From Xestospongia bergquistia (Eukaryota; Porifera; Demospongiae; Haplosclerida; Petrosiidae): a DNA stretch of 64,000 bases. Position numbers and translations under genes: made by a program. Shown here piece after piece: positions 1 to 64,000 of the stretch (position 1 is its first letter; every line of letters begins with the position of its first letter). The stretch is taken from NCBI GenBank assembly GCA_963965975.1, contig OZ014425.1, positions 2,989,501-3,053,500 on the forward strand, written 5' to 3'. The notes under the pieces were generated by a model, which searched no databases, was not told the DNA's origin, and worked only from the letters and a program-made list of their open reading frames with translations.

Positions 1-2700
1 TAGTTAGTGCCATAAAGTCCTTTAGACTGAGCAGTTTACTTTATAAACTTCTCTTAATAGTCTAAACCTTCTAAAGTCTTTAACTTAAAGACTTTAGAGC
101 ATTAATGCAAACTAACTCACTAAATTGTTAATAGCTGTTTATTTAGTTAGTGCCATAAAGTCCTATAGACTGAGCAGTTTACTTTATAAAAATCTATCAT
201 TAGTCTAAACCTTCTAAAGTCTTTTACTTAAAGACTTTAGAGCGTTAATGCAAACTAACTTACTAAACTGTTAATAACTCTTTATTTATTTAGGGCCATA
301 AAGTCCTTTAGACTGAGCAGATTATTTTATAAACTTCTCTCAATAGTCTAAACCTTCTAAAGTCTTTAACTTGAAGACTGTAAAGCGTTAATGCAAACTA
401 ATTTACTAAACTGTTAATAGCTGTTTATTTAGTTAGTGCCATAAAGTCCTATAGACTGAGCAGTTTACTTTATAAAAATCTCTCAATAGTGTAAACCTTC
501 TAAAGTCTATAACTTAAAGACTTTAGAGCGTTATTACAAACGATCTTACTAAACTGTTAATAGCTGTTTTTTTAGTTAGGGCCATAAAGTCCTGTAGACT
601 GAGCAGTTTATTTTGTAAACTTCTCTCAATAGTCTAAACCTTCGAAAGTCTCTAACTTAAAGACTTCAGAGCGTTAATGCAAACTAACTTACCAAACTGT
701 TAATAGCTGTTTATTTACTTATTGCCATAAAGTCCTTTAGACTGAGCAGTTTACTTTATAAACTTCTCTCAATAGTCTAAGCCTTCTAAAGTCGTTAACT
801 TAAAGACTTTAGAGCGTTAATGCAAACTAACTTACTAAACTGTTAATAGCTGTTCATTTAGTAAGTGCCATAAAGTCCTATAGACTGAGCAATTTACTTT
901 ATAAAATTCTCTCAATAGTCTAAACCTTCTAAAGTCTTTAACTTAAAGGCTTTAGAGCGTTAATGCAAAATAACTTACTAAACTGTTAATAGCTGTTTAT
1001 TTAGTTATTGCCATAAAGTCCTTTAGACTGAGCAGTTTACTTCATAAACATCTCTCAATAGTCTAAACCTTGTAAAGTCTTTAACTTAAAGACTTTAGAG
1101 CATTAATGCAAACTAACTTACTAAATTGTTAATAGCTGTTTATTTAGTTAGTGCTATAAAGTCCTATAGACTGAGCAGTTTACTTTATCAAAATCTCTCA
1201 ATAGTCTAAACCTTCTAAAGTCTTTTACTTAAAGACTTTAGAACGTTAATTCAAGCTAACTTACTAAACTGTTAATAGCTGTTTATTTAGTTAGTGCCGT
1301 AAAGTCCTTTAGACTGAGCAGATTATTTTATAAACTTCTCTCAATAGTCTAAACCTTCTAAAGTCTTTAACTTGAAGACTTTAGGGATTTAATGCAAAAT
1401 AACTTACTAAACTGTTAATAGCTGTTTATTTACTTAGTGCCATAAAGTCCTTTAGAATGAGCTGTTTACTTTACAAAGTTCTCTCAATAGTCTAAACTTT
1501 CTGAAGTCTTTAACTTAAAGACTTTAGAGCGTTAACGCAAACTAACTTACTAAACTGTTAATAGCTGTTTATTTAGTACTGCCATAAAGTCCTTTAGACT
1601 GAGCAGTTTACATTATAAACTTCTCTCAATAGTCTAAACCTTCTAAAGTCTTTAACTTAAAGACTTTAGAGCGTTAATGCAAACTAACTTACTAAACTGT
1701 TAATAGCTGTTTATTTAGTTAGTGCCATAAAGTCCTTTAGACTGAGCAGTTTACTTTATAAAAATCTCTCAATAGTCTAAACCTTCTAAAGTCTATAACT
1801 TAAAGACTTTAGAGCGTTAATACAAACAAACTTACTAAACTGTTAATAGCTGTTTATTTAGTTAGTGCCATAAATTCCTGTAGACTGAGCAGTTTATTTT
1901 ATAAACTTCTCTCAATAGTCTAAACCATCTAAAGTCTCTAACTTAAAGACTTTAGAGCGTTAATGCAAACTAACTTACTAAACTGTTAATAGCTGTTTAT
2001 TTAGTTATTGCCATAAAGTCCTATAGACTGAGCAGTTTATTTTATAAAATTCTCTCAACAGTCTAAACTTTCTAAAGTCTTTATCTTAAAGGCTGTAGAG
2101 CGTTAATGCAAAATAACTTACTAAACTGTTAATAGCTGTATATTTAGTTAGTGCCTTAAAGTCCTTTAGACTGAGCAGTTTACTTTATAAACTTCTCTCA
2201 ATAATCGAATCCTTCTAAAGTCTTTAACTTAAAGACTTTAGAGCATTAATGCAAACTAACTTACTAAATTGTTAATAGCTGTTTATTTAGTTAGTGCCAT
2301 AAAGTCCTATAGACTGAGCAGTTTACTTTATAAAAATCCATCAATAGTCTAAACCTTCTAAAGTCTTTTACTTAAAGACTTTAGAGCGTTAATGCAAACT
2401 AACTTCCTAAACTGTTAATAACTCTTTATTTAGTTAGTGCCATAAAGTCCTTTAGACTGAGGAGATTATTTTATAAACTTCTCTCAATAGTCTAAACATT
2501 CTAAAGTATTTAACTTGAAGACTTTAGAGCGTTAACGCAGACTAAATTACTAAACTGTTAATAGCTGTTTATTTACTTAGTGCCATAAAGTCCTTTAGAC
2601 TGAGCTGTTTACTTTACAAAGTCCTCTCGATAGTCTAAACCTTCTAAAGTCTTTAACTTAAAGACTTTCGAGCGTTAATGCAAACTAACTTACTAAACTG
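1..2700. repeat. Higher-order repeat, 7-8 monomers, about three copies
   Basis: A diagnostic series recurs three times: a monomer with GCATTAATGC and CTAAATTGTT, then one with CTTTTACTTA, then one with GCAGATTATTTTATAAAC and CTTGAAGAC. The CTTTTACTT mark lies near 221, 1,222 and 2,365. The spacings are 1,001 and 1,143 bp, which are 7 and 8 monomers. A related pair of variants returns near 6,350-6,490. Confidence 0.7.
70..98. other. Satellite palindrome (one representative of hundreds)
   Basis: Bases 70-83 (TCTAAAGTCTTTAA) and 85-98 (TTAAAGACTTTAGA) are perfect reverse complements around a single C at 84. The same 29-bp dyad sits at the same place in most monomers. A second, looser inverted pair in each monomer is TTTAGACT with AGTCTAAA about 30 bases later. 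Such a dyad could extrude as a cruciform, fold in RNA, or bind a dimeric protein; none of these is shown. Confidence 0.9.
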
Positions 2701-2715
2701 TTAATAGCTGTTTAT

Positions 2716-5557
2716 TTAGTTAGTGCCATAAAGTCCTTTAGACTGAGCAGTTTATTTTAAAAACTTCTCTTAATAGTCTAAACCTTCTAAAGTGAAGACT
2801 TTAGAGCGTTAATGCAAACTAACTTACTAAACTGTTAATAGCTGTTTCTTTAGTTAGTGCTATAAAGTCCTTTAGACTGAGCAGTTTACTTTATAAACTT
2901 CTCTCAATAGTCTAAACTTTCTAAACTCTTTAACTTAAAGACTTTAGAGCGTTAATGCAAACTAACTTACTAAACTGTTAATAGCTGTTTATTTTGTTAG
3001 TGCCATAAAGTCCTTTAAACTGAGCAGTTTATTTTATAAACTTCTCTTAATAGTCTAAACCTTCTAAAGTGTCTAACATAAAGACTTTGGAGCGTTAATG
3101 CAAACTAACTTACTAAACTGTTAATAGCTGTTTATTTAGTTAGTGCCATAAAGTCCTTTAGATTGAGCAGTTTACTTTATAAAGATCGCTCAATAGTCTA
3201 AACCTTCTAAAGTCTTTAACTTAAAGACTTTAGAGCGTTAATGCAAACTACCTTACAAAACTGTTAATAGCTGTTTATTTAGTTAGTGCCATAAAGTCCT
3301 ATAGACTGAGCAGTTTACATTATAAATTTCTCTCAATAGTCTAAACATTCTAAAGACTTTAACTTAAAGACTTTAGAGCGTTAATGCAAACTAACTTATA
3401 AAACTGTTAATAGCTGTTTATTTAGTTAGTGCCATAAAGTCCTATAGACTGAGCAGTTTACTTTATAAAATTCTCTCAATAGTCTAAACCTTCTAAAGTC
3501 TTTAACTTAAAGACTTTAGAGCGTTAATGCAAACTAACTTACTAAACTGTTAATAGCTGTTTATTTAGTTAGTGCCATAAAGTCATTTAGACTGAGCAGT
3601 TTCCCTTAAAAACTTCTCTCAATAGTCTAAACTTTCTAAAGTCTTTATCTTAAAGAGTTTAGAGCGTTAATGCAAACTATCTTACTAAACTGTTAATAGC
3701 TGTTTATTTAGTTAGTGCCATAAAGTCCTATAGACTGAGCAGTTTACTTTATAAAAGTCTTTCAATAGTCTAAACCTTTTAAAGTCTTTAACTTAAAGAC
3801 TTTAGAGCGTTAATACAAACAAACTTACTAAACTGTTAATAGCTGTTGATTTAGTTAGTGCCATAAAGTCCTTTAGACTGAGCAGTTTATTTTATAAACT
3901 TCTCTCAATAGTATAAACCTACTAAAGTCTCTAACTTAAAGACTTTAGAGCGTTCATGCAAACTAACTTACTAAACTGTTAATAGTTGTTTATTTACTTA
4001 GTGCCATAAAGTCCTTTAGACTGAGCAGTTTATTTTAAAAAGTTCTCTCAATAGTCTAAACCTTCTAAATTCTTTAACTTAAAGACTTTAGAGCGTTAAT
4101 GCAAACTAACTTACTAAACTGTTAATAGCTGTTTATTTAGTTAGTGCCATAAAGTCCTTTAGACTGAGCAGTTTATTTTAAAAACTTCTCTTAATAGTCT
4201 AAACCTTCTAAAGTGAAGACTTTAGAGCGTTAATGCAAACTAACTTACTAAACTGTTAATAGCTGTTTCTTTAGTTAGTGCTATAAAGTCCTTTAGACTG
4301 AGCAGTTTACTTTATAAACTTCTCTCAATAGTCTAAACTTTCTAAACTCTTTAACTTAAAGACTTTAGAGCGTTAATGCAAACTAACTTACTAAACTGTT
4401 AATAGCTGTTTATTTTGTTAGTGCCATAAAGTCCTTTAGACTGAGCAGTTTATTTTATAAACTTCTCTTAATAGTCTAAACCTTCTAAAGTGTCTAACAT
4501 AAAGACTTTAGAGCGTTAATGCAAACTAACTTACTAAACTGTTAATAGCTGTTTATTTAGTTAGTGCAATAAAGTCCTTTAGATTGAGCAGTTTACTTTA
4601 TAAAGATCGCTCAATAGTCTAAACCTTCTAAAGTCTTTAACTTAAAGACTTTAGAGCGTTAATGCAAACTACCTTACAAAACTGTTAATAGCTGTTTATT
4701 TAGTTAGTGCCATAAAGTCCTATAGACTGAGCAGTTTACATTATAAATTTCTCTCAATAGTCTAAACCTTCTAAAGACTTTAACTTAAAGACTTTAGAGC
4801 GTTAATGCAAACTAACTTACAAAACTGTTAATAGCTGTTTATTTAGTTAGTGCCATAAAGTCCTATAGACTGAGCAGTTTACTTTATAAAATTCTCTCAA
4901 TAGTCTAAACCTTCTAAAGTCTTTAACTTAAAGACTTTAGAGCGTTAATGCAAACTAACTTACTAAACTGTTAATAGCTGTTTATTTAGTTAGTGCCATA
5001 AAGTCATTTAGACTGAGCAGTTTCCCTTAAAAACTTCTCTCAATAGTCTAAACTTTCTAAAGTCTTTATCTTAAAGAGTTTAGAGCGTTAATGCAAACTA
5101 TCTTACTAAACTGTTAATAGCTGTTTATTTAGTTAGTGCCATAAAGTCCTATAGACTGAGCAGTTTACTTTATAAAAGTCTTTCAATAGTCTAAACCTTT
5201 TAAAGTCTTTAACTTAAAGACTTTAGAGCGTTAATACAAACAAACTTACTAAACTGTTAATAGCTGTTTATTTAGTTAGTGCCATAAAGTCCTTTAGACT
5301 GAGCAGTTTATTTTATAAACTTCTCTCAATAGTATAAACCTACTAAAGTCTCTAACTTAAAGACTTTAGAGCGTTCATGCAAACTAACTTACTAAACTGT
5401 TAATAGTTGTTTATTTACTTAGTGCCATAAAGTCCTTTAGACTGAGCAGTTTATTTTAAAAAGTTCTCTCAATAGTCTAAACCTTCTAAATTCTTTAACT
5501 TAAAGACTTTAGAGCGTTAATGCAAACTAACTTACTAAACTGTTAATAGCTGTTTAT
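2716..5557. repeat. Tandem duplication of a 10-monomer block (1,421 bp)
   Basis: Rare variants recur at an exact 1,421-bp offset: AGTGAAGAC at 2,791 and 4,212, GTATAAACCTACTAAAG at 3,911 and 5,332, and AGTTCTCTCAATAG after TTTTAAAA at 4,041 and 5,462. The first copy is about 2,716-4,136 and the second about 4,137-5,557. The offset is 10 x 143 minus a 9-bp deletion that both copies share. Copies differ at few sites, so the event is recent compared with monomer divergence. Confidence 0.88.
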
Positions 5558-7406
5558 TTAGTTAGTGCCATAAAGTCCTTTAGACTGAGCAGTTTACTTT
5601 ATAAAATTCTCTCAATAGTCTAAACCTTCAAGTCTTTAACGTGAAGACTTTAGAGCGTTAATGCAAAATAACTTACTAAACTGTTAATAGCTGTTTATTT
5701 ACTTAGTGCCATAAAGTCCTTTAGACTGAATAGTTTACTTTATAAACTTCTCTCAATAGTCTAAACCTTCGAAAGTCTTTAACTTAAAGACTTTAGAGCG
5801 TTAATGCAAACTAACTTACTAAACTGTTAATAGCTGTTTATTTAGTTAGTGCCATAAAGTCATATAGACTGAGCAGTTTACTTTATAAAAATATCTCAAT
5901 TGTCTAAACCTTCTAAAGTCTTTAACTTAAAGACTTTAGAGCATTAATACAGAAAAGCTTACTAAACTGTTAATAGCTGTTTATTTAGTTAGTGCCATAA
6001 AGTCCTGTAGACTGAGCAGTTTATTTTATAAAATTCTCTCAATAGTCTAAACCTTCTAAAGTCTTTAACATAAGACTTTAGAGCGTTAATGCAAACTGAC
6101 TTACTAAACTGTTAATAGCTGTTTATTTAGTTAGTGCCATAAAGTCCAGTAGACTGAGCAGTTTATTTTATAAACTCCTCTCAATAGTCTAAACCTTCTA
6201 AAGTCTTTAACTTAAAGACTTTAGAGCGTTAATGCAAACTAACTTACTAAACCGTTAATAGATGTTTATTTAGTTAGTGCCATAAAGTCATATAGACTGA
6301 GCAGTTTACTTTATAAAAATCTCTCAATAGTCTAAACCTTCTAAAGTCTTTTACTTAAAGACTTTAGAGCGTTAATGCAAACTAACTTACTAAACTGTTA
6401 ATAGCAGTTATTTAGTTAGTGCCATAAAGTCCTTTAGACTGAGCAGATTATTTTATAAAATTCTCTCAATAGTCTAAACCTTCTAAAGTCTTTATCTTGA
6501 AGACTTTAGAGCGTTAATGCAAACTAACTTACTAGACTGTTAATAGCTGTTTATTTACTTAGTGCCATAAAGTCCTTTAGACTGAGCAGTTTACTTTACA
6601 AAGTTCACTCAATAGTCTAAACCTTCTAAAGTCTTTAACTTAAAGACTTTAGAGCGTTAATGCAAACTAACTTACTAAACTGTTTATAGCTGTTTATTTA
6701 ATTAGTGCCATAAAGTCCTTTAGACTGAGCAGTTTATTTTAAAAACTTCTCTCAATAGTCTAAACCTTCTAAAGTGTCTAACATAAAGACTTTAGAGCGT
6801 TAATGCAAACTAACTTACTAAACTGTTAATAGCTGTTTATTTAGTTAGTGCCATAAAGTCCTTTAGACTGAGCAGTTTACTTTATAAAGTTCTCTCAATA
6901 GTCTAAACATTCTGAAGTCTTTAACCTAAAGACTTTAGCGCGTTAATGCAAACTAACTTACTAAATTGTTAATAGCTGTTTATTTAGTTAGTGCCATGAA
7001 GTCCTGTAGACTGAGCAGTTTATTTTATAAAATTCTCTCAATAGTCTAAACCTTCTAAAGTGTTTAACATAAAGACTTTAGAGCGTTAATGCAAACTACC
7101 TTACAAAACTGTTAATAGCTGTTTATTTAGTTAGTGCCATAAAGTCCTTTAGACTGAGCATTTTACTTTATAAACTTCTCTCAATAGTCTAATCCTTCTA
7201 AAGTCTTTAAGTTAAAGACTTTAGAGCGTTAATGCAAACTAACTTACTTAAATGTTAATAGCTGTTTATTTATTTAGTGCCATAATGTCCTATAGACTGA
7301 GCAGTTTACTTTATAAAATTCTCTCAAAAGTCTAAACCTTCTAAAGACTTTAACTTAAAGACTTTAGAGCGTTAATGCAAACTAACTTACTAAACTGTTA
7401 ATAGCT

Positions 7407-7692
7407 GTTGATTTAGTTGGTGCCATAAAGTCCTTTAGACTGAGCAGTTTATTTTATAAACTTCTGTTAATAGTCTAAACCTTCTAAAGTGTCTAACATA
7501 AAGACTTTAGAGCGTTAATGCAAACTAACTTACTAAACTGTTAATAGCTGTTGATTTAGTTGGTGCCATAAAGTCCTTTAGACTGAGCAGTTTATTTTAT
7601 AAACTTCTGTTAATAGTCTAAACCTTCTAAAGTGTCTAACATAAAGACTTTAGAGCGTTAATGCAAACTAACTTACTAAACTGTTAATAGCT
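7407..7692. repeat. Recent single-monomer duplication
   Basis: Two adjacent monomers share the rare variants GTTGATTTAGTTGGTGCC and CTTCTGTTAATAG at an exact 143-bp offset (first G of the mark at 7,407 and 7,550). They appear almost identical, unlike typical neighbours. This is the smallest and one of the youngest amplification steps visible. Confidence 0.8.
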
Positions 7693-8767
7693 GTTTATTT
7701 AGTTAGTGCCATAAAGTCCTTTAGACTGAGCAGTTTACATTATAAACTTCTCTCAATAGTCTAAACCTTCTAAAGTCTTTAGACTTTTGAGCGTTAATGC
7801 AAACTAACTTACTAAACTGTTAATAGCTGTTTATTTAGTTAGTGCCATAAAGTCCTATAGACTGAGCAGTTTACTTTACAAAGTTCTCTCAAATGTCTAA
7901 ACCTTCCAAAGTCTTTAACTTGAAGACTTTAGAGCGTTAATGCAAACTAACTTACTAACTTGTTAATAGCTGTTTATTTATTTAGTGCCATAAAGTCCTT
8001 TAGACTGAGCAGTTTACTTTATAAAATTCTCTCAATAGTCTAAACCATCTGAAGTCTTTTATTTAAAGACTTTAGAGCGTTAATGCAAACTAACTTACTA
8101 AACTGTTAATAGCTGTTTATTTAGTTAGTGCCATAAAGTCCTTTAGACTAAGCAGTTTACTTTATAAACTTCTCTCAATAGTTTAAACCTTCTAAAGTCT
8201 TTAACATTAAGACTTTAGAGCGTTAATGCAAACTAATTTACTAAACTGTTAATAGCTGTTTATTTAGTTAGTGCCATAAACTCCTTTAGACTGAGCAGTT
8301 TACTTCATAAACTTCTCTCAATAGTCCAAACCTTCTAAAGACTTTAACTGAAAGACTTTAGAGCGTTAATGCAAACTAACTTACTAAACTGTTAATAGCT
8401 GTTTATTTAGTTAGTGCAATAAAGTCCTTTACACTAAGCAGTTCACTTTATAAAGTTCTCTCAATAGTCTAAACCTTCTAAAGTCTTTACCTTAAAGACT
8501 TTAGAGCGTTACTGCAAACTAACTTACTAAACTGTTAATAGCTGTTTATTTAGTTAGTGCCATAAAGTCCCTTAGACTGAGAAGTTTACTTTATAAACTT
8601 CTCTCAATAGTCTAAACCTTCTAAAGTCTTTAACTTAAAGACTTTAGAGCGTTAATGCAAACTAACTTACTAAACTGTTAATAGCTGTTTATTTAGTTAG
8701 TGCCATAAAGTCCTTTAGACTGAATAGTTTACTTTATAAACTTCTCTCAATAGTCTAAACCTTCTAA

Positions 8768-11755
8768 AGTATCTTTAACTTAAAGACTTTAGAGCGTTAA
8801 TGCAAACTAATTTACTAAACTGTTAACAGCTGTTTATTTAGTTAGTGCCATAAAGTCCTTTACACTGAGCAGTTCACTTTATAAAGTTCTCTCAATAGTC
8901 TAAACCTTGTAAAGTCTTTACCTTAAAGACTTTAGAGCGTTAATGCAAACTAACTTACTAAACTGTTAAAAGCTGTTTATTATTTAGTGCCATAAAGTCC
9001 TTTAGACTGAGAAGTTTACTTTATAAACTTCTCTCAATAGTCTAAACCTTCTAAAGTCTTTACCTTAAAGACTTTAGAGCATTAATGCAAACTAACTTAC
9101 TAAACTGTTAACAGCTGTTTATTTAGTTAGTGCCATAAAGTCCTTTAAACTGAGAAGTTTACTTTATAAACTTCTCTCAATAGTCTAAACCTTCTAAAGT
9201 CTTTAACTTAAAGACTTTAGGGCGTTAATGCAAACTTACTTACTAAACTGTTAATAGCTGTTTATTTAGTTAGTGCCGTAAAGTCCTTTTGACTGAATAG
9301 TTTACTTTATAAACTTCTCTCAATAGTCTAAACCTTCTAAAGTCTTTAACTTAAAGACTTTAGAGCGTTAGTGCAAACTAACTTACTAAACTGTTAATAG
9401 CTGTTTATTTAGTTAGTGCCATACAGTCCTATAGACTGAGCAGTTTACTTTATAATATTCTCTCAATAGTCCAAACCTTCTAAAGTCTTTAACTTAAAGA
9501 CTTTAGAGCGTTAATGGAAACTAACTTACTAAACTGTTAATAGCTGTTTATTTAGTTAGTGCCATAAAGTCTTTTAGACTGAGCAGTTTACTTTATAAAC
9601 TTCTCTCAATAGTCTAAACCTTCTAAAGTTTTTAACTTAAAGACTTTAGAGCCTTAATGCAAACTAACTTACTAAACTGTTAATAGCTGTTTATTTAGTT
9701 AGTGCCATAAAGTCCTATAGACTGAGCAGTTTACTTTATAAAATTCTCTCAATAGTCGAAACCTTCTAAAGTCTTTAACTTAAAGACTTTAGAGCGTTAA
9801 TGGAAACTAACTTACTAAATTGTTAATAGCTGTTTATTTAGTTAGTGCCATAAAGTCTTTTAGACTGAGCAGTTTACTTTATAAACTTCTCTCAATAGTC
9901 TAAACCTTCTAAAGTTTTTAACTTAAAGACTTTAGAGCGTTAATGCAAACTAACTTACTAAACTGTTAATAGCTGTTTATTTAGTTAGTGCCATAAAGTC
10001 CTATAGACTGAGCAGTTTACTTTATAAAAATCTCTCAATAGTCTAAACCATCTAAAGTCTTTAACTTAAAGACTTTAGAGTGTTAATGCTAACTAACTTA
10101 CTAAACTGTTAATAGCTCTTTATTTATTTAGTGCCATAAAGTCCTTTAGATTGAACAGTTTACTTTTTAAACTTCTCTCAGTAGTCTAAACCATCTAAAG
10201 TCTTTAACTTTAGAGCGTTAATGCAAACTAACTTACTAAACTGTTAATAGCTGTTTATTTAGTTAGTGCCATAAAGTCCTTTAGACAGAGCCGATTATTT
10301 TATAAACTTCTCTCTATAGTCTAAACCTTCTAAAGTATCTTTAACTTAAAGACTTTAGAGCGTTAATGCAAACTAATTTACTAAACTGTTAATAGCTGTT
10401 TATTTAGTTAGTGCCATAAAGTCCTTTACACTGAGCAGTTCACTTTATAAAGTTCTCTCAATAGTCTAAACCTTCTAAAGTCTTTACCTTAAAGACTTTA
10501 GAGCGTTAATGCAAACTAACTTACTAAACTGTTAACAGCTGTTTATTTAGTTAGTGCCATAAAGTCCTTTAAACTGAGAAGTTTACTTTATAAACTTCTC
10601 TCAATAGTCTAAACCTTCTAAAGTCTTTAACTTAAAGACTTTAGGGCGTTAATGCAAACTTACTTACTAAACTGTTAATAGCTCTTTATTTAGTTAGTGC
10701 CGTAAAGTCCTTTTGACTGAATAGTTTACTTTATAAACTTCTCTCAATAGTCTAAGCCTTCTAAAGTCTTTAACTTAAAGACTTTAGAGCGTTAATGCAA
10801 ACTAACTTACTAAACTGTTAATAGCTGTTTATTTAGTTAGTGCCATAAAGTCCTATAGACTGAGCAGTTTACTTTATAAAATTCTCTCAATAGTCCAAAC
10901 CTTCTAAAGTCTTTAACTTAAAGACTTTAGAGCGTTAATGGAAACTAACTTACTAAACTGTTAATAGCTGTTTATTTAGTCAGTGCCATAAAGTCTTTTA
11001 GACTGAGCAGTTTACTTTATAAACTTCTCTCAATAGTCTAAACCTTCTAAAGTTTTTAACTTAAAGACTTTAGAGCCTTAATGCAAACTAACTTACTAAA
11101 CTGTTAATAGCTGTTTATTTAGTTAGTGCCATAAAGTCCTATAGACTGAGCAGTTTACTTTATAAAATTCTCTCAATAGTCCAAACCTTCTAAAGTCTTT
11201 AACTTAAAGACTTTAGAGCGTTAATGGAAACTAACTTACTAAATTGTTAATAGCTGTTTATTTAGTTAGTGCCATGAAGTCTTTTAGACTGAGCAGTTTA
11301 CTTTATAAACTTCTCTCAATAGTCTAAACCTTCTAAAGTTTTTAACTTAAAGACTTTAGAGCGTTAATGCAAACTAACTTACTAAACTGTTAATAGCTGT
11401 TTATTTAGTTAGTGCCATAAAGTCCTATAGACTGAGCAGTTTACTTTATAAAAATCTCTCAATAGTCTAAACCATCTAAAGTCTTTAACTTAAAGACTTT
11501 AGAGTGTTAATGCTAACTAACTTACTAAACTGTTAATAGCTCTTTATTTATTTAGTGCCATAAAGTCCTTTAGATTGAACAGTTTACTTTTTAAACTTCT
11601 CTCAGTAGTCTAAACCATCTAAAGTCTTTAACTTTAGAGCGTTAATGCAAACTAACTTACTAAACTGTTAATAGCTGTTTATTTAGTTAGTGCCATAAAG
11701 TCCTTTAGACAGAGCCGATTATTTTATAAACTTCTCTCTATAGTCTAAACCTTCT
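8768..11755. repeat. Duplicated 10-11-monomer block (1,424-bp offset)
   Basis: The variant marks GTTAACAGCTG (9,107/10,531), CCTTTTGACTGAATAG (about 9,286/10,710), GAGCCTTAATGC (about 9,649/11,073) and GTGTTAATGCTAAC (about 10,080/11,504) recur at 1,424 bp. Nearer the left edge the offset is 1,566 bp (GTATCTTTAAC at 8,769 and 10,335), so the first copy holds one extra monomer there. Copy boundaries are about 10,335 and 11,755. Confidence 0.85.
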
Positions 11756-11869
11756 AAAGTTTTTAACTTAAAGACTTTAGAGCGTTAATGCAAACTAACT
11801 TACTAAACTGTTAATAGCTGTTTATTTAGTTAGTGCCATAAAGTCCTATAGACTGAGCAGTTTACTTTA

Positions 11870-14165
11870 CAAAGTTCTCTCAAATGTCTAAACCTTCCAA
11901 AGTCTTTAACTTGAAGACTTTAGAGCGTTAATGCAAACTAACTTACTAACCTGTTAATAGCTGTTTATTTATTTAGTGCCATAAAGTCCTTTAGACTGAG
12001 CAGTTTACTTTATAAAATTCTCGCAATAGTCTAAACCATCTGAAGTCTTTAATTTAAAGACTTTAGAGCGTTAATGCAAACTAACTTACTAAACTGTTAA
12101 TAGCTGCTTAATTAGTTAGTGCCATAAAGTCCTTTAGACTAAGCAGTTTACTTTATAAACTTCTCTCAATAGTTTAAACCTTCTAAAGTCTTTAACATGA
12201 AGACTTTAGAGCGTTAATGCAAACTAACTTACTAAACTGTTAATAGCTGTTTATTTAGTTAGTGCCATAAAGTCCTTTAGACTGAGCAGTTTACTTCATA
12301 AACTTCTCTCAATAGTCTAAACCTTCTAAAGACTTTAACTGAAAGACTTTAGAGCGTTAATGCAAACTAACTTACTAAACTGTTAATAGCTGTTTATTTA
12401 GTAAGTGCCGTAAAGTCCTTTACACTAAGCAGTTCACTTTATAAAGTTCTCTCAATAGTCTAAACCTTCTAAAGTCTGTACTTTAAAGACTTTAGAGCGT
12501 TAATGCAAACTAACTTACTAAACTGTTAATAGCTGTTTATTTAGTTAGTGCCATAAAGTCCTTTAGACTGAGAAGTTTACTTTATAAACTTCTCTCAATA
12601 GTCTAAACCTTCTAAAGTCTTTAACTTAAAGACTTTAGAGCGTTAATGCAAACTAACTTACTAAACTGTTAATAGCTGTTTATTTAGTTAGTGCCATAAA
12701 GTCCTTTAGACTGAATAGTTAACTTTATAAACTTCTTTCAATAGTCTAAACCTTCTAATGTATCTTTAACTTAAAGACTTTAGAGCGTTAATGCAAACTA
12801 ATTTACTAAACTGTTAATAGCTGTTTATTTAGTTAGTGCCATAAAGTCCTTTACACTGAGCAGTTCACTTTATAAAGTTCTCTCAATAGTCTAAACCTTC
12901 TAAAGTCTTTACCTTAAAGACTTTAGAGCGTTAATGCAAACTAACTTACTAAACTGTTAACAGCTGTTTATTTAGTTAGTGCCATAAAGTCCTTTAGACT
13001 GAGAAGTTTACTTTATAAACTTCTCTCAAATGTCTAAACCTTCCAAAGTCTTTAACTTGAAGACTTTAGAGCGTTAATGCAAACTAACTTACTAACCTGT
13101 TAATAGCTGTTTATTTATTTAGTGCCATAAAGTCCTTTAGACTGAGCAGTTTACTTTATAAAATTCTCTCAATAATCTAAACCATCTGAAGTCTTTAATT
13201 TAAAGACTTTAGAGCGTTAATGCAAACAAACTTACTAAACTGTTAATAGCTGTTTAATTAGTTAGTGCCATAAAGTCCTTTAGACTAAGCAGTTTACTTT
13301 ATAAACTTCTCTCAATAGTTTAAACCTTCTAAAGTCTTTAACATTAAGACTTTAGAGCGTTAATGCAAACTAACTTACTAAACTGTTAATAGCTGTTTAT
13401 TTAGTTAGTGCCATAAAGTCCTTTAGACTGAGCAGTTTACTTCATAAACTTCTCTCAATAGTCTAAACCTTCTAAAGACTTTAACTGAAAGACTTTCGAG
13501 CGTTAATGCAAACTAACTTACTAAACTGTTAATAGCTGTTTATTTAGTAAGTGCCGTAAAGTCCTTTACACTAAGCAGTTCACTTTATAAAGTTCTCTCA
13601 ATAGTCTAAACCTTCTAAAGTCTGTACTTTAAAGACTTTAGAGCGTTAATGCAAACTAACTTACTAAACTGTTAATAGCTGTTTATTTAGTTAGTGCCAT
13701 AAAGTCCTTTAGACTGAGAAGTTTACTTTATAAACTTCTCTCAATAGTCTAAACCTTCTAAAGTCTTTAACTTAAAGACTTTAGAGCGTTAATGCAAACT
13801 AACTTACTAAACTGTTAATAGCTGTTTATTTAGTTAGTGCCATAAAGTCCTTTAGACTGAATAGTTTACTTTATAAACTTCTTTCAATAGTCTAAACCTT
13901 CTAATGTATCTTTAACTTAAAGACTTTAGAGCGTTAATGCAAACTAATTTACTAAACTGTTAATAGCTGTTTATTTAGTTAGTGCCATAAAGTCCTTTAC
14001 ACTGAGCAGTTCACTTTATAAAGTTCTCTCAATAGTCTAAACCTTCTAAAGTCTTTACCTTAAAGACTTTAGAGCGTTAATGCAAACTAACTTACTAAAC
14101 TGTTAACAGCTGTTTATTTAGTTAGTGCCATAAAGTCCTTTAGACTGAGAAGTTTACTTTATAAA
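11870..14165. repeat. Tandem duplication of an 8-monomer block (1,146 bp)
   Basis: CAAATGTCTAAACC recurs at 11,881 and 13,027, and GTAAGTGCCGTAAAG at 12,401 and 13,547, an exact 1,146-bp offset (8 x 143 + 2). The 2-bp excess is the extra AT of the AATGTATCTTTAAC monomer inside each copy. An older relative of the first monomer lies near 7,890. Confidence 0.87.
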
Positions 14166-15050
14166 CTTCTCTCAATAGTCTAAACCTTCTAAAGTCTTTA
14201 ACTTAAAGAATTTAGGGCGTTAATGCAAACTAACTTACTAAACTGTTAATAGCTGTTTATTTAGTTAGTGCCGTAAAGTCCTTTTGACTGAATAGTTTAC
14301 TTTATAAACTTCTCTCAATAGTCTAAACCTTCTAAAGTCTTTAACTTAAAGACTTTGGAGCGTTAATGCAAACTAACTTACTAAACTGTTAATAGCTGTT
14401 TATTTAGTTAGTGCCATAAAGTCCTATAGACTGAGCAGTTTACTTTATAAAATTCTCTCAATAGTCCAAACCTTCTAAAGTCTTTAACTTAAAGACTTTA
14501 GAGCGTTAATGGAAACTAACTTACTAAACTGTTAATGGCTGTTTATTTAGTTAGTGCCATAAAGTCTTTTAGACTGAGCAGTTTACTTTATAAACTTCTC
14601 TCAATAGTCTAAACCTTCTAAAGTTTTTAACTTAAAGACTTTAGAGTGTTAATGCAAACTAACTTACTAAACTGTTAATAGCTGTTTATTTAGTTAGTGC
14701 CATAAAGTCCTATAGACTGAGCAGTTTACTTTATAAAAATCTCTCAATAGTCTAAACCATCTAAAGTCTTTAACTTAAAGACTTTAGAGTGTTAATGCTA
14801 ACTAACTTACTAAACTGTTAATAGCTCTTTATCTATTTAGTGCCATAAAGTCCTTTAGATGGAACAGTTTACTTTTTAAACTTCTCTCAGTAGTCTAAAC
14901 AGTCTAAAGTCTTTAACTTTAGAGCGTTAATGCAAACTAACTTACCAATCTGTTAATAGCTGTTTATTTAGTTAGTGCCATAAAGTCCTTTAGACAGAGC
15001 CGATTATTTTATAAACTTCTCTCTATAGTCTAAACCTTCTAAAGTCTTTA
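14166..15050. repeat. Third, shortened copy of the 8.8-11.8 kb block
   Basis: The marks CCTTTTGACTGAATAG (near 14,281), GTGTTAATGCTAAC (near 14,789) and TCTCTCTATAG (near 15,020) appear in the same order as in the block at 8.8-11.8 kb. The first two are 504 bp apart instead of 790, so two monomers are missing. It follows the 8-monomer duplication directly. Confidence 0.7.
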
Positions 15051-15669
15051 ACTTGAAGACTTTAGAGAGTTAATGCAAACTAACTTACTAAACTGTTAAT
15101 GGGTATTTATTGATTTAGTGCCATAAAGTCCTTTACACTGAGCAGTTTAGTTTATAAAGTTCTCTCAATAGTCTAAACCTTCTAAAGTCTTTCACTAAAA
15201 GACTTTCGAGCGTTAATACAAACTAACTTACTAAACTGTTAATAGCTGTTTATATAGTTAGTGCCATAAAGTCCTGTAGACTGAGTAGTTTATTTGATAA
15301 AATTCTCTCAATAGTCTAAACCTTCTAAAGTCTTTAACTTAAAGACGCTAAGGCGTTAATGCAAACTAACTTACTAAACTGTTAATAGCTGTTTATTTAG
15401 TTCGTGCCATAAAGTCCTTTAGACTGAGCAGTTTACTTTATAAAAATCTCTCAATAGTGTATACATTCTGAAGTCTTTAAATTAAAGACTTTATAGCGTT
15501 AATGCAAACTAACTTACTAAACTGTTAATAGCTGTTTATTTAGTTAGTGCCATAAAGTCCTTTAGACTGAGAAGTTTACTTTATAAGCTTCTCTAAATAG
15601 TCTAAACCTTCTAAAGTCTTTAACTTAAAGACTTTAGAGCGTTAATGCAAACTAACTTACTAAACTGTT

Positions 15670-18600
15670 AATAGCTGTTTATTAAGTTAGTGCCATAAAT
15701 TCCTTTAGACTGAGCAGTTTACTTTATAAACTTCTCTCAATTGTCTAAACCTTCTAAAGTCTTTAACTTAACAACTTTAGAGCGTTAATGCAAACTAACT
15801 TACTAAACTGTTAATAGCTGTTTATTTAGCTAGTGCCATAAAGTCCTGTAGACTGAGCAGTTTACTTTATAAAAACCTCTCAATAGTGTAAACATTCTGA
15901 AGTCATTAACTTAAAGACTTTAGAGCGTTAATGCAAACTAACTTACTAAACTGTTAATAGCTGTTTATTTAGTAAGTGCCATAGAGTCCTTTAGACGGAG
16001 AAGTTTACTTTATAATCTTCTCTAAATAGTCTAAACCTTCTAAAGTCTTTAACTTAACGACTTTAGAGCGTTAATGCAAACGAACTACTAAACTGTTAAT
16101 AGCTGCTTATTAAGTTAGTGCCATAAAGTCCTTTAGACTGAGCAGTTTACTTTATAATCTTCTCTCAATAGTCTAACCCTTCTAAAGTCTTTAACTTAAA
16201 GACTTTAGAGCGTTAATGCAAACTAACTTACTAAATTGTTATTTGCTGTTTGTTTAGTTAGTGCCATAAAGTCCTTTAGAATGAGCAGTTTACTTTATAA
16301 ACTTCTCTCAATAGTCTAAAGCTTCTAAAGTTTTTAACTTAAAGACTTTAGAGCGTTAATGCAAACTAACTTACTAAACTGTTAATAGCTGTTGATTTAG
16401 TTAGTGCCATAAAGTCCTTTAGACTGAGCAGTTTACTTTATTAACTCCTCTCAATATTCTAAATCTACTAAAGTCGATAACTTAAAGACTTTAGAGCGTT
16501 AATGCAAACTAACTTACTAAACTGTTAATAGCTGTTTATTTAGTTAGTGCCATAAAGTCCTTTAGACTGAGCAGTTTACTTTATAAACTTCTCTCAATAG
16601 TCTAAACTTTCTAAACGCTTTAACTTAAAGACTTTAAAGCGTAAATGCAAACTAACTTACTAAACTGTTATTAGCTGTTTATTTAGTTAGTGCCATAAAG
16701 TCCTTTAGACTGAGCAGTTTACTTTATAAATTTCTCTCAATAGTCTAAACCTTCTAAAGTCTTTATCTTAAAGACTTTACAGCGTTAATGCGAACTAACT
16801 TACTAAACTGTTAATAGCTGTTTATTTAGTTAGTGCCATAAAATCCTTTAGATTGAGCAGTTTAGTTTATAAACTTCTCTCAATAGTCTAAACCTTCTAA
16901 AGTCTTTATCTTAAAGAGTTTAGAGCGTTAATGCAAACAAACTTACTAAACTGTTAATAACTGTTTATTTAGTTAGTGCCATAAAGTCCTTTAGACTAAG
17001 CAGTTTACTTTATAAACTTCTCTCAATAGTGTAACCCTTCCAAAGTCTTTACCATAAAGACTTTAGAGCGTTAATGCAAACTATCTTACTAAACTGTTAA
17101 TAGCTCTTTATTTAGTTAGTGCCATAAAGTCCTTTAGACTGAGCAGTTTACTTCATAAACTTCTCTCAATAGTCTAAACATTCTAAAGATTTTAACTTAA
17201 TGACTTTAGAGCGTTAATGCAAACTAACTTACTAAACTGTTGATAGCTGTTTTTTTAGTTAGTGCGATGAAGTCCTTTAGACTGAGAAGTTTACTTTATA
17301 AAGTTCTCTCAATAGTCTAAACCTTCTAAAGTCTTTAACTTCAAGACTTTAGTGCGTTAATGCGAACTGACTTACTAAACTGTTAATAGCTGTTTATTTA
17401 GTTAGTGCCATAAAGTCCTATAGACTGAGCAGATTACTTTATAAAATTCTCTCAACAGTCTAAACCGTCTAAAGTCTTTAACTTAAAGACTTTAGAGCGT
17501 TAATGCAAACTAAGTTACTAAACTGTTAATAGCTGTTTACTTAGTTAGTGCCATAAAGTCCTTTAAACTGAGCAGTTTATTTTATAAACTTCTCTCAATA
17601 GTCTAAACATTCTAAAGTCTTTAACTTAAAGACTTTAGAGCGTTAATGCAAACTAACTTACTAAACTGTTAATAGCTGTTTATTTATTTAGTGCCGTAAA
17701 GTCCTATAGACTGAGCAGTTTACTTTATAAAAATCTCTCAATAGTCTAAACCTTCTAATGTCTTTAACTTAAAGACTTTAGAGCGTTTATACAAACAAAC
17801 TTACTAAACTGTTAATAGCTGTTTATTTAGTTAGTGCCATAAAGTCCTGTAGACTGAGCAGTTTATTTTATAAACTTCTTTCAATAGTCTAATCCTTCTA
17901 AAGTCTCTAACTTTAAGACTTTAGAACGTTATTGCAAAATAACACACTGAACTGTTAATGGCTGTTTGTTTACTTTGTGCCATAAAGTCCTTTAGACTGA
18001 GCAGTTTACTTTATGAAGTTCTCTTAATAGTCTAAACCTTCTAAAGTCTTTACCTTAAAGACTTTAGAGCGTTAATGCAAACTAACTTACTAAACTGTGA
18101 ATAGCTGTTTATTTAGTTAGTGCCATAAAGTCCTATAGATTGAGCAGTTTACTTTATAAAATTCTCTCATTAGTCTAAACCTTCTAAAGTCTTTAACTTA
18201 AAGACCTTAGAACGTTAATGCAAACTAACTTACTAAACTGTTAATAGCTGTTTATTTAGTTAGTGCCATAAAGTCCTTTAGACTTAGTAGTTTACTTTAT
18301 AAACTTCTCTCAATAGTCTAAATCTTCTAAAGTCTTTAACTTAAAGATATTAGAGCGTTAGTGCAAACTAACTTACTAAACAGATAAAAGCTGTTTATTT
18401 AGTTAGTGCCATAAAGTCCTATAGACTGAGCAGTTTACTTTATAAAAATCTCTCAATAGTCGAAACCTTCTAAAGTCTTTAACTTAAAGACTTTAGAGCG
18501 TTAATACAAACAAACTTACTAAACTGTTAATAGCTGTTTATTTAGTTTGTGCCATAAAGACCTGTAGACTGAGCAGTTTATTTTATAAACTTCTCTCAAT

Positions 18601-21600
18601 AGTCTAATCCTTCAAAAGTCTCTAACTTTAAGTTTTTAGAGCGTTAATGCAAACTAACTTACTAAACTGTTAATAGCTGTTTATTTGCTTAGTTCCATAA
18701 AGTCCTTTAGACTGAGCAGTTTACTTAATAAACTTCTCTCAATATTCTTTACCTTCTAAAGTCTTTAACTTAAAGACTTTAGAGTGTTAATGCAAACTAA
18801 CTTACTAAACTGTTAATAGCTGTTTATTAAGTTAGTGCCATAAATTCCTTTAGACTGAGCAGTTTACTTTATAAACTTCTCTCAATTGTCTAAACCTTCT
18901 AAAGTCTTTAACTTAAAGACTTTAGAGCGTTAATGCAAACTAACTTACTAAACTGTTAATAGCTGTTTATTTAGCTAATGCCATAAAGTCCTGTAGACTG
19001 AGCGGTTTACTTTATAAAAACCTCTCAATAGTGTAAACATTCTGAAGTCATTAACTTAAAGACTTTAGAGCGTTAATGCAAACTAACTTACTAAACTGTT
19101 AATAGCTGTTTATTTAGTAAGTGCCATAGAGTCCTTTAGACGGAGAAGTTTACTTTATAATCTTCTCTAAATAGTCTAAACCTTCTAAAGTCTTTAACTT
19201 AACGACTTTAGAGCGTTAATGCAAACTAACTACTAAACTGTTAATAGCTGTTTATTAAGTTAGTACCATAAAGTCCTTTAGACTGAGCAGTTTACTTTAT
19301 AATCTTCTCTCAATAGTCTAACCCTTCTAAAGTCTTTAACTTAAAGACTTTAGAGCGTTAATGCAAACTAACTTACTAAATTGTTATTTGCTGTTTGTTT
19401 AGTTAGTGCCATAAAGTCCTTTAGAATGAGCAGTTTACTTTATAAACATCTCTCAATAGTCTAAAGCTTCTAAAGTTTTTAACTTAAAGACTTTAGAGCG
19501 TTAATGCAAACTAACTTACTAAACTCTTAATAGCTGTTGATTTAGTTAGTGCCATAAAGTCCTTTAGACTGAGCAGTTTAATTATTAATTCCTCTCAATA
19601 TTCTAAACCTACTAAAGTCGATAACTTAAAGACTTTAGAGCGTTAATGCAAACTAACTTACTAAACTGTTAATAGCTGTTTATTTAGTTAGTGCCATAAA
19701 GTCCTTTAGACTGAGCAGTTTACTTTATAAACTTCTCTCAATAGTCTAAACTTTCTAAACGCTTTAACTTAAAGACTTTGGAGCGTAAATGCAAACTAAC
19801 TTACTAAACTGTTAATAGCTGTTTATTTAGTTAGTGCCATAAAGTCCTTTAGACTGAGCAGTTTACTTTATAAATTTCTCTCAATAGTCTAAACCTTCTA
19901 AAGTCTTTATCTTAAAGACTTTACAGCGTTAATGCGAACTAACTTACTAAACTGTTAAAAGCTGTTTATTTAGTTAGTGCCATAAAATCCTTTAGCTTGA
20001 GCAGTTTAATTTATAAACTTCTCTCAATAGTCTAAACCTTCTAAAGTCTTTATCTTAAAGAGTTTAGAGCGTTAATGCAAACAAACTTACTAAACTGTTA
20101 ATAACTGTTTATTTAGTTAGTGCCATAAAGTCCTTTAGACTAAGCAGTTTACTTTATAAACTTCTCTCAATAGTGTAAACCTTCCAAAGTCTTTACCATA
20201 AAGACTTTAGAGCGTTAATGCAAACTAACTTACTAAACTGTTAATAGCTCTTTATTTAGTTAGTGCCATAAAGTCCTTTAGACTGAGCAGTTTACTTCAT
20301 AAACTTCTCTCAATAGTCTAAACATTCTAAAGATTTTAACTTAATGACTTTAGAGCGTTAATGCAAACTAACTTACTAAACTGTTAATAGCTGTTTTTTT
20401 AGTTAGTGCCATAAAGTCCTATAGACTGAGCAGTTTACTTTATATAGTTCTCTCAATAGTCTAAACTTTCTAAAGTCTTTAACTTCAAGACTTTAGAGCG
20501 TTAATGCGAACTAACTTACTAAACTGTTAATAGCTGTTTATTTAGTTAGTGCCATAAAGTCCTATAGACTGAGCAGATTACTTTATAAAATTCTCTCAAT
20601 AGTCTAAACCGTCTAAAGTCTTTAACTTAAAGACTTTAGAGCGTTAATGCAAACTAACTTACTAAACTGTTAATAGCTATTTATTTAGTTAGTGCCATAA
20701 AGTCCTTTAGACTGAGCAGTTTACTTTATAAACTTCTCTCAATAGTCTAAACATTCTAAAGTCTTTAACTTAAAGACTTTAGAGCGTTAATGCAAACTAA
20801 CTTACTAAACTGTTAATAGCTGTTTATTTATTTAGTGCCGTAAAGTCCTATAGACTGAGCAGTTTACTTTATAAAAATCTCTCAATAGTCTAAACCTTCT
20901 AAAATCTTTAACTTAAAGACTTTAGAGCGTTTATACAAACAAACTTACTAAACTGTTAATAGCAGTTTATTTAGTTAGTGCCATAAAGTCCTGTAGACTG
21001 AGCAGTTTATTTTATAAACTTCTTTCAATAGTCTAATCCTTCTAAAGTCTCTAACTTTAAGACTTTAGAGCGTTATTGCAAAATAACACACTGAACTGTT
21101 AATAGCTGTTTACTTACTTTGTGCCATAAAGTCCTTTAGACTGAGCAGTTTACTTTATAAAGTTCTCTTAATAGTCTAAACCTTCTAAAGTCTTTACCTT
21201 AAAGACTTTAGAGCGTTAATGCAAACTAACTTACTAAACTGTTAATAGCTGTTTATTTAGTTAGTGCCATAAAGTCCTATAGATTGAGCAGTTTACTTTA
21301 TAAAAATCTCTCATTAGTCTAAACCTTCTAAAGTCTTTAACTTAAAGACGTTAGAGCGTTAATGCAAACTAACTTACTAAACTGTTAATAGCTGTTTATT
21401 TAGTTAGTGCCATAAAGTCCTTTAGACTTAGCAGTTTACTTTATAAACTTCTCTCAATAGTCTAAACCTTCTAAAGTCTTTAACTTAAAGACATTAGAGC
21501 GTTAATGCAAACTAACTTACTAAACTGTTAAAAGCTGTTTATTTAGTTAGTGCCATAAAGTCCTATAGACTGAGCAGTTTACTTTATAAAAATCTCTCAA

Positions 21601-21965
21601 TAGTCTAAACCTTCTAAAGTCTTTAACTTAAAGACTTTAGAGCGTTAATACAAACAAACTTACTAAACTGTTAATAGCTCTTTATTTAGTTAGTGCCATA
21701 AAGACCTGTATACTGAGCAGTTTATTTTATAAACTTCTCTCAATAGTCTAATCCTTCAAAAGTCTCTAACTTTAAGATTTTAGAGTGTTAATGCAAACTA
21801 ACTTACTAAACTGTTAATAGCTGTTTATTTGCTTAGTTCCATAAAGTCCTTTAGACTGAGCAGTTTACTTTATAAACTTCTCTCAATATTCTTTACCTTC
21901 TAAAGTCTTTAACTTAAAGACTTTAGAGTGTTAATGCAAACTAACTTACTAAGCTGTTAATAGCT
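15670..21965. repeat. Tandem duplication of a 22-monomer block (3,145 bp)
   Basis: ATTAAGTTAGTGCCATAAAT recurs at 15,681 and 18,826, CCTCTCAATAGTGTAAAC at 15,876 and 19,021, and AATATTCTTTACC at 18,741 and 21,885, an offset of 3,144-3,145 bp. The copies are about 15,670-18,815 and 18,816-21,965. They differ by scattered substitutions, so this duplication looks older than the 1.4-kb ones. Confidence 0.87.
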
Positions 21966-23820
21966 GTTTATTTAGTTAGTGCCATAAAGTCCTATAGACT
22001 GAGCAGTTTACTTTATAAAATTCTCTCAATAGTCTAAACTTTCTAAAGTCTTTAACTTAAAGACTTTAGAGCGTTAATGGCAACAAACTTACTAAACTGT
22101 TAATAGCTGTTTATTTAGTTAGTGCCATAAAGTCCTTTAGACTGAGCAGTTTACTTTATAAACTTCTCTCAATAGTCTAAACCTTCTAAAGTCTTTAACT
22201 TAAAGACTTTAGAGCGTTAATGCAAACTTACTTACTAAACTGTTAATAGCTGTTTATTCAGTTAGTGCCATAAAGTCCTATTGACTGAGCAGTTTACTTT
22301 ATAAAAATCTCTCAATAGTCTAAACCTTCTAAAGTCTTTAACTTAAAGACTTTAGAGAGATAATGCAAACTATCTTACTAAACTGTTAATAGCTGTTTAT
22401 TTAGTTGGTGCCATAAAGTCCTTTAGATTGAACAGTTTACTTTATAACCTCTCTCAGTAGTCTAAACCATCTAAAGTCTTTAACTTTAGAGCGTTAATGC
22501 AACTAACTTACTAACCTGTTAATAGCTGTTTATTTATTTAGTGCCATAAAGTCCTTTAGACTGAGCAGTTTCTTTATAATGTTCTCTCAATAGTCTAAAC
22601 CTTCTAAAGTCTTTAACTTAAAGACTTTAGAGCGTTAATACAAACTAACTTACTAAACTGTTAATAGCTGTTTATTTAGTTAGTGCCATAAAGTCCTGTA
22701 GACTTAGTAGTTCATTTTATAAACTTCTCTCAATAGTCTAAACCTTCTAAAGTCTTTAACTTAAGGACTCTAGAGCGTTAATGCAAACTAACTTACTAAA
22801 CTGTTAATAGCTGTTTATTTAGTTAGTGCCATAAAGTCCTTTAAATTGAGCAGTTTACTTTATGAAAATCTCTCAATAGTGTAAACCTTCTAATGTCTTT
22901 AACTTAAAGACTTTAGAGCGTTAATGCAAACTAACTTACTAAACTGTTAATAGCTGTTTATTAAGTTAGTGCCATAAAGTCCATTAGACTGAGCAGTTTA
23001 CTTTATAAACTTCTCTCAATTGTCTAAACCTTCTAAAGTCTTTAACTTAAAGACTTTAGAGCGTTAATGCAAACTAACTTACTAAACTGTTAATGGCTGT
23101 TTATTTAGCTAGTGCCATAAAGTCCTTTAGACTGAGCAGTTTACTTTATAAAAATCTCTCAATAGTGTAAACGTTCTGAAGTCTTTAACTTAAAGACTTT
23201 AGAGCGTTAATGCAAACTATCTTATTAAACTGTTAATAGCTGTTTATTTAGAAAGTGCCATAAAGTCCTTTAGACTAAGAAGTTTACTTTATAATCTTCT
23301 CTAAATAGTCTAAACCTTCTAAATTTTTTAACTTAAAGACTTTAGAGCGTTAATGTAAACTAATTACTAAACTGTTAATAGCTGTTTATTTAGTTAGTAC
23401 CATAAAGTCCTTTAGACTGGGCAGTTTACTTTATAAACTTCTCTCAATAGTCTAAACTTTCTAAAGTCTTTAACTTAAAGACTTTAGAGCGTTAATGCAA
23501 ACTAACTTACTAAATTTTTAATTGCTGTTTGTTTAGTTAAAGCCATAAAGTCCTTTAGAATGAGAAGTTTACTTTATAAACTTCTCTCAATAGTCTAAAC
23601 CTTCTAAAGTCTTTAACTTAAAGACTTTAGAGCGTTAATGCAAACTAACTTACTAAACTGTTAATAGCTGTTTATTTAGTTAGTGCCATAAAGTCCTTTA
23701 GACTGAGCAGTTTACTTTATTAACTTCTCTCAATATTCTAAACCTACTAAAGTCGATAACTTAAAGACTTTAGAGCGTTAATGCAAACTAACTTACTAAA
23801 CTGTTAATAGCTGTTTATTT

Positions 23821-25536
23821 AGTTAGTGCCATAGAGTCCTTTAGACTGAGCATTTTACTTCATAAACATCTCACAATAGTCTAAACCTTCTAAAGGCTTT
23901 TACTCAAAGACTTTAGAGCGTAAATGCAAACTAACTTACTAAACCGTTAATAGCTGTTTATTTAGTTAGTGCCATAAAGTCCTTTAGACTGAGCAGTTTA
24001 CTTTATAAACTTCTCTCAATAGTCTAAACCTTCTAAAGTCTTTATCTTAAAGACTTTACAACGTTAATGCGAACTAAAATACTAAACTGTTAATAGCTGT
24101 TTATTTAGTTAGTGCCATAAAGTCCTTTAGTCTGAGCAGTTTAATTTATAAACTTCTCTCAATAGTCTAAACCTTCTAAAGTCTTTAACTTAAAGAGTTT
24201 AGAGAGTTAATGCAAACTAACTTACTAAACTGTTAATAGGTGTTTATTTAGTTACTGCCATAAAGTCCGTTAGACTGAGCAGTTTACTTTATAAAATTCT
24301 CTCAATAGTCTAAACCTTCTAAAGTCTTTAACTTAAAGACTTTATAGCGTTAATGCAAAGTAACTTACTAAACTGTTAATAGCTGTTTATTTAGTTAGTG
24401 CCATAAAGTCCTGTAGACTAAGCAGTTTACTTTATAAACTTCTCTCAATAGTCTAAACCTTCTAAAGTCTTTAACTTAAAGAGTTTAGAGCGTTAATGCA
24501 AATTAACTTACTAAACTGTTAATAGCTGTTTATTTAAATAGTGCAATAAAGTCCTTTAGACTGAGCAGTTTACTTTATAAACTTCTCTCAATAGTCTAAA
24601 CCTTCTAAAGTCTTTAACTTAAAGACTTCAGAGCGTTAATGCAAACTAACTTACTAAACTGTTAATAGCTGTTTATTTAGTTAGTGCCATAGAGTCCTTT
24701 AGACTGAGCATTTTACTTCATAAACTTCTCACAATAGTCTAAACCTTCTAAAGGCTTTTACTCAAAGACTTTAGAGTGTAAATGCAAACTAACTTACTAA
24801 ACCGTTAATAGCTGTTGATTTAGTTAGTGCCATAAAGTCCTTTAGACTGAGCTGTTTACTTTATAAACTTCTCTCAATAGTCTAAACCTTCTAAAGTCTT
24901 TATCTTAAAGACTTTACAACGTTAATGCGAACTAAATTACTAAACTGTTAATAGCTGTTTACTTAGTTAGTGCCATAAAGTCCTTTAGACTGAGCAGTTT
25001 AATTTATAAACTTCTCTCAATAGTCTAAACCTTCTAAAGTCTTTAACTTAAAGACTTTATAGCGTTAATGCAAACTAACTTACTAAACTGTTAATAGCTG
25101 TTTATTTAGTTAGTGCCATAAAGTCCTGTAGACTAAGCAGTTTACTTTATAAACTTCTCTCAATAGTCTAAACCTTCTAAAGTCTTTAACTTAAAGAGTT
25201 TAGAGCGTTAATGCAAATTAACTTACTAAACTGTTAATAGCTGTTTATTTACATAGTGCCATAAAGTCCTTTAGACTGAGCAGTTTACTTTATAAACTTC
25301 TCTCAATAGTCTAAACCTTCTAAAGTCTTTAACTTAAAGACTTTAGAGCGTTAATGCAAACTAACTGACTAAACTGTTAATAGCTGTTTATTTAGTTAGT
25401 GCCGTAAAGTCCTTTATACTGAGCAGTTTACTTTATAAACTTCTCTCAATAGTCTAAACCTTCTAAAGTCTTTATCTTAAAGACTTTTGAGCGTTAATGC
25501 AAACTAACTTACTAAACTGTTAGTAGCTGTTAATTT
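23821..25536. repeat. Tandem duplication of a 6-monomer block (858 bp)
   Basis: A monomer with ATAGAGTCC, GCATTTTACTTCATAAAC and AAAGGCTTTTACTCAAAG starts at 23,821 and again at 24,679, exactly 6 x 143 bp later. The following monomers share CTTTACAACGTTAATGCGAAC and other marks in the same order. Confidence 0.82.
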
Positions 25537-28500
25537 AGTTAGTGCCATAAAGTCCTTTAGACTGAGCAGTTTACTTTATAAACTTCTCTCAATAGTCTAA
25601 CCCTTCTAAAGTCTATAACTTAAACACTTTAAAGTGTTAATGCAAAATAACTTACTAAACTGTTAATAGCTGTTTATTTAGTTAGTGCCATAAAGTTCTT
25701 TAGACTTTAGCAGTTTACTTTATAAAAACCTCTCAATAGTCTAAACCTTCTAAAGTCTTATCTTAAAGACTTTAGAGCGTTAATGGAAACGAACTTACTA
25801 AACTGTTAATAGCTGTTTGTTTAGTTAGTGCCATTAAGTACTTTAGACTGAGCAGTTTACTTTATAAAAATCTCTCAATAATCTAAACCTTCTAAAGTCT
25901 TTAACTTAAAGACTTTAGAGCGTTAATGCAAACTAACTTACTAAACTGTTGATAGCTGTTTATTTAGTTAGTGCCATAAAGTCCTTTAGACTGAGCAGTT
26001 TACTTTATAAAATTCTCTCAATAGTCTAAACCTTCTAAAGTCTTTAACTTAAAGACTTTAGAGCGTTAATGCAAACTAACTTACTAAACTGTTAATAGCT
26101 GTTTATTTAGTTAGTGCCATAAAGTCCTTTAGACTGAGCAGTTTACTTTATAAAAGTCTCTCAATAGTCTAAAACTTCTAAAGTCTTTAACTTAAAGACT
26201 TTAGAGCGTTAATGCAAAGAAACTTATTAAACTCTTAATAGCTGTTTACTTAGTTATTGCCATAAAGTCCTGTAGACTGAGCAGTTTATTTTATAAACTT
26301 CTCTCAATAGTCTAAACCTTCTAAAGTCTCTAACTTAAAGACTTTAAAGCGTTAATGCAAACTAATTTACTAAACTTTTAATAGCTGTTTATTTACTTAG
26401 TGCCATAAAGTCCTTTAGACTGAGCAGTTTACTTTATAAACTTCTCTCAATAGTCTAAACCTTCTAAAGTCTTTAACTTAAAGACTCTAGAGCGTTAATG
26501 CAAACTAACTTACTAAACTGTTAATAGCTGTTTATTTAGTTAGTGCCATAAAGACCTATAACTGAGCAAATTACTTTATAAAATTCTCTCAATAGTCTAA
26601 ACCTTCTAAAGTCTTTAACTTAAAGACTTTAGAGCGTTAATGCAAACTAACTTACTAAACTGTTAATAGCTGTTTATTTAGTTAGTGCCATAAAGTCCTT
26701 TAGACTGAGCAGTTTACTTTATAAACTACTCTCAATAGTCTAAACCTTCTAAAGTCTTCAACTTAAACACTTTAGAGCGTTAATGCAAACAAACTTACTA
26801 AACTGTTAATAGCTGTTTATTTAGTTAGTGCCATAAAGTCCTATAGACTGAGCAGTTTACTTTATAAAAATCTCTCAATAGTCTAAACCTTCTAAAGTCT
26901 TTAACTTAAAGACTTTAGAGCGTTAATGCAAACTAACTTACTAAACTGTTAATAGCTGTTTATTTAGTTAGTGCCATAAAGTCCTTTAGACTGAGCAGAT
27001 TACTTTATAAACTTCTCTCAGTAGTCTTCACCATCTAAAGTCTTTAACTTAAAGACTTTGGAGCGTTAATGCAAACTAACTTACTAAACTGTTAATAGCT
27101 GTTTATTTAGTTAGTGCCATAAAGTCCTTTAGACTGAGCAGTTTATATTATAAACTTCTCTCAATAGTCTAAACCTTCTAAAGTCTTTAACTTGAAGACT
27201 TTAGAGCATTAATGCAAACTAACTTACTAAACTGTTAATAGCTGTTTATTTAGTTAGTGCCATAAAGTCCTTTAGACTGAGCAGTTTACTTTGTAAAATT
27301 TTCTCAATAGTCTAAACCTTCTAAAGTCTTTAACTTAAAGACTTTAGAGCGTTAATGCAAACTAACTTACTAAACTGTTAATAGCTGTTTATTTAGTTAG
27401 TGCCACAAAGTCCTGTAGACTGAGCAGTTTATTTTATAAACTTCTCTCAATAGTCTAAACCTTCAAAAGTGTATAACATTAAGACTTTAGAGCGTTAATG
27501 CAAACTAACTTACTAAACTGTTAATAGCTGTTTATTTAGTTAGTGCCATAAAGTCCTTTATACTGAGCAGTTTACTTTTTAAACTTCTCTCAATAGTCTA
27601 AACCTTCTAAAGTCTTTAACTTAAAGACTTTAGACCGTTAATGCAAACTATCTTACTAAACTGTTAATAGCTGTTTATTTAGTTAGTGCCATAAAGTCCT
27701 AGAGACTGAGCAGTTTACTTTATAAAATTCTCTCAATAGTTTAAACATTCTAAAGTCTTTAACTTAAAGACTTTAGAGCGTTAATGTAAACTAACTTACT
27801 AAATTGTTAATAGCTGTTTATTTAGTTAGTGCCATAAATGTCCAGTAGACTGAGCAGTTTATTTTATAAAATTCTCTTAATAGTCTAAACCTTCTAAAGT
27901 GTCTAACATTAAGACTTTAGAGCGTTAATGCAAACTAAGTTACTAAACTGTTAATAGCTGTTTATTTAGTTAGTGCCATAAAGTCCTTTAGACTGAGCAG
28001 TTTATTTTATAAACTTCTCTCAATAGTCTAAACCTTCTAAAGTCTTTAACTTAAAGACTTTAGAGCGTTCACGCAAACTAACTTACTGAACTGTTAATAG
28101 CTGTTTATTTAGTTAGTGCCATAAAGTCCTTTAGACTGAGCAGTTTACCTTGTAAAATTCTCTCAATAGTCTAAACCTTCTAAAGTCTTTAACTTAAAGA
28201 CTTTAGAGCGTTAATGCAAACTAACTTACTAAACTGTTAATAGCTGTTTATTTAATTAGTGCCATAAAGTCCTTTAGACTGAGCAGTTTATTTTATAAAC
28301 TTCTCTCAATAGTCTAAACCTTCTAAAGTCTTTAACTTAAAGACTTTAGAGCGTTAACGCAAACTAACTTACTGAACTGTTAATAGCTGTTTATTTAGTT
28401 AGTGCCATAAAGTCCTTTAGACTGAGCAGTTTACTTTATAAACTTCTCTCAATAGTCTAAACCTTCTAAAGTCTTTAACTTAAAGAGTTTAGAGCGTTAA

Positions 28501-31500
28501 TGCAAACTAACTTACTAAACTGTTAATAGCTGTTTATTTAGTTAGTGCCACAAAGTCCTTTAGACTGAGCAGTTTACTTTATAAAAATCACTCAATAGTC
28601 TAAACCTTCTAAAGTCTTTAACTTAAAGACTTTAGAGCGTTAATACAAATAAACTTACGAAACTGTTAATAATTGTTTATTTAGTTAGTGCCATAAAGTC
28701 CTGTAGACTGAGCAGTTTATTTTATAAACTTCTCTTAATAGTCTAAACCTTCTAAAGTCTCTAACTTAAAGACTTTAGAGTGTTAATGCACACTAACTTA
28801 CTAAACTGTTAATAGCTGCTTATTTACTTTGTGCCATAAAGTCCTTTAGACTCAGCAGTTTACTTTATAAACTTTTCTCAATAGTCTAAACCTTCTAAAA
28901 TCTTTAACATAAAGACTTTATAGCGTTAATGCAAACTAACTTACTAAACTCTTAATAGCTGTTAATTTAGTTAGTGCCTTAAAGTCCTATAGACTGAGCA
29001 GTTTACTTTATAAAAATCTCTCAATAGTCTAAACCTTCTAAAGTCTTTAAATTAAAGACTTTAGAGCGTTAATACAAACAAACTTACTAAACTGTTAATA
29101 GCTGTTTACATAGATAGTGCCATAAAGAACTGTAGACTGAGCAGTTTATTTTAAAATCTACTCTCAATAGTCTAAACCTTCTAAAGTGTCTAACATAAAG
29201 ACCTTAGAGCGTTAATGCAAACTAACTTACTAAACTGTTAATAGCTGTTTATTTAGTTAGTGTCATAAAGTCCTTTAGACTGAGCAGTTTACTTTATAAA
29301 CTCTCTCAATAGTCTAAACCTTCTAAAGTCTTTATCTTAAAGACTTTATAGCGTTAATGCAAACTAACTTACTAAACTGTTAATAGCTGTTTATTTAGTT
29401 AGTGCCACAAAGTCCTTTAGACTGAGCAGTTTACTTTATAAACTTCTCTCAATAGTCTAAACCTTCTAAAGTCTTTTACTTAAAGACTTTAGAGCGTTAA
29501 TGCAAACTAGCTTACTAAACTGTTAATAGCTGTTTATTTAGTTAGTGCCATAAAGTCCTGTAGACTGAGCAGTTTATTTTGTAAACTTCTCTCAATAGTC
29601 TAAACCTTCAAATGTCTCTAACTTAAAGACTTTAGAGCGTTAATGCAAACGAAGTTACTAAACTGTTAATAGCTGTTTATTTAGTTAGTGACATAAAGTC
29701 CTTTAGACTGAGCGGTTTACTTTATAAACTTCTCTCAATAGTCTAAACCTTCTAAAGTCTTTAACTTAAAGACTTTAGCGCGTTAATGCAAACTAACTTA
29801 CTAAACTGTTAATAGCTGTTTATTTAGTTAGTGCCATAAACTCCTTTAAACTGAGCAGTTTACTTTATAAACTTCTCTCAATAGTCTAAACCTTCTAAAG
29901 TTTTTATATTAAAGACTTTAGAGCGTTAATGCAAGCTAACTTACTAAACTGTTAATAGCTGTTTCTTTACTTAGTGCCATCAAATCCTTTAGACTGAGCA
30001 GGTCACTATATAAACTTCTCTCAATAGTCTAAACCTTCTAAAGTCTTTAACTTAAAGACTTTAGAGCGTTAATGCAAACAAACTTACTAAACTGTTATTA
30101 GCTGTTTATTTAGTTAGTGCCATGAAGTCCTTTAGCGTAAGCAGTTTTCATTAAAAACTTCTCTCAATAGTCTAAACCTTCTAAAGTCTTTAACTTAAAG
30201 ACTTTAGAGCGTTAATGCAAATTAACTTACTAAACTGTTAATAGCTGTTTAATTAGTTAGCGCCATAAAGTCCTTTAGACTGAGCAGTTTACTTTATAAA
30301 CTTCTCTCAATAGTCTAAACCTTCTAAAGTTTTTAACTTAAAGACTTTATAGAATTAATGCAAACTAACTTACTAAACTGTTAATATCTGCTCATTTAGT
30401 TAGTGCCATGAAGGCCTTTGGACTGAGCAGTTTACTTTCTAAACTTGTCTCAATAGTCTAAACCTTCTAAAGTCCTTAACTTAAAGACTTTAGAGCGTTA
30501 ATGCAAACTAACTTACTAAAATGTTAATAGTTGTTGATTTATTTAGTGCTAAAAAGTCCTTTAGTCTGCGCAGTTTACTTTATAAACTTCTCTCATTAGT
30601 CTAAACCTTCTAAGGTCTTTAACTTAAAGACTTTAGAGCGTTAATGCAAACTAATTTACTAAACTGATAATAGCTGTTTATTTAGTTAGTGCCACAAAGT
30701 CCTTTAGGCTGAGCAGTTTACTTTATAAACTTGTCTCAATAGTTTATATCTTCTAAAGACTTTAACTTAAAGACTTTAGAGCGTTAATGCAAACTAACTT
30801 ACTAAACTGTTAATATCTGTTTATATAGTTAGTGCCATAAAGTCCTTTAGAGTGAGCAGTTTACTTTATAAACTTCACTCAATAGTCTAAACCTTCTAAA
30901 GTCTTTAACTTAAAGACTTTAGAGCGTTAATGCAAACTAACTTACTGAACTGTTAATAGCTGTTTATTTAGTTAGTGCCATAAAGTCCTTTACACTCAGC
31001 AGTTTACTATATAAACATCTCTCAATAGTCTAAACCTTCTAAAGTCTTTAACTTAAAGACTTTAGAGCGTTAATGCAAAGTAACTTACTAAACTGTTAAT
31101 AGCTGTTTATTTATTTAGAGCCATAAAGTCCTTTAGACTGAGCAATTTACTTTATAAAATTCTCTCATTAGTCTAAACATTCTAAAGTCTTTAACTTAAA
31201 GACTTTAGAGCGTTAATGCAAACTAACTTACTAAAGTGTTAATAGCTGTTTATTTAGTTAGTGCAATAAAGTCCTTTAGACTGAGCAGTTTACTTTATAA
31301 ACTTCTCTCAATAGTCTAAACCTTCTAAAGTCTTTAACTTGAAGACTTAAGAGCGTTAATGCAAACTAACTTACTAAACTGTTAATAGATATTTAATTAA
31401 TTAGCTCCAAAATGTCCTTTAGAATGAGCAGTTTACTTTATAAACTTCACTGAATAGTCTAAACGTTCTAAAGTCTTTAACTTAAAGACTTTAGAGCGTT

Positions 31501-32559
31501 AAAGCGAACTAACTTACTAAACTGTTAGTATCTGTTTATTTAGTTAGTGCCATAAAGTCCTTTAGACCAAGCAGTTTTCATTAAAAACTTCACTCAATAG
31601 TCTAAACCTTCTAAAGTCTTTAACTTAAAGACTTTAAAGCGTTAATGCAAACTAACTTACTAAACTGTTAATAGCTGTTTAATTAGTTAGCGCCATAAAG
31701 TCCTTTAGAGTGACGAGTTTATTTTATAAAGTTCTCTCAATAGTCTAAACCTTCTAAAGTCTTTAACTTGAAGACTTTAGAGCATTAATGCAAACTAACT
31801 TACTAAGCTGTTAATATCCGTTTATTTAGTTAGTGCCATAAAGTCCTTTCGACTGAGCAGTTTACTTTGTAACCTTCTCTCAATAGTCTAAACCTTCTAA
31901 AGAGTTTAACTTAAAGACTTTAGAGCGTTAATGCAAAATAACTTACTAAACTGTTAATAGCTGTTTATTTAGTTAGTGCCACAAAGTCCTTTAGACTGAG
32001 CAGTTTACTTTATAAAGTTCTCTCAATAGACTAAACCTTCTAAAGTCTTTAACTTAAAGACTTTAGAGCGTTAATGCAAACTAACGTACTAAACTGTTAA
32101 TAGCTGTTTATTTAGTTAGTGCCATAATGTCCTTTAGAGTCAGCAGTTTACTTTATAATCTTTTCTCATTACTCTAAACCTTCTAAAGTCTTTAACGTAA
32201 AGACTTTAGAGCGTTAATGCAAACTAACTTACTAAACCGTTAATAGATGTTTATTTAGTTAGGGCCATAAATTCCTTTAAACTGAGCAGTTTACTTTAGA
32301 AAATTCTCTCAATATTTTAAACCTTCGAAAGTCTTTAACTTAAAGACTTTAGAGCGTTAATGCAAACTAACTAACCAAACTGTTAATGGCTGTTTATTTA
32401 GTTAGTGCCATAAAGTCCTTTAGACTGAGGAGTTTACTTTATAAACTTCTCTCAATAGTCTAAACCTTATAATGTCTTTTACCTAAAGACTTTAGAGCGT
32501 TAATGCAAACTAACTTACTAAACTGTTAATAGCTGCTTAAATATTTGGCGCCATAAAGT

Positions 32560-34500
32560 CCTTTAGACTGAGCAGTTTACTTTATAAACTTCACTGAATA
32601 TTTTAAACCTTCCAAAGTCATTAACTTAAAGACTTTAGAGCGTTAAAGCAAACTAACTTACTAAACTGTTAATATCTGTTTATTTATTTAGTGCCATTAA
32701 GTCCTTTAGACTAAGCAGTTTACTTTAAACACTTTTCTCAATAGTCGAAACCTTCTAAAGTCTTTAACTTAAAGACTTTAGAGCGTTGATGCAAACTAAC
32801 TTACTGAACTATAAATAGCCGTTTATTTAGTTAGTGACATATAGTCCTTTAGACTGAGCAGTTTACTTTATAAACATCTCTCAATAGTCTAACCCTTCTA
32901 AAGCCTTCAACTTAAAGACTTTAGAGCGTTAATGCAAACTAACTTACTAAACTGTTAATAGCGGTTGATTTAGTTAGTGCCATAAAGTCCTTTAGACTGC
33001 GCAGTTTACTTTATAAACTTCTCTCAATAGTCTAAACCTACTAAAGTCTTTAACTTAAAGACTTTAGAGCGTTAATGCAAACTACTTACTAAACTGTTAA
33101 TATCTGTTTATTTAGTTAGTGCCACAAAGTCCTTTAGGCTGAGCACTTTACTTTATGAAATTGTCTCAACATTAATGCAAACTAACTTACTAAACTGTTA
33201 ATATCATTCATTTAGTTAGTGCCATGAAGTCCTTTAGACTGAGCATTTTATTTATAACCTTCTCTCAATAGTCTAAACCTTCTAAAGTCTTTAACTTAAA
33301 GACTTTAGAGCGTTAATGCAAACTAACTTACTAAACTGTTAATAGCTGTTTATTTAGTTAGTGCCATAAAGTACTTTAGACTGGGCAGTTTACTTTATAA
33401 TGTTCTCTAATTACTCTAAACCTTTTAAAGTTTTTAACGTAAAGACTTTAGAGCGTTAATGCAAACTAAATTACTAAACTGTTAATATCTGTCTATTTAG
33501 TTAGTGCCACAAAGTCCTTTAGACTGAGCAGTTTACTTTATAAACTTCACTGAATATTTTAAACCTTCCAAAGTCATTAACTTAAAGACTTTAGAGCGTT
33601 AAAGCAAACTAACTTACTAAACTGTTAATATCTGTTTATTTATTTAGTGCCATTAAGTCCTTTAGACTAAGCAGTTTACTTTAAACACTTTTCTCAATAG
33701 TCGAAACCTTCTAAAGTCTTTAACTTAAAGACTTTAGAGCGTTGATGCAAACTAACTTACTGAACTATAAATAGCCGTTTATTTAGTTAGTGACATATAG
33801 TCCTTTAGACTGAGCAGTTTACTTTATAAACATCTCTCAATAGTCTAACCCTTCTAAAGCCTTCTACTTAAAGACTTTAGAGCGTTAATGCAAACTAACT
33901 TACTAAACTGTTAATAGCGGTTGATTTAGTTAGTGCCATAAAGTCCTTTAGACTGCGCAGTTTACTTTATAAACTTCTCTCAATAGTCTAAACCTACTAA
34001 AGTCTTTAACTTAAAGACTTTAGAGCGTTAATGCAAACTACTTACTAAACTGTTAATATCTGTTTATATAGTTAGTGCCACAAAGTCCTTTAGGCTGAGC
34101 AGTTTACTTTATGAAATTGTCTCAACATTAATGCAAACTAACTTACTAAACTGTTAATATCATTCATTTAGTTAGTGCCATGAAGTCCTTTAGACTGAGC
34201 ATTTTTTTTATAACCTTCTCTCAATAGTCTAAACCTTCTAAAGTCTTTATCTTAAAGACTTTAGAGCGTTAATGCAAACTAACTTACTAAACTGTTAATA
34301 GCTGTTTATTTAGTTAGTGCCATAAAGTACTTTAGACTGGGCAGTTTACTTTATAATGTTCTCTAATTACTCTAAACCTTTTAAAGTTTTTAACGTAAAG
34401 ACTTTAGAGCGTTAATGCAAACTAAATTACTAAACTGTTAATATCTGTCTATTTAGTTAGTGCCACAAAGTCCTTTAGACTGAGCAGTTTACTTTATAAA
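32560..34500. repeat. 956-bp tandem duplication with palindrome-less monomer
   Basis: CACTGAATATTTTAAACC recurs at 32,592 and 33,548. The block is 7 monomers minus about 45 bp, because one monomer per copy reads straight from CTCAA to CATTAATGC (near 33,168 and 34,124). The duplication is in the first large copy only; the second large copy has one such block, with its short monomer near 41,360. Confidence 0.8.
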
Positions 34501-34659
34501 CTTCTCTCAATAGTCTAAACCTTCTAAAGTCTTTAACTTAAAGACTTTAGAGCGTTAATGCAAACTAACTTACTAAAGTGTTAATATCTTTTTATTTAGT
34601 TAGTGCCATAAAGTCCTTTAGACTGAGCAGTTTAGTTTATAACCTTCTCTGAATAGTCT

Positions 34660-37400
34660 AACCCTTCTAATGTCTTTAACTTAAAGACTTTAGAGGGTTA
34701 ATGCAAACAAACTTTCTAAACTGTTAATAGCTGTTTATTTAGTTAGTGCCATAAAGTACTTTAGACTGAGCAGTTTACTTTGTAATCTTCTCTCATTACT
34801 CTAACCTTCTAGAGACTTCAACTTAAAGACTTTAGAGCGTTAATGCTAACTAACTTACTAAACTGTTAATAACTGTTTAATTATTTAGTGCCACAATGTC
34901 CTTTAGACTGAGCAGTTTACTTTATAAACTTCCCTCATTTGTTTAAACCTTCTTAAGTCTTTAACTTAAAGACTTTAGAGCGTTAATGCAAACTAACTTA
35001 CTAAACTGTTAATAGCTGTTTATTTAGTTATTGCCATAAGGTCCTTTAGACTGTGCAGTTTACTTTATAAAATTCTCTCAATAGTCTAAACCTTCTAAAG
35101 TCTTTAACTTAAAGACTTAGAGCGTTAATGCAAACTAATTTACTAAAGTGTTAATAGCCGTTTATTTAGTAAGTGCCACAAAGTCCTTCAGACTGAGCAG
35201 TTTACTTTATAAACATCTCTCAATAGTCTAAACCTTCTAAAGTCTTTAACTTGAAGACTTTAGAGCGTTAATGCAAACTAACTTACTAAACTGTCAATAC
35301 CTGTTTATTTAGTTAGTGCCATAAAGTCCTTTAGACTGAGCAGTTTACTTTATAGACGTCTCTCAATAGTCTAAACTTTCTAAAGTCTTTAACTTAAAGA
35401 CTTTAGAGCGTTAATGCAAACTAACTTACTAAACTGTTAATAGCTGTTTATTTAGTTAGTGCCTTAAAGTCCTTTAGACTGAGCAGTTTACTTTAAAAAC
35501 TTCTCTCAATAGTCTAAACCTTCTAAAGTCTTTAACTTAAAGACTTTAGAGCGTTAATGCAAACAAACTTGCTAAACTGTTAATATCTGTTTATTTAGTC
35601 AGTGCCATAAAGTCCTTTATACTGAACAGTTTACTTTAAAAACTTTTCTCAATAGTCTAAACCTTCTAAAGTCTTTAACTTAAAGAGTTTAGAGAGTTAA
35701 TGCAAACTAATTTACTAAACTATTAATAGCTGTTTATTTAGTTACTGCCACAAAGTCCTTCAGACTGAGCAGTTTACTTTATAAACTTCTCTCTATAGTC
35801 TAAACCTTCTAAAGTCTTTAACTTAAAGACTTTAGAGCGTTAATGCAAACTAACTTACTAAACTGTTAATAGCTGTTTATTTAGTTAGTGCCATAAAGTC
35901 CTTTAGACTGAGCAGTTTACTTTATAATCTTCTCTCATTACTCTAAACCTTCTAAAGTCTTTAACGTAAAGACTTTAGGGCGTTAATGCAAACTAACTTA
36001 CTAAACTGTTAGTATCTTTTTATTTAGTTGGTGCCATAAAGTCCTTTAGACTGAGCATTTTATTTATAACCTTCTCTCAATAGTCTAAACCTTCTAAAGT
36101 CTTCAACTTAAAGACTTTAGAGCGTTAATGCAAACTAACTTACTAAACTGTTAATAGCTGTTTATTTAGTTAGTGCCATAAAGTACTTTAGACTGAGCAG
36201 TTTACTTTATAATGTTCTCTAATCACTCTAAACCTTTAAAAGTTTTTAACGTAAAGACTTTAGAGCGTTAATGCAAACTAAATTACTAAACTGTTAATAT
36301 CTGTCTATTTAGTTAGTGCCACAAAGTCCTTTAGACTGAGCAGTTTACTTTATAAACTTCTCTCAATAGTCTAAACCTTCTAAAGTCTTTAACTTAAAGA
36401 CTTTAGAGCGTTAATGCAAACTAACTTACTAAACTGTTAATATCTTTTTATTTAGTTAGTGCCATAAAGTCCTTTAGACTGAGCAGTTTAGTTTATAACC
36501 TTCTCTGAATAGTCTAACCCTTCTAATGTCTTTAACTTAAAGACTTTAGAGGGTTAATGCAAACAAACTTTCTAAACTGTTAATAGCTGTTTATTTAGTT
36601 AGTGCCATAAAGTCCTTTAGACTGAGCAGTTTACTTTGTAATCTTCTCTCATTACTCTAACCTTCTAGAGACTTCAACTTAAAGACTTTAGAGCGTTAAT
36701 GCTAACTAACTTACTAAACTGTTAATAACTGTTTAATTATTTAGTGCCACAATGTCCTTTAGACTGAGCAGTTTACTTTATAAACTTCCCTCATTTGTTT
36801 AAACCTTCTTAAGTCTTTAAATTAAAGACTTTAGAGCGTTAATGCAACTAACTTACTAAACTGTTAATAGCTGTTTATTTAGTTATTGCCATAAAGTCCT
36901 TTAGACTGTGCAGTTTACTTTATAAAATTCTCTCAATAGTCTAAACCTTCTAAAGTCTTTAACTTAAAGACTTAGAGCGTTAATGCAAACTAATTTACTA
37001 AAGTGTTAATAGCCGTTTATTTAGTAAGTGCCACAAAGTCCTTCAGACTGAGCAGTTTACTTTATAAACATCTCTCAATAGTCTAAACCTTCTAAAGTCT
37101 TTAACTTGAAGACTTTAGAGCGTTAATGCAAACTAACTTACTAAACTGTTAATACCTGTTTATTTAGTTAGTGCCTTAAAGTGCTTTAGACTGAGCAGTT
37201 TACTTTAAAAACTTCTCTCAATAGTCTAAACCTTCTAAAGTCTTTAACTTAAAGACTTTAGAGCGTTAATGCAAACAAACTTGCTAAACTGTTAATATCT
37301 GTTTATTTAGTCAGTGCCATAAAGTCCTTTATACTGAGCAGTTTACTTTAAAAACTTTTCTCAATAGTCTAAACCTTCTAAAGTCTTTAACTTAAAGAGT
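34660..37400. repeat. 13-monomer higher-order repeat (1,856 bp), first pair
   Basis: CTAACCTTCTAGAGAC recurs at 34,801 and 36,657 (13 x 143 minus 3). Surrounding monomers with ATTTAGTGCCACAATGTCC, GACTGTGCAG and GTGTTAATAGCCG keep their order. The second copy lacks one monomer near 37,165 relative to the first. Confidence 0.83.
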
Positions 37401-39744
37401 TTAGAGAGTTAATGCAAACTAATTTACTAAACTATTAATAGCTGTTTATTTAGTTACTGCCACAAAGTCCTTCAAACTGAGCAGTTTACTTTATAAACTT
37501 CTCTCAATAGTCTAAACCTTCTAAAGTCTTTAACTTAAAGACTTTAGCGCGTTAATGCAAACTAACTTACTAAACTGTTAATAGCTGTTTATTTAGTTAG
37601 TGCCATAAACTCCTTTAGACTGAGCAGTTTACTTTATAAACTTCTCTCAATAGTCTAAACCTTCTAAAGCTTTTATATTAAAGACTTTAGAGCGTTAATG
37701 CAAGCTAACTTACTAAACTGTTAATAGCTGTTTCTTTACTTAGTGCCATCAAATCCTTTAGACTGAGCAGGTCACTATATAAACTTCTCTCAATAGTCTA
37801 AACCTTCTAAAGTCTTTAACTTAAAGACTTTAGAGCGTTAATGCAAACAAACTTACTAAACTGTTAATAGCTGTTTATTTAGTTAGTGCCATAAAGTCCT
37901 TTAGCGTAAGCAGTTTTCATTAAAAACTTCTCTCAATAGTCTAAACCTTCTAAAGTCTTTAACTTAAAGACTTTAGAGCGTTAATGCAAATTAACTTACT
38001 AAACTGTTAATAGCTGTTTAATTAGTTAGCGCCATAAAGTCCTTTAGACTGAGCAGTTTACCTTATAAACTTCTCTCAATAGTCTAAACCTTCTAAAGTT
38101 TTTAACTTAAAGACTTTATAGAATTAATGCAAACTAACTTACTAAACTGTTAATATCTGCTCATTTAGTTAGTGCCATGAAGGCCTTTGGACTGAGCAGT
38201 TTACTTTCTAAACTTTTCTCAATAGTCTAAACCTTCTAAAGTCCTTAACTTAAAGACTTTAGAGCGTTAATGCAAACTAACTTACTAAAATGTTAATAGT
38301 TGTTGATTTATTTAGTGCTAAAAAGTCCTTTAGTCTGCGCAGTTTACTTTATAAACTTCTCTCATTAGTCTAAACCTTCTAAGGTCTTTAACTTAAAGAC
38401 TTTAGAGCGTTAATGCAAACTGATTTACTAAACTGATAATAGCTGTTTATTTAGTTAGTGCCACAAAGTCCTTTAGGCTGAGCAGTTTACTTTATAAACT
38501 TGTCTCAATAGTTTATATCTTCTAAAGACTTTAACTTAAAGACTTTAGAGCGTTAATGCAAACTAACTTACTAAACTGTTAATATCTGTTTATATAGTTA
38601 GTGCCATAAAGTCCTTTAGAGTGAGCAGTTTACTTTATAAACTTCACTCAATAGTCTAAACCTTCTAAAGTCTTTAACTTAAAGACTTTAGAGCGTTAAT
38701 GCAAACTAACTTACTGAACTGTTAATAGCTGTTTATTTAGTTAGTGCCATAAAGTCCTTTACACTCAGCAGTTTACTATATAAACATCTCTCAATAGTCT
38801 AAACCTTCTAAAGTCTTTAAATTAAAGACTTTAGAGCGTTAATGCAAAGTAACTTACTAAACTGTTAATAGCTGTTTATTTATTTAGAGCCATAAAGTCC
38901 TTTAGACTGAGCAATTTACTTTATAAACTTCTCTCATTAGTCTAAACATTCTAAAGTCTTTAACTTAAAGACTTTAGAGCGTTAATGCAAACTAACTTAC
39001 TAAAGTGTTAATAGCTGTTTATTTAGTTAGTGCAATAAAGTCCTTTAGACTAAGCAGTTTACTTTATAAACTTCTCTCAATAGTCTAAACCTTCTAAAGT
39101 CTTTAACTTGAAGACTTAAGAGCGTTAATGCAAACTAACTTACTAAACTGTTAATAGATATTTAATTAATTAGCTCCAAAATGTCCTTTAGAATGAGCAG
39201 TTTACTTTATAAACTTCACTGAATAGTCTAAACGTTCTAAAGTCTTTAACTTAAAGACTTTAGAGCGTTAAAGCGAACTAACTTACTAAACTGTTAGTAT
39301 CTGTTTATTTAGTTAGTGCCATAAAGTCCTTTAGACCAAGCAGTTTTCATTAAAAACTTCTCTCAATAGTCTAAACCTTCTAAAGTCTTTAACTTAAAGA
39401 CTTTAAAGCGTTAATGCAAACTAACTTACTAAACTGTTAATAGCTGTTTAATTAGTTAGCGCCATAAAGTCCTTTAGAATGACGAGTTTATTTTATAAAG
39501 TTCTCTCAATAGTCTAAACCTTCTAAAGTCTTTAACTTGAAGACTTTAGAGCATTAATGCAAACTAACTTACTAAGCTGTTAATATCCGTTTATTTAGTT
39601 AGTGCCATAAAGTCCTTTCGACTGGGCAGTTTACTTTGTAACCTTCTCTCAATAGTCTAAACCTTCTAAAGAGTTTAACTTAAAGACTTTAGAGCGTTAA
39701 TGCAAAATAACTTACTAAACTGTTAATAGCTGTTTATTTAGTTA

Positions 39745-40600
39745 GTGCCACAAAGTCCTTTAGACTGAGCAGTTTACTTTATAAAGTTCTCTCAATAGAC
39801 TAAACCTTCTAAAGTCTTTAACTTAAAGACTTTAGAGCGTTAATGAAAACTAACGTACTAAACTGTTAATAGCTGTTTATTTAGTTAGTGCCATAATGTC
39901 CTTTAGACTGAGCAGTTTACTTTATAATCTTTTCTCATTACTCTAAACCTTCTAAAGTCTTTAACGTAAAGACTTTAGAGCGTTAATGCAAACTAACTTA
40001 CTAAACCGTTAATAGATGTTTATTTAGTTAGGGCCATAAATTCCTTTAAACTGAGCAGTTTACTTTAGAAAATTCTCTCAATATTTTAAACCTTCGAAAG
40101 TCTTTAACTTAAAGACTTTAGAGCGTTAATGCAAACTAACTAACTAAACTGTTAATAGCTGTTTATTTAGTTAGTGCCACAAAGTCCTTTAGACTGAGCA
40201 GTTTACTTTATAAAGTTCTCTCAATAGACTAAACCTTCTAAAGTCTTTAACTTAAAGACTTTAGAGCGTTAATGAAAACTAACGTACTAAACTGTTAATA
40301 GCTGTTTATTTAGTTAGTGCCATAATGTCCTTTAGACTGAGCAGTTTACTTTATAATCTTTTCTCATTACTCTAAACCTTCTAAAGTCTTTAACGTAAAG
40401 ACTTTAGAGCGTTAATGCAAACTAACTTACTAAACCGTTAATAGATGTTTATTTAGTTAGGGCCATAAATTCCTTTAAACTGAGCAGTTTACTTTAGAAA
40501 ATTCTCTCAATATTTTAAACCTTCGAAAGTCTTTAACTTAAAGACTTTAGAGCGTTAATGCAAACTAACTAACCAAACTGTTAGTGGCTGTTTATTTAGT
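39745..40600. repeat. 429-bp (3-monomer) tandem duplication
   Basis: CAATAGACTAAACC recurs at 39,793 and 40,222, followed in both by ATTACTCTAAACC and CAATATTTTAAACC monomers. The triplet occurs once at the matching place of the other large copy (near 32,020-32,380), so it doubled after the large duplication. Confidence 0.83.
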
Positions 40601-41889
40601 TAGTGCCATAAAGTCCTTTAGACTGAGGAGTTTACTTTATAAACTTCTCTCAATAGTCTAAACATTATAATGTCTTTTACCTAAAGACTTTAGAGCGTTA
40701 ATGCAAACTAACTTACTAAACTGTTAATAGCTGCTTAAATATTTGGCGCCATAAAGTCCTTTAGACTGAGCAGTTTACTTTATAAACTTCACTGAATATT
40801 TTAAACCTTCCAAAGTCATTAACTTAAAGACTTTAGAGCGTTAAAGCATTACTAAACTGTTAATATCTGTTTATTTATTTAGTGCCATTAAGTCCTTTAG
40901 ACTAAGCAGTTTACTTTAAACACTTTTCTCAATAGTCTAAACCTTCTAAAGTCTTTAACTTAAAGACTTTAGAGCGTTGATGCAAACTAACTTACTAAAC
41001 TATAAATAGCCGTTTATTTAGTTAGTGACATATAGTCCTTTAGACTGAGCAGTTTACTTTATAAACATCTCTCAATAGTCTAGCCCTTCTAAAGCCTTCA
41101 ACTTAAAGACTTTAGAGCGTTAATGCAAACTAACTTACTAAACTGTTAATAGCGGTTAATTTAGTTAGTGCCATAAAGTCCTTTAGACTGCGCAGTTTAC
41201 TTTATAAACTTCTCTCAATAGTCTAAACCTACTAAAGTCTTTAACTTAAAGACTTTAGAGCGTTAATGCAAACTACTTACTAAACTGTTAATATCTGTTT
41301 ATTTAGTTAGTGCCACAAAGTCCTTTAGGCTGAGCAGTTTACTTTATGAAATTGTCTCAACATTAATGCAAACTAACTTACTAAACTGTTAATATCATTC
41401 ATTTAGTTAGTGCCATGAAGTCCTTTAGACTGAGCATTTTATTTATAACCTTCTCTCAATAGTCTAAACCTTCTAAAGTCTTTAACTTAAAGACTTTAGA
41501 GCGTTAATGCATACTAACTTACTAAACTGTTAATAGCTGTTTATTTAGTTAGTGCCATAAAGTACTTTAGACTGAGCAGTTTACTTTATAATGTTCTCTA
41601 ATTACTCTAAACCTTTTAAAGTTTTTAACGTAAAGACTTTAGAGCGTTAATGCAAACTAAATTACTAAACTGTTAATATCTGTCTATTTAGTTAGTGCCA
41701 CAAAGTCCTTTAGACTGAGCAGTTTACTTTATAAACTTCTCTCAATAGTCTAAACCTTCTAAAGTCTTTAACTTAAAGACTTTAGAGCGTTAATGCAAAC
41801 TAACTTACTAAACTGTTAATATCTTTTTATTTAGTTAGTGCCATAAAGTCCTTTAGACTGAGCAGTTTAGTTTATAACCTTCTCTGAAT

Positions 41890-44400
41890 AGTCTAACCCT
41901 TCTAATGTCTTTAACTTAAAGACTTTAGAGGGTTAATGCAAACAAACTTTCTAAACTGTTAATAGCTGTTTATTTAGTTAGTGCCATAAAGTCCTTTAGA
42001 CTGAGCAGTTTACTTTGTAATCTTCTCTCATTACTCTAACCTTCTAGAGACTTCAACTTAAAGACTTTAGAGCGTTAATGCTAACTAACTTACTAAACTG
42101 TTAATAACTGTTTAATTATTTAGTGCCACAATGTCCTTTAGACTGAGCAGTTTACTTTATAAACTTCCCTCATTTGTTTATACCTTCTTAAGTCTTTAAC
42201 TTAAAGACTTTAGAGCGTTAATGCAAACTAACTTACTAAACTGTTAATAGCTGTTTATTTAGTTATTGCCATAAAGTCCTTTAGACTGTGCAGTTTACTT
42301 TATAAAATTCTCTCAATAGTCTAAACCTTCTAAAGTCTTTAACTTAAAGACTTAGAGCGTTAATGCAAACTAATTTACTAAAGTGTTAATAGCCGTTTAT
42401 TTAGTAAGTGCCACAAAGTCCTTCAGACTGAGCAGTTTACTTTATAAACATCTCTCAATAGTCTAAACCTTCTAAAGTCTTTAACTTGAAGACTTTAAAG
42501 CGTTAATGCAAACTAACTTACTAAACTGTTAATACCTGTTTATTTAGTTAGTGCCATAAAGTCCTTTAGACTGAGCAGTTTACTTTATAAACGTCTCTCA
42601 ATAGTCTAAACCTTCCAATGTCTTTAACTTAAAGACTTTAGAGCGTTAATGCAAACTAACTTACTAAACTGTTAATAGCTGTTTATTTAGTTAGTGCCTT
42701 AAAGTCCTTTAGACTGAGCAGTTTACTTTAAAAACTTCTCTCAATAGTCTAAACCTTCTAAAGTCTTTAACTTAAAGACTTTAGAGCGTTAATGCAAACA
42801 AACTTGCTAAACTGTTAATATCTGTTTATTTAGTCAGTGCCATAAAGTCCTTTATACTGAGCAGTTTACTTTAAAAACTTTTCTCAATAGTCTAAACCTT
42901 CTAAAGTCTTTAACTTAAAGAGTTTAGAGAGTTAATGCAAACTAATTTACTAAACTATTAATAGCTGTTTATTTAGTTACTGCCACAAAGTCCTTCAGAC
43001 TGAGCAGTTTACTTTATAAACTTCTCTCTATAGTCTAAACCTTCTAAAGTCTTTAACTTAAAGACTTTAGAGCGTTAATGCAAACTAACTTACTAAACTG
43101 TTAATAGCTGTTTATTTAGTTAGTGCCATAAAGTCCTTTAGACTGAGCAGTTTACTTTATAATCTTCTCTCATTACTCTAAACCTTCTAAAGTCTTTAAC
43201 GTAAAGACTTTAGAGCGTTAATGCAAACTAACTTACTAAACTGTTAGTATCTTTTTATTTAGTTAGTGCCATAAAGTCCTTTAGACTGAGCATTTTATTT
43301 ATAACCTTCTCTCAATAGTCTAAACCTTCTAAAGTCTTTAACTTAAAGACTTTAGAGCGTTAATGCAAACTAACTTACTAAACTGTTAATAGCTGTTTAT
43401 TTAGTTAGTGCCATAAAGTACTTTAGACTGAGCAGTTTACTTTATAATGTTCTCTAATTACTCTAAACCTTTTAAAGTTTTTAACGTAAAGACTTTAGAG
43501 CGTTAATGCAAACTAAATTACTAAACTGTTAATATCTGTCTATTTAGTTAGTGCCACAAAGTCCTTTAGACTGAGCAGTTTACTTTATAAACTTCTCTCA
43601 ATAGTCTAAACCTTCTAAAGTCTTTAACTTAAAGACTTTAGAGCGTTAATGCAAACTAACTTACAAAACTGTTAATACCTGTTTATTTAGTTAGTGCCAT
43701 AAAGTCCTTTAGACTGAGCAGTTTAGTTTATAACCTTCTCTGAATAGTCTAACCCTTCTAATGTCTTTAACTTAAAGACTTTAGAGGGTTAATGCAAACA
43801 AACTTTCTAAACTGTTAATAGCTGTTTATTTAGTTAGTGCCATAAAGTCCTTTAGACTGAGCAGTTTACTTTGTAATCTTCTCTCATTACTCTAACCTTC
43901 TAGAGACTTCAACTTAAAGACTTTAGAGCGTTAATGCTAACTAACTTACTAAACTGTTAATAACTGTTTAATTACTTAGTGCCACAATTTCCTTTAGACT
44001 GAGCAGTTTACTTTATAAACTTCCCTCATTTGTTTAAACCTTCTTAAGTCTTTAACTTAAAGACTTTAGAGCGTTAATGCAAACTAACTTACTAAACTGT
44101 TAATAGCTGTTTATTTAGTTATTGCCATAAAGTCCTTTAGACTGTGCAGTTTACTTTATAAAATTCTCTCAATAGTCTAAACCTTCTAAAGTCTTTAACT
44201 TAAAGACTTAGAGCGTTAATGCAAACTAATTTACTAAAGTGTTAATAGCCGTTTATTTAGTAAGTGCCACAAAGTCCTTCAGACTGAGCAGTTTACTTTA
44301 TAAACATCTCTCAATAGTCTAAACCTTCTAAAGTCTTTAACTTGAAGACTTTAGAGCGTTAATGCAAACTAACTTACTAAACTGTTAATACCTGTTTATT
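41890..44400. repeat. 13-monomer higher-order repeat (1,856 bp), second pair
   Basis: CTAACCTTCTAGAGAC recurs at 42,036 and 43,892, the same 1,856-bp spacing as in the other large copy. The 13-mer doubling therefore came before the large duplication. Similarity stops at about 44,400, beyond which monomers are less ordered up to the array end. Confidence 0.82.
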
Positions 44401-47400
44401 TAGTTAGTGCCATAAAGTCCTTTAGACTGAGCAGTTTACCTTATAATCTTCCCTCATTACTCTAACCCTTCTAAAGTCTTTAACTTAAAGACTTTAGAGC
44501 GTTAATGCAAACTAACTTACTTAACTGTTAATAACTGTTTATTTATTTAGAGCCATAAAGTCCTTTAGACTGAGCAATTTACTTTATAAACTTCTCTCAT
44601 TAGTCTAAACCTTCTAAATTCTTTAACTTAAAGACTTTAGAGCGTTAATGCAAACTAACTTACTAAACTGTTAATAGCTGTTTATTTAGTTAGTGCCATA
44701 AAGTCCTTTAGACTGAGCAGTTTACTTTATAAACTTCTCTCAATAGTCTAAACCTTCTAAAGTCTTTAACTTAAAGACTTTAGAGCGTTATTGCAAACTA
44801 ACTTACTAAACTGTTAATAGCTCTTTATTTAGTTAGTGCCACAAAGTCCTTTAGACAGAGCAGTTTACTTTATACACTTATCTCAATGGTCTAAACCTTC
44901 TAAAGTCTTTAACTTAAAGACTTTAGAGCGTTAATATAACTAACTTACTAAACTGTTAATAGCTGTTTATTTAGTTAGTGCCATAAAGTCCTTTAGACTA
45001 AGCAGTTTACTCTATAACCTTTTCTCAATAGTCTAAACCTTCTAAAGTCTTTAACTTAAAGACTTTAGAGCGTTAATGCAAACTAACTTACTAAACTGTT
45101 AATATCTTATTATAGAGTTCGTGCCATAAAGTACTTTAGAGTGAGCAGTTTACTTTATAAACGTCTCTCAATAGTCTAAACCTTCTAAAGTCTTTAACTT
45201 AAAGACTTTAGAGTGTTAATGCAAACTAACTGACTAAAGTGTTAATAGCTGTTTATTTAGTAGTGCCACAATGTCCTTTAGACAGAGCAGTTTACTTTAT
45301 AAACTTCTCTCAATAGTCTAAACCTTCTAAAGTCTTTAACTTAAAGACTTTAGAGCGTTAATGCAAACAAACATACTAAACTGTTAATAGCTGTTTATTT
45401 AGTTATTGCCATAATATCCTTTAGACTGAGCAGTTTACTTTATAAACTTCACACAATAGTCTAAACCTTCTAAAGTCTTTAACTTAAAGACTTAAGAGCG
45501 TTAATGCAAACTAACTTACTAAACTGTTAACATCTGTTTATTTAGTTCATGCCATAGTGTCCTTTAGACTGAGCAGTTTACTTTATAATCTTCTCTCATT
45601 AGTCTAAACGTTCTAAAGTCTTTACCTTAAAGACTTTAGAGCGTTAATGCAAACTAACTAACTAAACACTTAATAGCTGCTTATTTATTTAGTGCCATAA
45701 AGTCCTTTAGACTGAGCAGTTTACTTTATAACTTCTCTCATTAGTCTAAACCTTCTGAAGTCATTAACTGAAGGACTTTAGAGCGTTAATGCAAACTAAC
45801 TTACTAAACTGTTACTAGCTGTTTATTTAGTTCGTGCCATAAAGTTGTTTAGACTAAGCAGTTTAATTTATAAACGTCTCTCAATAGTGTAACCCTTCTA
45901 AAGACTTTAACTTAAAGACTTTAGAGCGTTAATGCAAGCTAACTTACTAAACTGTTAATACCTGTTCATTTAATTAGTGCCATAGAGTCGTTTAGACTGA
46001 GCAGTTTACTTTATAAAATTCTTTCAATAGTCTAAACATTATAAAGTCTTTTACTAAAAAGGCTTTAGAGCGTTAATGCAAACTAACTTACTAAGCTGTT
46101 AATAGCTGTTTAATTATTTTGCGCCATAAAGTCCTTTAGACTGAGCAGTTTATTTTATAAACTTCTCTCAATAGTCTAAACCTTCTAAGGTCTTTAACGT
46201 AAAGACTTTAGAGCGTTAATGCAAACTAACTTACTAAACTGTTAATATCTTTTTATTTAGTTAGTGCCATAAAGTCCTTTAGACTGAGCAGTTTACTTTA
46301 TAACCTTCTCTCAATAGTCTTAACCTTCTAAAGTCTTTAACTTGAAGACTTTAGAGCGTTAATGCAAACGAACTTACTAAACTGTTAATAGCTGTTTATT
46401 TAGTTAGTGCCATAAAATCCTTTAGACTGAGCAGTTTACTTTATAATCTTCTCTCATTACTCTAAACCTTCTAAAGTCTTTAACTTAAAGACTTTAGAGC
46501 GTTAATGCAAACTAACTTACTAAACTGTTAATACCTGTTGATTAAGTTAGTGCCATAAAATCCTTTAGACTGAGCAATTTACTTTATAAACTTCTCTCAT
46601 TAGTCTAAACCTTCTAAAGTCTTTAACTTAAAGACTTTAGAGCGTTAATGCAAACTAACTTACTGAACTGTTAATAGCTGTTTATTTAGTTAGTGCCATA
46701 ATGTCCATTAGACTGAGCAGTTTACTTTATAACCTTCTCTCAATAGTCTAAACCTTCTAAAGTCTTTAACATAAAGACCTTAGAGCGTTAATGCAAACTA
46801 ACTTACTAAACTGTTAATAGCTCTTTATATAGTTCGTGCCATAAAGTCCTTTAGACTGAGCAGTTTACTTTATAAACTTCTCTCAATAGTCTAAACCTTC
46901 TAAAGTCTTTAACTTAAAGACTTTATAGCGTTAATGCAAACAAACTTACTAAACTGTTAATAGCTGTTTATTTAGTTAGTGCCATAAAGTCCTTTAGATT
47001 GAGCACTTTACTTTATAAACTTCTCTCAATAGTCTAAACCTTCTAAAGTCTTTAACTTAAAGACTTTATAGCGTTAATGCAAACTAACTTACTAAACTGT
47101 TAATAGCTGTTTATTTAGTTAGTGCCATAAAGTCCTTTAGACTGAACACTTTACTTTATAAACTTCTCTCAACAGTCTAAACCTTCTAAAGTCTTTGACT
47201 TAAAGACTTTAGAGCGTTAATGCAAACTAACTTACTAAACTGTTAATATATGTTTATTTAGTTAGTGCCATAAAGTCCTTTAGACTTAGCAGTTTAGTTT
47301 ATAAACTTCTCTCAATAGTCTAAACCTTCTAAAGTCTTTAACTTAAAGACTTTACAGCGTTAATGCAAACAAACTTGCTAAACTGTTAATAGCTGTTTAA

Positions 47401-49335
47401 TTAGTTATTGCCATAAAGTCCTGTAGAATGAGCAGTTTACTTTATAAACTTCACTCAATAGTCTAAACCTTCTAAAGTCTTTACCTTAAAGACTTTAAAG
47501 CGTTAATGCAAACTAACTTACTAAACTGTTAATAGCTGTTTATTTATTTATTGCAATAAAGTCCTTTAGACTGCGCAGTTTACTTTATAAACTCCTTTCA
47601 ATAGTCTAAACCTACTAAAGTCTTTAACTTAAAGACTTTAGAGCGTTAATGCAAACTAACTTACTAAACTGTTAATAGCTGTTTATTTAGTTAGTGCCAT
47701 AAAGTCCTTTAGACTGAGCAGTTTACTTTATAATCTCCTCTCATTACTCTAAACCTTCTAAAATCTTTAACTTAAACACTTTGGAGTGTTAATGCAAACT
47801 AACTTACTAAACTGTTAATGCCTGATGATTTAGTTAGTGCCATAAAGTCCTTTAGACTGAGCAGTTTACTTTATAAAATTCTCTCATTAGTCTAAACCTA
47901 CTAAAGTCTTTAACTTAAAGACTTTAGAGCGTTAATGCAAACTAACTTACTAAACTGTTAATAGCTGTTTATTTAGTTAGTGCCATAAAATCCTTTAGAC
48001 TGAGCAGTTTACTATATAAACTTCTTTCAATAGTCTAAACCTTCAAAAGTCTTTAATTTAAAGACTTTAGAGCGTTAATGCAAAATAAGTTACTAAACTG
48101 TTAATAGCTGTTTATTTAGTTAGTGCCATAAAGTCCTTTAGACTGAGCAGTTTACTTTATAAACTTCACTCAATAGTCTAAACCTTCTAAAGTCTTTAAC
48201 TTAAAGACTTTAGAGCGTTTATGCAAACAAACTTACTAAACTGTCAATAGCTGTTTATTAGTTAGTGCCATAAAGTCCTTTAGACTGAGCAGTTTACTTT
48301 ATAAACTTCTCTCAATAGTCTAAACCTTCTAAAGTCTTTATCATAAAGACTTAAAGCGTTAATGCAAGCTAACTTACTAAACTGTTAATAGCTGTTCATT
48401 TAGTTAGTGCCATAAAGTCCTTTAGACTGAGCAGTTTACTTTATAAACTTCTCTCAATAGTCTAAACATTCTAAAGTCTTTAACTTAAAGACTTTAAAGC
48501 GTTAATGCAAACTAACTTACTAAACTGTTAATAGCTGTTTATTTAGTTAGTGCCATAACGTCCTTTAGACTGAGCAGTTTACTTTATAAACTTCTCTCAA
48601 TAGTCTAAACCTTCTAAAGTCTTTAACTTAAAGACTTTACAGCATTAATGAAAACTAACTTACTAAACTGTTAATAGCTGTTTATTTAGTTAGTGCCATA
48701 AAGTCCTTTAGACTGAGCAGATTACTTTATAAACTTCTCTCAACAGTCTAAACCTTCTAAAGTCTTTAACTTAAAGACTTTAGAGCGTTAATGCAAATTA
48801 ACTTACTAAACTGTTAATAGCTGTTTATTTAGTTAGTGCCATAAAGTCCTTTAGACAGAGCTGTTTACTTTATAAGCTTCACTCAATAGTCTAAACCTTC
48901 TAAAGTCTTTAACTTAAAGACTTTAGAGCGTTAATGCAAACTAACTTACTAATCTGTTAATAGATGTTTATTTAGTTAGTGCGATTAATGTCCTTTAGAC
49001 TGAGCAGTTTACTTTGTAAACTTCTCTCAATAGTCTAAACCTACTAAAGTCTTTAACTTAAAGACTTTAGAGCATTAATGCAAACTAACTTACTAAACTG
49101 TTAATAGCTGTTTATTTAGTTAGTGCCATAAAGTCTTTTACACTAAGCAGTTTACTTTATAAAATTCACTCAATAGTCTAAACTTTCTAAGGTCTTTATC
49201 TTAAAGACTTTAGAGCGTAATGCAAACAAACTTACTAAACTGTTAATAGCAGTTTGCTTAGTTAGTCCCATTAAGTCCTTTAGACTGAGCAGTTTACTTT
49301 ATAAGCTTCACTCAATAGTCTAAACATTCTAAAGG

Positions 49336-49419
49336 CTGAGAATTCAAGTCATAGAAAGGAGAAAGACATGTCAACGTACATACTTTTTGGTGACTGTTTA
49401 GAGGATTGCAAAAGTAAGT
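49336..49419 (+). repeat. Left outer inverted repeat arm
   Basis: Runs from CTGAGAA to GCAAAAGTAAGTA and matches the reverse complement of 51,446-51,530. It abuts the last satellite base directly. The arm is open in one frame and ends in a splice-donor-like GTAAGTA, so it may double as a coding exon. Confidence 0.85.
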
Positions 49420-49934
49420 AGTTTAGTCATCCTATTTATTAAAAATAAGACAACAACCTTGTATTGTATTCATTTGCCAATGTCAATACTTTCTGGTGGT
49501 TGGGTTGGCCTTGTGGTTTATAGCTCACTAAGTAATTACATAATTGAGGTAGCTTTCAGCCTCTATTGTTTTAGTGATTTCTTTGATATCATTTCATTAG
49601 TCACTTAATGTATACATTCACTAAAATTAGTTATAAAATTTGCATATACCGTTTAGATACTTTCAATATACTTTTACATTCCTTACAGGTCGGAGTAATG
49701 AAGTTTCCTTAAAGGACATTCTGTGTTTCTTTACTGGTTCATCAGCTGTACCTCCATTCGGGTTTGATATAGATCCAACCCTGTCATTCAGTCACAATGC
49801 AGTTTATCCAACGGCCTCTACATGTACTTTCTCACTCACTCTACGTACATGATACTACAATGACTATAATCAATTTAAGCTCAAAATTGATCAGGCCTTT
49901 CTTTACTTGTCATGGTGGGTTTGCTGTAGTTTGA
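49368..49934 (+). pseudogene. HECT E3 ubiquitin ligase C-lobe fragment, two exons
   Basis: Exon 2 (49,689-49,850) encodes a typical HECT C-lobe: DILCFFTGSSAVPPFGF, then the active-site block YPTASTCTFSLTL, whose Cys would carry ubiquitin as a thioester. Exon 1 (ATG possible at 49,368, ending 49,413) is followed by GTAAGTA. An intron of 275 bp ending TTACAG joins the two in one frame (codon AGT across the junction). The exon-2 frame stops at 49,850-49,852. The usual HECT tail is still recognisable beyond it in other frames (NDYNQFKLKIDQAF, then HGGF) up to about 49,934, so this copy is frameshifted. The N-lobe that binds E2 is absent. It lies inside the inverted-repeat unit. Exon 1 has no recognised similarity and is inferred only from splicing and phase. 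Confidence 0.72.
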
Positions 49935-50109
49935 TTAATGTTACATTCAATATATATTTATGTTCTTGATAGTTTATCTTATGCTCATTGTATTCATTTT
50001 ATGTTGATTTTATTTTATGTTTTTTGATAGTATTGTCTATCTAATGCTTGTATACTTCTGATAAATTTTTGGTAATTTTTTTTTATTTTACATTCAATCT
50101 GTTTATATT

Positions 50110-51020
50110 TTAGAAGGGATTCATATTTTCAAAAAAAGGGGGAAATGTTTCTGTAACTGTTTGTGGTGTTTCCATCCTAGCTTGAGCCATTCTCAGAACC
50201 CATAGCTGATGTGGTGTTTGGTTGTGTGCTGTACGTAGAGGATGATTACACCATGCCTCATGAAACATGTCTACTTGAGATTGTATAATTGGTAGATAAA
50301 CAAAAAGTTGAGGGCACATATATCAACTTCACTAACTGAATCTAATAGACCTACTTCTTCCAGTGAATAGAACAGGAAGTAATAGAATCTAATGCAACCT
50401 TCTCTCCATAAACGTTCTATTCTTTGGTTGTGGACACTTCAACCACAGATGAAACTTCCTCTCTCCAGACCTTTCTTGAAATGCTCAAGCATGAAGTGTC
50501 CAACTAGAACATTTTCTCCTCCACACTCCGAATGTACATGAGATGGTAATCCATAACACTTGACACCTTGCAGAAATGCATTAAAAACAGTCACAGCTTT
50601 GTTAGTAGAGGCTACTTTTAAGTAAACTGGAACTCGGCTATATACATCTATTCCTTCATGTATTACTAATAGCCGCCTCATAACTTTGTGATATCCATCA
50701 ATCTGCCAACATTATATTGCTGACAATGAAAAGTTCTATGTAGCCTAGTTTCAAATCCCAAGGGGTCAACACAATGAATAGACTCTTTTACTCTTTCTCT
50801 TTGCAATATCTCACCATTAACTTTAAGCAGGGTCTGTATTGATCGTATACCACAAGCAGGTAAGAGTGTTACAATCTCGTTAACCAGGTCATGCAAATGT
50901 TGATTAGTTATTTCACTGAATCAATTACATTCAATTCCAAATTCTGTTAGTCTTCTTTGAATCATATGTGTAGAGTAACCTATCAGTGCTGCAATCTAAG
51001 TTTATTTAAATCCAAGAATC
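50110..51020 (-). pseudogene. Degraded DDE transposase with integrase catalytic core
   Basis: Reading leftward from 51,020, a helix-turn-helix-like stretch (GYSTHMIQRRLTEFGIECN) precedes LPACGIRSIQTLLKVNGEI and ERVKESIHCVDP. The integrase core follows (50,681-50,439) with HEGIDVYSRVPVYLKVAS (first catalytic Asp), GLPSHVHSECGGENV, then SVHNQRIERLWRE (catalytic Glu) at about 50,437-50,400, and a C-terminal NHPLRTAHNQTPHQLWV (50,319-50,110). In relatives I recall, the second motif reads SDxGxEN; here Asp is Glu, probably inactivating. The coding sequence falls into at least three frames with stops at the joins, about 300 residues in all, close to a full-length protein. It cuts and joins transposon ends when whole; this copy is dead. 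Family known mainly as multicopy integrase-core proteins in fish, cnidarians and sponges. Confidence 0.8.
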
Positions 51021-51344
51021 TAACTTAATCCTCACATATGTCTAAAGGTGGTCGACCATGGCCTCTCACACCCAAAGTAATCACCTTCATTGCTAGTCAA
51101 TAGTTAATTGAACAATAAGTTGGTGGACTACTCCAGTTATAGGAGTGAAGTCCCAGCGATTAGGAACCAGCAATTCTAGGTGCATACATATAAATGGTCA
51201 GCTCCCTTATAAGAGCCTTCTTAGTGCATACATATCTCGAGGAATAGATTCTCTTAAATCCTCTCTATTCCTTCTCAAATTTGTCTATGCTTTCAATCCA
51301 TCCATCCATCCTTATCAAGCTGCTGCATACACAGATAACACAGC

Positions 51345-51432
51345 TTGAGTTTAAATTGATTATAGTCATTGTAGTATTGTGTTGGTAGAGTAAGTGAGAA
51401 AGTGAAAAGTACATGTAGTGGCTGTTGGATAC
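51345..51432 (-). pseudogene. Inverted, shortened copy of the HECT exon
   Basis: Reverse complement matches 49,805-49,884, covering the active-site block and the following tail (TATCCAACRGCC, CTACATGTACTTT, ACTACAATGACTATAATCAATTTAA). It is joined almost directly to the outer arm, lacking the roughly 390 bp of intron and HECT sequence found on the left. No intact frame. Confidence 0.75.
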
Positions 51433-51445
51433 AAGGTTGCTGGAT

Positions 51446-51530
51446 TACTTACTTTTGCAATCCTCTAAATAGTCACCAAAAAGTGTGTACGTTGACATGT
51501 CTTTCTCCTTTCTATGACTTGATTTCTCAG
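51446..51530 (-). repeat. Right outer inverted repeat arm
   Basis: Reverse complement of 49,336-49,419, ending TTTCTCAG at 51,530. Differences include a one-base change at the GAATTC site and a few substitutions. Sequence beyond it is unrelated to the satellite. Confidence 0.85.
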
Positions 51531-52230
51531 GGTAGCGAACTCGGTTTTGAAACAGTGACTTGATACTCACTATTAGAAATAAAAGAGCAAACACATTACC
51601 ACAAAGTACACGTACTATTGACTTTTCTATTCAATCAATACCTGGAGTCAATTCAGTAGGGGGTGTGAAGGAGCAGTGAAAAGGTTTTCATACTATTCTG
51701 ATGAGACTTCATGGCATCTGTCATACCAAGAGTTTGAAGTCTGTTCAATAGTTGATCAAGCTTACCTTTTTTATCAAAGTATTGTATACTTTGAGTTAAG
51801 GACTGCCATAGACTTGTTAAAGGCTTTATGCTTGATGATTAGGCTGTAAGTCCGTTGTAATCATGCCAGTTAGGATGATGTCATTTTTCTCAAGTTAATT
51901 GGTTACTAACATCACTTTCCAAAGATACCTTGTGCCTGAACTTCAATATCTACTTCATTGGAAATTTTCACGCAAAATAAATAAGGTATAAGGAATGCCA
52001 TAGCCATCTCTGACTTTATCCTTGGCAATTAGGTTTTAAGTCTGTAGTAATCGTACCAATTAGGATCATGTCATTTTTCTCATAGATCTATTGTGCCAAA
52101 ACTTCAGTACATACTCCATTCGCAATTTTTACTCATATAGATGACGAATCAATTACAGTTTGCAATAGAAATCTTAAGGCTTCATGCTGGCAAATTAGGG
52201 TTTAAGGCTATTGTAATCATATCGTATTAT
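51531..52230. repeat. Non-coding stretch with a degenerate repeat of about 165-190 bp
   Basis: Three diverged copies begin with TTAGG followed by TAAGTC or TAAGGC and GTAATCAT/GTAATCGT, at about 51,837, 52,026 and 52,190. The first two also share TTAGGATSATGTCATTTTTCTCA and ACTTCARTAYMTACTYCATT downstream. No gene is recognised from 51,531 to about 52,240. Confidence 0.55.
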
Positions 52231-52242
52231 ATTGCTGATAAT

Positions 52243-52465
52243 AGTAATACTTAATAATGATAATAACAATAATAATGATGGTAAAAATAATAATAATAGT
52301 AATAGCCATGATAATAATAATGATAATAGTAATAATAAAAAGAACAACAACGGTAACAATGACAATAATAATGTTATTTTTTAAAAATTGGACCAGCCAT
52401 AGGCAGAGACATAATGCATCCTGAAATTATAATAATAACAACAATTAACAATAATAATAATGATC
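52243..52465. repeat. AAT/ATG-rich trinucleotide tract
   Basis: Imperfect runs of AATAAT, GATAAT and AACAAC fill 52,243-52,375 and resume at 52,425-52,465. The interruption is a short retroelement-like fragment. Sequence from 52,466 to 52,869 shows no recognisable gene. Confidence 0.8.
52385..52425 (-). mobile_element. Short retroelement fragment
   Basis: Reverse complement resembles the segment near 53,130-53,165 of the neighbouring retroelement (GGACCARCCATAG and ATGCATCC are shared in order). It is probably a scrap of a second copy set in the trinucleotide tract. Too short to classify. Confidence 0.4.
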
Positions 52466-52869
52466 ATCATATCTCAGTTAGCTATTAAAATATGAATTAA
52501 CTGACTTAAAGGTCTATTGAAGACTCTTTAATTGGTTTCGATTTGGAGAAACTGCTGCCCCTTATGTAGAGAATAGAGGAATGCAATAGAGCAAAATTCA
52601 GTTTTCATCTAATCTGTTCGATGGTCTTATTATAGGATGTCTCACTTTTGTCACTTAGAAGAGATGCTATAGAATGATGTTGCACATTTGCCTATCCGTC
52701 CACAAGTTGAGAGAATCAGTAGGATGAAGGTAGAATGTTCTATCTCAAGTACCCGTTGGTCACATTGTTGCATTTTATCATCCTCATGTTAACAATACAC
52801 AGCTACGAGTGGAGCGAGACAGTCTAAAGGGACAAAACGATTAACATCTGTACATCAAAAAAATATCTC

Positions 52870-53710
52870 TCAAACCGGCCACCCATACCACATTTCCTGC
52901 AATGTCAAGGTAGCATAAGGGCTGGTATTTGCTATGTTGTAATCTATCTGTTCTCCCGATAGTTGTTGCAGACTTGGCTCTATCGACACATTGTAACACA
53001 CTTCAGAAAGGAAGGAGGCAGTAATGTTGCATATTTCGTTCTGTCTTATAGAGGGAACCCCCCATTCAACAAGACAGCACATGCTCAGTTGTAAAGGGTT
53101 GGCCACAATTATAATGTGAAGGAGAATTCTTAAAGGACCAACCATAGTGGAGATATCATGCATCCAGAAAAGCTGTCTTACGTAGTGTGAATCCATGAGA
53201 TTTGATTGGTAAAACTGAGAGCCAGATGGACCCACCGTTTTCATTAGAAAAGATCCATAGGCCTAGTTTGTTATAAAGAAAAAGCTGCATTATCCTTTTT
53301 ATACTTCTTCTCTTTTCTTTAATGAAGGTTTTGATCCAGAGTTGTTTCCAGCTACAGTTCACTGGGTTTGCAGATGTTGATTGGTTGTTAATAAGTTCAA
53401 TGAAGGGACCACAAATCGAACTTGAGAAAGAAAATTGTCCTAATGCAAACATAGCCGGTTTCTGTATCCCATGAGGATGGGACGTAGCGATGAAGTTTAG
53501 GGAATTAAACTCTTCACACCAAAGACTAATCTTATTTTTAGCAATTTGTCTTATGGAATTGTGAGATCCAATAGGCTAAGTACCTCCAAGATATTCAAAT
53601 CTATCTGAACTGACCTGTATCCCAGAACCAGCAGAGACCCTCTTTGCCTCAGAGTTGAAGTCAGGTTTTACAAGTAATTGAGTCTTCCGAAGAAACCATA
53701 CTGTTGGCCT
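52870..53710 (-). mobile_element. Fossil retroelement, 3' part of the pol region
   Basis: On the minus strand the order of recognisable blocks follows the region downstream of reverse transcriptase in a retroelement family frequent in sponges and cnidarians. Blocks are SWL..LP..SHGF.LRK.AFLDA, a Cys/His block ending EHVLSC, then a block with SEVCYNVSIEPSLQ.LSGE and a final NTSPYA. About 0.84 kb remain. The reverse transcriptase itself and both element ends are missing. The copy is broken in several places and looks old. No long terminal repeats were seen. Whether the family is a LINE or another retroelement type cannot be settled here. Confidence 0.65.
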
Positions 53711-54660
53711 AGTGTATTTGGCTGATCCAACCACAAATTAAAATTCTGAGAGGGAGGGGCTGGCAACGCGAGACTATAATAATTATTATAGTTGAACTCA
53801 GCTCATGTGGTCGTTTTAATATTCTTGACTGTATTGTTCTTATTAAAGGAAATTGAAGATAGTCTCGTATAATACTTGGGAGAGGGTGAGCAACTCTGTT
53901 GAAGTTAGCAGCACATTCCTGTAGGTGGATCTTAAAACCGCGGTATGTGCTGCTGCAGAAGCCTAATTAATGCCTAATTAATGTCTCATCACCACATGAC
54001 AATGCTACAAGGAAATTTGTATTATTTTGGATATGAGACTGCACTGAAAGATCTCTGAAGGTCAGTGTTTTTGTATTGATGCCTAGGCAACAATAGCAAA
54101 CATTAGTGTAGTATACTCTGCTCAAAGCATTATTGATTGTGCATCAAGTGCTTATGTTGTAGGATATGAGACTCTTATTGGCTTAAGATTGGTTTGTAAG
54201 TCCAATATAACTTCAGGGTTTCCAAGTAATATTCAAATTTCTGACTTTCTTTCAAAGCATTTCAGTACAAATTTGATCAATATGACTATCAGATTCATAT
54301 TAAAATACAGCAATATGTCATTTCTATCACTACAATAGAGTTCAAGTTAATAACTTAAAATCAAGAACTTTGTGTTTGGATAAGGGAAGCTGTCTTTGTA
54401 CGAGGCACTTAACTGCCTTTTCATGTGAAAAGTGAAATTTCTCCGTTATTGACAAAGTGAGAATCTGTAAGTATAATTCAATGAGGTTATAGGTTACGAC
54501 TTATTATCTGGAATTACCTGTGGCCAGACAATTGATTTCATAACATCATTTAAATAGAAAACAGGTTTTTTAGACAATCACTCGCCAAAGCAAGTAAATA
54601 GTAATTAATTTCCATTACCTACATGAAACTGTATGAAGTAATTGTTTGTTAGACTGATAT
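53711..54660. other. Region without a recognised gene; one inverted repeat
   Basis: No coding similarity was recognised. A perfect 10-bp inverted repeat, AGCAGCACAT (53,907-53,916) and ATGTGCTGCT (53,945-53,954), could form a hairpin with a 28-base loop. An 11-bp direct repeat GCCTAATTAAT follows. Further exons of the protease gene to the right could lie between 54,480 and 54,660 (a short open piece ends at GTAATT near 54,520), but no clear exon could be fixed. Confidence 0.5.
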
Positions 54661-54666
54661 TCTCAC

Positions 54667-57600
54667 CATATCATCAAGGTCAATTGGCCAATCATCATCC
54701 ACATACTTTAAAGTCACTATAACATTCTCCATTTAACCCTTTGACGGGCGGGGCAAATTAATTGTAATCACGCCCATGGGCGGCTACTTTTTGAATAATG
54801 TTTTTCAACAATAGCAACGCTTTAAAAGCTTACTGTAGCAACAAGACGACGCTTTCAGGTTAGTAGCTAGTGTGAGGGTGTAGGTAGGCTGTTGTTGTTA
54901 CCTTAACAACAAGAAAAGCCATAAAATGAAAGCTAAACTCTGTAGTATACTACGACAAAAAACGCTTACATTTCGAAGCCAGTTCTGAAGCAGTAGAGCT
55001 CGAGTGATCATTTTTATGAACATACAGTTGATTTAGTTGTTGTGTGGTGAGTCTGTTGACACTTTGTTCTTAGCCAAACGATGTAAACTAAGTGCACAAC
55101 GAAGGTTTTCTTGGACACATCTCATAATGACACAATCACATCCTGTCAATTTATTTGGGTGGAGCTTTCAATTGGGGAAGAAAGCAATTGACTGAAGTAA
55201 GTATTTGTTTCTTGTAGTATTCTACCTGCTGTTTCTTCACTTATAGTATTATAACCTTAAAATGAGTCTTCTAATCTTCCTTTTGGATGATTTATAACTA
55301 GGTGAGTATAGTATCTTCTATAAAGACACACCACTAACGTACACACACAAAGACACAGGCAGGAAGAGAAGCATGTATGTATAGACACAACATACAGTCA
55401 GGCAAAGTGTGGCAATATATTATAACTGTTTGCTAGTGTATGTATAATGTAAGTGTATGTGTGTGTGCATATACACACAGCTAAAAGAGAAGCATCTACA
55501 TATAGACATAACATACCGTCAAGCAATGTGTGGCAATATATTATAACTGTTTGCTAGTATATGTATAATGTAAGTGTATGTGTGTGTGCACATACACACA
55601 GCCAAGAGAGAAGCATCTACATATACACACAACATTCAGTCAGGCAATGTGTGGCTAACTGTTTGCTAGTGTATGTATAATGTAAGTGTATGTGTGTGTG
55701 CGTGTGTACATACACAACATGCACACACAGCCAGGAAGAAAAGCATGTACATATAGATACAACATATAGTCAGGCAAAGAGTGGCAATTGTTTGCTAGTG
55801 TATGTATAATGTAAGGTGTGTGTTTGTGGTTTCTTGTTATCAGTAGATAATTTTGTGTGTGTGTCTGTGTTTGTGGTTTCTTATTATCAGTAGGTAATAT
55901 AATATATAAGTATATAGTACATGAAGAAATAAATGAAGTCTGAATATTGAGTAAGGGTTGATTGTAGATAATTTAAGTATTTAAATCTTAAAACATTAAT
56001 GTACATGTAAAGATGTTTTGCATATCTTACATCGTGCAGCTACCCAGACTTTGATCCCCCCCTTAGTAGGCCTTTTTGCCATATATTGAATCCAACTAAG
56101 CGTCCCTATGAATCCTATAATACTCTCGTCCACTGATATATTTTTTCTGGTGTGTAGGCTCATTTAAACGCTGTAATGATAAGGTCAGGTAGAGGATGAA
56201 TCTTGTACAACTTATCGTAGTTGGTGCTACCTCGTTCTCGCATTTTGGTTGAATCATTTAAATGAAAGTACTTCATTAATAACTCGAATCTTCTAACAGA
56301 CATAATTGCTGTGAGTGACTCATTGTAAAATGGCCACTTCGTACTCCAGTAAGATCTAATTATTTGTACTATATGTATTTCTAATTACAAATGCCTAAAG
56401 TTTTTTTTAGAAAAGAGCTAATAAAATTCATAGTCGCTTAATTAGCTAATAAAGCTGTACTTTATAATAAAGCTTTCATATTTATATTCTTTGATAACAG
56501 TATTCATTGGTGATGATTTATAATATTATTAAAATACAATGAACATTATTACCAGACAATGAATTAATTACCAGAGATGAATACAATTAAATTAGCCTTT
56601 TTATATAATTACCTCAAAGTTGGATAACCAATAACACCCATTGTTATAATGATTGCCAAGAAAGGATTGACTTCACTTCTGTCCATAGGGTTTCTTCTCC
56701 ACTCATTACCACATGCATGACGATGCATATCCAGGTATTCCTCAGATGATGCAAGCTCTTGTTCATCAAATCAGACTGTCGCAGTATAAATGAGATCTTT
56801 CACTTCAGAAGTAAAGAACTGATTGAAAAAACGCCAATAGTGTGCACATGATGTTATCAGTGATGCCTGGTACAGCAGTAAATGCTTGTACTATAAAAGA
56901 TTATTATTATTTACAATTTCTGTGTAAAAACCATGTATTATGTAAGTACCTATCAGGTGTACAAGTAGGAGGTGTTTGGTCTCGTTGTTGATGACAAGGA
57001 TTGATAGGACCTATAAGTAGTTGCTCAGGAGTAACAGCACTGATAGGTGTAGTTTCTGATAACTTTTGAACTAAAGTAGGTGTAGGCTTAGTAGGAAGTG
57101 AGTGCATGGGATAGACGAATGGAATGGAATGGAGGGAGCTGGTGTTGCCTGCATCAGTATCAGCAATATTGTGGCTGATGGAATGCTCATTATCTTAATT
57201 AGGTGGGGCTAATGCTTACAAAATAGTATCATCTGGTACAGGATTATGTCTAATGGAATAGTTCTGCTGCCTCTCCATCATTGAGGATTAAAGGATTGTC
57301 CACGTAGCCATCAAATCATCATCCTAATCCTCGCTAGGAATACCATCCATGTACTCGTTAAAAAACTCAGGATGAGGGAGTAAGCGCTCGTTTCTTCTGT
57401 TAGATTGAGCAATGGCCAGTTAGATAGAATACAGTAATGATGCTTTGACAAGTTTAGTTCGCGTTTTACAAAATAATAAGTTGCTTGAGACGTGTTCATA
57501 GTGGTGGATGCAAATTTGCATCCGCGCCCGAGTTCGAACCGCCCGGGTGGATGCAATTTTGCATCCGCGTGCGTCAAAGGGTTAATAGTTGTCTGATTGT

Positions 57601-59023
57601 GTGCTATTTTGTATCATAAAAACATGAATTTTATATGATATTTGTAAACACACTTCATTTGCTTTGATTGTTGTTCTAATGAACCCTCTTGTAAATATGC
57701 AGTCACTGATACAATGATAGAATATTATCTATAGTATTCACATTATATGAAAAACATACTGATCTGATTTGTCACGTCTGAAGTTTGGATAACTTTTAAG
57801 GTAAAATTCCTTGCCCCATTTTTGTTCAGTACAAAATATATCATCCTTATCTATTACTGGTTCAGATGTAAATGATGGAAGTAGTATGTCATTGTCCTCT
57901 AAATCTTCTACTAAATATCAATCACAACATAGAATTTATAGAACAGTATGCTTACGATCCATTATATAATTAACTTCATTGTCTCCATCCCAGCCTAAAG
58001 TTACCAAAGATTGAAATTATAATCACTCAGTATTTATGTAATTTATTATGTACCTGAGTTGACATAAGTTTTGATGGTTTCTATATAATCTGGTGGAACA
58101 TTTTCCATATGCACTTCTGCTACTGAACAGCTAGATATTAACAGGCAATGTATTAATGTATAATGAGTGTACTCATTTCATGAACAGCATACCTAATTTT
58201 AAGGATCCATTTCTTGTAAGTTGTCAGCTATTTTTTAAAAATAATGTCAACATGTAATAAACAGTCTCTACCTCAAAATCATCCTCATCATATGATAATC
58301 TGAGATAACTTGCCACATACTGTTAAGTTTAATTGACTAATGTAAATGTTAAATCTTAGCTATGCTTTTCACATACCTTACATATATATACATTTCTGTA
58401 GATGTCATGGCATGTGTCCACTGTTGCACATCTGTGTGTATATAAGTACCATAAAAGTACATTTGCGGATGTGTAATGTACTTTGGAATGATAGTATCTC
58501 CACTTACTAACGGATAGTTTAAACTTTGACAATGTACACAAATATAGCCTATGTTTTTTTAAAATGTTATCTTATGTAATAATTTCTTACCATATGCTAT
58601 TTATTAAATGAGGCCGACTATTATGATATGAATCAACTTCATATATGACCTTATCATTTACATCAACAACCTATGTAATGTATCCCAAACATATATTGTG
58701 TTAATTAAGGCACTGACGATGAGAATCCAATGTTGTGGACAATGAATAGGAAATATGATCATGTCTTTCTCTAACAGATTTTTGCCCTATAATTTATTAC
58801 TTTTCATACTTTGTTAAAATTGTAAAAGCCTTACATATTTTATAACACCACTAAAGCCTCTTGCTCTTAATAATGGAAGGAATGTGGAGTTGACAATGGC
58901 TATGTTTCTCTTGTTTTAACAATTTCTGTGACGTGCATGTAAAATGATTTGACTTACATCTTTTGCTAACAATATTAAGTAATTCATTATCACCTACACA
59001 AGTATATACTATTATATATACTG

Positions 59024-59092
<69 letters not shown>

Positions 59093-59969
59093 TTATACAT
59101 AATATATACACTGTTTGCTTTTGCAGTTAGCCACACTCCTGGCTGTAAAGTATTGTATGGTGCCTTAATCTCTTTCCAGTCCTTTATTCAAATATATAGA
59201 ATAAATTCTTTGCTAGCAATGCACTTACTATTTCCTTGTCTTCATTAACAACAACAAGTGGACTCTGATAGAAATATTATAACAGTAAAGTATGCACATT
59301 TTAACAACAGACTGACTTCGCTCCATGTTAAAATTGGTGGACAATCAATCACTTTTAATACAGTCTACAGTTAGCAAAATGAATTACAATATGTATTATG
59401 TGATATACAATAATTGCATGCTAACCTCAGACTCATCAGACTTGTATATAGCTAGACATACATTTCTCTAAGAGGTAATCATAATGATGCATTGTTTTCA
59501 TTATCTTTACTCACTGAAATGTAATCTATATTTCTGTTGTAATCGTAGTTAGTATTTACATTATTGTCATCATATTCAATCCATTCTCCACCTGGTGTTT
59601 TCACTAATGCAGTGTCTATTGTGTTTGTTTTAATGTAGGTATCTTATAGCTGTATAATAACTTACAGTGACCTGTATCTACAGATGTTGGATGGATGTCC
59701 ATGATGAACCTAAATGGAAGCAAGATTAAAAGGATACTTTCATTGTCATCAGTACTAACAGCTATTCCAAGTAATCTGTACGTTCTTGAGGTGTAATCAT
59801 GTCTGGTAGTACTTTCAATTGTAATTGACCTATCAGATATAATATCAGATGGATTACATTGCCTGCATCTTACTCTTGTAGCAACAATGGCTTGTTTGAT
59901 TTTTTACTTGAATGTGTGTTTCGAGAAATGCCTATTATCTGTACATCAGGTAATGAAGCAACTTTTGTG
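54667..59969 (-). CDS. Ulp1/SENP-like (C48) cysteine protease gene, 17 phased exons
   Basis: Exons, 5' to 3': 59,969-59,874; 59,829-59,672; 59,642-59,515; 59,264-59,229; 59,181-59,112; 58,993-58,958; 58,899-58,835; 58,786-58,718; 58,670-58,591; 58,523-58,382; 58,319-58,272; 58,227-58,193; 58,130-58,054; 57,994-57,956; 57,910-57,760; 57,705-57,654; 54,726-54,667. All introns are GT-AG and every junction keeps phase, about 447 residues. The protease core reads LQPGVWLT, NSTFLPLLRARGF, KDMIIFPIHCPQHWILI (catalytic His before Trp), VVDVNDKVIYEVDSYH (catalytic Asp), then a long insert and HDCIFTRGFI, a candidate Cys block. Ulp1 enzymes release SUMO or similar modifiers. Cautions: the Gly usual after the active Cys is absent, the Asp-to-Cys spacing (about 165 residues) is long, and the 29-bp intron at 59,643-59,671 is suspiciously short. 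Start and stop are not identified. It could be a host gene or a transposon passenger. Confidence 0.6.
54733..54736. other. Target-site duplication TTAA, left
   Basis: TTAA directly precedes the CCCTTTGACG end of the piggyBac element and pairs with TTAA at 57,582-57,585. Confidence 0.85.
55340..55880. repeat. GT-rich tandem repeat, about 121-130 bp, four copies
   Basis: Copies are marked by GAAGCAT with GCAT at 55,371, 55,492, 55,613 and 55,743 (spacing 121, 121, 130). Each contains ACACAG, GTCAGGCAA, TGTTTGCTAGTGTATG and TATGTGTGTGTG. A shorter repeat with GTTTGTGGTTTCTT and ATTATCAGTAG, twice, follows to about 55,900. It lies inside the piggyBac element where transposase sequence would be expected. 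Confidence 0.85.
55990..56356 (-). pseudogene. piggyBac transposase, start of catalytic domain
   Basis: From 56,356 leftward the frame reads RSYWSTKWPFYNESL, FELLMKYFHLNDSTKMRERG, YDKLYKIHPLPDLIITAFK and stops at 56,160-56,162. The adjoining frame continues KYISVDESIIGFIGTLSW, MAKRPTKGGIKVWVAAR to about 56,025. ISVDES carries the first catalytic Asp of the DDD triad, and the order matches the DDE_Tnp_1_7 domain. One frame change divides the two pieces. Past VAAR a donor-like GTAAGA follows; the second and third Asp were not found anywhere in the element. Confidence 0.8.
56610..56780 (-). pseudogene. piggyBac transposase, upstream exon remnant
   Basis: The reverse complement encodes WRRNPMDRSEVNPFLAIII, then TMGVIGYPTLR, matching the part of piggyBac transposases just before the catalytic domain (the W..T..E...FLG..I.MG pattern). 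A donor-like GTAATT follows PTLR. The next coding stretch starts near 56,356, which suggests a small intron. Confidence 0.6.
56907..57107 (-). pseudogene. piggyBac element, probable N-terminal exon
   Basis: An open stretch rich in Pro and Thr (LPTKPTPTLVQKLSETTPIS, then INPCHQQRDQTPPTCTPD) ends in a donor-like GGTACTTAC near 56,950. No domain is recognised; assignment to the transposase rests on position and strand. Farther upstream an acidic stretch in another frame (LLPHPEFFNEYMDGIPSED, about 57,395-57,330) resembles the acidic N-termini of piggyBac transposases. Confidence 0.4.
57506..57566. repeat. Two subterminal palindromes in the piggyBac right end
   Basis: GGATGCAAATTTGCATCC (57,506-57,523) is a perfect 18-bp palindrome. 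GGATGCAATTTTGCATCC (57,549-57,566) is its near copy, and both are followed by GCG. Paired subterminal sites are common transposase-binding positions, but binding here is inferred only. Confidence 0.8.
57582..57585. other. Target-site duplication TTAA, right
   Basis: TTAA directly follows GTCAAAGGG, the right end of the piggyBac element. Confidence 0.85.
59026..59092. repeat. (AT)n microsatellite in an intron
   Basis: About 33 AT units with one GT interruption, within the 118-bp intron 58,994-59,111 of the protease gene, whose other introns are mostly 44-67 bp. The run accounts for the extra length. Confidence 0.95.
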
Positions 59970-60324
59970 CTAACAGTCATTAGACGTTAATTGCAAGGTA
60001 TGCATTGTAGGCTTTATTATGACATTATTGTCCACAATAAACGGCTTACAAATGATGGGATGATTCATCTGATTAACAAGATATTTTCTTCCACCACAAT
60101 TCTGATATGCGGTCTTCTTTATGTCCACTACTGAAATTAGTAGTATTTTTGTGTACTCTTCTCCAACATCTATCTAATTGTTAATATAAACGACACACAC
60201 TATAACAGACCTCCTTGCAGATAGGACATTGTTTCTCAGTGATTGTATACATATTAAACAGTTTCTGTTAATTAGACAAACATCTTACTTGATTACAGTT
60301 GTATATTTCTTAAATCTCTATTAC

Positions 60325-60680
60325 CTCCATTGATTGAACAGTAAGGGATCATCAAGTAATTCTATTCCTTCTATTACATCATTCTGGCCACCAAAATCTA
60401 TGTGTGTTGATGTCATCAATGTCTATTAAATTACATATATTATATCATATTGCCTAGAAATAAATGAGTACTGTTATCATCTGTGAATTAACAACGTTAT
60501 CTTCTACTGCACACTCAATGTTTAAGTATTCTTTCTGTACTGGTGTTAATTCTGCTTGTGGTATACCTATTAAAATAATTCATCAATGCTTCAACAAAGT
60601 TTGGGGTTTCTAATTTCCACACAGATGTTTTGCCAGGGGTGTTACATGCAATAACTGGAGGACACAGTTTATCCTACATA
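60325..60680 (-). CDS. Tentative upstream exons of the protease gene
   Basis: Three open pieces lie on the same strand. One is 60,422-60,325 (STHIDFGGQNDVIEGIELL, then DDPLLFNQW), after TTTAATAG and before GTAATA, ending with two spare bases that fit the phase of the exon at 59,969. The next covers about 60,567-60,490 (GIPQAELTPVQKEYLNIECA). The third is about 60,680-60,570 (CPPVIACNTPGKTSVWKLE, then TPNFVEALMNYF). The last two are in neighbouring frames with no room for an ordinary intron, so one junction is wrong or shifted. Other open pieces between 59,970 and 60,300 (with CPICKEVC, and with VVDIKKTAYQNCGGRKYL) could be exons too. No function is recognised. Confidence 0.35.
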
Positions 60681-60737
60681 GGTTGCTGGTTTGATTTTCA
60701 AAAGCCTTGTTAGGTCTAAAGCACAACTCCAGTGCTA

Positions 60738-61040
60738 TGAATGTGAACGACGATATGATATTCAAGTGTGTCAGGTTAGTACAAATACTATCGTCAGTTG
60801 TTTTGATATGGGTGTGTCTTTCCCACCCAGCAATAAGGCCATTTGTTCATTTTTTAGTACATTTCCTCTTATTGCTGGCTTTTGAGACTTTGAATGTGAA
60901 CGACGATATGATATTCAAGTGTGTCAGGTTAGTACAAATACTATCGTCAGTTGTTTTGATATGGGTGTGTCTTTCCCACCCAGCAACAAGGCCATTTGTT
61001 CATTTTAGTACATTTCCCCTTATTGCTGGCTATTGAGTCC
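60738..61040. repeat. 153-bp tandem duplication with exon-like left part
   Basis: TGAATGTGAACGACG starts at 60,738 and 60,891 and the two copies match along their full length apart from small differences near the end (TTTTTTAGTAC versus TTTTAGTAC). Each copy contains GTGTCAGGTTAGTAC, a splice-donor-like site. The frame before it in the first copy reads LQCYECERRYDIQVCQ on the plus strand. The near identity implies a recent duplication. Whether it is coding is unknown. Confidence 0.85.
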
Positions 61041-61663
61041 ATTTTTTGTGAACCATTGTAATGATGTATATTAAGAAGTCACATTGAATGATGTTGTCAC
61101 CTTGTATATTACAAGTCATTATGATTTTATATTTGCAAATAAGAATGTGAAGCTTGTCACTATTTTTAACTCGGTAATAAAATTCATGTAAATGTTTATA
61201 ATAACCTAATGTTTTTTAAATTTGTATGCAAAACAATCTAGTGTAAGAAATTAAGGACAAACGTTCCTGGAGACCAGTAACTGCAGTGCTAGTTTCTTGA
61301 TTATTGTTTATACTAACAAGGTTATGCTAAAAAAATTTTTTTAAAGAAAATATGAAAAGTGATTTTTAAAAAAATTAGTAAACAAACTGTTTAGAAAGGA
61401 TTTAATTAGCTATCATTTATAATATATTAGCTAAATCGAAAGAATGTTCTGTCTACACACAATGTTGTAAGTTTTCCGTATCTGCAGCTCCACCCTATAT
61501 ACAATGTTGTTGTAAGTTTTCCGTATACAGCAACTGCAGCTCCACCCTATCAAAACACTTGAAACCACAAATATTTAATAAGGCGTGGTTTTCTAGTACC
61601 TGAGGAATGTCAATAGAGTGGGTGAGCAGGGACAAACTCCTGGACAGTACAAAATCAGCCAAG
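61041..61663. other. No recognised gene; short direct repeat
   Basis: AT-rich sequence with no coding similarity seen. At 61,459-61,550 a segment of about 42-50 bp containing GTAAGTTTTCCGTAT and GCAGCTCCACCCTAT occurs twice in tandem, the second with a few extra bases. Confidence 0.6.
61656..61663. other. 8-bp target-site duplication, left
   Basis: CAGCCAAG, identical to 62,525-62,532, directly abutting the left end of the hAT-like element. Confidence 0.85.
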
Positions 61664-62524
61664 CATAGGCGTATCTAGGTCTCTAAAAGTACTAGGGCTT
61701 ATTAATTATTCATCATTATGAATTAGTAGTTATTAATAGTTATTAACAATTTTAAACTTTTACTCAACCAAAAACAAGGTATGTTTCCTGTCCCTGAACC
61801 CGTTCTGAATGAATGCATCATTTGGATTGCTATACTAGAAAACCTACTGTTGCTTGGTACCATCTAGGTTTAAACAATCGACTAAAACAGAAAGTGGAAA
61901 ATCAATGCCGACTGGTTGAATAGGCTTTTCGGATTTATCTTTAGCTATGTCTGCAGGACCATCTACTCTCGGCTTGAGGTTGATGCTACATCACCAACAT
62001 GTACATTTACGTTAACTCCTGGTATTGTGGATATATCATTACCTATACCCTATGAATCTGTAGATCAATACCATCACCATCTGTGTCTGCAGAGTACAAG
62101 AAAAGTAGAAAGAATAATTTCAAACTACTTCGTTATTAAATTTACAGCTAACCATCTTGATCATTTAATCCTCTAATTTCTCTGTCAATTTCTTCATTGC
62201 TGTCATTTCCACTGTCATATTCCTCACTCTCTGGAACATTGTATGATTTTTTTGATGGACCAGCCTACACCACTACTGCTACTATTACTAGAGGCCCAAG
62301 TCTACAAGAGTCTTTTCATATTGGCACTCAGTCTGACTCAGATCACAGTTCATAAAAGAGGTGCTAATTGCTAACTGTGAAGTCATACATGGCATGTGTT
62401 AGTGGTTAATCTTTTTGTGTAAATAAAAGCAATAAATTTATCTTTGAAAAAATGTAATTAATTTTGGTCTGGCCAAGTTTACCCGGGCAAAGCCCGTGCT
62501 GGCCCGGGTCTAAATACGCCTATG
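61664..62524. mobile_element. 861-bp hAT-like DNA transposon, non-autonomous
   Basis: The ends CATAGGCGTAT and ATACGCCTATG are exact inverted repeats of 11 bp, with weaker matching for about 10 more (TCTAGGTCTC versus TTTAGACCCG). An 8-bp direct repeat, CAGCCAAG, flanks it at 61,656-61,663 and 62,525-62,532. An 8-bp target duplication with short ends points to hAT (P elements also make 8 bp). The longest open frame, 61,916-62,176 plus, shows no transposase motif, so this copy depends on an enzyme from elsewhere. Confidence 0.8.
62481..62509. other. GC-rich hairpin near the right end of the hAT-like element
   Basis: ACCCGGGC (62,481-62,488) and GCCCGGGT (62,502-62,509) are perfect inverted repeats around 13 bases, with a smaller nested CGGGC/GCCCG pair. 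This stands out in otherwise AT-rich DNA and is probably a subterminal structure of the element. Confidence 0.75.
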
Positions 62525-62532
62525 CAGCCAAG
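62525..62532. other. 8-bp target-site duplication, right
   Basis: CAGCCAAG directly after ATACGCCTATG. The pair is perfect, so the insertion is not very old. Confidence 0.85.
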
Positions 62533-63590
62533 GCCCAAGGATAGCAATTAATAAATATCGTTTTCTTGTCAAATCTGTGTTTAAGGCAACAACGTTGTTT
62601 GGGATTTTGTTAAAATTTAAAAGGAATTTAGAAAAGTTAAATTTGAATTTTATTTATTTCTTTTTCATGATTTGACCCGTTCTTTATATTTTATTTTCAT
62701 CTTAACAAATCTAGCAAGAGGAGAGGGTAGTACCCTTAATGTAGAGCATTTGTCTTACAGCTGGTATAGACAAATTTATTTTATCTCCATGTAAACATCT
62801 CTTTAATGTGCCTATTTCTAAGAAAGCTATACATATAATTGAAGTTGAGATGTCACTCGTGTAGCTCCTGGAATCTTTATGTACATAAATATATTATTTT
62901 AAAATTTATCTTAAAGTCCTTTAAAATGAATGAATTTGTGCCACCTAATTTAAGTTAATTTTGAAAGTTTTTCATAGCAGAAGTATGTGCTTTTCATGTA
63001 TATTTGATCAGCTATGGTCTTTGTGTGTTCAAAGTCAATTACCCAATTCCAATAGCACCATCCCAAATAATCTTTACAACTGAAGATGGCCTTTCTAGAT
63101 AGTACTTGTCAAAGTCTTCACAAGATTACAAATTGTTGCAGAATATGATGCAAAGCTAACATATGCAATACATGTGTATGTACATAAAAATAATTCAAAG
63201 CAAATTTAGTACTACCTAGTTATAAGATGCAAACATGCCAGGTGGAATGATATATATTATAGTATTATTCTTACTAGACTACACTTTCAAAAAATATCTA
63301 TTTCATAATTCCCCAACACTCAACATTCTTAATTCCTTCAAGAATTGATTCTCTCTCAAATTTTTTTTCTGGAGTAACATTTTTTGTCTCTATACTCCAG
63401 TTTTACTGCAACCAGGACTCCGACAATTTATGTTATCTCCTGATTTAATTTTATACCAAAATCATGAAGACATTTATCTTTAGCAAAATCAACCCTATAC
63501 ATTTATTGATCAATTACTGTAGTTAAGAAAATGTAATTATATCAGAACACTTCATTCTTCAGTAAAACATAAAAATTACAAGACAATAAG
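62533..63590. other. No recognised gene or element
   Basis: About 1 kb of AT-rich sequence. Open stretches are short and without recognisable motifs on either strand, and no terminal repeats or tandem units were seen. Confidence 0.5.
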
Positions 63591-63749
63591 ATATGTGTAC
63601 CTTCTACCTGTATTGTATGTGTATATCAAATATCATGAACACAGTATTGCCGCTATTGGCACAAATATTATGGCCACTGTGGATTTTACAACCACATTTC
63701 TTTCTAACTTTCCTGAATCAACGTCTAAGCTTATGGTTCCTCTACATTT

Positions 63750-64000
63750 ACAATCTATCTACTGGCAACCTCTACAGTCCATCTACTATAGCAGTTTCTA
63801 AAGTCTATCTACTACTTGCCTTTATAAACCTACCTACTAGCAACTTCTACAGTCTTTCTACTAAAAGCCTCAACAAATTTTCTACTAGCAACCACTACAG
63901 TCTACTTACAAGAGACTTCTGCAGGCAATGTATACATAACCACTAGCAGCCTATACAGTCTATCTACTAGCAACCTCTACAATGTAGCCTACTTACTAGC
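63750..64000. repeat. 24-bp minisatellite, about ten degenerate units, cut by window end
   Basis: Units resemble ATCTACTAGCAACCTCTACA followed by GTCT; lengths are mostly 24 bp, with some of 25-34. Because 24 is a multiple of 3, the plus-strand frame 63,593-63,946 shows an eight-residue period (LSTGNLYS, LPTSNFYS, FSTSNHYS). That frame has no other sign of being a gene, and the repeat probably explains it. Confidence 0.8.

Follow-up and report, generated by a model that had tools for sequence, protein, structure and literature searches.

The locus discussed here raises the question of whether a short pair of inverted arms, which bracket an integrase-type transposase and part of a HECT ubiquitin ligase, belongs to a transposon with a ligase among its genes. 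The window, by which we mean the whole analysed stretch of 64,000 nucleotides, is C15:2989501-3053500 in the 146-Mb, 21-contig genome of Xestospongia bergquistia. The feature in it is very probably what remains of a large IS3EU/GingerRoot-type DNA transposon with both a transposase and a HECT ligase, in a copy that is truncated and dead. From sequence comparisons within the genome, the existence of a HECT-bearing transposon is well supported.

The longest inverted pair found between 47 and 54 kb of the window is formed by positions 49336-49420 and 51446-51530. The arms are 85 nt long, 96% complementary and separated by 2,025 nt, and thus agree with the arms of about 85 bp in the original prediction. 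The left arm takes in a splice donor at 49414 (GCAAAA, then GTAAGT), preceded by a remnant of HECT exon 8 (49336-49413, plus strand) that is homologous to exon 8 of L029, the left half of a 33-kb element on contig C10. As anticipated, this donor joins the next HECT exon in phase. Together with exon 9 from 49689 it reads FGDCLEDCKSRSNEVSLKDILCFFTGSSAVPP..STCTFSLTLRT, which keeps the STC motif and is followed by a TGA. Exon 9 (49689-49852, plus strand) encodes the C-lobe and is interrupted by the in-frame TGA; its catalytic Cys codon (TGT, 49823-49825) is present, as had been claimed. The corresponding ORF (49637-49852, plus strand) matches Pfam HECT with E 7e-5 over profile positions 226-280, with a score of 23.1 bits that narrowly misses the curated cut-off of 23.9. 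The expected integrase-type DDE transposase is found as well, though broken: PF24764 (rva_4, integrase core) is matched on the minus strand by three ORFs, with E values of 1.6e-23, 2.7e-11 and 3.6e-12. They represent transposase exon 1 (50164-51320, minus strand), with 84% identity to its open counterparts in other elements. The exon contains a stop as well as changes of frame, and is therefore dead.

The element centre, which comprises the 3' end of HECT and the region that separates the two convergent genes (49336-50168, plus strand), aligns at 81-82% to three intact-ended elements (E11, E4a and E9, described below). In E11 the alignment covers positions 9257-8442 and then 7707-6506, and a deletion at 50164-50168 takes away the transposase C-terminal exon of the window copy almost completely. 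On the right, the predicted shortened, inverted HECT copy is recognizable as an exon 8-9 remnant on the minus strand (51345-51788), made up of 51345-51431 and 51446-51788. The right arm lies inside it and is longer in the siblings; the arms measure 343-346 nt in 7 of the 17 sibling or related loci that were fetched. The left arm stops at 49336 because a 143-bp satellite abuts there. This array (1-49334, no strand; TRF periods 143/429) holds about 345 copies (49334/143), and truncates the element.

The inverted HECT exon 8-9 remnant, with an old transposase remnant, also occurs inside the long terminal inverted repeats of E11, E4a and E9. Compared with the same three elements, positions 51097-53749 of the window (minus strand) are the patchy remains of one such repeat, at 66-87% identity. 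The window arms pair HECT exon 8 with the exon 8-9 remnant of the long inverted repeat, and are therefore internal. We thus reject the arms as transposon termini, which is the part of the original prediction that fails: the real ends, TATGGAATACGAACTACGAC.., mark the outer edges of inverted repeats that are several kb long. No outer terminus was found in the window, where the best terminus match has 12 mismatches in 30 positions. What remains in the window is half of an element, broken and bordering on the 143-bp satellite.

Genome searches with the rva_4 and HECT families returned transposase ORFs that face HECT C-lobe exons. Five such loci were fetched (ORFs of 379-466 aa), and four of them, E11, E4a, E4b and E9, were extended. 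Of the intact elements with both genes and a target duplication for which the original prediction had asked, examples with intact ends were found on contigs C11, C4, C9 and C10. The four elements with both ends are 16.5, 17.1, 18.1 and 33.1 kb long, and all have TATGG..CCATA ends. Each is flanked by a perfect 6-bp target duplication: AAAGGA for E11 (C11:5444254-5460782), GCTCTA for E4a (C4:1409263-1426402), GAGCAT for E9 (C9:6706797-6724912) and TGTATG for the 33-kb element (C10:3368828-3401931, 33,104 bp). The duplications differ among the four elements. For E4b, only one end could be placed (C4:3663286). Hence the predicted transposon with a ligase passenger stands in the form of HECT-bearing elements with open transposases and target duplications, but not with the window arms as its ends.

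With up to three mismatches, the end pattern identifies 95 termini in the genome (44+51), whereas a control pattern identifies none. A pair of ends on C8 (4084041/4116504) was considered as one element and rejected, as it lacks a target duplication (0/6). Short pairs of the same termini (93-343 bp) look like MITE-like derivatives and are found at C8:5827757-5828088, C9:1886478-1886801, C7:2425263-2425585, C4:9011394-9011736 and C13:2822400-2822492. In the five short elements with these ends, the duplications match at 5/6, 4/6, 5/6, 3/6 and 0/6 positions.

The inverted repeats are long and often nearly perfect. Identity is 99.6% over 4.2 kb for the inner arms of E11 (86% over 1.0 kb for its outer arms), 99.65% over 4.9 kb for E9, 99.77% over 2.1 kb for E4a, with two further stretches at 96%, and 98.2% over 2.1 kb for E4b. 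Corresponding sequence is mostly 96.5-98.5% identical between elements, and in three of these four the arms are more alike within the element than between elements. The C10 element (C10:3368828-3401931) is near-palindromic over its 33 kb and has HECT matches with equal scores on both sides. Compared with the 16-18 kb elements, its inverted repeat therefore seems to have expanded inward, to a point beyond the HECT gene.

The elements combine a two-exon DDE transposase gene with a multi-exon HECT gene in convergent orientation. Transposase exon 1 has a weak HTH_23 match (below cut-off) and a strong rva_4 match (E 2e-76); the rve match, at 2e-7, is just below its cut-off. The DDE residues are D217-D274-E311, and 36 residues separate D274 from E311. 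Exon 2, which follows a GT-AG intron, holds the YGIDWSGP motif. The frame is open from MDGWIES to the stop in three of the five copies read, namely E11 and E9 (484 aa) and the 33-kb C10 element (476 aa), and so in three of the four both-ended elements; in E4a and E4b it falls short of MDGWIES. A structure prediction from one transposase sequence was too poor for use (pLDDT 40). In a search of viral and prokaryote collections that reaches close relatives only, no close relative of the transposase was confirmed.

The HECT gene model has about nine exons and was built from genomic sequence, with a tentative join between exons 2 and 3. In L029, exons 4-9 are spliced over five GT-AG introns, all in phase, into a stop-free reading frame of 371 aa. 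This core matches Pfam HECT (E 1.4e-12) over profile positions 35-305 of 306 and contains an STCTF motif; a HECT domain with its catalytic Cys points to a HECT E3 ligase. By sequence, the best match among solved structures is AREL1 (E 2e-4). For the N-terminal exons 1-2 (232 aa), no Pfam family is matched at E <=0.1. Since the inverted repeats include the first exons of the gene, both arms contain them, as is seen for the N-terminal exons in E11, E4a, E4b and E9. A candidate microexon between exons 2 and 3 was dropped, as it brings a stop.

What the ligase does for the element can be outlined as a proposal. Both-ended elements of 16.5-33 kb, with a transposase of 476-484 aa convergent with the roughly nine-exon ligase gene, would transpose in an integrase-like manner. 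The ligase would act in trans, most likely by ubiquitinating the transposase itself or host proteins that hold the element in check, and would help the element, yet be dispensable in any one copy. We find it plausible, though with slightly less than even confidence, that the HECT protein has persisted in the lineage over deep divergence as a functional helper in trans, with its 5' exons in giant, largely homogenised inverted repeats, and that this amounts to an undescribed counter-silencing or self-regulating ubiquitin system. By this view, a parasite of the genome would retain a means of disturbing the protein turnover of the cell. A selected HECT ligase would link cut-and-paste transposition to the ubiquitin system and would represent a testable helper protein. 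It would also caution against reading every set of repeated HECT genes in an animal-like genome as the expansion of a host family, since some of them would be transposon genes. A variant of this proposal, which we hold possible but tentative, has the ligase target the transposase rather than host silencing, for turnover of bound complexes or for dosage control. The constant pairing of the ligase with the transposase would fit such a role, and a self-regulating function would tolerate loss of the ligase in some copies.

Selection on both genes was assessed with dN/dS (w) from NG86 counts, with L029 as the reference and shifted frames as controls. For the transposase, w is 0.31-0.34 in E11, E4a, E4b and E9 (p 1e-7 to 4e-7), 0.45 in L010 (p 0.006), 0.52 in the window, 0.54 in L025 and 0.49 in L009 (p 0.0004-0.002), 0.65 in L014 (p 0.02) and 0.67 in L012 (p 0.05). 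Some of the shifted-frame controls are also low, and for L012 one of them is lower, at 0.47. For HECT, comparison of L029 with five divergent copies gives 0.28-0.38 (p 1e-5 to 3e-4). Four of the five (L009, L016, L021 and L025; w 0.28-0.33, p 1e-5 to 9e-5) are related array copies with common ancestry and thus not independent. The fifth, L013, has w 0.38 (p 3e-4), with one shifted frame at 0.60 (p 0.04). HECT values for E11 and E4a are 0.44 (p 0.01) and 0.59 (p 0.052), and comparisons that come without p values give 0.41 for the window, 0.35 for L014, 0.47 for E4b and 0.54 for E9. The recent C10 copies L011 (w 0.60, p 0.22) and L010 (w 0.78, p 0.40) have no clear selection. Shifted-frame controls for HECT span 0.38-4.2 and are lowest in recent pairs, which have few changes. 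The counts thus show purifying selection on HECT in older branches, with none seen in the youngest.

All four copies read from the C4/C9/C11 subfamily (L026, L027, L028 and L030) have a frameshift in HECT exon 6 in common, and three of them have perfect target duplications. HECT is thus probably not needed in cis. The subfamily may do without it, or the C10 group may provide it in trans; it is also possible that gene conversion spread the frameshift later. The frameshift in a subfamily with target duplications, like the unclear selection in recent copies, is what one would expect if HECT were a useless captured gene, which hitchhiked by chance in one successful lineage and is now decaying. We regard this explanation as unlikely, as it is at odds with the five divergent comparisons, in which the in-frame values of 0.28-0.38 stand against 0.60-2.0 in shifted frames. 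It is also at odds with a divergent locus on C12 that has the same layout, with a HECT C-lobe 56% and an N-terminal part 34% identical, and a D-E spacing in the transposase that is again 36.

The association of the two genes extends beyond the intact-ended elements. Among the matches listed, the 21 strongest for the transposase have E values of up to 5.5e-59, and none of them is inside satellite arrays; 15 of the 21 have a convergent HECT exon on the opposite strand within 3 kb. This is a hand count, and the 15 include two mirror copies of one C10 palindrome. At C10:3761874, the HECT match is on the same strand as the transposase match. Five loci (C3:5906903, C5:3011205, C9:7320542, C10:1480931 and C11:4110063) have strong rva_4 matches and no HECT nearby among the matches listed; they could be misses, ligase-free relatives, or elements that lost HECT. 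Most HECT matches checked adjoin a transposase match. Three of those listed (C13:4223025, C8:4155932 and C11:4156955) are more than 5 kb away from any listed transposase match. At C8:1.68-1.80 Mb and C1:4.05-4.10 Mb, further HECT exons are clustered in series and apparently belong to tandem host genes. Arm copies confined to a HECT gene and free of transposase, an outcome that the original prediction had named as speaking against it, were not seen.

It is very improbable that the locus arose when a host HECT gene happened to be duplicated in inverted orientation next to a transposase unrelated to it, with no HECT-bearing transposon in existence. In the window alone, the arms are indeed pieces of HECT exons and both genes are broken. 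However, the same two genes, layout and ends recur with distinct target duplications, the 15 of 21 listed transposase matches have a convergent HECT, and no obvious separate host donor gene is among the matches listed. The accidental reading is in effect refuted by the elements in which both genes occur together with two ends and target duplications.

A DNA search of the sponge's own genome with the window feature gave at least 196 matches (40 of 322 candidates scored). Seven copies (L002-L008, on C15 and C7; L001 is the window itself) match the window over the whole 5.2 kb at 97.7-99.8%, in alignments that run through the satellite and the right flank. Copies occur in series mid-contig on C5, C6, C7, C11, C14 and C15, at a spacing of about 114-202 kb, with one wider gap of 246 kb on C11. 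On several contigs, the 143-bp satellite is accompanied by an edge unit at intervals of ~114-202 kb, and has the appearance of a higher-order array that holds one transposon relic. We take this array for a segmental and perhaps centromere-like repeat that carries one relic. Recent insertions of the window-type unit could also account for long copies at 96-100% identity on C4, C5, C6, C7, C11, C13 and C15, but this is hardly credible and we reject it, as L002-L008 share both flanks with the window and copies in series mid-contig are segmental repeats. At 54733-54737, the window departs from five sibling copies at a TTAA, and then starts CCCTTTGACGGGCG, in the manner of a piggyBac-type insertion. 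The history of the window copy may be pictured as follows. A rearrangement would have cut the element, so that on one side HECT exon 8 was fused to the satellite, and on the other a deletion brought the central transposase up against an older HECT/transposase remnant of the terminal inverted repeat. The cut element would then have multiplied with the satellite in the mid-contig arrays.

Among cellular proteins, the HECT part may be likened to G2E3-like HECT ligases, with which it has in common the HECT domain and the STC motif at the active Cys. The difference is that it is transposon-encoded and has N-terminal 232 aa that match no Pfam family. Among transposons, IS3EU/GingerRoot elements have TA..TA ends and usually 6-bp target duplications, as described in PMC10045372, and the TET-bearing fungal IS3EU elements end in TAYGG..CCRTA, according to PMC12730594. 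The TATGG..CCATA ends of the sponge elements fit the latter pattern (PMC12730594), and the TA..TA termini are present in four of them. Duplications of 6 bp are perfect (6/6) in the same number, and the transposase is integrase-like and of the DDE type (rva_4 E 2e-76). Ends, target duplications and transposase type thus fit IS3EU/GingerRoot, a placement drawn from these features. The sponge elements differ in having a HECT gene, and kb-long inverted repeats that hold the first exons of the ligase.

Fungal IS3EU elements carry a TET/JBP dioxygenase and an alpha-kinase, with the transposase and alpha-kinase in opposite orientations, as reported in PMC12730594. The sponge elements are similar in having passenger genes in an IS3EU element, and different in the enzymes and the hosts. 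The words HECT and ubiquitin are absent from the main text of PMC12730594. Among the open-licence papers listed in literature searches, no HECT-bearing DNA transposon was seen, which is weak evidence of its absence. Passenger genes of transposons, such as TET/JBP in fungal IS3EU, point to escape from host control or its tuning. Other transposons also contain genes related to protein modification, namely ULP1 in plant MULE and CACTA elements and RING in RAG1/Transib. Like these, the sponge element is mobile and encodes a protein-modification enzyme, although the enzyme classes and the transposon superfamilies are different.
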